From Scandinavium goeteborgense (GTDB lineage: Bacteria > Pseudomonadota > Gammaproteobacteria > Enterobacterales > Enterobacteriaceae): a DNA stretch of 64,000 nucleotides. The position numbers were made by a program, and so were the translations under genes. Positions within the stretch are counted from its first letter, which is position 1; each line of letters starts with the position of its first letter. This document shows positions 1-64,000 of the stretch, piece after piece. The notes under the pieces are model-generated. The model was not told the DNA's origin, did no database searches, and saw only the letters and a list, made by a program, of their open reading frames with translations. The stretch lies in assembly GCF_003935895.2 (NCBI RefSeq), contig NZ_CP054058.1:2709177-2773176 (forward strand), read 5' to 3'.

Positions 1-1
1 G

Positions 2-916
2 ATGGTGACGCACATGGAGTCGACCTATCTGACCAAGATCGATACGGCGACCCGTTTGCAGCATATCGTTTACGCCCGCAACAGCAGCGAGATGCAGATC
101 CCGGAAGGCTTTGCTGTTCCGTGGGATGAAACGCTGTGCAAACGTGCGGTGGACGAACAGCACTATTTCAGCAATGACGTGGAAACCCGCTGGCCCGACT
201 GCCATGCCGCGCAGGCCCTGGGGATCAGCACCTTTTTCACCACGCCCGTGCATCTGACCGATGGTTCGCTGTATGGCACGCTCTGCGCTTCTAGCCGCGA
301 CCAGCACAGTTACAGCATTAACAGCGAACACGTGCTGCACCTCTTCGCCAGCCTGATTGCCCGGTATATTGAAAAAGAGTCACTGGTGACGCAGCTGCGT
401 CAGGCCAACGAAGCGTTGATTACGTATTCCTACACCGATGCGCTGACAGGCCTCGCCAATCGACGCGCCGTGTATGAACATCTCGACATTTTGTTTGAGC
501 GCGCGCGGGTGAACCAGTCACATGTCCTGGTGGCGTTTATCGATCTGGACGATTTCAAAGAAATTAATGACGTTCATGGCCATCAGGCCGGTGATGAATT
601 TTTGATTCAGGTCGGCCAGCGGCTGGCCTCGGTGATGAGCGATGAAGATATCGTTGGGCGTCTGGGCGGGGATGAGTTTCTCGTCGCCTGTGAAATCACG
701 TCCAGCGGGCAGAAAGCGCCGTTTATTGACCTGCTGCGCCGTCAAATCCGCGGCCACTATCTGCTGAGTGGCCACACGATTAATTATCCTGGAGCCAGCA
801 TTGGCACCATCGACGTTAACCCGTATGAGCTGGACGCAGAAAGCGCCATTCAGGCGGCAGACGCTGCGATGTATCTGGATAAAAAAGCCCGCCAGAACGT
901 GGTTGTCGCCTCCTGA
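2..916 (+). CDS. dgcP: Diguanylate cyclase DgcP (GAF-GGDEF), 5' end outside window
   Basis: Makes c-di-GMP from two GTP. The first two thirds look like a GAF sensor domain (about residues 1-125 of the visible part), followed by a GGDEF domain with an intact GRLGGDEF signature. The I-site position has SDED, not RxxD, so product inhibition is probably absent. The reading frame is open to the window edge. The visible start aligns with an internal Met near residue 33 of E. coli DgcP (YeaP), so about 30 residues are missing. The gene is convergent with the DUF2534 gene. Identity rests on recalled similarity to YeaP (GAF segment ESTYLTK, ARNS, TLCA). Confidence 0.85.
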   Translation: MVTHMESTYLTKIDTATRLQHIVYARNSSEMQIPEGFAVPWDETLCKRAVDEQHYFSNDVETRWPDCHAAQALGISTFFTTPVHLTDGSLYGTLCASSRDQHSYSINSEHVLHLFASLIARYIEKESLVTQLRQANEALITYSYTDALTGLANRRAVYEHLDILFERARVNQSHVLVAFIDLDDFKEINDVHGHQAGDEFLIQVGQRLASVMSDEDIVGRLGGDEFLVACEITSSGQKAPFIDLLRRQIRGHYLLSGHTINYPGASIGTIDVNPYELDAESAIQAADAAMYLDKKARQNVVVAS

Positions 917-952
917 TACGCCCGCGATAGCGCGGCGTTCAGGCATCATCAC

Positions 953-1213
953 TTATTGGTCGCGGTCAGGCTCTAACAGAATGAATCCCAGCGGAATGGA
1001 GCACAGCAGCGTGAAAACGATGCTGTACACCAGCACCATCGCGCCCTGCATGATGAACATCGAATTTGACCAGACGTGATACGGTAAATCGTACTCCTCG
1101 ACCACTCCGCCAAATGTGGCATGTCCCACAAGCGCCAGCGCGATGACAAAGATGGCGGCAACCGCCAGAATAAAGCGCTTTCCGTTCTTTGTTTTAAATT
1201 GTTCCAGCTGCAT
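953..1213 (-). CDS. DUF2534 family small inner-membrane protein
   Basis: A protein of 86 residues with two hydrophobic segments: about residues 16-33 (an AVAAIFVIALALVG run) and about residues 53-80. A short extracytoplasmic loop holds the motif EEYDLPYHVW. It looks like the DUF2534 family of enterobacterial membrane proteins, whose function is unknown. The start was placed at the internal Met because AGAGAAG sits 6 bases before it. The longer frame, opening at 1255, has no ribosome site. It is convergent with dgcP. Confidence 0.7.
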   Translation of the reverse strand: MQLEQFKTKNGKRFILAVAAIFVIALALVGHATFGGVVEEYDLPYHVWSNSMFIMQGAMVLVYSIVFTLLCSIPLGFILLEPDRDQ

Positions 1214-1492
1214 TACAGACTTCTCTGATGGGATTTTCCGGCGCAGTTTTAACATTAAATTAACCCGGCGGATATCTGTTTTTCGTTCATAACTGTACGG
1301 CTGCTCTTTTTAGCAGCGAATGCCCCTGACAGCCCTTCTCGCCCGCCCTCCAGGTAAAGAAAAACAGAACCCAGGTGGGTGTTTTATACTTAAGCATTGT
1401 GAGGCTCGCCTCGCATTCTTTTGACTCATCCCGCTATACGCACCTCGGTTTAGGCCGATGAATTCACGCAGTGAACAGTGAGGAATGACATT

Positions 1493-1888
1493 ATGAGTTT
1501 ATTCGACCAGGTGGCAGGCATGCTCGGTGGTAAGGACGGACAGGCTGGCATCTATCAGGCGATACTAACGTGGATTAACGAGCAAGGCGGCGTCACCGGC
1601 CTGTTGGCAAAATTTCAGCAGGGAGGATTGGGTTCGGCGATTGAATCCTGGATAAGCACCGACACCAACCATCCGGTATCGGGTGACCAGATTACGTCTG
1701 TGCTAGGTTCGCCTGCCATTGCGGATCTCGCGGCTAAACTGGGCATCGACACGCAAAGTGCGTCAAACCTGATTGCCGAGCATTTGCCAAAAGTCGTCGA
1801 TACGCTTTCACCCGATGGACAGGTTAATCAGCAACAGGACCTGTTGTCTGAAGGCATGGGACTGCTGAAAGGTAAGCTTTTTAGCTGA
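1493..1888 (+). CDS. YidB-like protein (DUF937)
   Basis: A soluble protein of 131 residues, rich in Gly, Ser and Ala, that lines up along its whole length with E. coli YidB. Shared features are the MxLFDxV start, the EQGG motif, the GGLGS turn, the LGxDxxxASxLxAExLPK stretch and the LLKGKLF end. The biochemical role of DUF937 proteins is not established. The ATG at 1493 is preferred over the GTG at 1478 because AGGA lies 8 bases upstream of it. It is probably a second copy apart from the dnaA-region yidB, since its neighbours differ. A 240-base gap upstream shows no clear sigma70 promoter. Confidence 0.75.
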   Translation: MSLFDQVAGMLGGKDGQAGIYQAILTWINEQGGVTGLLAKFQQGGLGSAIESWISTDTNHPVSGDQITSVLGSPAIADLAAKLGIDTQSASNLIAEHLPKVVDTLSPDGQVNQQQDLLSEGMGLLKGKLFS

Positions 1889-1911
1889 CGAAGTCCCTGA
1901 ATGACAGGCAT

Positions 1912-1935
1912 AAAAAAACCGCCCATTGGGCGGTT
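1912..1935 (-). terminator. Intrinsic terminator of the 75-residue gene
   Basis: CCGCCC-ATT-GGGCGG stem at 1919-1933. A run of seven A on the plus strand (1912-1918) becomes the U tract on the minus strand. It sits 20 bases after the stop at 1952 and also separates the convergent YidB-like gene. Confidence 0.8.
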
Positions 1936-1951
1936 ATCTGGACAATCAGTT

Positions 1952-2179
1952 TTACAGGTACTTTTCAGCTGCTTTGAGGATATCTTCTGCAGCAAGTTCT
2001 CTGTCTGTGGCGACGTGGATTACATTGTGATCGCCGGTCAAAGAGGGAAAACTGGCAGACATTATTATCAAATTTGCCTCCTCTCCGTTCGGATATTCAC
2101 GACGTATTGACGTTTCATCAGGCATTACGGAGACGACGGTAAGAGGTTCTGCGTTAAAAAACACGAGCACTTTTTTCAT
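1952..2179 (-). CDS. Conserved small protein of unknown function (75 residues)
   Basis: A soluble protein of 75 residues starting MKKVLVFFNAEP, with an acidic C-terminal helix (ELAAEDILKAAEKYL). No signal peptide, membrane segment or cysteine motif is visible. The start at 2179 has GGAGAAC directly upstream; the longer frame from 2209 has none. An own terminator follows. I do not recognise the family. Real-gene status is supported by the ribosome site, the terminator and normal codon use. Confidence 0.65.
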   Translation of the reverse strand: MKKVLVFFNAEPLTVVSVMPDETSIRREYPNGEEANLIIMSASFPSLTGDHNVIHVATDRELAAEDILKAAEKYL

Positions 2180-2252
2180 TCGTTCTCCGGATGGATGTCT
2201 GTCTGTCACCTGTCCTAATTTAAAGACTATTTATCTGATAACGTCGTGCGTT

Positions 2253-2453
2253 TTACTTTCTGAACTCGGCAATAGCGGAAACAGAAGCAGGACGTTGCCA
2301 GGTGTAAATATTATCGGCGGTGACCATTGCTGATTTGCAAAAAATACATTTTGCACCGAACGGGTTTTTTTCAGTCACATCGAAGGATGAAGTCCGATAT
2401 TGTGAACCGTGGCAGCAAGGGCAGCGGAAGTGAATTGAGTCAGTAATAATCAA
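2253..2453 (-). CDS. YmcF/YnfQ-type cold-shock zinc-ribbon microprotein
   Basis: A protein of 66 residues with two Cys pairs (CPCC and CIFC) spaced as in a zinc ribbon, plus the conserved HGSQYRTSSFDV stretch. This matches the small proteins YmcF and YnfQ, encoded just downstream of E. coli cspG and cspI and made in the cold. It begins 4 bases after the stop of the Csp gene. There is no ATG: the frame opens at TTG (or the ATT codons after it), with a GAGG that overlaps the csp stop. Translation is therefore likely coupled to the csp gene. The exact first codon is uncertain. Confidence 0.8.
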   Translation of the reverse strand: MIITDSIHFRCPCCHGSQYRTSSFDVTEKNPFGAKCIFCKSAMVTADNIYTWQRPASVSAIAEFRK

Positions 2454-2457
2454 GCCC

Positions 2458-2667
2458 TCAACGTGGAACTACGTTGACAGCGGAAGGACCCTTAGGACCT
2501 GCTTCAACGGAGAAATCAACTTCTTGATTTTCATACAGAGTACGGAAATCGTTGCTTTGGATAGCAGAGAAATGTACGAAGACATCTTTGCTTCCGTCTT
2601 TTGGTGTAATAAAGCCGAAACCTTTTTCAGCATTAAACCATTTAACAATACCAGTCTGATTAGACAT
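2458..2667 (-). CDS. CspA-family cold-shock protein
   Basis: A single cold-shock domain of 69 residues. RNP1 (KGFGFI) and RNP2 (VFVHF) are both intact, as is the start [11 protein letters not shown]. It binds single-stranded RNA and DNA and melts secondary structure at low temperature. It resembles CspG, CspB and CspI more than CspA, and the YmcF-like gene after it supports that. AAAGGT lies 8-10 bases before the ATG. The long leader upstream carries a cold box, so expression should be cold-induced after transcription. Confidence 0.93.
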
Positions 2668-2820
2668 GTTTTTTTACCTTTAATTATTATTTGGCCCGCA
2701 GGCAGTGTTTGGTTTGAAAACCTGTTGTTTCTAAGAAAACTGAAGAAGGTACATCAAGGAGAGAAAATGATGAGGACGACTTAAGAGAACTGTTTCAGAT
2801 AACGTGTATGTTCAAACCGA
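2668..2820 (-). promoter_or_regulatory. Long cold-shock 5' leader with cold box
   Basis: Read on the minus strand, CGGTTTGAACATACACG (about 2803-2819) matches the cold box at the start of cspA-type transcripts. This predicts a leader of about 150 bases before the start codon at 2667, the length typical of cspA, cspB and cspG. Such leaders refold in the cold and open the ribosome site. The -10 upstream is AT-rich but not obvious. The leader length is inferred from the cold-box position. Confidence 0.7.
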
Positions 2821-2977
2821 TAGAACATTAACGCACGATTAAATTTATTTAGCAAGGCTTATCTCAAAAGATTTTTCAGAGCCGGGAAAAGTCTGCATTG
2901 TTAAAAATAAAAAAATGAATGAGGGCTTTTCGCGGGCTATTGAGGTATTGTTTTGCGCCAACATATAAGGAATACAC

Positions 2978-3148
2978 ATGGCTGAACGTAAAAATCGTCA
3001 ACTTCGCCCTTCCCAACCCGCAGAATGTTCATGTCCGAAATGTGCAAAGAAATCAATGCACAGTCCATCAAGAATCAAGAAAAATAGTCCTTTGCTCTGC
3101 CCCTATTGCGGCACGCTCTTTTCTGCGTCGCAGCTCGCTGCCAGGTAA
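2978..3148 (+). CDS. Putative zinc-ribbon microprotein (56 residues)
   Basis: A short frame hidden by a longer spurious frame. ATG at 2978 follows AAGGA by 7 bases. The product is very basic at its N-terminus (MAERKNRQLRPSQP). It has two cysteine clusters, CSCPKC at about residues 17-22 and CPYCG at about 41-45, as in a zinc ribbon. A strong terminator follows. It is divergent from the cold-shock gene. I do not recognise a named family; nucleic-acid binding would be a guess from the charge and zinc knuckles. Confidence 0.65.
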   Translation: MAERKNRQLRPSQPAECSCPKCAKKSMHSPSRIKKNSPLLCPYCGTLFSASQLAAR

Positions 3149-3218
3149 TTAGACACCTTTCTGCTGAGGCACGCGCTTAGTGCATTACCCTGAGCGCAGT
3201 CAGGCATCAGGTATAGAA

Positions 3219-3245
3219 ACGGGAACCCAAAGGTTCCCGTTTTTG
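3219..3245 (+). terminator. Intrinsic terminator after zinc-ribbon gene
   Basis: ACGGGAACC-CAAA-GGTTCCCGT stem of 9 perfect base pairs (3219-3240), followed by a T run. It lies 70 bases after the stop at 3148, which supports the short gene being transcribed. Confidence 0.85.
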
Positions 3246-3265
3246 TTATCTGCGGCGTAGCGCCC

Positions 3266-3697
3266 TTACAGTGATTTATCGACCGTGGTGTCTGAGCCTC
3301 TGGTCAGGATGCGTACTTTGTCGCCCGGATTAAAGACGACTCCGCCGGTGTACGACTGGACCACGTCGATAGTGGCGCCTGACTCGGTTTTAATCAGCAA
3401 ATCGACCTGCTGTGGCGCCTGCTGCGTACTTTGATGGTAGCGTGATGCCCCCGCCCCGGCGAGTGCGCCAGCGGCGGTCATTGCGGTCTTGCCCTTACCG
3501 TTGCCGAACTGGTGGCCTACCACGCCGCCCAACGCCCCGGCTGCGAGTGTCCGTAAAGGGTGATACTGCCCGTTAGCCTCGCTGATGACACGACTCTGCT
3601 GAACCACGCCGTATTCCACCAGCGTTTTGCTTCCGGCAAAACTAGACTGGCTGGCGAAAAGCAGAAAACTGACTGCGATGAGTGCACTTTTTTTCAT
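3266..3697 (-). CDS. Exported glycine-zipper protein (17-kDa antigen/SlyB-like)
   Basis: A protein of 143 residues. An N-terminal signal peptide (KKSALIAVSFLLFASQSSFA) has no lipobox cysteine, so it is probably cut by signal peptidase I. The middle carries a glycine-zipper hairpin (LAAGALGGVVGHQFGNGKGKT, then GALAGAGA), as in the 17-kDa antigen, SlyB and YcfJ families. The C-terminal 45 residues are predicted to be a small beta domain. It is related in design to ycfJ at 47.9 kb in this window. Start: ATG at 3697; a GTG nine bases upstream is also possible. Exact function unknown. Confidence 0.75.
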   Translation of the reverse strand: MKKSALIAVSFLLFASQSSFAGSKTLVEYGVVQQSRVISEANGQYHPLRTLAAGALGGVVGHQFGNGKGKTAMTAAGALAGAGASRYHQSTQQAPQQVDLLIKTESGATIDVVQSYTGGVVFNPGDKVRILTRGSDTTVDKSL

Positions 3698-3834
3698 GAT
3701 GGCCACTTTTTATCGTTTTAAACGTAGTCGCGATTCTGCCAGTCCGGGCGAGTTTCCTCTAAGTCATTAATGCTACAGCACTCCCTGACAGGCTTTACCA
3801 GAGCATACTTGCGTCTATTGCTGCCACGGCGGCC

Positions 3835-3862
3835 TTGACACTGAGTATCCATACAGTATAAA
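3835..3862 (+). promoter_or_regulatory. SOS promoter with LexA box, upstream of msgA
   Basis: TTGACA (3835-3840), 16-base spacer, TATAAA (3857-3862). The spacer and flanks contain CTG-N10-CAG (3841-3856) with the AT-rich core AGTATCCATA, the LexA consensus. LexA bound here would cover the whole core promoter, so the gene should be induced by DNA damage. Confidence 0.85.
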
Positions 3863-3895
3863 ACTGTGCATCTAAACGGTACAAAGGAAGCAGTA

Positions 3896-4138
3896 ATGTT
3901 CGTCGAACTGATTTATGACAAACGCAATTTCGCAGGCTTGCCTGGCGCACAAGAAAAGATCCTCAGCGAACTCACCCGTCGCGTTCACCAGATTTTCCCG
4001 GAAGCAGACATTCGCGTTAAGCCAATGATGACGCTGCCGGCGATCAACACTGACGCCAGCAAGCATGAAAAGGAACAGATAAGCCGCGCCGTTCAGGAAA
4101 TGTTCGAAGAAGCGGACATGTGGCTGGTCGACGAGTAA
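3896..4138 (+). CDS. msgA: DinI-family protein MsgA
   Basis: A protein of 80 residues starting MFVELIYDKRN and ending in an acidic helix (EMFEEADMWLVDE). This matches Salmonella MsgA and the DinI fold (beta-alpha-beta-beta-alpha). DinI binds RecA filaments and tunes the SOS response; MsgA was named for macrophage survival. The ATG at 3896 has AAGGAAG upstream; an in-frame GTG at 3866 would start inside the promoter. The LexA box 40-55 bases upstream supports SOS control. It is convergent with the large GGDEF-EAL gene, only 7 bases away. Confidence 0.88.
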   Translation: MFVELIYDKRNFAGLPGAQEKILSELTRRVHQIFPEADIRVKPMMTLPAINTDASKHEKEQISRAVQEMFEEADMWLVDE

Positions 4139-4145
4139 CGCGCCG

Positions 4146-6728
4146 TCAGCCGCGATTCACCGTTGCCGAAAAGTCATCAAAGGGAAGTGGCCTGGAGAAG
4201 TAGTATCCCTGCACCAGTTCACATCCCATTTCCTGAAGCTTCTCAACCATCTCCAGCGTTTCAACACCTTCAGCCACCAGCGGTACGTTAAAGCTTTTGG
4301 CAAGCGTCAGCACCGACGAAACCACCGCCGCATTCTTCTCATTGGTTAAAATATCAGAGACAAACGTTCTATCGATTTTCAGACAGTCGAACGGGAATGA
4401 GTGCAGATAAGAGAGGCTCGAATAGCCAGAGCCAAAATCATCAATCGCCACGCTCACGCCCAAACGGCGCAGATACTTCAGCGTGTCGACAATCTGGTCG
4501 GTGTGTTTCATCAGCGTACTTTCGGTGATTTCCACGCAGATGTTGCCGTTCATCAGCTCGTTTTCCTGAATACAGGTGAACAAATGCGAGGTAAAATCAG
4601 GTTGCTGCAGCTGCATGGCTGAAATATTGACGTGCAGTTTGAAATCTTTCGGCCCCCCGCGCGCAATAAACTTCGCCAGCTGCTTACAGGATTCGGCAAT
4701 AACCCAACGCCCAATCGGAATGATCAGCCCCGACTCTTCGGCCAGACTAATGAACTTGATGGGCGAGATAAACCCTTCGTCCGGCGTTTGCCAGCGAATC
4801 AGACACTCACCTTCATTGCAGCTATCCTGGTGATTCAGGTTGATGATCGGCTGCATGACCATATGGAATTCGTTGTTGGCGATAGCATGCTGTAATTTTT
4901 CATGCAGACGAATATTCTCTAGCCCTTGTTCCTGCATTTCCTGCATAAAGACCAGCGACTCACCGTTACCAATCTTTTCCGCGTGCTGCACCGCTATCCC
5001 GGAATTCAAAATCACTTCCGGCATACGTTCCTGAGTCATACGACCAAAGAACAATCCTGAATTGCCGATAAAGCAGTAACGCTCCGTATCCGCATCGCCA
5101 TCAGATTTAATATCCAGGAAAAGGGAATGCAGAATATCTTCGAAGAAGGTTAAATCCTTTTCTTCGTAAACTTCAGGGAATATCGCCAGGAAACTGCCGT
5201 AGTCATCACGGCACAACAGGGTTCCACCTGGAAGTGCATTCTGCATCCGGCTGACGAAGCTGCGCAGGAAGCGGCCGGAATACTCAAGCCCCATCACTCG
5301 GGAAATATTTGCGGCATTGCTGAGGTGGATACGAGCAAACAGGTTTTTACCTTCATAAGCTTCAGGCTTACTGAGCATCCCGGCGCGAGTTGGCAGGCCC
5401 GTCAGCCTGTCCTCTTCAACCAGCTTGCGGTGCTTTTCGGTGCGGGCCGCCAGCTCATGGGATAATCTGAAGAAACTGGTGTCCAGTGTCGCCACTTCCG
5501 GGAAGAGGCGTTTATTCTCTTCCGGCTTCCACTGCATATTGAGCAGGTCTTTGGTTTTACTGATGATATTGTTCAGTGGGCTGAAGAAATTACGCAGGAT
5601 CAGAGCCGCAATCAGATACATAATGGCGAAAAGGATCAATATCTTGATCGCAAACGTGATAATCGTTTTCTTGATGTTGCCCGAGAGCGAATCTTTCGAG
5701 GTGATCAGCAGCACATGGCCCTGTATCAGGCGATCTGAACTGCCATATTTTATCGAATGGACGAAATACTTGTCGCCGGTATCCGTGGTTATCTCGGCCG
5801 GGCTATTTGGCTGGGTGCTTCGCTCAAGGATCTCTGGCGTTAACAGTTTGCGCAGTTCATCGGTTGAAAGCTTCTTCCCTTTGGCCTGGTGATGTTCCTT
5901 CGCAGAAGCTGCCACCTCCTGCTGCATAAGCGCAGGGGAAATGGGCATTTCTGACGACGAGACAATATTATTATGTCGACCCGTTATCAGTATGGTGTTG
6001 TCTTTGAAAGGCAAAACTTCACAGACGTAGCGGCTCATGCTATCGGGAAGAATATCAGAGGAAACGACCCCCAAGAGTTTTCCGGCACGGTTATACACTG
6101 GCGTTCTGTACGACAGCATTCTGTCACTGTGGTTGTAAGCGCGTTCATAGACTTTTGACCAACTCGACGTTCCGCCTTGTGTGACTTGCTCCAGCCACGG
6201 TTGCACGAGTTTATTAAAATCATAAACCGTATTCACAATCCGAGAGTATTCCGTCGACCCTTCATAGACGTTCAGTATGTTATGCGCGTCTCCGGTCGTC
6301 TTCTCCATGCTAATGATTTTTTTGCCATTAACATCAAGGCGATTGAACGCGACATAATTCCCGTCAGGCGTGGTGAAGGACATCCTGTCGACCGAGACAT
6401 GACCAAACAGATTGGTTTTGATTAGCTTTTTTAATGTTTCAGTAACCTGTGTGGCGTTTAATGCATCGAGATCGCTGTTCTCGAAGGTACGCGCAAAAAG
6501 CTGGTTAGTGACGGTCGGAAGATCCATATAGTCTTCCAGCGTTTGCACGACATTATCCCCGCTGGACTGAATGAGCCTCTCGCCGGTATAGCGGATGGTG
6601 TCATCCATGCCGGTGCTGACAAACATGGCCAGCATCGCTCCTGCAATGCAAAACGATATGATGGCCAGCCCGGCTAAAGCGCAGGCTAGCGATACGGGAT
6701 ATTTACTGTGGGAAATCGTGTTTTTCAT
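4146..6728 (-). CDS. Membrane c-di-GMP phosphodiesterase with degenerate GGDEF and EAL
   Basis: A protein of 860 residues. TM1 spans about residues 12-38, a periplasmic sensor region about 40-350, and TM2 about 354-378. Then come a linker, a GGDEF-like domain (about 435-595) and EAL (about 605-855). The GGDEF site reads RDDYGSF, so it cannot make c-di-GMP. The EAL domain keeps the catalytic set: E641-x-L-x-R, N701, E733, DDFGSGYSS (763-771), K784, E820 and Q840. It is therefore predicted to hydrolyse c-di-GMP to pGpG. The periplasmic part may be a Cache-like domain; no named ortholog was assigned. It is paralogous to the gene at 12529. Confidence 0.88.
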   Translation of the reverse strand: MKNTISHSKYPVSLACALAGLAIISFCIAGAMLAMFVSTGMDDTIRYTGERLIQSSGDNVVQTLEDYMDLPTVTNQLFARTFENSDLDALNATQVTETLKKLIKTNLFGHVSVDRMSFTTPDGNYVAFNRLDVNGKKIISMEKTTGDAHNILNVYEGSTEYSRIVNTVYDFNKLVQPWLEQVTQGGTSSWSKVYERAYNHSDRMLSYRTPVYNRAGKLLGVVSSDILPDSMSRYVCEVLPFKDNTILITGRHNNIVSSSEMPISPALMQQEVAASAKEHHQAKGKKLSTDELRKLLTPEILERSTQPNSPAEITTDTGDKYFVHSIKYGSSDRLIQGHVLLITSKDSLSGNIKKTIITFAIKILILFAIMYLIAALILRNFFSPLNNIISKTKDLLNMQWKPEENKRLFPEVATLDTSFFRLSHELAARTEKHRKLVEEDRLTGLPTRAGMLSKPEAYEGKNLFARIHLSNAANISRVMGLEYSGRFLRSFVSRMQNALPGGTLLCRDDYGSFLAIFPEVYEEKDLTFFEDILHSLFLDIKSDGDADTERYCFIGNSGLFFGRMTQERMPEVILNSGIAVQHAEKIGNGESLVFMQEMQEQGLENIRLHEKLQHAIANNEFHMVMQPIINLNHQDSCNEGECLIRWQTPDEGFISPIKFISLAEESGLIIPIGRWVIAESCKQLAKFIARGGPKDFKLHVNISAMQLQQPDFTSHLFTCIQENELMNGNICVEITESTLMKHTDQIVDTLKYLRRLGVSVAIDDFGSGYSSLSYLHSFPFDCLKIDRTFVSDILTNEKNAAVVSSVLTLAKSFNVPLVAEGVETLEMVEKLQEMGCELVQGYYFSRPLPFDDFSATVNRG

Positions 6729-6977
6729 GCAGCTGTCACTAAAGGGTTAAATGACCAAGAACATCTCGTCATGCAAGCACGATAGAGGGAGCAATACTTC
6801 TCTTGATTCATGTTCAGAAATTAATGTTTATCGGACGTATAATTAGGACACAAACGATTATTTAGGTCCTGACATTCCGTGCGGTAATCGCAAGAATGCT
6901 CTGAGTAAATCCTGAGTGGGGTGAACTTTATGGGGAGCGAGGGCCTGGTCTGGTTTGAGGATGCGCAGTGCGCCGGA

Positions 6978-7616
6978 TTAATACTCTTCCGGCAGCGTTT
7001 TATCTATGGAAATCAACTTTCCTTTTTCCATCGTGATGTATCCACCTTCTTTGAGATCGGCGAGTACACGGAACACATGCGTTCGGGAGAGCTTGGTGCG
7101 CCGCATAATGAAATTCGCCAGCCCTTCCTTTTCGTTCTCAAACGTCCGTGCCCGGTAGAGATAGCGATGCAGCATCGGTTTGATGGTTTGATAACTGGTT
7201 AGCTGTTTTCTTTCCGCCAGCAATTCGAGGGAAAATATGGTCATGAAAACCAGTATCTTTGACAACACACTCATGTGTTCCGGGCTCTGATAAAAGAGTG
7301 CCATGAATTTTTCACACGATATTTTCACGGCAGTCACGGGCGTCATGCACTTATATTCAAAACGTAAAAGCGGACAGTACTCTTCCATCAATCCGATAGG
7401 CATATATTCAATGGTGTTGCCCACAGTCAGTTCATTATCTTTGTGCGAAATAGCCACTGAGCCATTAAGAACAATATAAATAAAGCCGGAATGGAGTTTG
7501 ACACAGTCAGTAGGTGCCAGTGTAAAAACATCACCACCAATACTAATATCATCAATATAGCGCCCTAATTCCAGCGACTTATAATAATGGTGGATATTCT
7601 CAAAATTGGCTTGCAT
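6978..7616 (-). CDS. IprA/YaiV-like Crp-fold transcriptional regulator
   Basis: A protein of 212 residues: an N-terminal cyclic-nucleotide-binding-like beta roll, a long central helix, and a C-terminal winged helix (about residues 160-205, RRTKLSRTHVFRVLADL). The end (YITMEKGKLISIDK, then LPEEY) closely follows E. coli IprA (YaiV), which affects peroxide resistance. No cAMP-binding signature is seen. The start at 7616 has AGGTG 5 bases upstream; the frame also opens at 7631. It is divergent from the alkylsulfatase gene, so it may control it. Confidence 0.78.
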   Translation of the reverse strand: MQANFENIHHYYKSLELGRYIDDISIGGDVFTLAPTDCVKLHSGFIYIVLNGSVAISHKDNELTVGNTIEYMPIGLMEEYCPLLRFEYKCMTPVTAVKISCEKFMALFYQSPEHMSVLSKILVFMTIFSLELLAERKQLTSYQTIKPMLHRYLYRARTFENEKEGLANFIMRRTKLSRTHVFRVLADLKEGGYITMEKGKLISIDKTLPEEY

Positions 7617-7958
7617 GTTACACCTGAACACTCTTTAGACTTATTGCGAAGTATAGCATCTGAAAGCGTAAACGTCTTTTCCAAATTTATATCCCTCTTT
7701 ATCATTGCGCAACAAATAAGCAGTACCATTTGGGACTATTCAAATAATATAAGGCGCATAAAATATCTTCAACAAATCCCAACAAATCCGGCGACGGCAG
7801 CCCAACATTTTTCCAATAATTTCAGTGCTGTACGTTGCGTTTTCCGTTTTAGAACTACAGTTAAAGCAATTCATTATGCTGTGATTTCGGTGCTGACGAA
7901 AAATCACGCGATATTCAGTAGAACTGAACACGCTAAATCATACCAGGAGGTTGAACGA
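7617..7958. promoter_or_regulatory. Divergent control region between regulator and alkylsulfatase
   Basis: 342 AT-rich bases. They hold two perfect tandem copies of CAACAAATCC (7770-7779 and 7780-7789), one helical turn apart. Two inverted repeats lie nearer the alkylsulfatase start: GTGATTT with AAATCAC (7881-7907) and TTCAGT-AGA-ACTGAA (7914-7928). The ribosome site CAGGAGG (7944-7950) precedes the ATG at 7959. No convincing -35/-10 pair was picked out. Confidence 0.5.
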
Positions 7959-9935
7959 ATGAGATTGAATATGATTGCCAGGAGTCTGGCTGTCGCGGGG
8001 TTACTGACTACACTGTCGGTGACTGCGGCAACCCAGGCCCCGACCAATGATGCCACTGCGGCAACCAAACAGGCAAACGAAGCGCTTTACAGCAAACTGC
8101 CTTTCTCCGATAACACCGACTTTACCAATGCGCATAAGGGCTTCATTGCTGCTCTGCCGCAACAGGTCATTAAAGGAGAGAAAGGCAATACTGTCTGGGA
8201 TCCTCAGCATTATGCCTTTATTAAAGAAGGCGACAAAGCACCAGACACGGTTAACCCGAGCCTGTGGCGCCAGTCCCAACTGATCAACATCGGCGGCCTG
8301 TTTGAAGTCACCGACGGTGTTTATCAGATTCGTAACCTTGACCTGTCAAACATGACGATCATTGAAGGTAAAACCGGGATTACCGTTATCGACCCGCTGG
8401 TTTCTGCAGAAACGGCTAAAGTCGGTATGGACCTGTATTATCAGAATCGCGGTAAAAAACCTGTCGTTGCAGTTATTTTCACCCACAGCCACGTTGACCA
8501 CTACGGCGGCGTTCGCGGTGTCGTTGACCAGGCTGATGTCAAATCCGGCAAAGTTAAAATCTATGCGCCACAAGGCTTCATGGGTGCGGCTGTAGATGAA
8601 AATATCATGGCGGGTAATGCCATGAGCCGTCGTGCAAGCTACATGTACGGTAACCTGCTGCCGGCTGATGCCAAAGGTCAGGTTGGCGCGGGTCTCGGGA
8701 CGACGACTTCCGCAGGTACAGTGACACTGCTGGCACCGACGGATTACATCACCCATACCGGTCAGGAAGAAGTTATCGATGGTCTGACTTACGACTTTAT
8801 GATGGCCCCAGGTTCTGAAGCACCTTCAGAAATGCTGTGGTACGTCAAAGAGAAGAAGATGATCGAAGCGGCAGAGGATGTGACTCACACCCTGCACAAC
8901 ACCTATTCTCTGCGTGGTGCGAAAATCCGCGATCCGCTGGCATGGTCTAAATACATCAATGCCGCTATTGATCGCTGGGGCAATGATGCCGAAATCATTA
9001 TCGCTCAGCACCATTGGCCGACCTGGGGTAAAGATAACGTCGTCAACCTGATGAAAGGTCAGCGCGACATGTATCGTTATATCAATGACCAGACGCTGCG
9101 AATGGCGAACGAAGGTCTGACCCGTGACGAAATCGCCGCTAACTTTAAGCTGCCAGAAACTCTCGAGAAGACCTGGGCCAGCCGTGGTTACTACGGTTCA
9201 GTCAGCCACGACGTGAAAGCCACCTACGTGTTCTATCTCGGCTGGTTCGATGGCAACCCGGCAACCCTGGATGAACTGCCACCGGCAGAAGCGGCGAAGA
9301 AATACGTCGAGTACATGGGCGGCGCGGATAACATCCTGCAAAAAGCCAAAGCGGATTACGACCAGGGTAACTACCGTTGGGTCGCACAGGTTGTGAGTAA
9401 AGTTGTGTTTGCCGATCCGTCAAACAAAGCGGCGCTTAATCTGGAAGCCGATGCGCTTGAGCAGATGGGTTATCAGGCAGAATCTGGCCCATGGCGTAAC
9501 TTCTACCTGTCAGGTGCCAAAGAGCTGCGTAACGGGGTTGTCAAAGCGGCAACACCAAATACCGCAAGCCCGGATACCGTCCGTGCAATGACGCCGGAAA
9601 TGTTCTTCGATTATATGGCAGTTCATATTAACGGTGAAAAAGCGGCGAATGCGCATGTGACACTTAACGTCGACTTCGGTGATCAGGGCGGGAAATACAA
9701 GCTTGAGCTGGAAAACGGTGTGCTTAACCACACGCCAAACGCTCAGGCCGATAAAGCCGATGCCACCATCACGCTTTCCCGCGATACGCTGGACCGTATT
9801 GTGCTGAAAGAAGAGACGCTGCAGCAGGCTAAAGACAAAGGTGACTTGAAAATCACCGGCGATGCCAACAAGCTGACTGAGTTGATGAGTTATATGGACA
9901 AGTTCGAATTCTGGTTTAACATCGTTACGCCATAA
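7959..9935 (+). CDS. Periplasmic alkylsulfatase, metallo-beta-lactamase fold (YjcS/SdsA1-like)
   Basis: A protein of 658 residues. It has a signal peptide of about 27 residues (RSLAVAGLLTTLSVTAA), then a metallo-beta-lactamase domain with the zinc motif THSHVDHYGG. Further metal ligands lie in EAAEDVTHTLHN and AQHHWPTWG. A helical dimerisation region and a C-terminal SCP2-like lipid-binding domain (about 535-658) follow. This is the layout of linear alkylsulfatases such as P. aeruginosa SdsA1 and E. coli YjcS, which hydrolyse SDS-like sulfate esters. The ATG at 7959 has a strong CAGGAGG site; the frame upstream to 7587 is not coding. Confidence 0.92.
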   Translation: MRLNMIARSLAVAGLLTTLSVTAATQAPTNDATAATKQANEALYSKLPFSDNTDFTNAHKGFIAALPQQVIKGEKGNTVWDPQHYAFIKEGDKAPDTVNPSLWRQSQLINIGGLFEVTDGVYQIRNLDLSNMTIIEGKTGITVIDPLVSAETAKVGMDLYYQNRGKKPVVAVIFTHSHVDHYGGVRGVVDQADVKSGKVKIYAPQGFMGAAVDENIMAGNAMSRRASYMYGNLLPADAKGQVGAGLGTTTSAGTVTLLAPTDYITHTGQEEVIDGLTYDFMMAPGSEAPSEMLWYVKEKKMIEAAEDVTHTLHNTYSLRGAKIRDPLAWSKYINAAIDRWGNDAEIIIAQHHWPTWGKDNVVNLMKGQRDMYRYINDQTLRMANEGLTRDEIAANFKLPETLEKTWASRGYYGSVSHDVKATYVFYLGWFDGNPATLDELPPAEAAKKYVEYMGGADNILQKAKADYDQGNYRWVAQVVSKVVFADPSNKAALNLEADALEQMGYQAESGPWRNFYLSGAKELRNGVVKAATPNTASPDTVRAMTPEMFFDYMAVHINGEKAANAHVTLNVDFGDQGGKYKLELENGVLNHTPNAQADKADATITLSRDTLDRIVLKEETLQQAKDKGDLKITGDANKLTELMSYMDKFEFWFNIVTP

Positions 9936-9951
9936 GCTGAACTGAAATAAT

Positions 9952-9978
9952 AAAAGGGAGCCGATGGCTCCCTTTTTT
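9952..9978 (+). terminator. Intrinsic terminator after the alkylsulfatase gene
   Basis: GGGAGCC-GAT-GGCTCCC stem followed by six T, and preceded by four A. It can also stop the convergent minus-strand barrel gene ending at 9997. Confidence 0.88.
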
Positions 9979-9996
9979 ATTTGACCACAAAAACGA

Positions 9997-10794
9997 TTAT
10001 TTTTGCGGGAACAGGAATGTCACATTCAGTCGTAAACCCCATCCTGCTGGGCCGTGATCATCATCACTGACCGCCCAATATCTCACCCCGGTACCGAACT
10101 GCATTATTTGCCCACCGACCTTAACCACCTGATTCACCATCAGGTTAACCGGCACACTCCACTCACTTTCGCGCCAGTCATAAGTCGATTCTGTATTCAT
10201 GACGAGGGAAGTCGCCGTTGGCCACGTATAGCTTGCAAACGGTTGAAGTAAAGTCTGGCTGGTATGTGTACGATTACTTTTTCCTGCGTAATCCCAGATA
10301 TGGTTAACCAGCGCGCCGTAGGTCCATGGCCCTTGTTGCTTGAGCACGATTGCGGTTGGCCCCGCCCCCCAGCTTTTGCTGGATAACGAAGAACCAGTAG
10401 GAATGGTCAGCACCGGCCCCAGACCCCAAATGTAACCATTCGATGTTTTTTTCTTCGGTGAGTACCAAAAGCTTTGAGTAATATCCCCCACAGCGGTTTG
10501 TATTCCACTGCCAGGCGTCACATTCCTTTCACTGACCACCGGGATAATCGTTCGACTAATGATTATCGCATCATCCGAAAAATCGATGGGCATAACGGGC
10601 TGTATATTGAGAAGGTTTCTTGAACCTTTACTCGAGCCAACGTCCTTATCATAGTCATACTGAAATGGCACACTGATCAGATTAGATATAGGGTTATTAA
10701 GTTTCTTGGCTAATTCCGCACTATTGTCAGCAGCCAATGCGTTAGTGGCCATCCCGAAAGCTATTGCAGTCAGTGCTATTTTATTTGTGGTCAT
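9997..10794 (-). CDS. Outer-membrane beta-barrel protein (phenol-degradation MetA-like family)
   Basis: A protein of 265 residues with a signal peptide ending NALAA, then alternating strands rich in Gly, Ser, Trp and Tyr. Examples are SFWYSPKK, YIWGLGPVLTIPTGSS, LLQPFASYTW and TGVRYW. This pattern is typical of the transporter-like barrel family first described in phenol-degradation operons. Probable role: passage of small hydrophobic molecules through the outer membrane; substrate unknown. The start at 10794 has GAGATG upstream; a TTG at 10806 is the alternative. A TetR-type gene lies 110 bases upstream on the same strand, and a palindrome overlaps the promoter. Confidence 0.75.
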   Translation of the reverse strand: MTTNKIALTAIAFGMATNALAADNSAELAKKLNNPISNLISVPFQYDYDKDVGSSKGSRNLLNIQPVMPIDFSDDAIIISRTIIPVVSERNVTPGSGIQTAVGDITQSFWYSPKKKTSNGYIWGLGPVLTIPTGSSLSSKSWGAGPTAIVLKQQGPWTYGALVNHIWDYAGKSNRTHTSQTLLQPFASYTWPTATSLVMNTESTYDWRESEWSVPVNLMVNQVVKVGGQIMQFGTGVRYWAVSDDDHGPAGWGLRLNVTFLFPQK

Positions 10795-10838
10795 TTTACA
10801 TCTCAAAATTTAAAGTCTGTGTGCGGGTATTATTTACT

Positions 10839-10889
10839 ATAGTAGAACCTGATAGATTACACAGTAAATGACTAACTAGTCAGTCATTT
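10839..10889 (-). promoter_or_regulatory. Promoter of barrel gene overlapped by palindromic operator
   Basis: On the minus strand, TTTACT (10868-10863), 18-base spacer and TACTAT (10844-10839). A 24-base palindrome (10866-10889; arms AAATGACT and AGTCATTT around ACTAGT, one mismatched pair) covers the -35 end. The neighbouring TetR-type protein is the natural binder. Binding is inferred. Confidence 0.6.
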
Positions 10890-10904
10890 ATTATTTAAAA
10901 AAAA

Positions 10905-11468
10905 TCAAACGTCGAGCGCGCGCCAAAAAAGACCAAACCCACTCTCTGTGTACTCTACGGTTTTATCGGGGTATTCCAGTATGGAAGTGACAGTAATGTC
11001 CAACAAAGATGCCATGAAGGCAGAGATGAACCCCTCCCCTCCGTATATCTCCGCTTTACTGAGCTCACGTAATAGGTAATACACGCTTTCAAAGAGCGTT
11101 TCCGCTATGACTCGGGTCTGCGCGTTAAGAATTTTCGATAAATGAAGTTGTTGCACTGCACTGTGCTTTTCAGGATGCCTGACAGCCCAGGTGATATAGC
11201 ACGTCCAGACATGATAGGACCTGTCATTTAATGAAGCATTGAAGGGGAACTTATGCATAAGCGCAGCGGCGACTTCCGCTTTAATATCGAGGTATAGCTG
11301 GTTTAGCAGAGAATTTTTATCCGAGAAGTAAGTAAATAATGAACCGGTTGATATTCCCGCTTCTTTCGCAATAAACGCCGTGGTCGCGCTGAGTCCCTGC
11401 TCCGAAATAATCCGTGCGGATGATTCCAGAATAGCCCTGCGCTTCTCCTCACTAAATGGTCTGGCCAT
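10905..11468 (-). CDS. TetR/AcrR-family transcriptional repressor
   Basis: A protein of 187 residues. The N-terminal helix-turn-helix (about residues 8-52) reads ILESSARIISEQGLSATT, then IAKEAGISTGSLFTYFSDK, the classic TetR pattern. The C-terminal ligand domain is divergent, with several aromatic and Cys residues. Its gene directly precedes the outer-membrane barrel gene, and the palindrome between them suggests it controls that gene. The effector is unknown; a toxic small molecule is likely by analogy with other TetR-transporter pairs. Confidence 0.88.
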   Translation of the reverse strand: MARPFSEEKRRAILESSARIISEQGLSATTAFIAKEAGISTGSLFTYFSDKNSLLNQLYLDIKAEVAAALMHKFPFNASLNDRSYHVWTCYITWAVRHPEKHSAVQQLHLSKILNAQTRVIAETLFESVYYLLRELSKAEIYGGEGFISAFMASLLDITVTSILEYPDKTVEYTESGFGLFWRALDV

Positions 11469-11577
11469 GACGATACCTTGGTTGAATCGTGAATGAGAGT
11501 ACAGGGATCTTCGCTAATTTAACGTATGCACAAGGCTGGGCCTAAGCGAAGCAACCTATGAAAACACAACGATATCC

Positions 11578-11605
11578 TGGGGTCTTGTAGTACGCTAAGA
11601 CCCCA
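11578..11605. other. Perfect 9-bp hairpin between YagU-like and TetR genes
   Basis: TGGGGTCTT, 10-base loop, AAGACCCCA. No clear T run follows on either strand. It may help to end transcription of the YagU-like gene (stop at 11700), but could be another structured element. The rest of the 231-base gap shows only a loose CTTCGCT/AGCGAAG pair. Confidence 0.5.
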
Positions 11606-11699
11606 CTAATATGACGTTGATTTACCAGTAAATAATCAGAAAATCGATACTGGCAAACGCGACGTGATGGTCCGTTTTAATTGACCAATCCCTGATTAA

Positions 11700-12224
11700 T
11701 CACTGAAACTCGGGGTCCGGTTTTTTCGTAATGCGATTACGAATATCACGTCGCACAATCTCAATGGCCCACATCCAAAGAATATGGCCAAGCGTTTCTG
11801 AGAAAAGCTCATCGAAAGGTAATTGCCATAGTGGCGGAGCCCAATGGAATACCGGCAGCATCACACCATGGAACCCAATTGTTACGAGTATGGCAAATGC
11901 AGCCCCCTGCCAGAGTTTGATTGCCGGGAAGACCTCTGCAACGAGGCAATAAAACATAGCAAAGCCAATTGAGAACATATGGTGGATGCCTGCCACGCCC
12001 CAGTTCACAATGTGTCCAGAGTAGTGGTAGACCATTTCATTGACCTTCAACCCGACGTCCTGAAGCATTTCTGCCGGTGGGATTGCTCGATCTGCAGTAC
12101 GCGGAGGCATAGGGTTTTCAGTCCCCCACTTCACGAAACTCGATAAGTTCCCGCCTAAAAAGCCGGCCCATAGCGCGACGCCATAGTTTCGCGCTTCAGC
12201 CTTGGTTCTCTTCAAAAAATCCAT
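11700..12224 (-). CDS. YagU-family inner-membrane protein (DUF1440)
   Basis: A protein of 174 residues with hydrophobic stretches near residues 12-28, 75-100 and 105-135. It shares E. coli YagU's motifs: FVKWG, PPR, GHxxNWxGxxH, CLVAEVFPAIKLWQG, and the end WAIEIVRRDIRNRIT with PDPE. YagU is a membrane protein linked to acid tolerance; the mechanism is unknown. It is about 30 residues shorter than YagU, mostly in the loop after PPR. AGGGAG lies 7 bases before the ATG at 12224, which decides the start. Confidence 0.82.
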   Translation of the reverse strand: MDFLKRTKAEARNYGVALWAGFLGGNLSSFVKWGTENPMPPRTADRAIPPAEMLQDVGLKVNEMVYHYSGHIVNWGVAGIHHMFSIGFAMFYCLVAEVFPAIKLWQGAAFAILVTIGFHGVMLPVFHWAPPLWQLPFDELFSETLGHILWMWAIEIVRRDIRNRITKKPDPEFQ

Positions 12225-12528
12225 AACACGCTCCCTGGGGTAAATTTCGCCGCAAAGATGCAACAAAGTCACAACTTAAATTTAGCTTTAAATGCTAAAT
12301 TTTCAAATCCCGTGTTAATGGGTTGTTTATTTATAAACAATGCATTCGATAGTTATGCACTAATAACCTTCATTGAGATATTCAGGCGCATATAATTTTT
12401 GTGATAATTTATTTATGGACGAAACTCACCCCCATTATCCAAAAATAAATGGGTTTTGTCAGGGCCGACATGCCTGCTGTGGTAACATTATCGTTTGTGA
12501 TATACAACTGGTTTTGCACCCTCCATTT
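12225..12528. promoter_or_regulatory. Divergent intergenic region with 9-bp inverted repeat
   Basis: 304 AT-rich bases between the YagU-like gene and the GGDEF-EAL gene. AAATTTAGC-N7-GCTAAATTT (12278-12302) is a perfect inverted repeat about 55-78 bases upstream of the YagU-like start, placed like an operator. No Shine-Dalgarno is visible before the ATG at 12529 (CACCCTCCATTT), so that gene is probably weakly translated. Confidence 0.45.
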
Positions 12529-15303
12529 ATGAAAACTATAAACGCGTTCAAAATCGAGAAAAGAGCTCTCATCTTCTCTTTGCTAACTATTATTTTGATA
12601 GTTAATGCCACTCTGCTATTACTCTCTTATCTTGACATGGTACGGAGTGCCCGCTTCGCCACTAATGATATCGCTGTCGTAATTGATAATAACATTGAGA
12701 AAAATAAAAATATCGCGTCGGCACTTGGGGATCTGGTGGCTCTTTCCAGTAATGATATTGCTGGAAAATTGGGTTCCAATGTTAACTTCAGACAAAATGA
12801 AATCGATCCATCACTGTATCAGAAACATATCATGTTTTCCTCTGGTGACGTGAGCGTTAGCGATCGTAAAATATCGGCAATTCTCAATTCATTCTGGAAA
12901 AGCCTTAGTGATGATAACAAAACCTCTTACTGGACTTATTTTTTCAGTGCGAATCTTAACTATGCTTACAGTTTTGAACCGGTAAAGAAAAGCGACTATA
13001 AATTCACATCACCTCACCTGGCAATCAGTTCTTATTTAGATGAAGTCTCCAGAAAAGTTAAAGCTGAAAAAGCATTCCTGGTATCAGAACGTCTTTACAG
13101 CGATGTTTATACAGATTCACTCACCGGACTGCCGGTTATTACGTTCAGCGTGCCGGTAATTTCAAATAATCTCAATTTTAATAAAAGCAGCGTTGAAGGC
13201 ATTATTTCCACCGATTATACCTCCAACGATCTGTCTGAGTTGTTTAATAAACACTTCACCCAAACCGGCATCACTGCCTTATCTTATCAACTGACTCTGC
13301 GGAGCAAGCGCGGTGGCCCAGACCTGGCGCTAACACCCACAGAAATAAATTATTCCCTTTTCCCGAGTGTGAAAATCCCTTTGACGGAAGGCTTTACCGT
13401 CAACGCTAAGGTCGGTTTATATAATGTCGTACATCACAGATCCTCGATGTTCGTCTTTACGAATCTTATCCTGTTGTTATTTTTCGCTACGTCGATGAAT
13501 GCATATCGCAATATCATGAACATGTTGAAGAGACTCAGCTACGACTCCTTGACCCGTGCCTTCTCCAGGGAGGGCGGTGAGGTCATCATCAACTCTATGT
13601 CTGCACATGAATCGTGGATAATCGTGGCGGTGGATCTGGATTTGTTCAAGGACATCAATGACACCTACGGGCATCATGTCGGTGACCTTTGTCTGGCGTA
13701 TTTCTCTGAAACACTAATCAAGACGTTGCGCGCTTCTGATACGATTATTCGTATGGGGGGAGATGAGTTCTTGCTGCTGATGCCATGGTGTAACTATTCG
13801 TCAGCCAGTGCGCTGATGCAGAAGGCACAGAAAAAGCTCAAACATTTTCAATATGACGGAATGACTATTCCTATCTCGTGCTCATATGGCATCCAGGAAT
13901 TTACTGGTGATTTTGCCAAAGATTGTCAGATAGCCGACGAAAAGCTATACGTCATGAAGAACCGACCGACCCGCTTACCGCGACGTGAAAAAGTTACACA
14001 GGCCGAAAAGCTCCCGCACCCCATGCTGGAGAAGGATGCCGAAACCGGCTTACTGACGTTATTCGGGTTGCGCCATCATCCTGAATACCTGAATAACCGT
14101 AGCGTTTTGATGTTGGTCCATCTTAGTAACCACTCTTCGCTCACTAACCTGCTGGGCCAGGATTACGGCAGCTCACTCATCAACTATCTGATTTCACGTA
14201 TCACAGAGATTTTCCCGCACGATATTATTATTTGCCGTGAACGCATGGATAAACTTGTCGTTATTCTCCCTCCCGTTAAATCGATGGATCAACTCAGCGT
14301 ATGGCAGCAAAAAGCACAGACGCTCTTCAACATTCAGGAAATGCCGCATATCGGCCAACATGAATTGCGTATCGAAGGGAACGCCGGTCTGGCGGAGGAA
14401 GCGTTAACACCTGAAAACCTTGATGAAGTTATACGTTATGCAGGCATTGCGCTGCATCATGCCCGCCGCGAGGGTAATGGCAAAGTCACCCTCTTCACTC
14501 CAGACATGCATACTTCTGGGCTGCGCCATATTCAGCTCCATGAACAACTGGGCCACGCACTTGAGCGTGAAGAGTTCTATCTTGTGATGCAGCCCATTGT
14601 TGGATTGGATGGAAATACGGAATGTCGGGAAGGTGAATGTCTTGTGCGCTGGGAAAGCCCGGTGCTGGGGAATGTGCCGCCAGATCAGTTTATTAAAATA
14701 GCGGAAGAGACAGACCTCATCATTCCACTAGGGGAATGGATCATCAACAATGCTTGCCGCGAATTGGCTGCACTGATGGCTCGCGGCAGCTGTGAAGATT
14801 TCAAACTGCATATCAATATTTCCCCGATCCAGCTCCAGGCGAATGAGTTCGCGGAAGTCGTGATTGAGTCACTCCGACAGCATGGGCTCCAGGGTTATAA
14901 TCTTTGTATCGAAATTACCGAGGGTGTTTTGGTTGGCAGTGGCACCAATACGTGTCGACATCTGAAGGCCTTACGTGAAATCGGTGTCACTGTCTCTCTG
15001 GATGACTTCGGTTCAGGTTATTCCAGTCTGTCTTATCTGCATACGCTCCCATTTGATCAACTCAAAATAGACCGTCAGTTTGTCAGTGGGGTAATGGAGG
15101 ATAGCCGGAGTGAGTCGGTAATTAATTCCGTGTTGAGTCTCTCAAAAAGCTTTGGCGTTCCCTTGGTTGCTGAGGGGATTGAGGATCAGGAAACGGGTGA
15201 TAAATTACACGCCATGGGTTGTCTTCTTGCGCAGGGTTATCACTATGGGCGACCGAAGCCGTTCAGCGAATGGCATATTGATAACGGCCAAATCTCTTTA
15301 TAG
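12529..15303 (+). CDS. Bifunctional-type membrane GGDEF-EAL protein
   Basis: A protein of 924 residues. TM1 lies at about 14-36, a periplasmic region at about 40-300, and TM2 at about 307-326. A full GGDEF domain follows with RMGGDEF (GGDEF at 410-414) and I-site RASD five residues before it. Then come a second degenerate GGDEF-like domain and a C-terminal EAL domain. The EAL domain keeps ECLVR, NIS, ITE, DDFGSGYSS, KIDR, EGIED and QGY. Both synthesis and hydrolysis of c-di-GMP look possible. The last ~430 residues are paralogous to the 860-residue protein at 4146. The start at 12529 directly precedes TM1; the frame opens at 12373, but that part looks non-coding. Confidence 0.85.
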   Translation: MKTINAFKIEKRALIFSLLTIILIVNATLLLLSYLDMVRSARFATNDIAVVIDNNIEKNKNIASALGDLVALSSNDIAGKLGSNVNFRQNEIDPSLYQKHIMFSSGDVSVSDRKISAILNSFWKSLSDDNKTSYWTYFFSANLNYAYSFEPVKKSDYKFTSPHLAISSYLDEVSRKVKAEKAFLVSERLYSDVYTDSLTGLPVITFSVPVISNNLNFNKSSVEGIISTDYTSNDLSELFNKHFTQTGITALSYQLTLRSKRGGPDLALTPTEINYSLFPSVKIPLTEGFTVNAKVGLYNVVHHRSSMFVFTNLILLLFFATSMNAYRNIMNMLKRLSYDSLTRAFSREGGEVIINSMSAHESWIIVAVDLDLFKDINDTYGHHVGDLCLAYFSETLIKTLRASDTIIRMGGDEFLLLMPWCNYSSASALMQKAQKKLKHFQYDGMTIPISCSYGIQEFTGDFAKDCQIADEKLYVMKNRPTRLPRREKVTQAEKLPHPMLEKDAETGLLTLFGLRHHPEYLNNRSVLMLVHLSNHSSLTNLLGQDYGSSLINYLISRITEIFPHDIIICRERMDKLVVILPPVKSMDQLSVWQQKAQTLFNIQEMPHIGQHELRIEGNAGLAEEALTPENLDEVIRYAGIALHHARREGNGKVTLFTPDMHTSGLRHIQLHEQLGHALEREEFYLVMQPIVGLDGNTECREGECLVRWESPVLGNVPPDQFIKIAEETDLIIPLGEWIINNACRELAALMARGSCEDFKLHINISPIQLQANEFAEVVIESLRQHGLQGYNLCIEITEGVLVGSGTNTCRHLKALREIGVTVSLDDFGSGYSSLSYLHTLPFDQLKIDRQFVSGVMEDSRSESVINSVLSLSKSFGVPLVAEGIEDQETGDKLHAMGCLLAQGYHYGRPKPFSEWHIDNGQISL

Positions 15304-15311
15304 TTAATGAT

Positions 15312-15366
15312 GGGCTCTGTTCAAATAGAGCCCATTAAATAAAAAACGGGAGCCATCAGGCTCCCG
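15312..15366. terminator. Two-hairpin convergent terminator (GGDEF-EAL / icd)
   Basis: First stem GGGCTCT with AGAGCCC (15312-15333). Second stem CGGGAGCC-ATCA-GGCTCCCG (15347-15366), with six A on its left that give a U run on the minus strand. The second hairpin is the icd terminator; the first probably serves the plus-strand gene. Confidence 0.8.
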
Positions 15367-15390
15367 TTCTTGTGTAACCGCTAAAGCGAA

Positions 15391-16641
15391 TTACATATTG
15401 TCGATGATCGCGTCACCAAACTCTGAACATTTCAGCAGCTTAGCGCCTTCCATCAGACGTTCGAAGTCATAGGTCACGGTCTTGGCAGCGATTGCGCCTT
15501 CCATGCCTTTAACAATCAGGTCTGCGGCTTCGAACCATTCCATGTGACGGAGCATCATTTCTGCGGACAGGATGACGGAACCTGGGTTCACTTTATCCTG
15601 GCCTGCGTACTTCGGTGCTGTCCCGTGGGTGGCTTCGAACAGCGCGCACTCGTCACCGATGTTTGCGCCTGGTGCGATACCGATGCCGCCAACCTGTGCC
15701 GCCAGGGCATCAGAGATGTAGTCGCCGTTGAGGTTCATACAGGCGATAACGTCGTATTCCGCTGGACGCAGCAGGATCTGCTGCAGGAACGCATCGGCGA
15801 TCACATCTTTAACGATGATCTCTTTGCCGGTATTCGGGTTCTTGATTTTCTGCCACGGGCCGCCGTCGATCAGCTCACCGCCGAATTCTTCTTTCGCCAG
15901 CTGGTAACCCCAGTCTTTGAAAGCGCCTTCGGTGAACTTCATGATGTTGCCTTTGTGAACGATGGTCACAGAGTCACGGTCGTTGGTGATAGCGTACTCA
16001 ATCGCCGCGCGAACCAGGCGTTTGGTGCCTTCTTCTGAACATGGCTTGATGCCGATACCGCAGTGTTCAGGGAAGCGAATTTTCTTCACGCCCATCTCTT
16101 CACGCAGGAACTTGATCACTTTTTCCGCGTCGGCAGAGTCGGCTTTCCACTCGATGCCAGCGTAGATGTCTTCTGAGTTTTCGCGGAAGATGACCATGTC
16201 AGTCAGTTCTGGGTGTTTAACCGGGCTTGGGGTGCCCTGGTAGTAACGTACCGGGCGCAGGCAGACGTAAAGGTCCAGCTCCTGGCGCAGGGCTACGTTC
16301 AGAGAACGAATACCGCCACCGACCGGGGTGGTCAGCGGGCCTTTGATGGCCACGCGATAATCGCGAATCAGATCCAGCGTTTCAGCTGGCAGCCAGACGT
16401 CCTGTCCATACAATTTGGTGGATTTTTCCCCGGTGTAAATTTCCATCCAGGAAATTTTACGCTCGCCTTTATAGGCTTTCTCTACAGCGGCATTCACCAC
16501 TTTGATCATCGGCGGAGTCACGTCCACACCGATACCATCACCTTCGATGAAAGGAATAATCGGATTGTGGGGGACGTTCAGTTTGCCGTTTTGCAGGGTG
16601 ATCTTTTGGCCTTCCGCCGGAACAACTACTTTGCTTTCCAT
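15391..16641 (-). CDS. icd: Isocitrate dehydrogenase (NADP+)
   Basis: Converts isocitrate to 2-oxoglutarate, CO2 and NADPH in the TCA cycle. At 416 residues it has the E. coli length. [13 protein letters not shown] carries the serine phosphorylated by Ace[14 protein letters not shown] and [16 protein letters not shown] mark the metal and NADP sites. The start [13 protein letters not shown] has AAGGAGAGG upstream; the longer frame to 16731 is leader. The 3' end of icd is a known prophage insertion site (e14 in K-12). Here it is uninterrupted and runs straight into a terminator. Confidence 0.98.
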
Positions 16642-16814
16642 TAACCTCTCCTTCGAGCGCTTCTGGTGACTGCTCGTGACTTTCGTGTCCTGGGTAGCGT
16701 TGCTGCCCCGCAACGCGAATAGTGTGAGCAATATTTTTGTTAATGATTTGTAATGAGCTGGTTGATACTACCTGAATGTTGGGTTCCATGAAAGGTCTTC
16801 GTAATTAGGCTATA

Positions 16815-17471
16815 ATGCGGCAATTGACCCGGCCTGAAAATACCATGAATAAAACTTCTTTTAGAAATCACCGCCTTAAGCGATTCAGCTCACAACAAGC
16901 TTCCAGACAACGCCAAGAAAGCCAGCCAAAACGCGTCCTTTTGTTCAATAAACCCTACGATGTTTTGCCGCAGTTTACTGACGAAGCCGGACGCAGCACG
17001 CTGAAAGATTTTATCGACGTCCAGGGCGTGTATGCCGCCGGGCGACTCGACCGCGACAGCGAGGGCCTGCTGGTCCTGACCAACGACGGCGCGTTGCAGG
17101 CGCAGCTCACCCAGCCGGGCAAACGCACCGGGAAAATCTACTTTGTGCAGGTGGAAGGTGAGCCGGATGAGGCCGCGCTGAATGCGCTGCGCACCGGCGT
17201 AACACTGAATGACGGGCCGACACTGGCCGCAGGAATTGAGCTTGTGGATGAACCTGAATGGCTGTGGCCGCGTAATCCGCCCATCCGCGAGCGAAAAGCC
17301 ATTCCCACGCGCTGGCTGAAAGTCACGCTGTATGAAGGACGTAACCGGCAGGTTCGCCGCATGACGGCGCATGTCGGCTACCCTACCCTGCGTTTGATTC
17401 GTTACGCGATGGGCAATTACACCCTGGACAATCTCGCCAATGGCGAATGGCGGGATGTGACCTCAGAGTAA
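16815..17471 (+). CDS. rluE: 23S rRNA pseudouridine(2457) synthase
   Basis: Isomerises U2457 of 23S rRNA. A protein of 218 residues in the RsuA/RluE family. The catalytic motif [11 protein letters not shown] is present, with the FNKPYDV and GRNRQVRRM motifs in order. There is no S4 domain, as usual for RluE. The annotated-style start MRQLT at 16815 overlaps a TATAAT hexamer (16811-16816), so the Met at 16845 may be the true start. The gene overlaps the convergent methylglyoxal-synthase-like gene by 9 bases. Confidence 0.93.
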
Positions 17472-17960
17472 CGCCGTCAGGTCAGCCCCATCCTGAGTGA
17501 CGTGTGACACCCGGCTGTTAAGAAATGCGTCGCCATCTGGAACCACAATCTCCAGTTCTTCGGCAAAGCGGCTGGAGTGCAGCAAAAAGTCCGCGCTGCT
17601 GGGGTTGCTGGCAATGGGAATGTTCCAGACGGTGGCCAGGCGCATCAGGGCTTTCACGTCTGAATGATGCGGCACCGCGCTGAGCGGGTCCCAGAAGAAA
17701 ATCAGAATATCAATTTGCCCGGTGGCAATCAGGTAGCCAAGCTGTTGGTCGCCACCGATGGAACCGCTCATCAGCGTGAGCACGGATAAACAGCTCTGCG
17801 TTTGCAGCAACCGCCCGGTGGTACCGGTGGCATAAATCACATGTTCACTGAGCGTATGTTGATTGGCCGTCGCCCAACTGAGCAACGAGGCTTTGCAGGG
17901 ATCGTGCGCCACCAGCGCAACGCGTTTACGAACGGGCATGGTGCGAGTTGTCAATTGCAT
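17463..17960 (-). CDS. Methylglyoxal synthase-like protein (second MgsA)
   Basis: A protein of 165 residues that lines up with E. coli MgsA (152 residues) over its whole length without early gaps. Residues recalled as catalytic or binding in MgsA fall at identical numbers: H19, D20, TGTTG (45-49), S65-G66, D71, D91, H98 and D101. It should convert dihydroxyacetone phosphate to methylglyoxal and phosphate. Divergence is highest after residue 115, and the tail is about 13 residues longer. E. coli mgsA sits next to helD at another locus, so this is probably an extra paralog. GAGG lies 8 bases before the ATG. Confidence 0.85.
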
Positions 17961-18024
17961 GATGCATACCTCGGATCGCGTGTTCGGTCGAACACCCGAA
18001 TGAAGTATAGTGGTGGCATAAAAA

Positions 18025-18040
18025 TGTGATCCATATCAAA
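18025..18040. promoter_or_regulatory. Candidate CRP site between mgsA-like gene and nudJ
   Basis: TGTGATCCATATCAAA has one perfect half (TGTGA) and one partial half (TCAAA) with the 6-base spacing of CRP sites. It lies 65-80 bases upstream of the mgsA-like start and 35-50 bases upstream of nudJ. Match by eye only. Confidence 0.35.
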
Positions 18041-18074
18041 TAAATATAATCACGCGCCGAAATCAGGAGTCTCC

Positions 18075-19696
<1,622 letters not shown>

Positions 19697-19726
19697 GACT
19701 CAGACAGCACACAGAAAGGAGTTTTA

Positions 19727-20368
19727 GTGGCGAAGAACTATTACGACATCACTATCGCGCTGGCCGGGATTTGCCAGTCGGCCCGTCTGGTTCAGCAGCT
19801 TGCGCATCAGGGTCACTGCGACAACGATGCCCTGCACGTGGCGCTGAACAGCGTTATCGATCTCAACCCGGATTCCACGCTGGGCGTGTTCGGTGGCAGT
19901 GAAGCCAATCTTCGCCTCGGCCTTGAAACGCTGCTTGGTGTGCTCAACGCCAGCAGCCGTCAGGGCCTCAACGCCGAATTGACGCGTTACACCTTAAGCC
20001 TGATGGTGCTGGAACGTAAGCTCTTTGCCGCCAAAGGCGCGATGGACACGCTCGGCGAACGCATTGCCGGGTTACAGCGCCAGTTAGACCATTTCGATTT
20101 GCAGTCTGAAACCTTGATGAGCGCGATGGCGGCTATTTATGTCGACGTGATAAGCCCATTGGGACCGCGTATTCAGGTCACCGGTTCCCCTGCCGTGCTG
20201 CAAAGCCCACAGGTGCAGGCTAAAGTTCGCGCTGGCCTGTTGGCAGGTATCCGCGCCGCGGTGCTGTGGCACCAGGTTGGCGGCGGTCGTCTGCAACTCA
20301 TGTTTTCCCGTAATCGCCTGACCACTCAGGCAAAACAAATTCTTGCTCATATAACTCCGGAGTTGTGA
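19727..20368 (+). CDS. hflD: High-frequency lysogenization protein HflD
   Basis: A helical protein of 213 residues found at the inner membrane face, always between mnmA and purB in enterobacteria. In E. coli it binds phage lambda CII and favours its breakdown; the normal cellular role is unclear. It starts with GTG at 19727, preceded by AAAGGAG. purB begins 3 bases after its stop, so the two are translationally close. Confidence 0.95.
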
Positions 20369-21742
<1,374 letters not shown>

Positions 21743-21751
21743 GTTGCCCCT

Positions 21752-21782
21752 CCTCTCTTCCCGCCCGGGGAGAGAGGTTTTC
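21752..21782 (+). terminator. Intrinsic terminator after purB
   Basis: CCTCTCTTCCC and GGGGAGAGAGG pair around GCCC, followed by TTTTCCT. It starts 10 bases after the purB stop. Confidence 0.75.
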
Positions 21783-22181
21783 CTCTGGCGAGGAGAAAGC
21801 ATGATGCAGTGCCAGGTGCCTCCTGGTGAGCCTGTGTCAGTCTGCACAGTGCCCGCGTGACCTTAAGACCGAAGTTCTACTGAACGCCCCACCGCATAGG
21901 GGGATTCACTGCAGGCAAGATATTACCTCGGCGAAACGTTCGGACAAGTCCCATCAGGGACTCATGATTCATGGTGTTAATAATCCTCAGGTAATTTCCG
22001 CAAGATCCCCAGCCCTCAACGTTAAATAAACAGACTCCCGTTATCTCAGAAATGCTTAAGTCCGCACGGCGAAGTCAGTTTATATTATCGGCTAAAGCGT
22101 CAGATTAAGTTTCACTTGAATGCACTGGTTTTGCGTAATCGCGTTAAACTATTCAAATCGTAAATGAAAGGGAGTAGAGAC
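21783..22181. promoter_or_regulatory. Intergenic region upstream of phoP
   Basis: About 400 bases with no convincing gene; a 67-codon frame at 21826 has no ribosome site or family signal. It should hold the phoPQ promoters. The best PhoP-box-like match, TGTTTA-N5-CGTTGA, reads on the minus strand at about 22016-22032, about 150 bases before phoP and pointing away from it. No direct (T/G)GTTTA repeat facing phoP was found. AAGGGAG precedes the phoP ATG. Confidence 0.4.
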
Positions 22182-22856
22182 ATGCGCGTACTCGTCGTGG
22201 AGGATAACGCCCTGTTGCGTCACCATCTCAAAGTTCAGCTGCAGGAGCTGGGCCACCAGGTTGATGCTGCGGAAGACGCAAAGGAAGCGGATTATTATCT
22301 CGGTGAACATGTGCCGGATATTGCGATTGTCGATTTAGGCTTGCCGGATGAAGACGGGCTGTCGATGATCCGCCGCTGGCGCAGCCATGAAATCTCACTC
22401 CCGGTGCTGGTGTTGACCGCCCGTGAGGGCTGGCAGGATAAAGTTGAAGTGCTGAGCGCCGGGGCGGACGACTACGTGACCAAACCGTTCCACATCGAAG
22501 AAGTGGTGGCGCGGATGCAGGCATTGCTGCGCCGGAACAGCGGCCTGGCATCGCAGGTGATTTCCCTTCCGCCGTTCCAGGTTGATTTGTCGCGCCGTGA
22601 GCTGTCGGTGAATGATGAAGTCATTAAGCTGACGGCCTTTGAATACACCATTATGGAAACGCTTATCCGCAATAACGGCAAAGTGGTCAGCAAAGATTCC
22701 CTGATGCTGCAACTCTACCCCGACGCCGAACTGCGCGAGAGCCACACCATTGACGTGCTGATGGGCCGCCTGCGTAAGAAAATCCAGGCTCAGTACCCGC
22801 AGGACGTGATCACCACCGTACGAGGTCAGGGTTACCTGTTCGAACTGCGCGGATGA
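22182..22856 (+). CDS. phoP: Response regulator PhoP
   Basis: An OmpR-type response regulator of 224 residues. Receiver domain about 1-120 with phosphate acceptor D51 ([11 protein letters not shown]), acidic pocket ED at 7-8, switch T in LTARE, and K in YVTKPF. Winged-helix DNA-binding domain about 125-222. It activates Mg2+ uptake and lipid A / antimicrobial-peptide defence genes. The start MRVLVVEDN was chosen because AAGGGAGTAG precedes it. It overlaps phoQ by 4 bases. Confidence 0.98.
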
Positions 22857-24316
22857 AAAAAGTGCTCAGGCATATTTTACCCCTCTCCCTGCGCGTCCGC
22901 TTTTTGCTCGCAACCGCAGGGGTGGTTCTGGTGTTGTCGCTGGCGTACGGCATGGTCGCGCTGGTCGGCTATAGCGTCAGCTTCGATAAAACCACCTTCC
23001 GTTTGCTACGCGGTGAAAGCAACCTGTTCTACACCCTGGCGCGTTATGAAAATAATAAAGTCAGCGTTGAGATCCCCGAAAATCTCAACCTGCAAAGCCC
23101 AACCATGGCGCTCATTTACGACAAACACGGCAAGCTATTGTGGATGCAGCGCGACGTACCGTGGCTGGTGGATCGTATTCGTCCGGAATGGCTGAAGACC
23201 AACGGTTTCCACGAAATTGAAGCCGACGTGAGCTCATCAAGCATGCTGCTGCGTAACGATCATGCGGTGATGCAGCAGCTCAATGAGATTCGCCAGCAGG
23301 ATGACGATTCCGAGATGACTCACTCTGTCGCTGTGAATATCTACCCCGCGACCTCGCATTTACCGCAGATGACCATCGTGGTCGTCGACACCATTCCCAT
23401 CGAGCTGAAGCGCTCGTATATGGTCTGGAGCTGGTTTATCTATGTGCTGGCAGCGAATTTGCTGTTGGTCATTCCGCTGTTGTGGGTCGCCGCATGGTGG
23501 AGTTTGCGGCCGATAGAATCGCTGGCGAAAGAGGTGCGTGAACTGGAAGAGCACCACCGCGAGACGCTGAACCCGGCAACCACCCGCGAGCTCACAAGCC
23601 TGGTGCAAAACCTCAACCGCCTGCTGAAAAGCGAGCGCGACCGCTACGACAAATACCGCACTACGCTGACGGATCTCACGCACAGTCTGAAAACGCCGCT
23701 GGCGGTGCTGCAAAGTACGCTGCGTTCCCTGCGCGGCAACAAGCTCAGCGTGGAAGACGCCGAACCGGTGATGCTGGAACAAATCAGCCGCATCTCGCAG
23801 CAGATTGGCTATTACCTGCATCGGGCCAGTATGCGCACGGGCAGCATGTTACTCAGCCGCGAACTGCACCCGGTGGCGCCGCTGCTGGATAATCTGACCT
23901 CGGCATTGAACAAGGTGTATCAGCGAAAAGGCGTGAATATCACCCTCGATATTTCGCCTGAAATCAGCTTCGTCGGCGAACAAAACGACTTTATGGAAGT
24001 GCTGGGCAACGTGCTGGATAACGCCTGCAAATACTGTCTGGAGTTCGTGGAGGTGTCGGCCCGCCAGACGGACGATCATCTGCATATCTTCGTGGAAGAT
24101 GACGGCCCGGGTATTCCGCAGAGCAAGCGCGACCTGGTGTTTGACCGCGGTCAGCGCGCAGATACGCTGCGTCCAGGCCAGGGCGTAGGGCTTTCCGTGG
24201 CGCGTGAAATTGTCGATCAATATGAAGGCAAAATTCTGCCCGGCGACAGCCCGCTCGGCGGTGCAAAAATGGACGTGATTTTCGGCCGCCAGCATCCGGA
24301 AAGCAAAGAGGCTTGA
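22853..24316 (+). CDS. phoQ: Sensor histidine kinase PhoQ
   Basis: Senses low Mg2+, acid pH and cationic peptides and phosphorylates PhoP. A protein of 487 residues. TM1 about 16-40, an acidic periplasmic PAS-like domain about 45-190 ([11 protein letters not shown] acidic patch), TM2 about 193-215, HAMP, dimerisation helix with [15 protein letters not shown] (phospho-His), and HATPase with N box NVLDNACKY and G boxes EDDGPGI and GQGVGLSVA. Translation is coupled to phoP through an ATGA overlap. Confidence 0.98.
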
Positions 24317-24431
24317 GTCTTTTTTTGCCGCCGCCTGCATCGTCGGGCAGTGGCATCCGTTATACTTCATGCAACTCGAACGAAGTAGAGTCAAAACTCC
24401 CAACAGAAGCCTGCCTGTGGAATAAAACATT

Positions 24432-25553
24432 ATGGATTATCAGTTATCGCTCAACTGGCCCGACTTTATCGAACGCTACTGGCAAAAACGCCCGGTCGTG
24501 TTGAAGCGCGGCTTTACCGACTTTGTCGACCCTATTTCCCCTGACGAACTGGCGGGCCTCGCCATGGAAGACGAAGTGGACAGCCGCCTCGTCAGCCACC
24601 ATGAAGGCAAATGGCAGGTCAGCCACGGTCCGTTCCAAAGCTACGATCACCTGAGTGAAAACAACTGGTCGCTGCTGGTACAGGCGGTAAACCACTGGCA
24701 CGAACCGACCGCTGCGCTGATGCGCCCATTCCGCGCCCTGCCCGACTGGCGCATTGACGACCTGATGATTTCGTTCTCCGTGCCCGGCGGCGGCGTTGGC
24801 CCGCATCTGGATCAGTACGATGTCTTTATCATTCAGGGAACCGGGCGCCGTCGCTGGCGCGTGGGTGACAAAGTGCCAATGAAGCAGCACTGCCCGCACC
24901 CAGACCTGCTTCAGGTTGATCCGTTCGACGCGATTATCGATGAAGAAATGGAGCCTGGCGACATCCTCTATATTCCGCCAGGTTTCCCGCACGAAGGCTA
25001 TTCGCTGGAAAACTCGCTGAACTATTCGGTCGGTTTCCGCGCGCCAAGCGGCAAAGAGCTGATCAGCGGTTTCGCGGATTACGTCTTGCAGCGTGAATTG
25101 GGGACACACCGTTATACCGATCCGGACGTGCCTGCGCGTGAACATCCGGCGGATATCGTGCCGCAGGAACTCGAAAAGCTGCGCGCGATGATGCTCGAAA
25201 TGATTAGCCAACCGGAACACTTTACCCAGTGGTTTGGCGAGTTCATCAGCCAGACGCGCCACGAACTCGACGTTTCTCCGCCGGAGCCGCCGTATCAGGC
25301 CGATGAAATCTACGATGCGCTGCAACAGGGCGACAAACTGGTTCGTCTGGGTGGCCTGCGCGTACTGCGCATTGACGGTGAAGTGTATGTGAACGGTGAG
25401 AAAATTGAATCGCCACATCGCCCGGCACTGGAAGCGCTGGCGAGTCATATTGAACTGAACGCGGAACACTTTGGCGATGCGCTGGAAGACCCGTCATTCC
25501 TGGCGATGCTCTCTGCGCTGGTGAACAGCGGCTACTGGTTCTTCGAAGACTGA
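24432..25553 (+). CDS. roxA: 50S ribosomal protein L16 arginine hydroxylase RoxA
   Basis: A 2-oxoglutarate/Fe(II) oxygenase (JmjC) that hydroxylates Arg81 of L16. A protein of 373 residues. The iron-binding H-x-D lies in VGPHLDQYDVF (about 120-130) and the distal His in GFPHEGYS. A C-terminal winged-helix-like domain follows, as in E. coli YcfD. GGAAT lies before the ATG. It stands alone 115 bases after phoQ and is convergent with pepT across a REP hairpin. Confidence 0.96.
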   Translation: MDYQLSLNWPDFIERYWQKRPVVLKRGFTDFVDPISPDELAGLAMEDEVDSRLVSHHEGKWQVSHGPFQSYDHLSENNWSLLVQAVNHWHEPTAALMRPFRALPDWRIDDLMISFSVPGGGVGPHLDQYDVFIIQGTGRRRWRVGDKVPMKQHCPHPDLLQVDPFDAIIDEEMEPGDILYIPPGFPHEGYSLENSLNYSVGFRAPSGKELISGFADYVLQRELGTHRYTDPDVPAREHPADIVPQELEKLRAMMLEMISQPEHFTQWFGEFISQTRHELDVSPPEPPYQADEIYDALQQGDKLVRLGGLRVLRIDGEVYVNGEKIESPHRPALEALASHIELNAEHFGDALEDPSFLAMLSALVNSGYWFFED

Positions 25554-25562
25554 TAGCCGGTC

Positions 25563-25638
25563 GCCCGGCGGCGCTGCGCTTGCACGGGCCTACATGATTG
25601 TGACGTTGTAGGCCCGTGCAAGCGTAGCGCCGCCGGGC
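25563..25638. repeat. REP-type inverted repeat between roxA and pepT
   Basis: Two 31-base arms (25563-25593 and 25608-25638) are complementary with one mismatch and flank a 14-base loop. The GCCCGGCGGCGCT core and GGGCCTAC ends are typical of enterobacterial REP/BIME units. It lies in a convergent gap, where REPs block transcript decay and read-through. A related but less perfect unit lies at 48580. Confidence 0.88.
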
Positions 25639-25657
25639 AATAATCTGGCAAACCCGA

Positions 25658-26881
25658 CTACCGTTTGGCGGTCAACTCCGCAATCCGCACAATCACTCTG
25701 ACCGCTTTCTCCATCCCTTCCAGCGTCGCGAATTCGTGCTTGCCGTGGTAGTTATAGCCGCCGGTAAAAATGTTCGGACACGGTAATCCCATGAACGAAA
25801 GCTGCGAGCCATCGGTGCCACCGCGAATCGGTTTCATCAGCGGTTCGATATCGCAATCACGCATCGCCTGCTGCGCCACCTCGATGATGTGCGGATGCTC
25901 CATCACCTTTTCACGCATGTTGTAATAACTGTCTTCGATGATGAGTTCGATGTAGCAATCCGGGTGCAGCCCTTTGCCCACCTTTTTCGCGATTTCCATC
26001 ATTTTGCGCTTCCGCGCTTCGAACTCTTTGCGGTCAAAATCGCGAATGATGTAGTGCATCTGCGCGCTGTCGACGGTGCCTTTGATACTGGTCAGATGGA
26101 AGAAACCTTCATAGCCTTCCGTCTGCTCAGGGCTTTCTTCAGCGGGCACTTCAGCGTGAATGCGCGAAGCCAATGACAGCGCGTTCACCATCACCCCTTT
26201 GGCACTGCCCGGATGGACGTTATTGCCCACGATTTTGATGGTCACCGACGCGGCGTTGAAGTTCTCGTACTCCAGTTCACCCACGCCGCCGCCGTCAACG
26301 GTATACGCCCATTGCGCACCGAACGCCTCAACGTCAAAGTGTTTGGCGCCCTTGCCCACTTCTTCATCCGGCGTGAAGGCCACGCGGATTTCGCCGTGTG
26401 GCACGTTGTTGGCCTTCATCACCGCCAGCGCGGTCATGATTTCCGCCACGCCGGCTTTGTCATCCGCGCCGAGCAGTGTTTTGCCATCGGTAGTGATTAA
26501 CGTCTGGCCGAGCAGCTGATGCAACACCGGGAACATCACCGGGGACAGCACTTCATCGCCGATACCGAGCGCGATATCTCCCCCGCGATAGTTTTCGACA
26601 ATCTGCGCATTGACGTTTTTACCGCTAAAATCGGGAGAGGTATCGACGTGAGAAATAAAACCAATGACAGGAATATCACCCTCAACGTTAGCAGGCAGCG
26701 TGGCCATCACCGTGCCCTTCTCACTCAGCGTGACGTCAACCAGCCCCAATTCTTCGAGCTGCGTTTTGAGCAGGCGTAACAATTTCCATTGCCCTTCGGT
26801 GCTCGGCACCTGCCGCACGCCAGGCTTCGACTGCGTATCCAGAGAAACGTACTGCAAAAACCGCTCAAGTAATTTATCCAT
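25658..26881 (-). CDS. pepT: Peptidase T (tripeptidase)
   Basis: A zinc aminotripeptidase of the M20B family. A protein of 407 residues. Metal ligands: His in SHVDTSPD, bridging Asp in LLGADDKAG, catalytic Glu pair in TPDEEVGKG, Asp in VDGGGVGE, and His in YHGKHEF. The start at 26881 has GAGG 7 bases upstream; the frame extends to 26923 without a ribosome site. E. coli pepT is induced without oxygen by FNR. No clean FNR box was seen here by eye. Confidence 0.97.
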
Positions 26882-27089
26882 GTCGTCGCCCTCATTTTTT
26901 GAATCAACATTATCAGTAAGCACCGATCCCGAAATATTGCGTCAGGTCACTTTTGGCCCGGCAATTGAGATTTTTTTTCAATTGCCTATGTGAATTGTAT
27001 ATAGGTAATCAACAAGGAGGCAGAATGATTGGCGATTTCAGGGGATTGCCGTAGAATGCCAGCCCTTAATTATGTGTCAGACCTTTAAG

Positions 27090-27130
27090 GTGGTTAACCA
27101 CACACCCCGTAGCGGGAATTATTCGCTACG
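27090..27130 (+). promoter_or_regulatory. Palindrome and hairpin in the potA leader
   Basis: GTGGTTAACCAC (27090-27101) is a perfect 12-base palindrome. CGTAGCG-N9-CGCTACG (27108-27130) is a perfect hairpin ending 5 bases before the potA ATG. No Shine-Dalgarno lies outside the hairpin, so it probably limits translation of potA. Confidence 0.55.
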
Positions 27131-27135
27131 TTTAC

Positions 27136-28272
27136 ATGGGACAGAGTAAAAAATTGAATACACAATCGCGTTCGCTTTCACCGCTGGTGCATCTGGCGGG
27201 GATTCGCAAAGGCTTTGATGGTAAAACAGTCATTTCAGATCTCAATCTCACCATTAATAATGGTGAATTCCTTACGCTGCTAGGCCCCTCCGGCTGCGGT
27301 AAAACCACGGTGTTACGTCTGATTGCCGGGCTCGAAAATGTCGACCACGGCCGCATACATCTTGAAGATATCGACATCACCGATGTCCCGGCGGAAAACC
27401 GCCACGTTAATACTGTATTTCAAAGCTACGCGCTGTTCCCGCACATGACCGTGTTCGAGAACGTGGCCTTCGGCCTGCGGATGCAAAAAACGCCTGCCAA
27501 CGAAATTACGCCTCGCGTTACCGATGCCCTGCGCATGGTGCAGCTGGACGAGTTTGCCCAGCGCAAACCACATCAGCTTTCCGGCGGACAGCAGCAGCGT
27601 GTGGCTATCGCCCGCGCGGTGGTGAATAAACCGCGTCTATTATTGCTGGACGAATCCCTTTCTGCGCTCGATTACAAACTGCGTAAGCAGATGCAGAACG
27701 AACTCAAAGCCCTACAGCGCAAGCTCGGTATTACCTTTGTGTTCGTCACCCACGATCAGGAAGAAGCCCTGACCATGTCTGACCGTATCGTAGTGATGCG
27801 GGATGGCAAAATCGAGCAAGACGGCACGCCGCGTGAAATTTATGAAGAGCCGAAGAACCTGTTCGTCGCCGGATTCATTGGCGAAATCAATAGGTTCAAC
27901 GCCACGGTGATTGAGCGTCTGGATGAACAACGCGTGCGCGCCAACGTTGAAGGCCGCGAGTGTAATATCTACGTCAATTTCGCGGTAGAAAAAGGCCAGA
28001 AGCTCAATGTGCTGCTGCGTCCGGAAGATTTGCGCGTCGATGAAATTAATCACGATAACGACATCGAAGGCCTGATTGGCTACGTGCGCGAGCGCAACTA
28101 CAAGGGCATGACCCTTGAATCCGTGGTTGAGCTGGAAAACGGGAAAATGGTGTTGGTCAGCGAATTCTTCAATGAAGATGACCCGGACTTCGACCATTCT
28201 CTGGATCAAAAAATGGCCATCAATTGGGTCGAAAGCTGGGAGGTGGTGCTGGCTGATGAAGAACACCAGTAA
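27136..28272 (+). CDS. potA: Spermidine/putrescine ABC transporter ATPase PotA
   Basis: The ATPase of the PotABCD polyamine importer. At 378 residues it has the E. coli length. Walker [10 protein letters not shown] (about 51-59), Q-loop FQSYALFPH, signature LSGGQQQRV, Walker B LLLLDE, switch His VTHDQEE. A C-terminal OB-like regulatory domain (about 250-378) mediates inhibition by spermidine in E. coli. It overlaps potB by 17 bases. It heads the four-gene operon, downstream of and divergent from pepT. Confidence 0.97.
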
Positions 28273-29113
28273 ATTCCAGAAGGTGGTGATCGCCACCATC
28301 GTCGGTTGGCTGGTGGTATTTGTCTTTCTGCCCAACCTGATGATCATCGGTACCAGCTTCCTGACCCGCGATGACGCCAATTTCGTCAAAATGGTCTTTT
28401 CGCTGGGTAACTACGCGCGTCTACTCGACCCACTCTATTTCGACGTTTTACTGCACTCGCTGAACATGGCGCTGCTGGCCACGCTGGCGTGTCTGATCCT
28501 CGGCTATCCGTTCGCCTGGTTCCTGGCGCGCCTGCCGGAGAAAGTCCGCCCTCTGCTGCTGTTTCTGCTGATTGTGCCGTTTTGGACCAACTCGCTGATC
28601 CGCATCTACGGCCTGAAAATTTTCCTCAGCACCAAAGGCTATCTGAATGCGTTACTGCTGTGGACCGGGCTGATCGATACGCCGATTCGCATCATGTACA
28701 CGCCCAGCGCGGTGATCATCGGCCTGGTCTACATTTTGCTGCCGTTTATGGTCATGCCGCTCTATTCCAGCATTGAGAAACTCGACAAACCGCTGCTGGA
28801 AGCGGCCCGCGATTTAGGTGCCAATAAGTTCCAGACCTTTATTCGCATCATCATGCCGTTGACCATGCCGGGCATTATTGCCGGCTGTCTGTTGGTGATG
28901 CTGCCCGCAATGGGGCTGTTCTATGTCTCCGACCTGATGGGCGGCGCGAAGAACCTGCTTATCGGCAACGTCATTAAAAGCCAGTTCCTGAATATTCGCG
29001 ACTGGCCTTTTGGCGCGGCCACCAGCATTACGTTGACGCTGGTGATGGGCCTGATGCTGCTGGTTTACTGGCGCGCTGCGCGGTTGCTGAATAAAACGGT
29101 GGAACTCGAATGA
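28256..29113 (+). CDS. potB: Spermidine/putrescine permease PotB
   Basis: An inner-membrane permease subunit of 285 residues with six hydrophobic segments. The EAA loop ([27 protein letters not shown]) contacts PotA. The start MKNTSKFQ at 28256 lies inside the end of potA (17-base overlap). The frame opens upstream at 28115, but that stretch is out-of-frame potA. It overlaps potC by an ATGA. Confidence 0.96.
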
Positions 29114-29901
29114 TCGGTCGTCTGCTTCGTGGCGGCTTTATGACCGCCATTTACGCCTATCTCTATATTCCGATCATTATTTTGATCGTGAACTCCTTTA
29201 ACAGCTCGCGGTTTGGCATTAACTGGCGGGGTTTTACCACCCAGTGGTACAGCCTGCTGATGAACAACGACAGTCTGTTGCAGGCGGCTCAGCACTCACT
29301 GACGATGGCGGTATTTTCCGCGACATTTGCCACGCTGATTGGCTCACTCACCGCGGTGGCGCTGTTTCGCTATCGTTTTCGCGGTAAACCGTTCGTCAGT
29401 GGCATGTTGTTCGTGGTGATGATGTCGCCGGATATCGTCATGGCGATCTCCCTGCTGGTACTGTTTATGCTGATTGGCATTCAGCTCGGCTTCTGGTCGC
29501 TGTTGTTCTCGCACATCACTTTCTGCCTACCGTTTGTGGTGGTCACCGTTTACTCGCGCCTGAAAGGCTTTGACGTGCGGATGCTTGAAGCCGCGAAAGA
29601 TCTGGGCGCCAGCGAAATGACCATTCTGCGCAAAATCATTCTGCCGCTGGCAATGCCTGCGGTCGCTGCCGGATGGCTGCTAAGCTTTACCCTGTCGATG
29701 GACGATGTGGTGGTTTCCTCGTTCGTCACCGGTCCGGGCTATGAAATTTTGCCGCTCAAGATTTACTCGATGGTTAAAGTCGGCGTTTCACCCGAAGTGA
29801 ATGCGCTGGCGACCATTCTGTTAATACTTTCTCTGGTTATGGTGGTTGCCAGCCAGATTGTTGCTCGTGATAAAACGAAATCTCAGGGGACATCAAAATG
29901 A
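29110..29901 (+). CDS. potC: Spermidine/putrescine permease PotC
   Basis: The partner permease of PotB, with 263 residues and six hydrophobic segments. The EAA loop reads LEAAKDLGASEMTILRKIILPLAMPAV. 4-base overlaps with potB before it and potD after it point to coupled translation of the transporter parts in equal amounts. Confidence 0.96.
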   Translation: MIGRLLRGGFMTAIYAYLYIPIIILIVNSFNSSRFGINWRGFTTQWYSLLMNNDSLLQAAQHSLTMAVFSATFATLIGSLTAVALFRYRFRGKPFVSGMLFVVMMSPDIVMAISLLVLFMLIGIQLGFWSLLFSHITFCLPFVVVTVYSRLKGFDVRMLEAAKDLGASEMTILRKIILPLAMPAVAAGWLLSFTLSMDDVVVSSFVTGPGYEILPLKIYSMVKVGVSPEVNALATILLILSLVMVVASQIVARDKTKSQGTSK

Positions 29902-30932
29902 AAAAAATGCTTGCCGCCGCGGCGCTGGTGCTCGGAATGGGTGCGGCGCACGCCGATGACAGCAAAACGCTCTATTTCTATAACTGGACCGAATACGTAC
30001 CGCCGGGCCTGCTGGAGCAATTCACCAAAGAAACCGGGATCAAGGTTATCTATTCGACCTATGAATCGAATGAAACCATGTACGCCAAGCTGAAAACCTA
30101 TAAAGACGGCGCGTACGATCTGGTGGTGCCTTCGACCTACTTTGTCGACAAAATGCGTAAAGAAGGCATGATCCAGAAGATCGACAAAAGCAAGCTGACT
30201 AACTTCAGCAATCTTGACCCGGAAATGCTGAACAAGCCGTTTGATCCGAACAACGACTATTCGATCCCGTACATCTGGGGTGCCACGGCGATTGGCGTAA
30301 ATAGCGACGCTATCGACCCGAAAACCGTCACCAGCTGGGCCGACCTGTGGAAACCAGAATATAAAGGTAGCCTGCTGCTGACCGACGATGCGCGTGAAGT
30401 TTTCCAGATTGCGCTGCGTAAACTGGGCTATTCCGGTAACACCACCGATCCAAAAGAGATTGAGGCGGCATACAAAGAGCTGCAAAAACTGATGCCTAAC
30501 GTCGCGGCGTTTAACTCCGATAACCCGGCGAACCCGTATATGGAAGGCGAAGTGAATCTGGGGATGGTGTGGAACGGTTCCGCATTCGTGGCCCGTCAGG
30601 CCGGAACGCCGCTGGAAGTGGTTTGGCCGAAAGAAGGCGGTATTTTCTGGATGGACAGCCTGGCGATTCCTGCGAATGCCAAAAACGTCGACGGCGCGCT
30701 GAAGCTGATTAACTTCCTGCTGCGCCCGGATGTCGCCAAACAGGTGGCAGAAACTATTGGCTACCCGACGCCAAACCTGGCGGCGCGTAAACTGTTGGAT
30801 CCAAAAGTCGCCAACGACAAATCGCTGTATCCGGATGCGGAAACCATTAAGAAAGGCGAATGGCAGAACGACGTCGGTGATGCCAGCCGTATCTACGAAG
30901 ATTATTACCAGAAGCTGAAAGCGGGTCGGTGA
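29898..30932 (+). CDS. potD: Spermidine/putrescine-binding protein PotD
   Basis: The periplasmic binding protein of the importer, with 344 residues. Signal peptide MKKMLAAAALVLGMGAAHA. The mature part begins DDSKTLYFYNWTEYVPPG; the acidic and aromatic binding-site motifs NWTEY, STYFVD and IWGATAIG are present. ATGA overlap with potC. A terminator follows, and then the convergent dlt operon. Confidence 0.97.
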   Translation: MKKMLAAAALVLGMGAAHADDSKTLYFYNWTEYVPPGLLEQFTKETGIKVIYSTYESNETMYAKLKTYKDGAYDLVVPSTYFVDKMRKEGMIQKIDKSKLTNFSNLDPEMLNKPFDPNNDYSIPYIWGATAIGVNSDAIDPKTVTSWADLWKPEYKGSLLLTDDAREVFQIALRKLGYSGNTTDPKEIEAAYKELQKLMPNVAAFNSDNPANPYMEGEVNLGMVWNGSAFVARQAGTPLEVVWPKEGGIFWMDSLAIPANAKNVDGALKLINFLLRPDVAKQVAETIGYPTPNLAARKLLDPKVANDKSLYPDAETIKKGEWQNDVGDASRIYEDYYQKLKAGR

Positions 30933-30951
30933 TCGCACCCTGCCCCATACC

Positions 30952-30985
30952 AAAAGCCAGAGCGCATTATGCCTCTGGCTTTTTT
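30952..30985. terminator. Terminator between potD and dltC (both directions)
   Basis: GCCAGAG-N10-CTCTGGC stem (30956-30979) with A4 before and T6 after. It serves potD on the plus strand and can stop dlt transcripts on the minus strand. Confidence 0.85.
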
Positions 30986-30996
30986 AATCGAAATGC

Positions 30997-31215
30997 CTAA
31001 CGGTTTTCTTCAATATAGGCCGCCAGACTCGCCGGCGTTTTTAATACGATGGCGACATCCGTCGGGGAAATCATGCAGCCGAACTCATCCTGAACTTCGA
31101 GTACTACATCGACGGCCATAATCGAGTCGAGAATGTCTGACTCAATAAGTTCATCATTAAAGCCAACCTTGCGGGACAGCACGCGCTCAAACAGGGCCAG
31201 TACTTGTTCTTCCAT
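30997..31215 (-). CDS. dltC: D-alanyl carrier protein DltC
   Basis: An acyl-carrier protein of 72 residues. The phosphopantetheine Ser31 lies in ESDILDSIMAVD. It is acidic and all-helical, like DltC, and carries D-alanine loaded by DltA as a thioester to the membrane enzyme DltB. Two ATGs are adjacent (31218 and 31215); GAGG stands 7 bases before the second, which is preferred. It is the last gene of the dlt operon, 18 bases after dltA. Confidence 0.85.
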   Translation of the reverse strand: MEEQVLALFERVLSRKVGFNDELIESDILDSIMAVDVVLEVQDEFGCMISPTDVAIVLKTPASLAAYIEENR

Positions 31216-31233
31216 CATCGTTCCTCAGTATCA

Positions 31234-32667
31234 TCAACTGACGCGTGCTTGCGCGTCTAACAATTTACGATCGATTTTGCCATTAGGATTCAATGGCAAT
31301 GCCTCTTTGAGCAGGATCTGACTCGGAACCATATAAGACGGAACCACCTTCGCCAGCCCTTGCTTAATTTCTTCTGCAGATAAATGAGACACGCAGAACG
31401 CCGCAATGCGTAATACAGAGCCGCCAGGTTTCATTAACGGCAGTACGACGGCGTCCTTAATCCCGGTCATGTTCAGTAACCTGGCTTCAATTTCGCTGAT
31501 TTCAATCCGATACCCGTTGAGCTTTATTTGGCTATCATTGCGGCCCATGCAGTAAAGATAATCTTGCGCAAATCCCAGGTCCCCGGTTTTATATCCCCGC
31601 CATGGCGTGTCTTCACGGGTGAGCAATTTGGCTGAGTTCTCTTCTGGCAGCCCAAGATAACCACGCATCACATTTTTCCCCCAAATGATCAGCTCACCCT
31701 CGGGAGTAATGTCCATAAAGGAATGCGGCATCATGGTGCCGATGGGCAACAGATCTAATTCACTGGCCATCATCTCATCGGTGATTTCTACCACCGTGGT
31801 TGCCACGGTAGCTTCCGTTGGTCCGTAGGAATTCATGATTTTTGCATTCGGGAAGCGTCGGCGTAACTGCTTCACCAGTGCCTTATTCAGCACTTCCCCA
31901 ATAAAGACAAAGACGGAAAGATCGGGCAAAAACTCACTATTGAACTGGGGTGAAAGAAGTTTCTGATACGCAAACGAAGGAGTGGAAATCCACGTAGACA
32001 CTTTTTTCAGACGCAGCGAATCCAGCCATGATTCAGCGGCAATAGCCTCTTTTGCATTCAGCACGATATGGCCACTTTTCGCTAAATTGGCCAGCAGCGG
32101 AATAAGCGATAAGTCAAAACTGAATACCGCATGATTCATCAGAACCGGAGCTTCTGGCAGAGAAAAAGAATCGCCAACCCATTGAATGAAATTCCACACT
32201 GACTCCCTGCCAATTTGCACACCTTTAGGCTTACCGGTACTCCCCGAGGTAAACATCATGTACGCCAACTGACTTTCTTGCAGAGGTTTGGCTGCCACGC
32301 CGGTATTCATAAATGACTGCTGTGCTACGTCATAGTAATAAGGTGCGTGCGCAAGAGTGCAGATTTCTTTCAGGCGTTCGGTCGGATAAATGCAATCAAC
32401 AGGAATGTAGGTGATGCCGTGCAGAAGACAACTGTAAATAGCCACTGCAAATTCAGTTTGCTGATGACCGTATAACACGACAGGCACATGAGGATGCGAT
32501 ACGAACGCATGATAGCGGTTCATCCAGTCGGTCACCGCCATGCTGAGTTCAGACCACGTTAACTCGCCATCGCTACCACTGACTGCAAGTTGTCCTGGCC
32601 GCACGGGATCCAGTAATGTTTTACGCAAGTAATCCTGCAAAGCCTGGATATCATGTTGAAGATTCAT
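31234..32667 (-). CDS. dltA: D-alanine-carrier protein ligase DltA
   Basis: Activates D-alanine with ATP and loads it on DltC. A protein of 477 residues of the adenylation (ANL) family. Core motifs in order: FTSGSTGKPKG (ATP loop), NSYGPTEATVATT, YKTGDLG, GRNDSQIKLNGYRIE (hinge), and NPNGKIDRKLL with the catalytic Lys near the C-terminus. The start at 32667 makes an ATGA overlap with dltB; the upstream frame to 32763 is out-of-frame dltB. Substrate choice of D-Ala is inferred from the operon. Confidence 0.9.
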   Translation of the reverse strand: MNLQHDIQALQDYLRKTLLDPVRPGQLAVSGSDGELTWSELSMAVTDWMNRYHAFVSHPHVPVVLYGHQQTEFAVAIYSCLLHGITYIPVDCIYPTERLKEICTLAHAPYYYDVAQQSFMNTGVAAKPLQESQLAYMMFTSGSTGKPKGVQIGRESVWNFIQWVGDSFSLPEAPVLMNHAVFSFDLSLIPLLANLAKSGHIVLNAKEAIAAESWLDSLRLKKVSTWISTPSFAYQKLLSPQFNSEFLPDLSVFVFIGEVLNKALVKQLRRRFPNAKIMNSYGPTEATVATTVVEITDEMMASELDLLPIGTMMPHSFMDITPEGELIIWGKNVMRGYLGLPEENSAKLLTREDTPWRGYKTGDLGFAQDYLYCMGRNDSQIKLNGYRIEISEIEARLLNMTGIKDAVVLPLMKPGGSVLRIAAFCVSHLSAEEIKQGLAKVVPSYMVPSQILLKEALPLNPNGKIDRKLLDAQARVS

Positions 32668-33782
32668 AACGGTGACATTCCACTGAAGATGTAGAGAGAA
32701 ATAGCTGCGCTTGCCAACGTTAAAAACCGACCGCACAGCGATACAACCGGGTATTTCAACCACTGCTCAAGCAAGGGTTGCCTTTTTGCCGACCATAACA
32801 GCATGTTGTGAGAGACCGAAATCAGGCCAAAGAGAATACCGCTAATCACATAGTGTCTCTCAAGCCCGTTCCAGGCGCCCATGCAAAACAGCGTGCAGAA
32901 TATACCGATGTTTTGCGCACAGGTTTTGTTGTTACGGAAGAACGTAAATCTCAATAAATGCATATACACAGGCATGAAAATAACGTCCCGGAGCCATTCA
33001 GAAAGACTGATGTGGAAACGACGCCAGAAGTCCTGCGGGTTCTTGGCCAACAAAGGGATAGTAAAGTTCTGCGGGATATTGAGACCAAAAAGACGCCCGG
33101 CCCCAATCGCCATGTTGCTGTATCCTGCGAAATCAAAATAGAGATAGAAGCTATAAGCCACGGACATCACAATCCCGACCGTCAGCGTAAAATCTTGATG
33201 GCGCCAGTGGCTGATCACGTAGTGGTCAATGAGCATGGCAAACAAAAACTTTTGCACAATGCCATAGAAAATTTGCTGCATCGACTGCAGAAAAAGTTCG
33301 GTGGTCATGGAGAAAGCGGGTTTGCGGATATCTTTCGCCCACGTATTCCAGCGATACATCGGTCCAGCAAGGATCACGAAGGGCAAAAAAAGATAACAAA
33401 AATAGATGATGAAACTTTTGGCATCTTCTTTTTTGCGATACAGCAGCACATCGATTGCGCGGAAGGTCATAAATGATAAGCCAATCATGCCCCAATGATT
33501 GTTCAGATGCAGTTTGACCAGAATTAAAGGCAATAACGTCAGACTGACCGCCTGCCAGGTTTTCAGGTACTTTTTGTCTTTAAGGTACGTCACGGCATAA
33601 AAACAAAGAAAAACAGCGATTGGGATAAAAAACTGACCACGGAAAACGTGCGCCCAGCCAATAAGGGCAATCACCGAAAATGAAACCAGATAGGTCAGGC
33701 GGTACTTTAAAAATCGATTTATCCCCGCAAAGAGCAGTGCTGAGGAGAATAAATAAACAAAAAATGACGCGTTCGAATACAT
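32664..33782 (-). CDS. dltB: MBOAT-family D-alanyl transfer protein DltB
   Basis: A membrane protein of 372 residues with about 10-12 hydrophobic segments. MBOAT motifs are clear: YLYFDFAGYSNMAIGAGRLFG (about 214-233) and DFWRRFHISLSEWLRD (251-266, His257). The second motif, normally W-H-G-L, reads MGAWNGLERHY with Asn305 (codon 32868-32870), where the catalytic His of DltB and AlgI is expected. It moves D-Ala from DltC across or onto the membrane partner. The ATG at 33782 is used; a TTG at 33812 overlaps dltX. Lower GC than its neighbours. Confidence 0.88.
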   Translation of the reverse strand: MYSNASFFVYLFSSALLFAGINRFLKYRLTYLVSFSVIALIGWAHVFRGQFFIPIAVFLCFYAVTYLKDKKYLKTWQAVSLTLLPLILVKLHLNNHWGMIGLSFMTFRAIDVLLYRKKEDAKSFIIYFCYLFLPFVILAGPMYRWNTWAKDIRKPAFSMTTELFLQSMQQIFYGIVQKFLFAMLIDHYVISHWRHQDFTLTVGIVMSVAYSFYLYFDFAGYSNMAIGAGRLFGLNIPQNFTIPLLAKNPQDFWRRFHISLSEWLRDVIFMPVYMHLLRFTFFRNNKTCAQNIGIFCTLFCMGAWNGLERHYVISGILFGLISVSHNMLLWSAKRQPLLEQWLKYPVVSLCGRFLTLASAAISLYIFSGMSPL

Positions 33783-33792
33783 AGTGACACCA

Positions 33793-33915
33793 TCAAAATT
33801 GCTGATACTCAAACTGGACTTTCAGTTTCGCTGAGTCATTTGACGTCGACCAGGCGACAATTGTCAGCGCCAGGCAAAAATAGAGCAGAAACAGGCAGAT
33901 TGCTTTCTTAATCAT
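33793..33915 (-). CDS. dltX: DltX-like microprotein (40 residues)
   Basis: A protein of 40 residues: MIKK, one membrane helix (about residues 5-22, rich in Leu, Phe and Ala), a short outer tail, and the C-terminal end FEYQQF. Gram-positive DltX has the same plan and ends in F-x-Y-x-x-F (for example FIYNEF, as I recall), whose Tyr takes part in D-Ala transfer between DltB and DltD. It starts inside the dltD stop (ATGA) and ends 10 bases before the dltB ATG. This position matches the dltDXBAC order of soft-rot enterobacteria. Recognition rests on topology, tail motif and position. Confidence 0.85.
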   Translation of the reverse strand: MIKKAICLFLLYFCLALTIVAWSTSNDSAKLKVQFEYQQF

Positions 33916-35048
33916 TTGAATTGCTCGTAGACAAAGTGGTCCATATCAACCCAAGCCAGGTCGGTTGGATGAAGATAATCCTTGTTCCAGCCGTTCTGAT
34001 AAGGCATTTCATACATGTCGTAATAAGGCACCTGGTATTCTTTCAGCGTCGATTTAACAATCTCGTCGGCCTGCTTATATCTTTCCCGATGATTGATAGC
34101 CCATGGGTTCATCGGATCAACAATCGCAATCACCTGTACATGGTGATCATGCAGCATCTTAATCATCTTTTTAAATGCTACGATCTGTTCCTGGGCTGGA
34201 GGTCGTGAACTCCAGTCAAAAGGCTTCGGACGTGCTTTGAAGTACTCGGGTGTCATCCAGTGGGTCGCTGCAGTTATCTTGCGCTCTTTATTATATTCCC
34301 GCGCTTGTTGTCGCTGGCTCTCCCAATCGACGACTTCAAACTTGCCAGCAGACGATGGCCATGATTCAGGCTGAGCTTTGTTTAACTGAATTTGTTCCTT
34401 ATAAAAATCTCGCGCCAGATCGCAAAATGAGCCCATTTGCCAGGACATCTCTTTCTTGATGTCGCTGATATTCCAGCCTCGAATTTGCATTTGGCTGAAT
34501 GACAAATGACTGATTTTATCCCCGCGCGTCATCTCCAGATATTGCGTAACGACAGGAGCGACCTCACGGTTGTTAAGCAAAGGATCAAACACATCGGCAG
34601 GCAAATTATCTTCGAATATCTTCGGCGGTACTTTAGGCCTGAAAAAGCTGTCCGGTGACAGCAGCAGCACCAATTGAGTCTTGCTGTTGAGGTCCTGTTT
34701 AAAACGAGATAACAGCGAATATTGAATAACGCTGTCTACCATCACGCCGCCATAGGCCACCACCGGAATATGAAGATTCTGGTTAAAGTAATTAAATATC
34801 GCATGAGGTTCTTCACCAGACCATATGACCTCTGACGCGCCCAGAAAGAAAATCGCATTCCCCTGCAAAGCATGAGAAATTGTCATCATTTTTTCGTTCT
34901 GCTCTTTGCGTGTTCCTACCATCGTGTTAATCAACGGTTGAAACTTTAAAACCGAATGATCACCGCTAATCAATGGGGGTAACGACAATACCAGAACTGC
35001 TGCCAATGCCATGGAGACATGCAGAAGAATATCTTTATTAATCTTCAT
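33912..35048 (-). CDS. dltD: D-alanyl transfer protein DltD
   Basis: A protein of 378 residues. One N-terminal membrane anchor (about 8-28) is followed by an extracytoplasmic SGNH/GDSL-like hydrolase domain. The nucleophile motif LGASEV has Ser72. The C-terminal DYLHPTDLAWVD supplies the Asp and His. DltD passes D-Ala to the final acceptor in Gram-positives; here the acceptor is unknown. It is the first gene of the operon. The ribosome site is weak (CTCTTTTTATT before the ATG). Just upstream, GTTGATAAGTTAATGTTTAA on the plus strand loosely resembles ArcA-type GTTAA repeats. Confidence 0.85.
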   Translation of the reverse strand: MKINKDILLHVSMALAAVLVLSLPPLISGDHSVLKFQPLINTMVGTRKEQNEKMMTISHALQGNAIFFLGASEVIWSGEEPHAIFNYFNQNLHIPVVAYGGVMVDSVIQYSLLSRFKQDLNSKTQLVLLLSPDSFFRPKVPPKIFEDNLPADVFDPLLNNREVAPVVTQYLEMTRGDKISHLSFSQMQIRGWNISDIKKEMSWQMGSFCDLARDFYKEQIQLNKAQPESWPSSAGKFEVVDWESQRQQAREYNKERKITAATHWMTPEYFKARPKPFDWSSRPPAQEQIVAFKKMIKMLHDHHVQVIAIVDPMNPWAINHRERYKQADEIVKSTLKEYQVPYYDMYEMPYQNGWNKDYLHPTDLAWVDMDHFVYEQFK

Positions 35049-35742
35049 AATAAAAAGAGTTGATAAGTTAATGTTTAAAGTTTGTTTTATTTTAAAGCCT
35101 AACCGTCAGCCTGCTATTTTTAACGCGAAAACACTTTAACGCATAAGGCATTTTTTGTATGTAACCATATGTACACCGTTAGAATAAACAATAAAACACA
35201 ATGTACCAGAGATTATTTTCGTCTTTCTTTTAGTGTACTACCATTATCCAGCTAATAAATAAACATTCCTAAACAGTCCCTCTACAACGATTATTTACAG
35301 CATAAAATGTCGATGACTAGATTTTTTTCAGCCGTTAAAAGAGTATTTCGTTAAATTCACAGCCGTACATTACTCTGTTGTCATACCAAAAATGATGAAC
35401 AGAAGGACTTAATTTTACTCTGATAACAATTTTGCAATCTTAATGTCATCAGCACTTCGATATTTGCTACCAAACATGCCTACATGTAACTAATTAATAA
35501 TAAACATTGATGACATTGATAAATAAATATTGTGAATGGGCGTTTTCATACGAAGCTATTTACATCGTGATACGAAGCCCAGCAAGCCTTGTGGGTGACG
35601 TTTGGGGTACGGGGATTTTTTATTCGGATGTATGAATCGCGCATTTGCATGCAAGCAGGTGACAAGAATGGGTGAGAAACGAGGGTGTTCAGGCAGTAGC
35701 GCGTGGCACTGCCTGAGTTACAGCGGCAAAAAAGCTGACGTC
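35049..35742. other. AT-rich intergenic region between dltD and cobB
   Basis: 694 bases, clearly richer in A and T than the core genes around, as in many H-NS-bound acquired islands. Beyond the candidate dlt promoter it holds a TCAGGCAGT-N10-ACTGCCTGA hairpin (35689-35716) that probably ends cobB transcripts, and the palindrome TTGCATGCAA (35645-35654). No credible gene was found; a plus-strand frame from 35602 is mainly antisense to cobB. Confidence 0.5.
35243..35275 (-). promoter_or_regulatory. Candidate promoter of the dlt operon with PhoP-box-like repeat
   Basis: Read on the minus strand, TGTTTA-GGAA-TGTTTA (35275-35260) is a direct repeat of the PhoP half-site. After 11 bases it is followed by GATAAT (35248-35243). 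PhoP boxes usually lie about this far before the -10. The spacer is 4 rather than the usual 5 bases, so the call is tentative. It would give a leader of about 190 bases before dltD. Confidence 0.4.
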
Positions 35743-36564
35743 CTACAACCCTTTCAGCAGCTTCGCCACATACTCGGGAACGACGTCACTCGCCAGGCCG
35801 TAGTGTTTTTCTTCGAACTCACTGCCGACCTGGCTCGGTTCGAGATTGAGTTCAACGGTGTGCGCGCCCTGCAGTTTCGCTTCGTGCACGAACCCGGCAG
35901 CCGGGTAGACATGTCCGGAGGTGCCGATAGCGATAAACTCATCGGCCATCGCCAGCGCTTCGTAAATCTCGTCCATGCCGAGCGGCATTTCACCGAACCA
36001 CACCACGTGCGGACGCAGCGGCTGCGGGAACTGGCAGCAGTGGCATTTGTCGTCAACGGTCACATCCCCCGTCCACTCAAAAACTTGTCCACTCCAGTCA
36101 CAGCGCACCTTTAATAATTCGCCGTGCATATGAATAATGCGCTTGTTCCCTGCCCGCTCGTGCAGATTGTCGATATTCTGCGTCACCAACAGGAAGCGAT
36201 CACCCAGCTCTTCTTCCAGCTTCGCCAGCGCCAGATGCGCTGCATTCGGCTGAATGTCGGGCTGCTGGAGTTGCTGGCGACGGGCGTTATAAAACGCCTG
36301 TACCAGCGCCGGGTCACGGGCGAAACCTTCCGGCGTCGCCACGTCTTCGACGCGGTGTTCTTCCCATAAACCGTCGGTTGCGCGGAACGTGCGGATCCCG
36401 GATTCGGCAGAGATCCCCGCCCCGGTCAGCACCACCACTCTGGGTTTAACCATCCCTTCAGGCACCGCTCTGTCTCTGAAGAAAACCCGCTGGCGCAAAC
36501 GATCGTGCAGGCGGCGTTTAGTAAGGCGAAAACGACTGAGTCGATGGAAGCGACGCGACTGCAT
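35743..36564 (-). CDS. cobB: NAD-dependent protein deacylase CobB (sirtuin)
   Basis: Removes acetyl and succinyl groups from lysines using NAD+. A protein of 273 residues including the basic N-terminal extension ([18 protein letters not shown]) of the long CobB form. [14 protein letters not shown] binds [15 protein letters not shown] holds the active site, and HMHGELL holds the catalytic His. Zinc cysteines lie in VRCDWSG and CHCCQ. AGGGG precedes the ATG at 36564; upstream codons are nagK sequence. It lies 13 bases after nagK. Confidence 0.96.
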
Positions 36565-36577
36565 AATAACCCCTGTA

Positions 36578-37489
36578 TCAATCTGTAAGATGCAGGAACG
36601 CGGCACCGCGCATTCCTCCGGCATCACCGTGGCGAGCGCGCTCAATGCGAGGCACGCGAGCCACCGGCAACAGATGGCGCGGCAAGCGTGCCGCCAGCCC
36701 GTCTGTTATCGCAGCAAAGTTAGACAATCCACCGCCGATCACCAGTAAATCAGGATCGACAATAGTCATAATATTTCCCAGACACACGGCAAGCAAATCG
36801 AGGTAACGCTCGACGTGTTCACGGGCTTTGGTTTCGCCCTGCTCCCACTGCGCGACGATCTCCGGTGAGCTTAACACCTGCTGATTATAGTGCTCATACA
36901 GCCAGGCAAAGCCGCGGCCCGAGAGATAGTTTTCGATACAGCCCAGCTGGCCGCAGCCGCAGCGGGTCAATGGAAAATCACGCCCCACCACCTCCAGCGC
37001 ATCCACCGGCAGCCGGATGTGGCCGAACTCGCCAGTGATATAACTGTGACCGGTTATCGATTTCCCGTTCAGAACTAAACCCCCACCAACGCCCGTGCCG
37101 AGGATAAGCCCCATCACCAACGGATATTGCGTGAATTCGTCGTCCCAGGCTTCGGAGAGTGCAAAACAGTTGGCGTCGTTATCGAGACGCACATCGCGGT
37201 CGAGACGAGCAGAGAGGTCCTGACGCAGCGTTTGACCGCTGGCGGCAGGAACATTGGCCGCGTACAGCGTGCCATCGGCGGTTTCGGGCATCCCTGGGAT
37301 ACCGATGCCGACACTGCCTTTTACGCCAAAGCGTTGATCGGCTTCAGCAACAAGGCCGCACACGGCCTGCAGAAAGGATTCATAGCTGTCGTGCGGCGTC
37401 GGAGTGCGTTTTTCCCACTGCAAACGCCGCTGTGCGTCGAATACCCCAAGGGCAATTTTACTGCCGCCAATGTCAAATCCGTAGAACAT
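36578..37489 (-). CDS. nagK: N-acetylglucosamine kinase NagK
   Basis: Phosphorylates GlcNAc from cell-wall recycling. At 303 residues it has the E. coli length. ROK family: N-terminal ATP loop [11 protein letters not shown], catalytic Asp in [12 protein letters not shown], and the zinc motif [17 protein letters not shown]. The start MFYGFDIGG is standard; the frame to 37534 is leader. It sits between lolE and cobB in one minus-strand run. Confidence 0.97.
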
Positions 37490-37543
37490 AGCAATTCCTC
37501 TTAACTGACCCAGGCGACAACGTCGCCGGGTCATGACGCGAAA

Positions 37544-38788
37544 TTACTGGCCACTTAACACTCTTGCAGGATCAATTCGGCTGGCGCGGCGGGCAGGATA
37601 CCAGCTCGCCAGCAAACTCAGCACCAGTGCCGTGACCAGCACATAAAAGACGTCCAGCCAGTGAAGTTCTGAGGGCAGGAAGTCGATAAAATAGATGTCA
37701 CCGGACAGGAACTGATGACCAATAAGCTTTTCGATGCCGTTGATGATGGCCGTCAGATTCAGCGCACACAGCACGCCGATCACCACGCCTAGCAGGCTGC
37801 CCAGCAGCCCGGCAAGTAAGCCGTACCAGACGAAAATAGCGCGGATTAGGCCATCTTTGGCACCGAGCGTACGCAGTACCGCGATATCGCTACTCTTGTC
37901 TTTCACCGCCATCACCAGGGTGGATACGATATTGAAGCAGGCCACACCAATCACCAGGATCATCGCCAGATACATGATGGCGCGGATCATCTGGATATCG
38001 CGATACATGTAGCCGTAGGTGCCGATCCAGCTCTTGATGTAGACGTAGCTGTTAGTCACTTCGCCGGCGTCACGCACCAGTTTGTTGGCGCTAAAGACGT
38101 CGTTTACCTTGAGGGCAATCCCGGTCACGCTGCTGCCCATGTCCAGATACTGTTGCGCATCTGGCATCGGGATCATCGCGAAACTGTGGTCGAGCTGACC
38201 GCTTAGCTGCAAAATTCCGCTCACGTGCAGACGCACGCGCTTAGGCTGCAGGAGCTGATGCTCTTTGTCAGAGTTCGGGATCATGATGGATACCCAGTCG
38301 CCCTGTTTGACCTTCAGTGCATCGGCCACGCCTTTGCCCAAAATAATCTGCTGGTCGCCCGCTTTGAAATTGGCCCAGGCATTGTTCTGCACGTATTTCG
38401 GCAACGCGCTGAGCTGGTTTTCCTGCTGCGGATCGACGCCTTTGATCTGAATAGCGCGCATGTTGCTGCCGCTTTCAATCAGGCCGGTGAAGTTGATATA
38501 CGGTGCCGCCGCCGCAATACCTTTCACTTTTTCAACTTTGGTCAGCGCGTCGTGCCAGTTGTTCCACGGCTGGTTCACCGGTTCGATTTCACCGTGCGGC
38601 ACCACCGCCAGAACGCGGTTGTTGAGCTCACGCTCAAAGCCGTTCATCGCACTTAAACCGACAATCAGCACCGCCACGCCCAGCGCGATCCCGACAGTTG
38701 AAATCACAGAAATCAGCGACACCATGCCGCCACGACGGCGGCCACGGCTAAAACGTAAGCCTATAAGCAGGGATAACGGAGACGCCAT
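37544..38788 (-). CDS. lolE: Lipoprotein-releasing ABC transporter permease LolE
   Basis: Part of LolCDE, which pulls outer-membrane lipoproteins out of the inner membrane and hands them to LolA. A protein of 414 residues with four membrane segments (about 25-48, 270-295, 315-350, 380-400) and a large periplasmic domain. The start [19 protein letters not shown] is as in E. coli. It begins directly after the lolD stop without a gap. Confidence 0.97.
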
Positions 38789-39490
38789 TTACTGCGCCCC
38801 CATCAGGGTCAGTTGATCGTTCAGGTGGCCGTCGCGCATCTCCAGCTGGCGGCTCATGCGTTTTGCCAGCTGCAGATCGTGAGTCACCACCAGGAACGCG
38901 GTGCCCTGCTTTTGGTTGAGGTCGCCAAGCAGCTGGAAAATGCTGTCGGCGTTACGGGCATCGAGGTTACCGGTCGGTTCATCCGCCATGACCAGACGCG
39001 GGTTGTTGACCAGCGCACGGGCAATGGCCACACGTTGACGCTCGCCGCCGGAGAGTTCAGACGGGCGGTGACTGCGACGATGGTCGAGGCCCACCGCGGC
39101 CAGCATTGCGCGAGCGCGTTCCTGAATTTCAGCGGGTTTCTTTTTGCCAATCAGCAGCGGCATCGCCACGTTTTCTTCGGCTGTGAAATCCGGCAGCAAA
39201 TGGTGGAACTGATAAATAAAGCCGAGCTCGCGGTTACGCAGTTCAGCTTTCGCCGCCACCGTCATTTTCGACAGCGGCTGACCGCTGAAAATCACGTCGC
39301 CGGATGTCGGCGTATCCAGCCCGCCGAGCAGGTGCAGCAGCGTACTTTTGCCAGAGCCGGAGCTGCCGACAATCGCCATCATCTCGCCTTCCCCTATGCT
39401 GAAACTGACGTTATGCAGCACGTCGGTCTGCACAGTGCCTTCCTGATAGCGTTTGCACAGGTCGTCGCATTGCAACAGGATCTTATTCAT
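38789..39490 (-). CDS. lolD: Lipoprotein-releasing ABC transporter ATPase LolD
   Basis: The ATPase of LolCDE, with 233 residues. Walker [13 protein letters not shown], signature [15 protein letters not shown], Walker [13 protein letters not shown], and the LolD-specific [15 protein letters not shown]-loop region. The start [16 protein letters not shown] overlaps lolC by 8 bases; the longer frame to 39580 is lolC read out of frame. Confidence 0.97.
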
Positions 39491-40682
39491 AACGTAAAGC
39501 CTCAGCGGGTTGGGTGGCGGCAGCGCGCCATGAAGGATAAAGCGTAGAAAGCAGCGCCAGCAGCATCGCCACCAGCGCAATGACGACCACCTGCAGCGGT
39601 TCGATGGCTACCGGCAGTGCGCCGCCGTCAACGAACGCGCCGATAATCGGCATCAAATTATTGAGCTGGCTGGCAAGCAGCAGACCAAGCAGTGCGCCGA
39701 GCAGCGCGCCAATCACGCCGGCACTGGCCCCCTGAACCATAAACACCGCCATAATCTGGCGCGGGGTCAGCCCTTGCGTTTGCAAAATGGCGACTTCGCC
39801 CTGCTTCTCCATCACCATCAGGCCCAGAGACGTAATAATGTTAAACGCGGCAACGGCAACAATCAGGCTCAGCAGCAGGCCCATCATGTTTTTTTCCATA
39901 CGCACGGCCTGGAACAGCTCGCCTTTGCGCTCGCGCCAGTCCTGCCATTTGGTACCCTCAGGCAGTTTCTGGGTGCTCAGCGTATCGACTTCCAGCGGTT
40001 TATCGAGCCACAAACGCCAGCCGGTAATGTTGCCGAGCGGGTAACGCATCAGACGTGAAGCGTCCTGAATATTGACCAGCATCTGGTAACCGTCGACTTC
40101 GCTGTTAGCGGCAAAGGTGCCAATCACGTTAAACAAACGCTGGCTCGGTACGCGGCCCATCGGCGTGAACTGGCTGGCGGATGGCACCATGATGCGAATT
40201 TGTTCGCCACGTTTCACGCCCAGTTGCCCGGCCAGCTGTTCGCCAAGAATGACGTTGTACTGCCCGGTTTGTAGCGCGGTTTGTTTGACGTTAACGAGGA
40301 ACGGCGTCAGCGGATCGTTTTGGTTCGGATCGATACCGAGCATCACGCCCACTGCCACACTGCGCGGGCTCTGGATAACCACATCACCGGTGGTCAGCGG
40401 CGCAACGCGGGTGACGCCCTTCAACCTGGCTTCGCTTTCAGGAATTTTCTGCGGGTTCACTGAACCCTGATCTGCGCTCAGAACCGCCTGCGGCATCAGC
40501 CCGAGGATGTTGTTTTGCAGCTCGCGCTCAAAACCGTTCATGACCGATAACACGGTCACCAGCGCCATTACGCCAAGCGTAATGCCGATGGTCGACAGCC
40601 AGGAGACAAAGCGACCGAAGCGGTCCGCTGCGCGCCCACGCATATAACGCAGGCCGATAAATAGTGCGACAGGTTGGTACAT
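39483..40682 (-). CDS. lolC: Lipoprotein-releasing ABC transporter permease LolC
   Basis: The partner of LolE, with 399 residues and four membrane segments. In E. coli its periplasmic hook loop recruits LolA. Start [18 protein letters not shown] and the [21 protein letters not shown] segment are typical. It is the first gene of the lolCDE-nagK-cobB run. A 194-base gap separates it from the divergent ycfT. Confidence 0.97.
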
Positions 40683-40876
40683 GTAATCCGTCTGGTTGCT
40701 GTTAGCGAGAGCCCGAGTATATAAGCGAAAGACCTGAGCGTAAATGCGCTAAACCAGATACCCGCACCCTGATCTTTATCTGAAAATGAATCAAATACAG
40801 AATGTTACCCATTACTCCCCGTCAAAAGCCCTTGAGGATAGTCGCTTGTTAATGGCAATGAAAAACGTGGATCGTC

Positions 40877-41941
40877 ATGAAAGAAAAAACACTATGGCTC
40901 AATCAAATCAAGGGGCTATGCATTTGCCTGGTGGTATTTTACCACTCGGTGATCACCTTCTATCCGCATCTCAGCGGCTTCCAGCATCCGTGGTCCGCCA
41001 CGCTGGCGAAGTGCTGGGTGTACTTCAATCTCTATCTGGCCCCTTTCCGTATGCCGGTGTTCTTTTTTATCTCCGGATTTCTGATCCAACGCTATATCGA
41101 CGGGGTTTCCTGGCGTGACAGCCTTGGCAAGCGAGTCGGTAATATCCTGTGGGTTTTAGTACTGTGGGGCGTTTTACAGTGGCAGGCGCTGAGTCATATC
41201 ACGCATTGGCTGGCGCCGGATCGTGACGTCAGCTCCAGCGCTAACGCGGCGTATGCCGACAGCCTGGGCGAATTTGTGCATGGCATGCTCACCGCCAGCA
41301 CCAGCCTGTGGTACCTGTACGCGCTCATCGCCTACTTCGTGCTGTGCAAGCTAACCTCGCGCGGAAAATTGTTGATGATTATCGGGCTGGGGCTGCTTAG
41401 CATTGCCATTAACTTCCTGCCAACGCCGTGGTGGGGCATGAACAGCGTGCTGCGTAACGTCATCTATTATGCGTTGGGCGCGTGGTACGGCACGGCATTA
41501 ATGGCGTGGATGATGGCCTTCAACGTGCGTCAACGCTGGCTGCCCCTCGGCGCATTCGCCCTGCTCTCTGTTGTGCTGTGGTTCGCGCGCACGCCGCTGT
41601 TCCTGTCGCTGTTGTCGATTTTTGCCATCATGAAGCTGTTCTACGCCGTAGGCCGTCGTGTCCCGCCGTCAGAGCGTTCTCTGCTCAACGTGGTGGGTTC
41701 GAATACCATCGCGATTTACACCACGCACCGAATTTTAGTGGAGATTTTCAGCCTGCTGCTGATCGGCTGGTTCAGCGCCCAGGCACGCTCGCCGTCGGTT
41801 GAGCTCGCGATCCTGTTGTTTTATCCGTTCTTTAGCCTGCTGCTGTGCGTAGCGACCGGAATGCTGGCGCGCAAGCTATCCCAGCGCCTGACGGGCGATA
41901 TCTTCTTTTCCCCTCCTTCGATGGCTTCCAGTCGGTCATGA
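40877..41941 (+). CDS. ycfT: Inner-membrane acyltransferase-3 family protein YcfT
   Basis: A protein of 354 residues with about ten hydrophobic segments. The acyltransferase-3 (OafB/WecH type) motifs are present: WLNQIKGLCICLVVFYHS with the conserved His near residue 23, and RMPVFFFISGFL. The acceptor is not known. Its conserved place between lolC and mfd supports orthology with E. coli YcfT. The ribosome site is weak (GATCGTC). Confidence 0.9.
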   Translation: MKEKTLWLNQIKGLCICLVVFYHSVITFYPHLSGFQHPWSATLAKCWVYFNLYLAPFRMPVFFFISGFLIQRYIDGVSWRDSLGKRVGNILWVLVLWGVLQWQALSHITHWLAPDRDVSSSANAAYADSLGEFVHGMLTASTSLWYLYALIAYFVLCKLTSRGKLLMIIGLGLLSIAINFLPTPWWGMNSVLRNVIYYALGAWYGTALMAWMMAFNVRQRWLPLGAFALLSVVLWFARTPLFLSLLSIFAIMKLFYAVGRRVPPSERSLLNVVGSNTIAIYTTHRILVEIFSLLLIGWFSAQARSPSVELAILLFYPFFSLLLCVATGMLARKLSQRLTGDIFFSPPSMASSRS

Positions 41942-42053
41942 TCGCGCCCTGATTTGCTAATGTCGGTCGATTGAGGATAATAATCTTCATTGAAGAGCGG
42001 CGGTTTGCCCCCATAATCAGGGGGTAAACCTTTACGGGACCCCGACATTATTT

Positions 42054-45000
42054 ATGCCTGAAAAACAACGATACGCCCTACCGACCAAGGCGGGCGAGCA
42101 GCGTCTGCTCGGTGAGTTAACCGGCGCCGCTTGCGCAACAGAAGTTGCTCAGATTATCGAACGCCACCGTGGCCCGGTGGTGCTTATCGCCCCCGACATG
42201 CAAAACGCCTTGCGTTTGCAGGATGAAATTGCCCAGTTCACCGACGAACTGGTGATGAATCTTGCTGACTGGGAAACGCTGCCGTACGACAGTTTCTCGC
42301 CGCATCAGGAAATTATCTCCTCGCGCCTTTCGACGCTGTATCAGCTGCCCACCATGCAGCGCGGCGTGCTTATTGTGCCGGTAAATACGCTGATGCAGCG
42401 TGTGTGCCCGCACAGCTATCTGCACGGCCATGCGCTGGTGATGCAAAAAGGCCAGCGCCTTTCACGCGATGCGCTGCGTGCTCAGCTCGACAGCGCCGGT
42501 TACCGTCATGTTGATCAGGTCATGGAGCACGGCGAATACGCCACCCGTGGCGCGCTGCTGGATTTATTCCCGATGGGCAGTGACCGACCGTATCGTCTCG
42601 ATTTCTTCGATGACGAAATTGACAGCCTGCGCCTGTTTGATGCCGATACCCAGCGCACGCTGGAAGAAGTCGACGCTATCAACCTTCTGCCCGCGCACGA
42701 ATTCCCGACCGACAAAACCGCCATTGAACTGTTCCGCAGCCAGTGGCGCGATAAGTTTGAGGTCAAACGCGACGCGGAGCACATCTATCAACAGGTGAGC
42801 AAAGGCACGTTACCGACAGGCATCGAATACTGGCAGCCGCTGTTCTTCAGCGAGCCGCTGCCGCCGCTGTTCAGCTATTTCCCGGCCAATACGCTGCTGG
42901 TAAATACCGGCGACCCGGAAGCCAGCGCTCAGCGTTTTGAAGCCGACACCCGCGCGCGGTTTGAAAACCGTGGCGTTGACCCGATGCGTCCCCTGCTGGA
43001 ACCCGAAAACCTGTGGTTGCGCACCGATGAGCTGTTCAGCGAGCTGAAAAAATGGCCGCGCGTTCAGCTCAAAACAGACGTGCTCGCCGATAAAGCCGCG
43101 AACGTAAATCTCGGCTATCAGAAGCTGCCGGATCTTGCGGTCCAGGCGCAGCATAAAGCGCCGCTGGACAGCCTGCGCCGCTTCCTCGAAGGCTTCGATG
43201 GCCCGGTTATTTTCTCAGTAGAAAGTGAAGGTCGTCGTGAGGCCCTGGGCGAACTGCTGGCGCGAATTAAAATCTCGCCAAAACGCATTCAGCGTCTGGA
43301 TGAGTGCGACGGCAACGGCCGCTATCTGATGATTGGCTCCGCCGAACACGGCTATATCGACACGCTGCGTCACCGGGCGCTGATATGCGAGAGCGATTTG
43401 CTGGGCGAGCGCGTGGCGCGCCGTCGTCAGGATTCGCGCCGGACCATCAACCCGGACACCCTGATTCGTAACCTGGCCGAGCTGCATCCTGGTCAGCCGG
43501 TGGTGCATCTGGAGCATGGCGTTGGCCGCTACGCGGGCATGACCACGCTCGAAGCCGGGGGCATTACCGGTGAGTATCTGATGCTTACCTACGCCAACGA
43601 CGCCAAACTGTACGTGCCGGTATCGTCGCTGCATTTGATCAGCCGTTACGCCGGAGGTGCGGAAGACAACGCCCCGCTGCATAAACTGGGCGGCGACGTC
43701 TGGGCGCGCGCCCGTCAGAAAGCCGCTGAAAAAGTCCGTGATGTGGCCGCTGAACTGCTGGATATCTATGCCCAGCGCGCAGCGAAATCGGGCTTTGCCT
43801 TTAAACACGACCGCGACCAGTATCAGCTTTTCTGCGATACCTTCCCGTTTGAAACCACGCCGGATCAGGCCCAGGCGATTAACGCCGTGCTGAGTGACAT
43901 GTGCCAGCCGTTGGCGATGGACCGTCTGGTCTGCGGTGACGTAGGCTTCGGTAAAACCGAAGTCGCTATGCGCGCCGCGTTCCTGGCGGTAGAAAACAAT
44001 AAGCAGGTGGCGGTACTGGTGCCCACCACCCTGCTGGCGCAACAGCATTTCGACAACTTCCGTGACCGCTTCGCCAACTGGCCTGTGCGCATCGAAATGC
44101 TCTCCCGCTTCCGCAGTGCCAAAGAGCAGACGCAAATTCTGGAACAGGCCAGCGAAGGGAAAATCGATATTCTGATCGGGACGCACAAATTGCTGCAAAG
44201 CGACGTGAAGTGGCGCGATCTCGGCTTGTTGATCGTCGATGAAGAGCACCGCTTCGGCGTGCGTCACAAAGAGCGTATCAAAGCGATGCGTGCCGACGTC
44301 GACATTCTGACCCTGACCGCCACGCCGATTCCGCGTACGCTGAACATGGCGATGAGCGGCATGCGCGATCTGTCGATTATTGCCACGCCGCCAGCGCGTC
44401 GTCTGGCGGTTAAAACCTTCGTGCGTGAATACGACAAGCTGGTGGTTCGCGAAGCTATTCTGCGTGAAGTACTGCGCGGCGGGCAGGTTTACTACCTCTT
44501 CAATGACGTGGAAAATATTCAGAAAGCGGCAGATAAGCTGGCCGAACTGGTGCCGGAAGCGCGAATTGCCATCGGCCACGGCCAGATGCGCGAACGCGAA
44601 CTGGAACGCGTGATGAACGATTTCCACCACCAGCGTTTCAACGTGCTGGTGTGTACCACCATCATCGAAACCGGGATCGACATTCCAACCGCCAACACCA
44701 TCATCATCGAACGTGCGGACCACTTTGGTCTGGCGCAGCTGCACCAGCTGCGTGGTCGCGTGGGCCGTTCGCACCATCAGGCCTATGCCTGGCTGCTGAC
44801 CCCGCACCCGAAAGCGATGACCACCGATGCGCAAAAGCGCCTAGAAGCTATCGCCTCGCTGGAAGATTTAGGCGCAGGTTTTGCGCTGGCGACGCACGAT
44901 CTGGAGATCCGCGGGGCGGGCGAACTGCTCGGCGAAGATCAGAGTGGATCGATGGAAACCATCGGCTTCTCGCTGTACATGGAGCTGCTGGAAAACGCGG

Positions 45001-45500
45001 TGGACGCACTGAAAGAAGGTCGCGAGCCGTCGCTGGAAGATTTGACCAACCAGCAAACGGAAGTCGAATTGCGGATGCCATCGCTGCTGCCAGAAGATTT
45101 CATTCCTGACGTCAATACGCGCCTGTCGTTCTACAAACGTATCGCTAGCGCCAAAGGCGAGCAGGCGCTGGATGAGCTGAAAGTCGAGCTTATCGACCGC
45201 TTCGGTCTGTTGCCGGATGCCGCGCGTAACCTGCTGGATATTGCCCGTTTGCGTCAGCAGGCGCAGAAGCTCGGCATTCGTAAGCTTGAAGGCAACGAAA
45301 AAGGCGGCGTGATTGAGTTCAACGAGAAAAATCACGTAAACCCAGCCTGGCTGATTGGCCTGTTGCAAAAACAGCCGCAGCATTATCGGCTTGATGGTCC
45401 GACGCGTTTGAAGTTCTTCCAGGAACTGACCGAGCGGAAAAACCGTATGGAATGGGTGCGTAACTTCATGCAGCAACTCGAAGAAAACGCCGTCGCATAA
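42054..45500 (+). CDS. mfd: Transcription-repair coupling factor Mfd
   Basis: Removes RNA polymerase stalled at lesions and recruits UvrA. At 1148 residues it has the E. coli length. UvrB-homology region about 1-330, RNAP-interaction domain about 480-550 (HLEHGVGRYAGMTTLE), and RecG-like translocase about 570-950 with Walker A CGDVGFGKTEVAMR, DEEH box, TATPIPRT and GRVGRSHHQAYAW. C-terminal autoinhibitory domain from about 1000. Confidence 0.98.
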   Translation: MPEKQRYALPTKAGEQRLLGELTGAACATEVAQIIERHRGPVVLIAPDMQNALRLQDEIAQFTDELVMNLADWETLPYDSFSPHQEIISSRLSTLYQLPTMQRGVLIVPVNTLMQRVCPHSYLHGHALVMQKGQRLSRDALRAQLDSAGYRHVDQVMEHGEYATRGALLDLFPMGSDRPYRLDFFDDEIDSLRLFDADTQRTLEEVDAINLLPAHEFPTDKTAIELFRSQWRDKFEVKRDAEHIYQQVSKGTLPTGIEYWQPLFFSEPLPPLFSYFPANTLLVNTGDPEASAQRFEADTRARFENRGVDPMRPLLEPENLWLRTDELFSELKKWPRVQLKTDVLADKAANVNLGYQKLPDLAVQAQHKAPLDSLRRFLEGFDGPVIFSVESEGRREALGELLARIKISPKRIQRLDECDGNGRYLMIGSAEHGYIDTLRHRALICESDLLGERVARRRQDSRRTINPDTLIRNLAELHPGQPVVHLEHGVGRYAGMTTLEAGGITGEYLMLTYANDAKLYVPVSSLHLISRYAGGAEDNAPLHKLGGDVWARARQKAAEKVRDVAAELLDIYAQRAAKSGFAFKHDRDQYQLFCDTFPFETTPDQAQAINAVLSDMCQPLAMDRLVCGDVGFGKTEVAMRAAFLAVENNKQVAVLVPTTLLAQQHFDNFRDRFANWPVRIEMLSRFRSAKEQTQILEQASEGKIDILIGTHKLLQSDVKWRDLGLLIVDEEHRFGVRHKERIKAMRADVDILTLTATPIPRTLNMAMSGMRDLSIIATPPARRLAVKTFVREYDKLVVREAILREVLRGGQVYYLFNDVENIQKAADKLAELVPEARIAIGHGQMRERELERVMNDFHHQRFNVLVCTTIIETGIDIPTANTIIIERADHFGLAQLHQLRGRVGRSHHQAYAWLLTPHPKAMTTDAQKRLEAIASLEDLGAGFALATHDLEIRGAGELLGEDQSGSMETIGFSLYMELLENAVDALKEGREPSLEDLTNQQTEVELRMPSLLPEDFIPDVNTRLSFYKRIASAKGEQALDELKVELIDRFGLLPDAARNLLDIARLRQQAQKLGIRKLEGNEKGGVIEFNEKNHVNPAWLIGLLQKQPQHYRLDGPTRLKFFQELTERKNRMEWVRNFMQQLEENAVA

Positions 45501-45511
45501 CAGCAACCTTC

Positions 45512-45537
45512 CCCGGCAGCGCACGCTGCCGGGCTTT
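45512..45537 (+). terminator. Intrinsic terminator after mfd
   Basis: CCCGGCAGC-GCAC-GCTGCCGGG, a perfect 9-bp stem followed by CTTTCCT. It starts 12 bases after the mfd stop. The T run is short. Confidence 0.7.
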
Positions 45538-45647
45538 CCTCAGCGCATTAATTTACACACTCTTTGCAAACCGCTGAAACATCCAGACATGCATTGACGC
45601 CATAATGAGGGTTTTCCCTGCTCAATCACCGTTATGGATGTGCTGTG

Positions 45648-46613
45648 ATGATGATTCAATCGCGTTTCCTGCGCGCACTGGCTCTGTTGTCAGTCGTTGC
45701 CACGCTCGCCGCGGCCCTTCCCGCGCGCGCTAACACCTGGCCTCTACCGCCGTCCGGCAGCCGCCTGGTGGGTGAAAACCGCTATCACGTTGTCGAAGAT
45801 AACGGCGGTTCACTTGAGGCTATCGCCAAAAAATATAATGTCGGATTTTTGGCACTGCTTCAGGCTAACCCCGGCGTCGATCCGTATGTTCCGCGTGCGG
45901 GCAGCGTGTTGACAATCCCACTGCAAACCCTGCTCCCGGACGCGCCGCGTCAGGGCATGGTGATTAACCTCGCCGAACTGCGTCTCTACTACTACCCGCC
46001 GGGTAAAAACAGCGTCACCATTTACCCGATTGGCATTGGCCAGCTGGGCGGGACGACGCTCACGCCAGAAATGGTCACCACGGTGTCCGATAAACGCGCC
46101 AATCCAACCTGGACGCCGACGGCCAATATTCGCGCGCGTTATAAAGCGATGGGAATAAGTTTGCCTGCGGTGGTGCCTGCCGGGCCGGAAAACCCGATGG
46201 GCCACCATGCGATTCGGCTTTCAGCGTACGGCGGGGTGTATCTGCTGCACGGCACTAACGCCGACTTCGGCATTGGAATGCGCGTAAGCTCTGGCTGCAT
46301 TCGACTGCGCGATGGCGATATCGAGACCCTGTTCAAACAGGTTACGCCAGGCACGAAAGTGAACATTATCAATACGCCGATAAAAGCGTCCGTGGAGCCC
46401 GGCGGCGTGCATCTGGTGGAAGTTCACCAGCCGCTGTCGAAGCACATTGATGACGATCCGAAAGTGCTGCCAATTAGCCTGAACAGCACGATGACGACAT
46501 TCAAGGATTCGCCGCAGACCGATGCGCAGGTGATGGAGCATGCGATGGAGGTCCGATCCGGGATGCCAGTGAACGTCACCCGGCATGACGAGCCAGCGGT
46601 TCAGAATCTGTAA
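45648..46613 (+). CDS. ldtC: L,D-transpeptidase LdtC (Braun lipoprotein attachment)
   Basis: Links Lpp to peptidoglycan in the periplasm. A protein of 321 residues. Signal peptide ending LPARA, a LysM domain about 43-90 (YHVVEDNGGSLEAIAKKYNV), and a YkuD catalytic domain about 100-235 with HGTNADFGIGMRVSSGCIRLRDG (catalytic Cys). The start MMIQ at 45648 or 45651 fits the E. coli form; GTG at 45645 is one codon longer. A strong terminator follows. Confidence 0.95.
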   Translation: MMIQSRFLRALALLSVVATLAAALPARANTWPLPPSGSRLVGENRYHVVEDNGGSLEAIAKKYNVGFLALLQANPGVDPYVPRAGSVLTIPLQTLLPDAPRQGMVINLAELRLYYYPPGKNSVTIYPIGIGQLGGTTLTPEMVTTVSDKRANPTWTPTANIRARYKAMGISLPAVVPAGPENPMGHHAIRLSAYGGVYLLHGTNADFGIGMRVSSGCIRLRDGDIETLFKQVTPGTKVNIINTPIKASVEPGGVHLVEVHQPLSKHIDDDPKVLPISLNSTMTTFKDSPQTDAQVMEHAMEVRSGMPVNVTRHDEPAVQNL

Positions 46614-46651
46614 TAAAAAAAACACCGCGACTGATGTCGCGGTGTTTTTTT
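46614..46651 (+). terminator. Bidirectional terminator between ldtC and bhsA
   Basis: ACACCGCGAC-TGAT-GTCGCGGTGT stem with a long A run before and seven T after. It serves ldtC and the convergent bhsA. Confidence 0.92.
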
Positions 46652-46689
46652 ATGGCAGTGGCATTGCCGAGGGTTAAATAAGGAGGGCC

Positions 46690-46947
46690 TTATTTATAAA
46701 TTACCGCAGTCCCGTGGAGGGTGTTTGGACCGGTAACTGAGGTAATACGGAATGATTTAGCACCCATCGCGTCGGCTTTCTGCGCCAGCTGGTCTTCCAG
46801 AGAGCCCAGGTTCGTGCCCGCATCAGCAGAAATCACACCCACTTTTTGTTGATCTACCGGGGTGGACTGCACTTCTACAGCAGCGAAGCTTGCGAATGAC
46901 AGAGAACTCAGAACAGCGGCTACGGCCAAGGTTGTGATGCTTTTCAT
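46690..46947 (-). CDS. bhsA: Stress-induced outer-membrane protein BhsA (ComC)
   Basis: A DUF1471 (YhcN/BhsA/McbA) protein of 85 residues. Signal peptide MKSITTLAVAAVLSSLSFASFA and a small beta-alpha domain ending FRITSVTGPNTLHGTAVIYK. In E. coli it affects biofilm, stress tolerance and copper permeability of the outer membrane. It is divergent from comR, its repressor. The 246-base gap between them is very AT-rich. Confidence 0.95.
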   Translation of the reverse strand: MKSITTLAVAAVLSSLSFASFAAVEVQSTPVDQQKVGVISADAGTNLGSLEDQLAQKADAMGAKSFRITSVTGPNTLHGTAVIYK

Positions 46948-47193
46948 GATTTTTTTACCTATGCAGATGAATTTTCGCAGGTCGTTATTATTAACTTAAC
47001 GATCGATAGGTAAATGATAATGTGATCCTCATCACACGTCAAATTGTTTTTATAACGATTATTATATTAATTATTAATACCTTATTTTTCATAACCATAT
47101 GATTATTTTATTTTGTGCGATTGGACGCTGGTTATGCAGTGTGTTTGTTTTTATAATGAAGGCTTAACACCACCACAGAGGTACAACGGCACC

Positions 47194-47832
47194 ATGACAA
47201 CTGAAGTCGTAAGTTGCGTAAAAAAAAGCCGTGGCCGACCAAAAGTGTTCGACAGGGAAGTGGCGCTTGATAAGGCCATGACACTCTTCTGGCAGCACGG
47301 CTATGAAGCCACTTCGCTCGCGGATCTCGTCGAAGCGACGGGGGCAAAAGCGCCCACGCTGTATGCTGAGTTCGTAAATAAAGAAGGCTTGTTCCGGGCC
47401 GTACTGGACAGGTATATCTCACGCTTTGCGGACAAACACGAAGCCCAGCTGTTCTGCGAAGAGAAATCCGTAGACGCTGCACTGCGCGATTATTTCAGCG
47501 CGGTGGCGACCTGCTTTACCAGCAAAGACACGCCTGCGGGCTGCTTTATGATAAACACTTCCGCGACCCTCGCGGCATCGTCAAAAGAGATCGCCCACAC
47601 CATCAAGTCGCGCCATGCGATGCAGGAAAAAACGCTGTGTGAGTTTTTGACTCAACGTCAGGCTCGCGGAGAAATCCCGGCCGATAAGTGTATCGGCGAG
47701 CTGGCGCAGTTCCTGAACTGTATTTTGCAAGGGATGTCGATCAGCGCCCGCGAAGGCGCCAGCCTCGAGACGCTGTTGCAGATAACCGACACCACAATGC
47801 GCCTGTGGCCGCAGATGCTGAAAAGCAGCTGA
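47194..47832 (+). CDS. comR: Copper-responsive TetR-family repressor ComR
   Basis: A protein of 212 residues. The TetR helix-turn-helix lies at about 15-60 (ALDKAMTLFWQHGYEATSL, then TGAKAPTLYAEFVNKEGLF). The ligand domain has Cys and Met residues (TCFTSKDTPAGCFMINTS) that may sense copper. E. coli ComR represses bhsA (comC). The start at 47194 gives a length close to E. coli ComR; the frame opens at 47113. Confidence 0.93.
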   Translation: MTTEVVSCVKKSRGRPKVFDREVALDKAMTLFWQHGYEATSLADLVEATGAKAPTLYAEFVNKEGLFRAVLDRYISRFADKHEAQLFCEEKSVDAALRDYFSAVATCFTSKDTPAGCFMINTSATLAASSKEIAHTIKSRHAMQEKTLCEFLTQRQARGEIPADKCIGELAQFLNCILQGMSISAREGASLETLLQITDTTMRLWPQMLKSS

Positions 47833-47842
47833 TAAAGCGCCA

Positions 47843-47878
47843 TAAAAAAAGCCCTTCAGCCTGAGCGATTGAAGGGCT
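47843..47878 (-). terminator. Convergent terminator between comR and ycfJ
   Basis: AGCCCTTCA-N11-TGAAGGGCT stem (47850-47878), with seven A on the left that form the U tract for ycfJ on the minus strand. Confidence 0.85.
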
Positions 47879-47900
47879 AATAAACGAACGAAACGCTTTT

Positions 47901-48440
47901 TTACGCTTTGTTATTCAGAACCAGCTGACCATTGTTATCAAGTGGGATCTGAGAGCCTGGATCTTTATCCATACGGATTTTCCCCTGCTGATCGCCAATT
48001 TTGTAGGTCACATCGTAACCCAACATTTTGTCAGACTTGTCATATACCGTTTTGCAGCGCTGCTGCGTCGAGGTGTAGGTATCGTTATTCTGCATTGAGC
48101 CCTGGATTTGGTTCCCGGCGTAACCGCCACCCAACGCACCCGCCACGGTAGCGACATCTTTCCCGCGACCGCCACCGAACTGATGACCAATCACCCCACC
48201 AGCAACCGCACCCAGCACTGAGCCCGCGATGCGGTTCTCATCCTGAACCGGGCGTCGATGCGTGACCGCTACGTTACGGCACTCCTTGCGCGGCGTTTTC
48301 ACGCTCTCTTTAATCGGGGTTGCTGAAATGACCTGCGCATACTGCGGGCCACGATCGAATACGTTTAGACTAGCGACTGCCGCCACGCCCAGCGCAGCTG
48401 CTACGCCAATCCCTATACCCGCCAACATAGATTTATTCAC
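47901..48440 (-). CDS. ycfJ: Glycine-zipper envelope protein YcfJ
   Basis: A protein of 179 residues. N-terminal hydrophobic segment MLAGIGIGVAAALGVAAVASL, then a glycine-zipper hairpin (GSVLGAVAGGVIGHQFGGGRGKD, then GALGGGYAGNQIQG) and a C-terminal small beta domain with a Cys pair. E. coli YcfJ is a stress-linked envelope protein of unclear function, and the locus next to ndh and comR fits. A GAGGAG ribosome site lies just before the ATG. Confidence 0.92.
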   Translation of the reverse strand: MNKSMLAGIGIGVAAALGVAAVASLNVFDRGPQYAQVISATPIKESVKTPRKECRNVAVTHRRPVQDENRIAGSVLGAVAGGVIGHQFGGGRGKDVATVAGALGGGYAGNQIQGSMQNNDTYTSTQQRCKTVYDKSDKMLGYDVTYKIGDQQGKIRMDKDPGSQIPLDNNGQLVLNNKA

Positions 48441-48579
48441 GGGAGCTCCTCCTTTGTTGCTGTTGGTAACAATTTTGCTACCAGAAAGGAAACCTGCCTA
48501 TAAGAATTGGGATCAAAAAAAGAGGATTTGCGGGGGATAAGCGTGGGATTCGGAGAAGTCCGAACCCGTAAATCTATTT

Positions 48580-48646
48580 GCCCGATGGCGCTGATGCTTT
48601 TCGGGCCTACTTACTCGTAGGCCAGGCAAGTGCAGCGCCGTCGGGC
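48580..48646. repeat. REP-type imperfect inverted repeat downstream of ndh
   Basis: Left arm 48580-48610 and right arm 48617-48646 are partly complementary (GCCCGATGGCGCT with AGCGCCGTCGGGC; GGCCTAC with GTAGGCC). Same core as the unit at 25563. It probably protects the 3' end of ndh mRNA, which ends at 48657. Confidence 0.8.
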
Positions 48647-48656
48647 GATTTGCAGC

Positions 48657-49961
48657 TTAGTGCAGCTTCATACGCGGGCGAATCACCCGGTTAATGCTGC
48701 CGACCAGCATCATCAGCCCGGTTTTGAAATAGCCGTGCAGCGCAACCTGATGCATACGGTACAACGAGATGTAAACGAAACGCGCGATACGCCCTTCTAC
48801 CATCATCGAGCCGCGCATCAGGTTGCCCATCAGGCTACCGACCGTGGAGTAGTTCGACAGTGATACCAGCGAGCCGTGATCTTTATAGATGTACGACTTC
48901 AGCGGCTTGTCTTTGGTCTGCGCCAGAATGTTGTGCAGCGCCAGGCTTGCCATCTGATGCGCAGCCTGAGCACGCGGAGGCACAAAGCCGCCCTCTGGAC
49001 GCGCACAGGAGGCGCAGTCACCGATGGCATAGATGTCTGGATCGCGAGTCGTTTGCAGCGTTGGCTCCACCACCAGCTGATTGATACGGTTGGTTTCAAG
49101 CCCGCCGATATCTTTCATGAAATCGGGTGCTTTGATACCTGCCGCCCACACCATCAGATCGGCATTAATGTATTCGCCGTCTTTGGTATGCAGACCGCCA
49201 GCATCAGCGCTGGTGACCATAGTTTGCGTCAGAACACGCACGCCCATTTTGGTCAGCTCGCTGTGCGCGGCGCTGGAAATACGCGGTGGCAGCGCGGGCA
49301 GAATACGTTCACCCGCTTCCACCAGCGTGACGTTCAGTGATTCATTAGTCAGGCCTTTATAGCCGTAGCTGTGCAACTGTTTCACCGCGTTGTGCAGTTC
49401 TGCAGACAGCTCAACGCCGGTCGCCCCGCCGCCCACAATGGCGATATTAACTTTACCGTTCGCGCCCAGGTTGCTGGAGTGCTTCAGGAACAGGTTCAGC
49501 ATTTCCTGGTGGAAACGACGCGCCTGATGCGGGTTGTCGAGGAAAATGCAGTTTTCCTTCACACCCGGGGTGTTGAAATCGTTGGAGGTACTCCCCAGCG
49601 CCATCACCAGCGTGTCGTACGGCAGCTTGCGCTCAGGCACCAGCAGCTCGCCCTTTTCGTCGCGCAGCTCTGCCAACGTCAGCGTTTTGGTTTCGCGGTT
49701 AATATCCACTACGGAACCGAGCTGGAACTGGAAATGATGGTTGCGCGCGTGCGCCAGATAGCTCAATGCATCTACACCTTCATCCAGTGAACCAGTTGCT
49801 ACTTCGTGCAGCAGCGGTTTCCACAGATGGCTGTGGTTTCTGTCCACCAGCGTAATTTTCGCTTTTTTGCCACGGCCAAGCTTTCTACCCAGTTGAGTAG
49901 CCAACTCCAACCCGCCGGCACCACCACCCACAATCACAATCTTTTTCAATGGCGTAGTCAA
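48657..49961 (-). CDS. ndh: NADH dehydrogenase II (NDH-2)
   Basis: Non-pumping respiratory NADH:quinone oxidoreductase; FAD protein of 434 residues. FAD-binding [14 protein letters not shown] at the N-terminus, NADH-binding [15 protein letters not shown] near residue 175, YAIGDCA near 300, and a C-terminal membrane-binding amphipathic region. It is repressed by FNR in E. coli, and a perfect FNR box lies upstream. Confidence 0.98.
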
Positions 49962-50095
49962 CGTGACCCCCTAAATTATTAACCAATTGTTAATTAAAAG
50001 TTATAAAAATAGCCTTTAATTAACAACAAGTTAGATGCATTAAATCTGACAATATTGTGAAGAATATCACGCAAGGTGCATTGGTCATACCAAAA

Positions 50096-50109
50096 TTGAT
50101 ATTAATCAA
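50096..50109. promoter_or_regulatory. Perfect FNR box upstream of ndh
   Basis: TTGATATTAATCAA is the exact FNR palindrome TTGAT-N4-ATCAA, 135-148 bases before the ndh start. In E. coli two FNR sites repress ndh without oxygen. A second site nearer the gene was not clear by eye (a weak TTGTG/ATATCAC element at about 50055-50070). Confidence 0.88.
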
Positions 50110-50198
50110 GTTTCCCCGCCCAAAAGTTGAGCAAGTGTAGTTGATGCAGGAGAGTTTGTGAGCCTGCCGAACGCGATGTCGCCAGGCCTGGCGCGGGA

Positions 50199-50741
50199 TT
50201 AGCCGAGGGTTTTGAACGCTTTGATACGCTGCAGATGCGGAGAAATATTCTTGAATTTATGGGTCTGCACTTCGTCCCAGATTATTTCATAGTAATGATG
50301 CAACTCTTCGGCGGTTCGCTGGCTGTTCAGCGCTTCATCCTGACGAGAGAGGATCACCAGGCAGCGATCGCGGTTCTTCTCGCGGAAGTTGCTGACGCAT
50401 TTCGTGCCAATGTCCGCGTACTCTTCCGGGCGGTCAATCTTGCCGTCCATGTTCTCATACGGGAACAGGTTCGGGTTGAAGATAACCTGGCGCATATCGC
50501 ACAGGAAACCAATGCGTTCGGCCCAGTAACCGCCAAGTCCTACGCCGCAAATCAGCGGGCGGTCATCAGCGTTGAGCTGCAACATTTTGTCCACTTCTTT
50601 GAGCAGATGCTGCATGTCATGCTTCGGGTGAAGCGTGCTATAGCTAATCAGGCGAACATCCGGGTCAATGAACTGCAGTTGCAGCACCTTCTCGTGATTT
50701 CCCGGACTGTTTGAGTCGAAACCGTGCAAATAAATAATCAT
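50199..50741 (-). CDS. ycfP: YcfP alpha/beta-hydrolase-like protein
   Basis: A protein of 180 residues. UPF0227 family: the start [14 protein letters not shown] holds the oxyanion-type HGF motif, and [13 protein letters not shown] is a nucleophile-elbow-like turn in which Leu replaces the usual Ser. Enzymatic activity is therefore uncertain. It is the last gene of the hinT-ycfL-lpoB-thiK-nagZ-ycfP run. Confidence 0.93.
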
Positions 50742-50777
50742 GACGTCCTCACAACACTGCCAATCCCGTTCGGGAGG

Positions 50778-51803
50778 TTAAAGAGCGGCTTTATGGGCCT
50801 GCCAGCGCTCGTGCAGTTCATTCAGCTGCGCGCTGACCGTCTTCCAGCGAGCGGAATCCATCAGCTCCTGACGGATAAATGAACCTTTATGATACAATTT
50901 TGTAACACGCTCGGCTTTGATCGGCGAAAGGTTATCCAGCACGCTGACCGCGCCTTTACGATTATTGCAGACCAGGATCATATCGCAACCTGCGTCCAGC
51001 GATGCCTGACCGCGTTCCGCGTAGCTGCCCATGATCGCCGCACCTTCCATCGACAGATCGTCGGAGAAAATCACCCCATCAAACCCGAGTTCGCCGCGTA
51101 GCACGGTTTTCAGCCAGTGCGGTGAACCGCTGGCCGGACGCGGGTCGACCTCGCTATAAATCACATGCGCAGGCATGATGGCATCGAGACGGTTTTCGGT
51201 GATCAGCGTCTGGAAGACGGCCATGTCTTTGGCGCGAATGTCTGCTTCTGCACGCGGGTCCTGCGGCGTTTCTTTATGGGAATCAGCCGTTACCGCACCG
51301 TGGCCGGGGAAATGTTTCCCGGTGGTTTTCATGCCCGCATCATGCATGCCGTCAATGAACTGGCGCGCCATCGCCAGCGCTTTATGTGGGTCGGCGTGGT
51401 AAGAACGTTCGCCAATCGCCGCGCTGATGTGGCCGACGTCGAGTACCGGGGCGAAGCTGATGTCGATGTCCATCGCAATCATTTCTGAGGCCATCAGCCA
51501 GCCTGCGGCTTTCGCCAGCTCACCGCCCTGCTCCAGCCCTAACAATTCTGCGAATGACTGCGCGGCCGGTAACTGCGTGAACCCGTCGCGGAAACGCTGC
51601 ACGCGTCCGCCTTCCTGATCCACCGCAACGACGAGGTGATTTTTGGACGCACCACGGATCTGGTGAACCAGCTCACGCAGCTGCGCCGGATCGTGGTAGT
51701 TACGGGTGAACAGGATAAGCCCACCCACCAGCGGATGCGCCAGAATTTCCCGTTCTTCAGCATCCAGCTCATACCCTTCAACGTCTAACATCACTGGGCC
51801 CAC
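50778..51803 (-). CDS. nagZ: Beta-N-acetylhexosaminidase NagZ
   Basis: Cuts GlcNAc from anhydro-muropeptides in the cytoplasm during wall recycling, which also feeds AmpC induction signals. A GH3 TIM barrel of 341 residues. [14 protein letters not shown] carries the catalytic His loop, and FSDDLSMEG carries the nucleophile Asp. It starts with GTG at 51803. It supplies the GlcNAc that NagK in this window phosphorylates. Confidence 0.97.
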
Positions 51804-51814
51804 ATTTTCCTCTC

Positions 51815-52639
51815 TTATCCTTTATGCAAAAACTGGCGCCAGCCTTCATCGGCCAGCGCAATAAATTGTTGGTCGCCGGTCTGCTGCCAGCGATATTCAT
51901 ACCAGGTGATCATCAGCATCTGGACCCACGGCTGCCAGCGGTTAACCTGCTGTGCCAGACATGTTTCATCCAGATGCGCGGCTTGCGCGTAAGCCGCGAT
52001 AAGCGCCGAACGCTGCGCCGGAGTTTGTGTCCACACCGCCGCCAGCTCAAGCGCGACGTCCCCGTCAGCAGCATATTCCCAGTCGATTAACCGCAGCCCC
52101 GTTGGCGTGTCGATGATGTTGCCCGCATGGACATCCATATGCAACGGTGCCAATCGCAAAGGCTGCGGTTCACCCTGCTGATGCAGCCGTTTTAGGATTC
52201 GTAGCCAGTGCGGCGTGTGCCGTAGCGGGCTGCTGAACTGCCAGTAGCGCTCAAGCAATGGCCACAGCGAAACCCGCCAGCCGAAGTTTTTTTGCTGATG
52301 CAGATGATACAGCAGTGTCGCGGTGGCATGGGCATTCGGGAGTGTGTGCCCGGTCGCACCTTCGAGATATTCCACCGCCATCCAGCCAGGGAAATAACCG
52401 AGTGGCCGCGGGGCAAGCGTTGCAGGCAGAGTGCGAAGCGCGCGGTACTGACGCAGGAAGTAAAAATCAGGCGCGGACGGATCGTGATGCTTGCGCAAAA
52501 CAATGCGATGCCCCTGACGTTCGATAATGCAGCTTCCCCCGCTCAGCCCCGCGGGAGCGGAGTGAGCCAGGGGTTGATAGCCGGGAAAATAGCGTGACAG
52601 ACAGTCGTCACGCGAAAGCTTACTGTTGCGCAACCGCAC
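51815..52639 (-). CDS. thiK: Thiamine kinase ThiK
   Basis: Phosphorylates thiamine to thiamine phosphate for salvage. A protein of 274 residues with the APH/choline-kinase fold. Catalytic loop [12 protein letters not shown] (Asp and Asn) and metal motif LIDWEYA. The start is GTG at 52639, which overlaps the lpoB 3' end by 20 bases; a TTG two codons later is possible. It is fairly divergent from E. coli in the N-terminal 40 residues. Confidence 0.93.
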
Positions 52640-53261
52640 CTTTACCTGACCAGAGGATCTCGCCCGACTGGACCATCATCAGCTGCATCGAGAGCGTTGG
52701 CGTGTTGACGTTACCGGTCGCGTTGGAATAGAGCACGTAGGCAGCCCCAACGGTACGCGCCAGGCCCATCGCTTTGTTGCGTGAACCCAGGCTGTCTTGC
52801 GGGGAAAGTCCCAGCTGCTGTTTAGCCACGGCCAGTTGCTGCGCAGAAACGAGGGTAAATTTGTTGTTCCCTTTCAGCGCATTGCTGATCGCCGTGGTGG
52901 CTTCGGTGGTATTCAGTGAGCCGTTGGTGCGGTTGTTGACGTTATCGACCATCAGCACGCTGCCCGCCGTTACGCCATCAGCCTGCAGCATTTTGCCGAC
53001 CAGTGGCTGTGCGGCGCTGTTCCAGTCGTAATGACGGACGCGCGGCGCAGGTTGTTCTGGCTGTGTGGTGCTGTTATCAATCGGACCTGGCTGCACCGGG
53101 ATCGTCGGCACTACCGGCACGGTGGTCGGCGGCGGCGTCTGTGGTTGTTCTGGCGTGGGTTTGGCTTCTTCAACCGGAGCGGGCTTTTCACGTTGCGCCA
53201 CACAACCAGACAGGAAGATAGCCACGGCCGCGATAAATGCATAGCGACTCAGTTTATTCAT
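52620..53261 (-). CDS. lpoB: Outer-membrane lipoprotein LpoB, activator of PBP1b
   Basis: Reaches across the periplasm to stimulate PBP1b. A protein of 213 residues. Lipobox LSGC gives acylated Cys at about residue 20. A disordered Pro-rich stalk lies at about 25-75, then a globular domain (about 80-213) with NRTNGSLNT and [12 protein letters not shown]. The stalk length sets its reach through the wall. Confidence 0.97.
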
Positions 53262-53274
53262 TACTTTTTACCCC

Positions 53275-53649
53275 TCAAAGATAAAGATAAAGCCGGACTT
53301 TATGCGCACCCAGGCTGTTTGCGCTGCCGTAAAGTTTGACCGAAGACTGGGCCGGAATAGTCACCGCACGCGGTGCCTCCAGCGGATGCATTTCCAGTCC
53401 TCTGGCGTCGTACCAGTAAAAACGATAGTGAACGGTGACAGGCGTGGTCCGCTCGTTGTAGAGCTGTGACGACGCGGTCGACTGGATTTCGGAGGTGGTG
53501 AGTTCAGGTTTGTCGGCGCTAATACCGGCGGCCAGAACATTAGCCTCCATGACCAGCGTTTGTTGTTCGCCCACCGGGATCTCCGGGTGCGACCAACAGC
53601 CCGCCAACAGCATCGCCGTCAGCAGTGCAGCAATTCGGCCACCTTTCAT
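53275..53649 (-). CDS. ycfL: Putative lipoprotein YcfL
   Basis: A protein of 124 residues with lipobox LLAGC near residue 18 and a DUF1425-type beta-sandwich domain (VTVHYRFYWYDARGLEM). Function unknown; in E. coli it lies between hinT and lpoB as here. The start MKGGRIAALL at 53649 was chosen; the frame extends to 53694 into hinT sequence. Confidence 0.93.
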   Translation of the reverse strand: MKGGRIAALLTAMLLAGCWSHPEIPVGEQQTLVMEANVLAAGISADKPELTTSEIQSTASSQLYNERTTPVTVHYRFYWYDARGLEMHPLEAPRAVTIPAQSSVKLYGSANSLGAHKVRLYLYL

Positions 53650-53653
53650 TTCA

Positions 53654-54010
53654 TTATCCTTTATGCGCAAGCATTGGACCCAATGGACGGCCACCCAGCA
53701 GGTGCATATGGATATGATAGACCTCCTGCCCGCCGTGGCGATTACAGTTGACCATCAGGCGATAGCCGTCTTCAGCGATCCCTTCCGCTTCGGCAATTTT
53801 CGCTGCTACCGTGAACATGCGGCCTAACGCCAGCTCATGCTCAGTGGAAACCTCGTTAACCGTAGGGATCAGAACGTTGGGAATAATCAAAATATGGGTC
53901 GGCGCCTGGGGGGAGATATCACGAAAGGCAGTCACCAGATCATCCTGAAAAACAATGTCCGCCGGAATTTCGCGACGAATAATTTTGCTGAAAATCGTTT
54001 CTTCTGCCAT
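53654..54010 (-). CDS. hinT: Purine nucleoside phosphoramidase HinT
   Basis: Hydrolyses AMP-lysine and other AMP phosphoramidates. HIT family, 118 residues with the triad motif HIHMHLLGG near the C-terminus and [12 protein letters not shown] in the middle. The start [14 protein letters not shown] is standard. It is the first gene of the minus-strand run through ycfP, and is divergent from fhuE. Confidence 0.97.
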
Positions 54011-54242
54011 GGCGTGTTCCTTTTTATTGATTACCGTGCGGTATCGTTTATTCACCCCTGCATCCGGAAGTGCGATGCGGATAACAACGTAAGAGTATGA
54101 GCGACTTAGTTCCCCTCTTTCAACCCGATCCCTCGTTTTTCTTACTCATTCCTGGATTTACCGCTGGATGCTTGAGCACTGCCGTTTAATCCCCCGTGTC
54201 ATTGCGTTTTAAAACAAAGTTTCAGGTGCCCACTTACATTTG

Positions 54243-54293
54243 TTTACACCGATAATCTGAATGCGTATATTTCGCATTTGCATTTCCATGCAA
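54243..54293 (+). promoter_or_regulatory. fhuE promoter with possible Fur-type repeat
   Basis: TTTACA (54243-54248), 17-base spacer, TATATT (54266-54271). Just downstream lies TTGCAT-TTCC-ATGCAA (54278-54293), a perfect inverted repeat in an AT-rich stretch (TTCGCATTTGCATTTCC) where Fur would be expected for an iron-uptake gene. The rest of the 324-base hinT-fhuE gap shows nothing further. Confidence 0.55.
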
Positions 54294-54334
54294 TACCACT
54301 GCGCATATAACAACAGACAACATAAGGGCTTACG

Positions 54335-56521
54335 ATGTCTTTCACGTTTGACACCAGGAATAAGCAGCACAGACTGCCCGCCTCGCCGTCACTTCTTGCG
54401 GTGTGTATCGCCTGCGCCTTGATCCCTCACACCGTTCACGCCGCTGATGCGATCCATGAAGAAACGGTGGTGGTTGAAGGTGTGGCTGATAACACCACGG
54501 ATAACGCACAAGATCAGGATTATAGCGTTAAAACCACCACCACCGGGACCAAGCTGCTGCTGGTTCCGCGTGATATTCCACAGTCCGTCAGCGTGATTAG
54601 CCAGCAGCGCATGAAGGACCAAAACCTGCAAACCATCGGCCAGGTTCTGACCAATACTACCGGCGTGACCGCGCAGGTGCAGGACAGCGATCGTACCGTG
54701 TTCTATTCCCGCGGTTTCTTCGTCAGCAACTATGCCTATGACGATTTACCCACCTCTATCAGCGAAGTGTGGAACTTTGGTGATACCGCCACCGACACCG
54801 CCATTTACGACCGCATTGAAGTCGTGCGCGGTGCGACGGGCCTGATGAGCGGCACCGGGAACCCGGCGGCCTACGTCAATATGGTCCGTAAACACGCCGA
54901 CAGCCGTGAATTTCAGGGCAACGCCAGCGTCAGTTACGGCAGCTGGGACAAGCAGCGCTATGTTCTCGACTTACAGGCGCCGCTGGTTGAATCCGGGAAT
55001 ATACGCGGTCGGGTGATTGCCGGTTATCAGGACAACGACTCATGGATGGATAATTATCACTACCGTAAAAAATTCCTCTACGGCGTGGTGGACGCGGACC
55101 TTACCGACAGCACCACCCTTTCACTCGGCTATGAGTATCAGGAAAGCAATACCGCCGATCCGACCTGGGGCGGTCTGCCGACCTGGTATGCTGACGGCAG
55201 CAAAACACATTACGACCGCAGCGATACCGTCGCGCCTGACTGGGCATATTCCGATAAAGACAGCACTAAAATCTTCGCCAACTTCACGCAGCGATTCGAC
55301 AATGGCTGGGAAGCGCACGTCAACGGGATGCACGCAGAAACCAACTTCGACACCAAACTGATGTACATGTCCGGCTACCCAGACAAGGACACCGCCGGTG
55401 GAATGGTCGGTTACGGCGGCTGGAACCGCGGCGAGCGCAAACAGGATGCGGTGGATGCGTTCCTGCGCGGCGATTTCGAACTGTTGGGTCGTCAGCATGA
55501 AATGATGATCGGTGGCAGTCTGAGCCATCAGCGCAATCATTACGATAACTCGATGCCCGACGCGCTCTATGGAATGGTCGACATTGGCAGCTTTAAAAAC
55601 TGGAACAGCAATATTGCCGATCCGCAGTGGACTGCCTGGAAGCTTTACAGCAAAGATGACATTAACCAGTCGTCGGCCTACACCTCTGCCCGCTTCTCGC
55701 TGGCCGACCCGCTACACCTGATACTCGGCGCGCGTTACACCAACTACAACATTAAGTACAACCCCGCAGGGGCGCCGGATACGCGACTGGAAAGCACTAA
55801 TGATGACGTGACGCCGTACGCCGGTCTGGTCTATGACATCAATGAAGACTGGTCCGCGTATGCCAGCTACACCAATATCTTCCAGCCGCAGGATAAGCGC
55901 GACGCCAACGGCCGTTATCTCGACCCGACCACCGGCAAGAGCTATGAAGCGGGCGTCAAAGCCGACTGGTTTAACACGCGTCTGACCACGTCGTTGGCGG
56001 TATTCCGTATCGAACAGGACCACGTGGCGAATAACACCTACACGTACCTGCCGAGCGGGGAATCCATTTACGAATCGCTGGATGGTGTGGTCAGTCAGGG
56101 TGTCGAGTTTGAACTCAACGGCGCGTTGACCGATAACTGGCAACTGACCTTCGGGGCTACACGCTATGTGGCAGAAGATAAAGACGGGAATGCGGTCAGC
56201 TCCGATCAACCGCGTACCACGCTGAAGCTGTTTACCCGTTACCAGTTGCCGATGCTGCCAGAACTCTCCGTGGGCGGGGGCATGAACTGGCAGAACAAAA
56301 CCTGGGCTAACGTCAGCGGCGGTCCAGACGGTCGCGATTACGTCGACCAGGGCAGCTATGGCCTCGTGAATCTCTTCAGCCGCTATCAGGTGACGAAGAA
56401 CTTTGCCCTGCAGGCTAACGTCAACAACCTGTTCGACAAAGAGTATTACGATTACGTCGGGTCTTACCTCGTGTATGGCGCACCACTGAACTTCTCAGTT
56501 TCCGCCAGCTACGATTTCTAA
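54335..56521 (+). CDS. fhuE: TonB-dependent receptor for coprogen/rhodotorulate FhuE
   Basis: Outer-membrane siderophore receptor of 728 residues. Signal peptide ending HTVHA, TonB box EETVVVEG (about 48-55), plug domain to about 200 with the IPQSVSVISQQRM and VEVVRGATGLMSGTGNPAA motifs, then a 22-strand barrel ending in the terminal Phe of SASYDF. Close in length to E. coli FhuE. Expected to be Fur-repressed. Confidence 0.95.
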   Translation: MSFTFDTRNKQHRLPASPSLLAVCIACALIPHTVHAADAIHEETVVVEGVADNTTDNAQDQDYSVKTTTTGTKLLLVPRDIPQSVSVISQQRMKDQNLQTIGQVLTNTTGVTAQVQDSDRTVFYSRGFFVSNYAYDDLPTSISEVWNFGDTATDTAIYDRIEVVRGATGLMSGTGNPAAYVNMVRKHADSREFQGNASVSYGSWDKQRYVLDLQAPLVESGNIRGRVIAGYQDNDSWMDNYHYRKKFLYGVVDADLTDSTTLSLGYEYQESNTADPTWGGLPTWYADGSKTHYDRSDTVAPDWAYSDKDSTKIFANFTQRFDNGWEAHVNGMHAETNFDTKLMYMSGYPDKDTAGGMVGYGGWNRGERKQDAVDAFLRGDFELLGRQHEMMIGGSLSHQRNHYDNSMPDALYGMVDIGSFKNWNSNIADPQWTAWKLYSKDDINQSSAYTSARFSLADPLHLILGARYTNYNIKYNPAGAPDTRLESTNDDVTPYAGLVYDINEDWSAYASYTNIFQPQDKRDANGRYLDPTTGKSYEAGVKADWFNTRLTTSLAVFRIEQDHVANNTYTYLPSGESIYESLDGVVSQGVEFELNGALTDNWQLTFGATRYVAEDKDGNAVSSDQPRTTLKLFTRYQLPMLPELSVGGGMNWQNKTWANVSGGPDGRDYVDQGSYGLVNLFSRYQVTKNFALQANVNNLFDKEYYDYVGSYLVYGAPLNFSVSASYDF

Positions 56522-56587
56522 ACCCAATTGCCCGGCGGCAGGTCTACGCATTACCTTGCTGTCATCCCGCCCCGTGGAACAGGCATT

Positions 56588-56613
56588 AAAAAAGGCAGCC
56601 TTTCGGCTGCCTT
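56588..56613 (-). terminator. Terminator between fhuE and ptsG
   Basis: AAGGCAGCC-TTTC-GGCTGCCTT stem with an A run on the left that gives U6 for ptsG on the minus strand. It lies 20 bases after the ptsG stop. Confidence 0.88.
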
Positions 56614-56633
56614 AGTCTCTCCCCAATCACTGA

Positions 56634-58070
56634 TTAGCTGTTGCGGATGTATTCATCCATTTCGGTTTTCAGGTTATCGGACTTGGTGCCGAAAATAGCC
56701 TGAACGCCGGAACCTGCAACAACCACACCTGCCGCACCCAATTTCTTCAGGCCTGGCTGGTCAACTTTTGCCACATCGGCAACGCTGACGCGCAGACGAG
56801 TGATACAAGCGTCGAGGTTAGTGATGTTGTCTTTACCGCCGAAGGCTGCGATCAGGGCCGGAGCCATTTCGCCGCTGGCAACACCAGCTTTAGCATCTTC
56901 GGTAGCATCTTCACGACCTGGGGTTTTCAGGTCCAGTGCTTTGATGAGCACGCGGAAGATGGTGTAGTACACCGCCGCGTAGCACAGACCGATAACCGGG
57001 AACAGCCACAGTTTGCTGCTGTTACCAGACAGAACGATAAAGTCGATCAGACCGTGCGAGAAGGACGTCCCGTCACGCATACCCAGCAGAATACAGATTG
57101 GGAATGCCAGACCCGCCAGAATAGCGTGAATAACGTACAGGATCGGCGCAACGAACATGAAGGAGAACTCGATCGGTTCGGTGATACCGGTCAGGAACGC
57201 AGTCAGCGCAGCGGAGATCATGATGCCGCCCACTTTTGCACGGTTCTCAGGTTTTGCTGAGTGCCAGATTGCAATCGCTGCAGCCGGCAGGCCGTACATT
57301 TTGAACAGGAAGCCACCAGACAGTTTGCCTGCAGTTGGGTCGCCTGCCATGTAACGTGGGATGTCACCGTGGAACACCTGACCTGCAGCGTTGGTGTATT
57401 CACCAATCTGCATCTGGAAAGGAACGTTCCAGATGTGGTGCAGACCAAATGGAACCAGGCAGCGTTCAATGAAGCCGTAGATACCGAACGCGACTACCGG
57501 GTTCTGGTAAGCAGCCCACTGGGAGAAGTCCTGAATCGCAGTACCAATTGGTGGCCATACGAAGGACAGTACGACGCCGAGGATGATAGCTGCCATCCCG
57601 GAGATGATCGGCACAAAACGCTTGCCCGCAAAGAAGCCCAGGTATTCTGGCAGCTTGATGCGATAGAAGCGGTTGAACATGTAGGCAGCGATAGCACCGG
57701 AGATGATACCGCCGAGAACACCGGTATCAGCCAGGTGTTTCGCCGCGATTTCGTCAGCAGGTAAGTGCAGTACCAGCGGTGCAACCACAGCCATGGTCTT
57801 GACCATGATGCCGTAGGCAACAACGGATGCCAGAGCAGAAACGCCATCGTTATTGGTGAAGCCGAGGGCAACACCGATTGCGAAGATAAGCGGCATGTTT
57901 GCAAAAACAGAACCGCCTGCCTCTGCCATAACATGAGAGACGACCGCTGGCAGCCAGCTGAAGTTTGCAGAACCGACGCCCAGCAGGATACCTGCGATTG
58001 GGAGTACGGATACTGGCAGCATCAGCGATTTACCGACCTTCTGCAGGTTAGCAAATGCATTCTTGAACAT
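56634..58070 (-). CDS. ptsG: PTS glucose-specific EIICB component PtsG
   Basis: Takes up glucose and phosphorylates it; P comes from Crr (EIIA). A protein of 478 residues. EIIC membrane domain about 1-385 with GITEPIEF (sugar-site motif). Linker, then EIIB about 400-478 with the phosphorylated Cys in [11 protein letters not shown]. The regulatory leader carries an Mlc-type box and the SgrS pairing site. Confidence 0.98.
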
Positions 58071-58090
58071 AATTGAGAGTGCTCCTGAGT
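58071..58090 (-). promoter_or_regulatory. SgrS pairing site and ribosome site of ptsG
   Basis: The 20 bases before the ptsG ATG, read on the minus strand (ACTCAGGAGCACTCTCAATT), match the E. coli ptsG segment bound by the small RNA SgrS during glucose-phosphate stress. GGAG is the ribosome site. Function inferred from identity with the known target. Confidence 0.8.
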
Positions 58091-58170
58091 ATTTATGCTT
58101 TTTTTACGCTTTCACGCATTGGCGAGCGGGGAGAACCTCGCCGTGAACAGGACATCTAAGTGCCCTTTGT

Positions 58171-58193
58171 ATTTATTACGCAGAGTAAAATAA
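58171..58193 (-). promoter_or_regulatory. Mlc operator upstream of ptsG
   Basis: On the minus strand the site contains TTATTTTACTCTGCGTAAT, very close to the Mlc operator of ptsG in E. coli (TTTTACTCTGTGTAATAAA core). It lies about 100-125 bases before the start. The rest of the 300-base ptsG-ycfH gap is AT-rich and should hold the CRP sites; none was placed with confidence. Confidence 0.75.
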
Positions 58194-58370
58194 TTCGATT
58201 TGTTTTTGTTTGACAGCCATCACGTTTCGGCTAGCAAACTAGGAAAACCTTGCATTATTTTACAAAAGTTGTTTCTACCAGTTACAGAAAGAGGGGTTCA
58301 CCCCCTTTTTTCGGCGGTGAACTTTACTCGCTTTGATTATTAATTACGAGCTTTAAAATAAGCTGACGAA

Positions 58371-59165
58371 TCAGGCAGATTGCAGGCGTGAGGGGTCAAT
58401 ATGGAACAGCGAGGCGAAGTTTTCGGTGGTCTGCTGCGCCAGTTGCTCAAGCGACACCCCTTTCAGTACGGCCATATACTCTGCCACATCACGCGTCATC
58501 GCCGGCTGATTCTCTTTCCCCCGGTGCGGGACCGGTGCCAGGTACGGCGAATCAGTTTCAACCAGGATCCGGTCCAGCGGTACGTAGCGTGCCGCTTCAC
58601 GCAACTGCTCCGCATTACGGAACGTCAGGATCCCGGAAAACGAGATGTAGAAGCCCAGATCGAGCAGTTTTCCTGCCGTCTCCGTGTCCTCAGTGAAACA
58701 GTGTAGTACGCCACCGCAATCCGTCACTTTTTCATCGCGCAGAATTGTCAGCGTGTCTTCCCGTGCATCGCGGGTATGGACAATCACCGGCTTGTTGAGC
58801 TCGCGCCCAATGCGGATGTGGTGTGCGAAAGACTCTTGCTGGCGGGCTTTAGTTTCCGGCGTGTAATAATAGTCGAGACCAGTCTCGCCCATCGCCACTA
58901 CGCCCTCTTCTGCCGCCAGGCGACGCAGCTCTTCAACATCGTACGTTTCGTCCTGGTTCAACGGGTGAACGCCGCAGGAAAAAACCACGTTATCGCGCTG
59001 ACCGACCAGCTCACGCATGCCGCGATATCCTGGCAGCGTTGTCGCTACCGCCAGGCAGAACTTTACGTCGCGCGCGGCGGCTTTCGCCAGCACATCGTCC
59101 AGATCCTTATGCAGCGTTTGATAATCCAGGCCATCGAGGTGGCAGTGGGAGTCGACTAAAAACAT
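58371..59165 (-). CDS. ycfH: TatD-family metal-dependent hydrolase YcfH
   Basis: A TIM-barrel hydrolase of 264 residues. Metal ligands H-x-H in VDSHCHLDG, Glu in MGETGLDYYYT, His in PVIVHTRDA, His in HCFTE, and Asp in ETDSPYLAP. The family includes TatD 3'-5' nucleases and D-aminoacyl-tRNA hydrolases; the natural substrate of YcfH is unclear. AAGAGAG precedes the ATG. Confidence 0.95.
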   Translation of the reverse strand: MFLVDSHCHLDGLDYQTLHKDLDDVLAKAAARDVKFCLAVATTLPGYRGMRELVGQRDNVVFSCGVHPLNQDETYDVEELRRLAAEEGVVAMGETGLDYYYTPETKARQQESFAHHIRIGRELNKPVIVHTRDAREDTLTILRDEKVTDCGGVLHCFTEDTETAGKLLDLGFYISFSGILTFRNAEQLREAARYVPLDRILVETDSPYLAPVPHRGKENQPAMTRDVAEYMAVLKGVSLEQLAQQTTENFASLFHIDPSRLQSA

Positions 59166-59190
59166 AATGTCTCTCTTAGAGGTGTTCTTT

Positions 59191-59228
59191 TACAGGTGAA
59201 TTTTTACAGGTGAAAGGCTTACAGGTGA
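59191..59228. repeat. Three copies of TACAGGTGA at the holB 3' end
   Basis: TACAGGTGA occurs at 59191, 59205 and 59220, 14-15 bases apart. On the minus strand each reads TCACCTGTA, and the first copy is the holB end (His-Leu-stop). It looks like a small tandem duplication of the last codons of holB into the holB-ycfH gap. Confidence 0.7.
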
Positions 59229-60223
59229 TGAATGGGCATCACGCTTGTCGGCTGCAGCCAGTGTTCCCAGCGTAGTAAAAGGTCGTTGAGCATCAGCTCA
59301 CGGTTGAGTCCGGTGACGTTGAGAAGCTGTTCCCGGCATACACAGGCATCGCGAATCATCGCCTGCAGCCGTGAAGAAGAAAGCGCGTTAGCCACGCGCT
59401 GAACCAGCGCCCACGCATCCACGTTGGTCAACAGTGAAATGCCCTGCTGCATTTTTTGCGCATCCAGCAGCAGGGATGACAGCCAGTACAGCCGTTCCGC
59501 CACGCTGTCATGATTGAGCGCAGGCAGCAACGACAGCCAGTCTGCGCTCTGTAATGCTGCATCCAGCGCCGCACAAAGCTGCTGGCGAGGAGCAAAGCGC
59601 GATTCGCCGAGCAGTTCCAGGGCCGCAGCGGGTGCGCCTGCCGTCAGACGTAATGCCGTCAGCAAATTCTCTTGTGACGTTGTCACCTCTCGATTAAGCC
59701 ATGCAATGCCGTAACTTTCCGCAGGCGGTGCCAGATGGAAATGGCGACAGCGGCTGCGCAATGTAGCCAGTAACCGCGCGGGTTCTTCACATTGCAGGAA
59801 GAACCAGGTATTAACCGGCGGCTCCTCCAGGGTTTTCAGCAATGCGTTAGCGGCAGCTTCCGTCAGCAAAGCAGCATCGCTGACCCACACGACTTTCGCC
59901 CCACCCAGGCGGGCGTGCTCGTAGAGCTTTTCCGTGATTTCACGGACCGCGTCAACGCCGAGGGTACTTTTGCCTTTTTCCGGGGCGAGCTGATAATAGT
60001 CCGGGTGCGTACCCGCTTGCATCAGCTGGCAGCTGTGGCATTTACCGCAGCTTTTCTGGCCTTCGGGCGTGTGGCACATCTGGAAGCGCACCAGCGCATA
60101 GACCAGCGCATCCGCGCCCATGCCCGGTAATGCTTGCACTAATAGCGCGTGGTGGCCGCGTCCGGACTGGTAGCTACTGACCAGTTGCTCAAACGGAGGT
60201 CGTAACCACGGATACCATTTCAT
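59219..60223 (-). CDS. holB: DNA polymerase III delta-prime subunit HolB
   Basis: The stator subunit of the clamp loader. A protein of 334 residues. AAA+ fold with a degenerate ATP site ([11 protein letters not shown] in place of Walker A), a zinc module C-x8-C-x2-C-x2-C ([16 protein letters not shown]), and the arginine-finger motif LRSRCR. It overlaps tmk by 4 bases, part of the pabC-mltG-tmk-holB-ycfH run. Confidence 0.97.
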
Positions 60224-60861
60224 GCGCCCTGCTCCTCAACCCAGGCTACCAAAGTGCTGCGAATGTTTTGCATCACGGTTTCCAGCGGCTGCGTGGCGTC
60301 GATAGTGCGGATGGTCGGGTCGGCGGCAGCCAGTTCCAGATAGCGGTCACGGGTGCGGTGGAAGAAATTGAAGGATTCCTGCTCGATACGATCGAGGTCG
60401 CCGCGCGCACGGGCACGTTTCAGACCCACTTCAGGGGTGACGTCAAGATACAGCGTCAGGTCCGGGCGGAAATCGCCGAGCACCGCATCGCGCAGTGTGG
60501 TCAGCAGATGCTGATCGATACCGCGACCGCCGCCCTGATAGGCCTGCGTGGAGAGGTCATGACGATCGCCAATCACCCATTTGCCTTCCGCCAGCGCCGG
60601 TTTAATGACCGTATCCACCAGTTGCACGCGCGCGGCGTAAAACATCAGCACTTCGGCTTTATCGGTGATCACTTCATCGCCAACGGATTTAATGTCCAGC
60701 ACCAGACTGCGCAGCTTTTCCGCCAGCACGGTGCCGCCCGGCTCGCGGGTAAACACCAGCTCACGGACGCCCATCTGCTCGAGGGTTTCTACGACCAGAT
60801 TGCGCGCGGTGGTTTTCCCCGCGCCTTCCAGACCTTCGATGACGATATACTTACTGCGCAT
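60220..60861 (-). CDS. tmk: Thymidylate kinase
   Basis: Phosphorylates dTMP to dTDP. A protein of 213 residues. P-loop [13 protein letters not shown](H) motif [17 protein letters not shown], and the lid region without the type I P-loop Arg, as in E. coli (type II). It overlaps mltG by 11 bases and holB by 4 bases. Confidence 0.98.
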
Positions 60862-61873
60862 TTTTTTCCTTAAGTGCTTTCAGGTAATCCTGTACTGAGC
60901 GGTTATGACTCGCAAGATTGGTGTTAAACGTGTGCCCGCCTTTGCCGTCGGCAACAAAATAGAGATACGGCGTTTTGGCCGGATGCGCCGCAGCATTCAA
61001 TGACGCCTCACCTGGCGTGGCGATTGGCCCTGGCGGCATTCCGGCAATGACGTAAGTATTGTACGCCGTTGGCATTTCAAGATCTTTGCGGCTGAGCTTG
61101 CCATTATAGCTCTCACCCATGCCGTAGATAACCGTCGGGTCAGTTTGCAGGCGCATGCCGATACGCAGACGGTTGATAAATACCGAAGCGACTTTGTCGC
61201 GCTCTCCGGCCACGGCGGTCTCTTTCTCAATGATAGAGGCCATCGTTACCAGCTGGTTTTCATTCTGGTACGGCAGATTATCTGCTCGTCCTTTCCACGC
61301 GCTTTCTACCGCTGTCACCATTTTCAGGTGAGCACGCTTGAGGATTTGCAGATCGGTAGTATTGGCGGTGTACATCCACGTATCTGGCCAGAACCAGCCT
61401 TCCACCCAATCGGCGTGCTCCAGCTTGAGCGCTTCGGCAAGCGTGGCGTAGCTGTCATCTTTCAGCGTGTGCTTCACGTACGGGGCTTCACGCAGCTGTT
61501 TGAGGTAATCGCTGACGCGCATCCCTTCAATAAAGCGGACCGGGAACTGCGCCTCTTTTCCGCTGGCCAGCAGTTTCAGCATTTCGCGTACGTTCATGCC
61601 CGGCGTCAAACGATACGTCCCGGCTTTAAAATGCGACAGTTCTGGCTCTACCCGCAGCAACCACTGGAACACACGCGGGCGGTTAATGACTTTTTCCGCA
61701 TAAAGGGTGTCGCCCAGCGCCATGCGCCCGGTTCCAGCCTTCAACGTAAAGATGGTCTCATCTTTAATCAGTATCTTACTGTTCGCCAACTGGCGGACTT
61801 TCCACATCCCGACGCCCGCAGCAATCGCGAACGCAACTAACAGCAGGAGGACAAACCGAAACATTTTCTTCAT
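60851..61873 (-). CDS. mltG: Endolytic murein transglycosylase MltG
   Basis: Cuts new glycan strands near the inner membrane and so ends their growth. At 340 residues it has the E. coli length. One N-terminal anchor (about 4-22), a LysM-like subdomain, and a YceG catalytic domain with the Glu in [20 protein letters not shown]. 4-base overlap with pabC upstream. Confidence 0.97.
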
Positions 61874-62685
61874 GACTTAATCGACTGCTCACAAAGTGGG
61901 GCCAAAAATTCGAACAGCTCGCGAGAAAGATAGCGAGCGTCAGCATACTGATTCACAGGTACGACGGGCATCAGTGCATTACAGATAAGGACTTCATCCG
62001 CCTTGCGCACCGCGTCTTCCCGAGCAGTGATTTCGACAACGCGAAAACGACTTTGTGCCAGCCGGGAAAGACAATGCTGGCGCATGATGCCGTTGACACC
62101 GGCATGGTCGAGACGCGGCGTAAACACGGTGTCACCTGCTCGCCAGAACAAATTAGCCGCACAGCATTCCGTAACCCACCCGTCACTGTCAAGAACCAGT
62201 GCCTCGTCGGCGTCCGTCTGTTCAAGATGCGCGCGAATCAACACCTGCTCAAGGCGGTTAAGGTGCTTCAATCCAGCCAGTGTGGTGTTACGCCCGAGAC
62301 GTACCGAGCTGAGCGAGAGCGTAATCCCCTGCTGTTGCCAGCGAGGATAATGCGCAGGTGCGGGGGAAACGGAAAGAATGCGGGTTGGAGCCTGACAGGC
62401 CGCAGGGCTGTACCCTCGCCCACCACTCCCACGGGTAATGATGACTTTCAGCACGCCGTCGCGGTGCGATTGCGCCAGCGTCAGCATTTCCTGGCCGAGC
62501 GTTGCCCAGTCGGAAAAAGGGATCAACAGCGCGCGACAGGTGTCCTGCAATCGCTGTAGATGCTGGTCAAAAAATGCGGGAATACCGTTCTGGATCCGGG
62601 CCGTGGTAAAGCAGCCATCACCAAACTGGACGCTGCGATCGTTGGCCGCGAGTGAGTCCTGTTCCACACCATTAATCAAGAACAT
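61870..62685 (-). CDS. pabC: Aminodeoxychorismate lyase PabC
   Basis: Makes p-aminobenzoate (and pyruvate) for folate. A PLP enzyme of fold type IV, 271 residues. The Schiff-base Lys lies in [12 protein letters not shown] and the cofactor loop in [18 protein letters not shown]. It is 113 bases after fabF in the same direction and overlaps mltG by an ATGA. Confidence 0.96.
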
Positions 62686-62753
62686 AGAGGCTCCTTATCA
62701 GTGGCCCGTTAGTCTGGCAGGGGGAACGCGGGATCTCAAGAGGAGAAACCTTA

Positions 62754-62780
62754 AAGAAAAGGCCTGCGAGGCAGGCCTTT
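62754..62780 (-). terminator. Intrinsic terminator after fabF
   Basis: On the minus strand GGCCTGC-CTC-GCAGGCC followed by TTTTCTTT. It lies 20 bases after the fabF stop and before pabC, so pabC must depend on read-through or its own promoter. Confidence 0.82.
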
Positions 62781-62798
62781 ATCAATGCAAACGGAGAA

Positions 62799-64000
<1,202 letters not shown>

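What the first reader, a model, noticed from the sequence alone, without database searches (positions are those of the whole stretch)
33793..33915. Hidden 40-residue DltX with intact F-x-Y-x-x-F tail
The gap between dltD and dltB encodes MIKK, one membrane helix and the end FEYQQF. In Gram-positives the conserved DltX C-terminal Tyr motif is needed to relay D-Ala from DltB to DltD. Keeping the motif in a Gram-negative operon suggests that the same acyl relay works here. The gene is too short for usual calling and starts in the dltD stop codon (ATGA).
Basis: partly seen in the sequence, partly recalled or inferred. Interest (0 to 1): 0.8.

Follow-up and report, generated by a model that had tools for sequence, protein, structure and literature searches.

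The report
DltX-like acyl shuttle, altered DltB partner
A tiny real gene in an enterobacterium makes a peptide that probably hands an amino acid across the membrane as in Gram-positive bacteria, but its enzyme partner lacks the histidine thought to be universal in that enzyme family.

Summary
The ORF is real: minus strand 33915-33793, 40 codons, start overlapping the dltD stop (ATGA), one predicted membrane helix, end FEYQQF. All 41 dltB loci found by a DltB-only search have the tail between dltD and dltB. The frame is under purifying selection (median dN/dS 0.11; 1.1 and 3.0 in the other frames). DltB has no tail of its own, so a DltX-like relay is the best reading. It is not really hidden: its homologue on plasmids is annotated as a hypothetical protein, and I recall a paper, not held here, naming enterobacterial dltDXBAC operons. 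It does not match DltX profiles; only architecture, position and tail agree.

The relay cannot be quite the same. DltB residue 305, the place of the "invariant" MBOAT histidine, is Asn in 43 of 43 relatives, but His in 7 of 7 Gram-positive DltBs and 30 of 30 other MBOATs. The residue before the tail Tyr is Glu in 44 of 44, but Ile or Leu in 32 of 32 other MBOAT tails. DltA's Cys269 equivalent is Ile in 40 of 40. A Dickeya dltB mutant survives polymyxin less well (PMC3544676), so this DltB type probably works.

The parts
33793..33915 (-). dltX-like gene, 40 aa, MIKK...FEYQQF
   Evidence: tail present in 41 of 41 dltB loci, complete 39-40 codon ORF in 40; dN/dS 0.11
33912..33915 (-). ATGA overlap of the dltD stop and dltX start
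   Evidence: overlap of 4 nt in 37 and 1 nt in 3 of 40 loci (L052 left out)
33847..33903 (-). predicted membrane helix of DltX, residues 5-23
   Evidence: Mean Kyte-Doolittle 2.34 over 19 residues; helix and N-in/C-out topology inferred
33796..33813 (-). C-terminal FEYQQF, residues 35-40; Tyr37 codon 33805-33807, Glu36 codon 33808-33810
   Evidence: the line labelled Y38 is my miscount; Tyr is residue 37; FEYQ[KQ]F in 44 of 44
33912..35048 (-). dltD, 378 aa; Ser72 34833-34835, Asp357 33978-33980, His360 33969-33971
   Evidence: PF04914 81.3 bits over cut-off 22.7; below the TIGR04092 equivalog cut-off (53.2 of 150 bits); residues
32664..33782 (-). dltB, 372 aa, MBOAT without its own FxYxxF tail
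   Evidence: PF03062 37.5 bits over cut-off 27; TIGR04091 202.1 bits, below cut-off 375; S. thermophilus DltB 6bug E 1e-32
32868..32870 (-). DltB Asn305 codon (AAC), at the position of S. thermophilus His336
33012..33014 (-). DltB His257 codon, at the position of S. thermophilus His289, kept
33495..33509 (-). DltB His92 (33507-33509) and His96 (33495-33497), invariant in 43 of 43, absent from 6 aligned Gram-positive DltBs
31234..32667 (-). dltA, 477 aa; Ile256 (31900-31902) at the position of B. cereus Cys269; ATGA overlap with dltB stop
   Evidence: TIGR01734 352.6 bits, below cut-off 559.85
30997..31218 (-). dltC, 73 aa carrier protein; Ser32 (31123-31125)
   Evidence: PF00550 36.8 bits over cut-off 20.8, below NCBIfam cut-offs; LDS motif in 40 of 40 Gram-negative and 5 of 5 Gram-positive

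Best explanation
33915-33793 encodes a working DltX-like membrane peptide of a chromosomal dltDXBAC operon. DltA loads a small amino acid, probably D-Ala, on DltC; DltB moves it through the membrane onto Tyr37 of the peptide's periplasmic tail; the tail delivers it to Ser72 of DltD, which esterifies an unknown envelope target and lowers negative charge. It works like DltX, but the DltB step uses a changed active site: Asn305 replaces the usual catalytic His, with His257 kept and new invariant residues (DltB His92 and His96, DltX Glu36) as candidate replacements for the base. Shown: coding, conservation, synteny, residue identities. Inferred: translation, topology, acyl-Tyr, the acyl group, the route and the target.
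For: Coding and purifying selection: 43 sequences, 37 distinct; median dN/dS 0.11 over the 473 of 666 pairs that were neither near-identical nor saturated, pooled pN/pS 0.22 over all pairs; both other frames carry stops in 37 of 37 (pair total). The search that brought in the loci used DltB only, yet 41 of 41 carry the FEYQ[KQ]F tail just upstream of dltB. DltB lacks a tail in 43 of 43, whereas 32 of 33 other MBOATs end in their own F[IL]Y tail. Helix end to C-terminus is 17 residues here and 18 in 3 of 3 Gram-positive DltX measured. DltD Ser and Asp-x-x-His kept in 41 of 41, DltC Ser in 40 of 40. An acyl-Tyr shuttle is published for DltX and PatA (PMC12148441 passages). A D. dadantii dltB mutant has lower polymyxin survival (PMC3544676 passages), and both Dickeya DltBs held here have Asn305 (L029, L044).
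Against: No DltX profile match: Pfam and NCBIfam give none, PF12459 run on the own genome does not find it, reciprocal HMMs between Gram-negative and three Gram-positive DltX stay at background and hhalign gives E 0.085 at a probability of 0.4%. The His shown to be needed in PatA, and cited there as needed in DltB, is Asn here. All four larger proteins score below the NCBIfam cut-offs for Gram-positive Dlt proteins. I recall that a D. dadantii dltD mutant was not polymyxin-sensitive (Pandin 2016, not seen), which would fit the relay poorly. The D. dadantii dltB mutant is an insertion and could be polar on dltA and dltC. No expression or product data were available.
Confidence: 0.8

Rival explanations
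1. The peptide is a conserved structural or assembly subunit that holds DltB and DltD together; the Tyr packs in the DltB funnel and is not acylated, and DltB passes the acyl group on directly.
For: PMC11035591 (passages) suggests DltX may regulate DltB and calls its role unclear; the His needed to load the Tyr in PatA is absent here.
Against: The terminal Tyr and both Phe are invariant in 44 of 44 while most of the rest of the peptide varies; PatA and DltX work reports acyl-Tyr.
Confidence: 0.1
2. DltB of this clade is a pseudo-acyltransferase; the operon serves another purpose and the tail is a relic.
For: Asn in place of the otherwise universal His in 43 of 43; a second Gram-positive His (window position 318) is Phe in 43 of 43.
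Against: dltX is under purifying selection; Asn305, His257, His92 and His96 are fixed while their codons vary synonymously; a dltB mutant has a polymyxin phenotype in Dickeya.
Confidence: 0.08
3. The relay works but carries a different acyl group, such as glycine, not D-Ala.
For: DltA Cys269, a major determinant of D-Ala selectivity (PMC4176424 and PMC11253843 passages), is Ile in 40 of 40; V. cholerae AlmE is a related ligase that loads Gly for LPS.
Against: Asp197 and Leu198 equivalents are kept in 40 of 40; in NCBIfam the best models are DltA models, though below cut-off; in the PDB the top hit is linear gramicidin synthase with DltA just behind; a bulkier Ile should still bar L-amino acids (inference).
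Confidence: 0.2
4. The ORF is a chance reading frame in the dltD-dltB gap.
For: Very short; no family match.
Confidence: 0.01

Closest known systems
DltX of Gram-positive dltXABCD operons (PF12459)
   Same: Short single-helix peptide of a dlt operon; near-equal helix-to-end distance (17 versus 18 residues); ends in an aromatic-x-Y-x-x-F tail; partner DltB has no tail.
   Different: No profile match; gene order D-X-B-A-C instead of X-A-B-C-D; the residue before the Tyr is Glu instead of Ile (4 of 4 Gram-positive DltX seen here: FIYNEF three times, YIYNDF once) or Leu (FLYFGF quoted in PMC11035591).
dltDXBAC operons of Dickeya and Pectobacterium (Pandin et al. 2016; name recalled, text not held)
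   Same: Same operon and gene order; members are in the alignment (L018, L020, L022-L025, L027, L029, L037, L044, L046, L050, L054).
   Different: Host lineage only; this is the same kind, so the presence of dltX here is not new.
PatA/AlgI-type MBOATs with an SGNH partner
   Same: MBOAT plus SGNH pair and F-x-Y-x-x-F shuttle motif (PMC12148441 passages).
   Different: Motif is fused to the MBOAT C-terminus; GxWHG His present in 30 of 30 taken from the order and class searches; PatA uses acetyl-CoA, no carrier protein.
AlmE of Vibrio cholerae (from PMC11253843 passages)
   Same: DltA-like ligase serving an envelope modification in a Gram-negative.
   Different: Loads glycine; its pocket keeps a Cys (C316), this clade has Ile; I did not compare the transferases.

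Membership tests
DltX (PF12459 / NCBIfam DltX) | Profile match above or near the curated cut-off | tested here: not met
   No hit in Pfam or NCBIfam at E up to 1; PF12459 against the own genome matches two other places at E 1.18 and 2.39, not this one, while in 14 control genomes it rings in 9 at E up to 10 and passes its cut-off in 2; local HMMs at background, although the Gram-positive HMM does find the Niallia DltX (E 2e-6)
DltX (PF12459 / NCBIfam DltX) | Encoded with dltA, dltB, dltC and dltD | tested here: met
   dltX tail in 41 of 41 dltB loci
DltX (PF12459 / NCBIfam DltX) | About 40-50 aa with one membrane helix | tested here: met
   40 aa, residues 5-23 hydrophobic; topology not tested
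DltX (PF12459 / NCBIfam DltX) | C-terminal F-x-Y-x-x-F with invariant Tyr | tested here: met
   44 of 44 FEYQ[KQ]F
DltX (PF12459 / NCBIfam DltX) | Binds DltB and DltD; Tyr carries the acyl group | not testable with these tools
   Needs biochemistry
DltB / MBOAT | MBOAT family, short form without fused tail | tested here: met
   PF03062 over cut-off; 6bug E 1e-32 over residues 2-368; no tail in 43 of 43; below TIGR04091 equivalog cut-off
DltB / MBOAT | Invariant catalytic His (S. thermophilus His336) with a second His/Asn/Asp (His289) | tested here: not met
   Asn305 in 43 of 43, also in the L052 fragment; His257 kept in 43 of 43; controls His in 7 of 7 Gram-positive DltBs and 30 of 30 other MBOATs
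DltD | PF04914 with SGNH Ser and Asp-x-x-His | tested here: met
   motifs in 41 of 41, one with FLAASE instead of F[LI]GASE
DltA as a D-Ala ligase | D-Ala pocket Asp197, Leu198, Cys269 | tested here: inconclusive
   Asp and Leu kept, Cys replaced by Ile in 40 of 40; Cys in 5 of 5 Gram-positive
D-alanylation system | D-Ala ester on an envelope polymer | not testable with these tools
   PMC3544676 (passages) says the substrate remains to be identified

The most novel reading that the evidence does not exclude
In this clade the catalytic base of an MBOAT has moved. The histidine held to be universal is Asn, and its work is done either by a residue carried on the shuttle peptide itself (Glu36, directly beside the acceptor Tyr37), or by clade-specific DltB histidines His92/His96 next to Lys90 (aligned to a Lys at the active-site gate of S. 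thermophilus DltB), or by His257 with Asn305 as a swapped His/Asn pair (the eukaryotic MBOATs listed in PMC11035591 have Asn or Asp at the first place and His at the second).
Probability: 0.4. Interest if true: 0.8.

Novelty: new variant of a known kind. Interest (0 to 1): 0.55.

Why it matters
The papers I saw treat one histidine as invariant across MBOATs (passages). A natural family, probably working in vivo, that has dispensed with it lets one ask directly what that histidine does. It also suggests that the peptide relay is kept when the enzyme chemistry changes, and warns that calling these operons D-alanylation systems rests on matches below curated cut-offs. The envelope target of the enterobacterial operons was called unidentified in PMC3544676.

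Tried and rejected
Chance ORF: rejected by the codon and tail tests. Membership of PF12459 by sequence: tested four ways, not met. Structure: AlphaFold2 of DltB on 35 of the 43 clade sequences gave mean pLDDT 58.5 and pTM 0.39; too poor, so no fold search and no distances were used. DltD in the PDB: no hit at E up to 1; DltX in the PDB: none meaningful. DltB alignment in viral contigs: no relative. G1067 (L109/L110), a weak DltD hit, is an MBOAT with GLWHG and its own FIYFQF next to another ORF, so not a dlt operon. 'DLTx' in the Bordetella hinzii paper is double-lung transplantation. His310, five places after Asn305, was considered as a replacement base but is Asn in 7 of 43. Two ORF pickers erred: three 'DltD' sequences (L031, L042, L053) were other ORFs, corrected; minus-strand loci were not turned, corrected. 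L072 lacks a tail at the end of the ORF I took; an FIYFRF lies about 1.5 kb further in the same frame, not followed.

Rows dropped before counts: L052 (frame breaks); L054 from the DltA and DltC counts because my picker found no ORF there, hence 40 and not 41; L097 was left out of the DltB alignment and checked apart (GIWHG, His present). The 30 MBOAT controls are those handed out as loci, the best-scoring part of the longer list. Gram-positive DltX was found in 4 of 7 fetched Gram-positive stretches (L093, L094, L096, L098); in L092, L095 and L097 I found none.

Literature limits: Pandin 2016 and Schultz 2023 are not held; what I say of them is recalled. All ten paper searches were read as listings, and eleven papers as passages or abstract; I make no claim that the Asn is absent from print.

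Full report
What is there. The minus strand of the window holds five tightly packed genes in the order dltD (35048-33912), dltX (33915-33793), dltB (33782-32664), dltA (32667-31234), dltC (31218-30997). DltD and the MBOAT, AMP-binding and carrier domains pass Pfam cut-offs; all four larger proteins score below the NCBIfam cut-offs for the Gram-positive Dlt proteins. The operon sits between potD and cobB (names by the E. coli match). In E. coli the same stretch is matched only in part: 3256 of 5426 genomes have a match, none with a place covering 80% of the query, and in the best listed record the matched stretch spans 2.9 kb against 7.6 kb here, over potD, cobB and nagK. The operon alone has no match in those genomes at megablast sensitivity. 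GC is 0.43-0.49 in the operon genes, 0.36 in the gap upstream of dltD, 0.53 in potD and 0.59 in cobB. This fits acquisition. Among 41 related loci only the three closest (L015-L017) show cobB, nagK and potD within the fetched flanks.

Is dltX a gene. A genome-collection scan with the DltB protein gave 41 loci. It used DltB patterns alone, so it did not select for dltX, but it reaches close relatives only. All 41 have an F-x-Y-x-x-F tail upstream of dltB: 40 as a complete 39-40 codon ORF, and L052, whose assembly has frame breaks in this region, only as a fragment. With the window and two plasmid copies this makes 44 tails, 33 FEYQKF and 11 FEYQQF. Leaving out L052, 43 sequences (37 distinct in DNA, 30 in protein) give a median pairwise dN/dS of 0.111 in frame over 473 of 666 pairs (pairs with too few or saturated synonymous differences dropped), against 1.15 and 2.98 in the other two frames, where columns with stops were dropped; pooled pN/pS in frame is 0.22; both other frames contain stops in 37 of 37. 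The invariant residues are the tail FEYQxF and a few positions further up, mostly in the helix. The dltX start overlaps dltD by 4 nt in 37 of 40 loci and by 1 nt in 3. So it is a constrained coding gene; translation itself was not measured.

Is it new or hidden. The homologue on three plasmid records is annotated as a hypothetical protein, WP_255423173.1. PMC5541007 (passages) says dlt genes occur in Dickeya and Pectobacterium and cites Pandin 2016; I recall that paper's abstract naming dltDXBAC operons, but it is not held. Hence the presence of dltX is at most a re-discovery. The gene is uncommon in the groups sampled (own genome included in each count): 8 of 60 nearest genomes, 5 of 398 across the phylum. 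DltD by PF04914 is found in 8 of 394 of the order, one of which (G1067) proved not to be a dlt operon, and in 1 of 369 of the class, the own genome.

Is it a DltX. By position, length, single helix, helix-to-end distance (17 residues; 18 in three Gram-positive DltX) and tail, yes. By sequence profile, no: Pfam and NCBIfam give nothing, PF12459 does not find it in its own genome though it passes its cut-off in 2 of 14 control genomes, and HMMs built here from either side score the other at background level, although the Gram-positive one does find a fourth Gram-positive DltX. Forty residues carry little signal, so common origin is neither shown nor excluded. I therefore say it works like DltX and do not file it in the sequence family.

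Does the machine around it fit an acyl relay. DltB ends SLYIFSGMSP[L/V] in 43 of 43 and has no tail, whereas 32 of 33 other MBOATs examined end in their own F[IL]Y tail (the exception is L072). DltD keeps its Ser and Asp-x-x-His in 41 of 41 and DltC its Ser in 40 of 40. PMC12148441 (passages) describes the shuttle: DltB loads the Tyr of DltX, which hands the group to the Ser of DltD; in PatA the Tyr of the fused motif is acetylated.

What does not fit. The same paper calls His315 of C. jejuni PatA universally conserved in MBOATs and needed for loading the Tyr, and cites the DltB equivalent as needed. From the GxWHG His to the tail Tyr there are 135 residues in a Campylobacter MBOAT (L101) and 142 in a Citrobacter plasmid MBOAT (L100); from the RWH His there are 175 and 182. 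His315 to Tyr455 is 140, so His315 is the GxWHG His, the place of S. thermophilus DltB His336, which PMC11035591 calls invariant (passages). At this position the window DltB has Asn305. Asn is found in 43 of 43 clade members (41 distinct proteins); His in 7 of 7 Gram-positive DltBs (six aligned, L097) and in 30 of 30 MBOATs handed out by the order and class searches. The L052 fragment also reads GAWNG. The alignment around it is gapless and anchored by MGxWxG. Both Asn codons occur (26 AAC, 17 AAT). His257 (His289) is kept in 43 of 43. A further His of the six aligned Gram-positive DltBs, at window position 318, is Phe in 43 of 43. Three His are invariant in the clade and absent from the Gram-positive six: His92, His96 and His325. 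His92 and His96 follow Lys90, which I align to Lys109; PMC11035591 places Lys109 with Trp335 at the gate to His336. Nearness of His92 or His96 to the site is my inference and could not be modelled. The tail itself differs: Glu before the Tyr in 44 of 44, Ile or Leu in 32 of 32 other MBOAT tails, Ile in 4 of 4 Gram-positive DltX. DltA has Ile256 in place of Cys269 in 40 of 40, Cys in 5 of 5 Gram-positive DltAs (numbering counted on the B. cereus 3fcc chain); Cys269 is a major determinant of D-Ala over L-Ala (PMC4176424, PMC11253843 passages). All of this is one lineage, so these are not independent events and coupling between them is not shown.

Does this form of DltB work. PMC3544676 (passages) reports lower polymyxin survival of a D. 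dadantii dltB mutant, strong induction of dltBAC in aphids, no effect of the dltB mutation on aphid killing, and that the modified substrate is unidentified. I did not fetch D. dadantii itself; the two Dickeya sequences here (D. oryzae L029, D. undicola L044) have Asn305. The mutant was an insertion in an operon, so dltA and dltC may be affected too. Activity of the Asn form is therefore likely, not proven.

Verdict. The relay reading is likely right in outline and wrong in the word same: the Tyr is kept, while the enzyme residue thought to activate it is replaced in all clade members examined. That second fact is the reason to look further.

Noticed in passing
L091 (NZ_CP071862.1), L099 (NZ_CP041250.1), L090 (NZ_CP063883.1): dltDXBAC occurs on plasmids of Enterobacter and Klebsiella; the two copies seen complete (L091, L099) have insertion-sequence transposase genes on both sides, and L091 and L090 are typed as conjugative. 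DltB of L091 and L099 is 71% identical to the window's.
   Followed up: partly
window 31900-31902: DltA position of B. cereus Cys269 is Ile in 40 of 40 clade members, which leaves open which amino acid is loaded.
   Followed up: partly
window 35049-35742: AT-rich gap (GC 0.36) between cobB and dltD. In 30900-35750 promoter-like sites are no more than in shuffles (5 versus 8.4), terminator-like sites are more (11 versus 5.1, sd 2.6).
   Followed up: no
L052 (CP025776.1, Enterobacter sp. EA-1): The dlt region of this complete genome has frame breaks; a genome with a contig of the same length (G034) is rated 49% complete, which suggests assembly errors.
   Followed up: no
L015 (CACSKA010000011.1): A record titled Chryseobacterium carries the closest copy (DltB 96%, with cobB, nagK, potD and potC at 96.7-99.7%), so its name looks like a mislabel or contamination.
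   Followed up: partly
L098, 1628 on: An unannotated Niallia megaplasmid stretch encodes a 48-residue DltX ending YIYNDF, so the first aromatic of the tail can be Tyr in Gram-positives.
   Followed up: no
L072: An MBOAT with GFWHG whose taken ORF lacks the tail; an FIYFRF lies about 1.5 kb further in the same frame.
   Followed up: no
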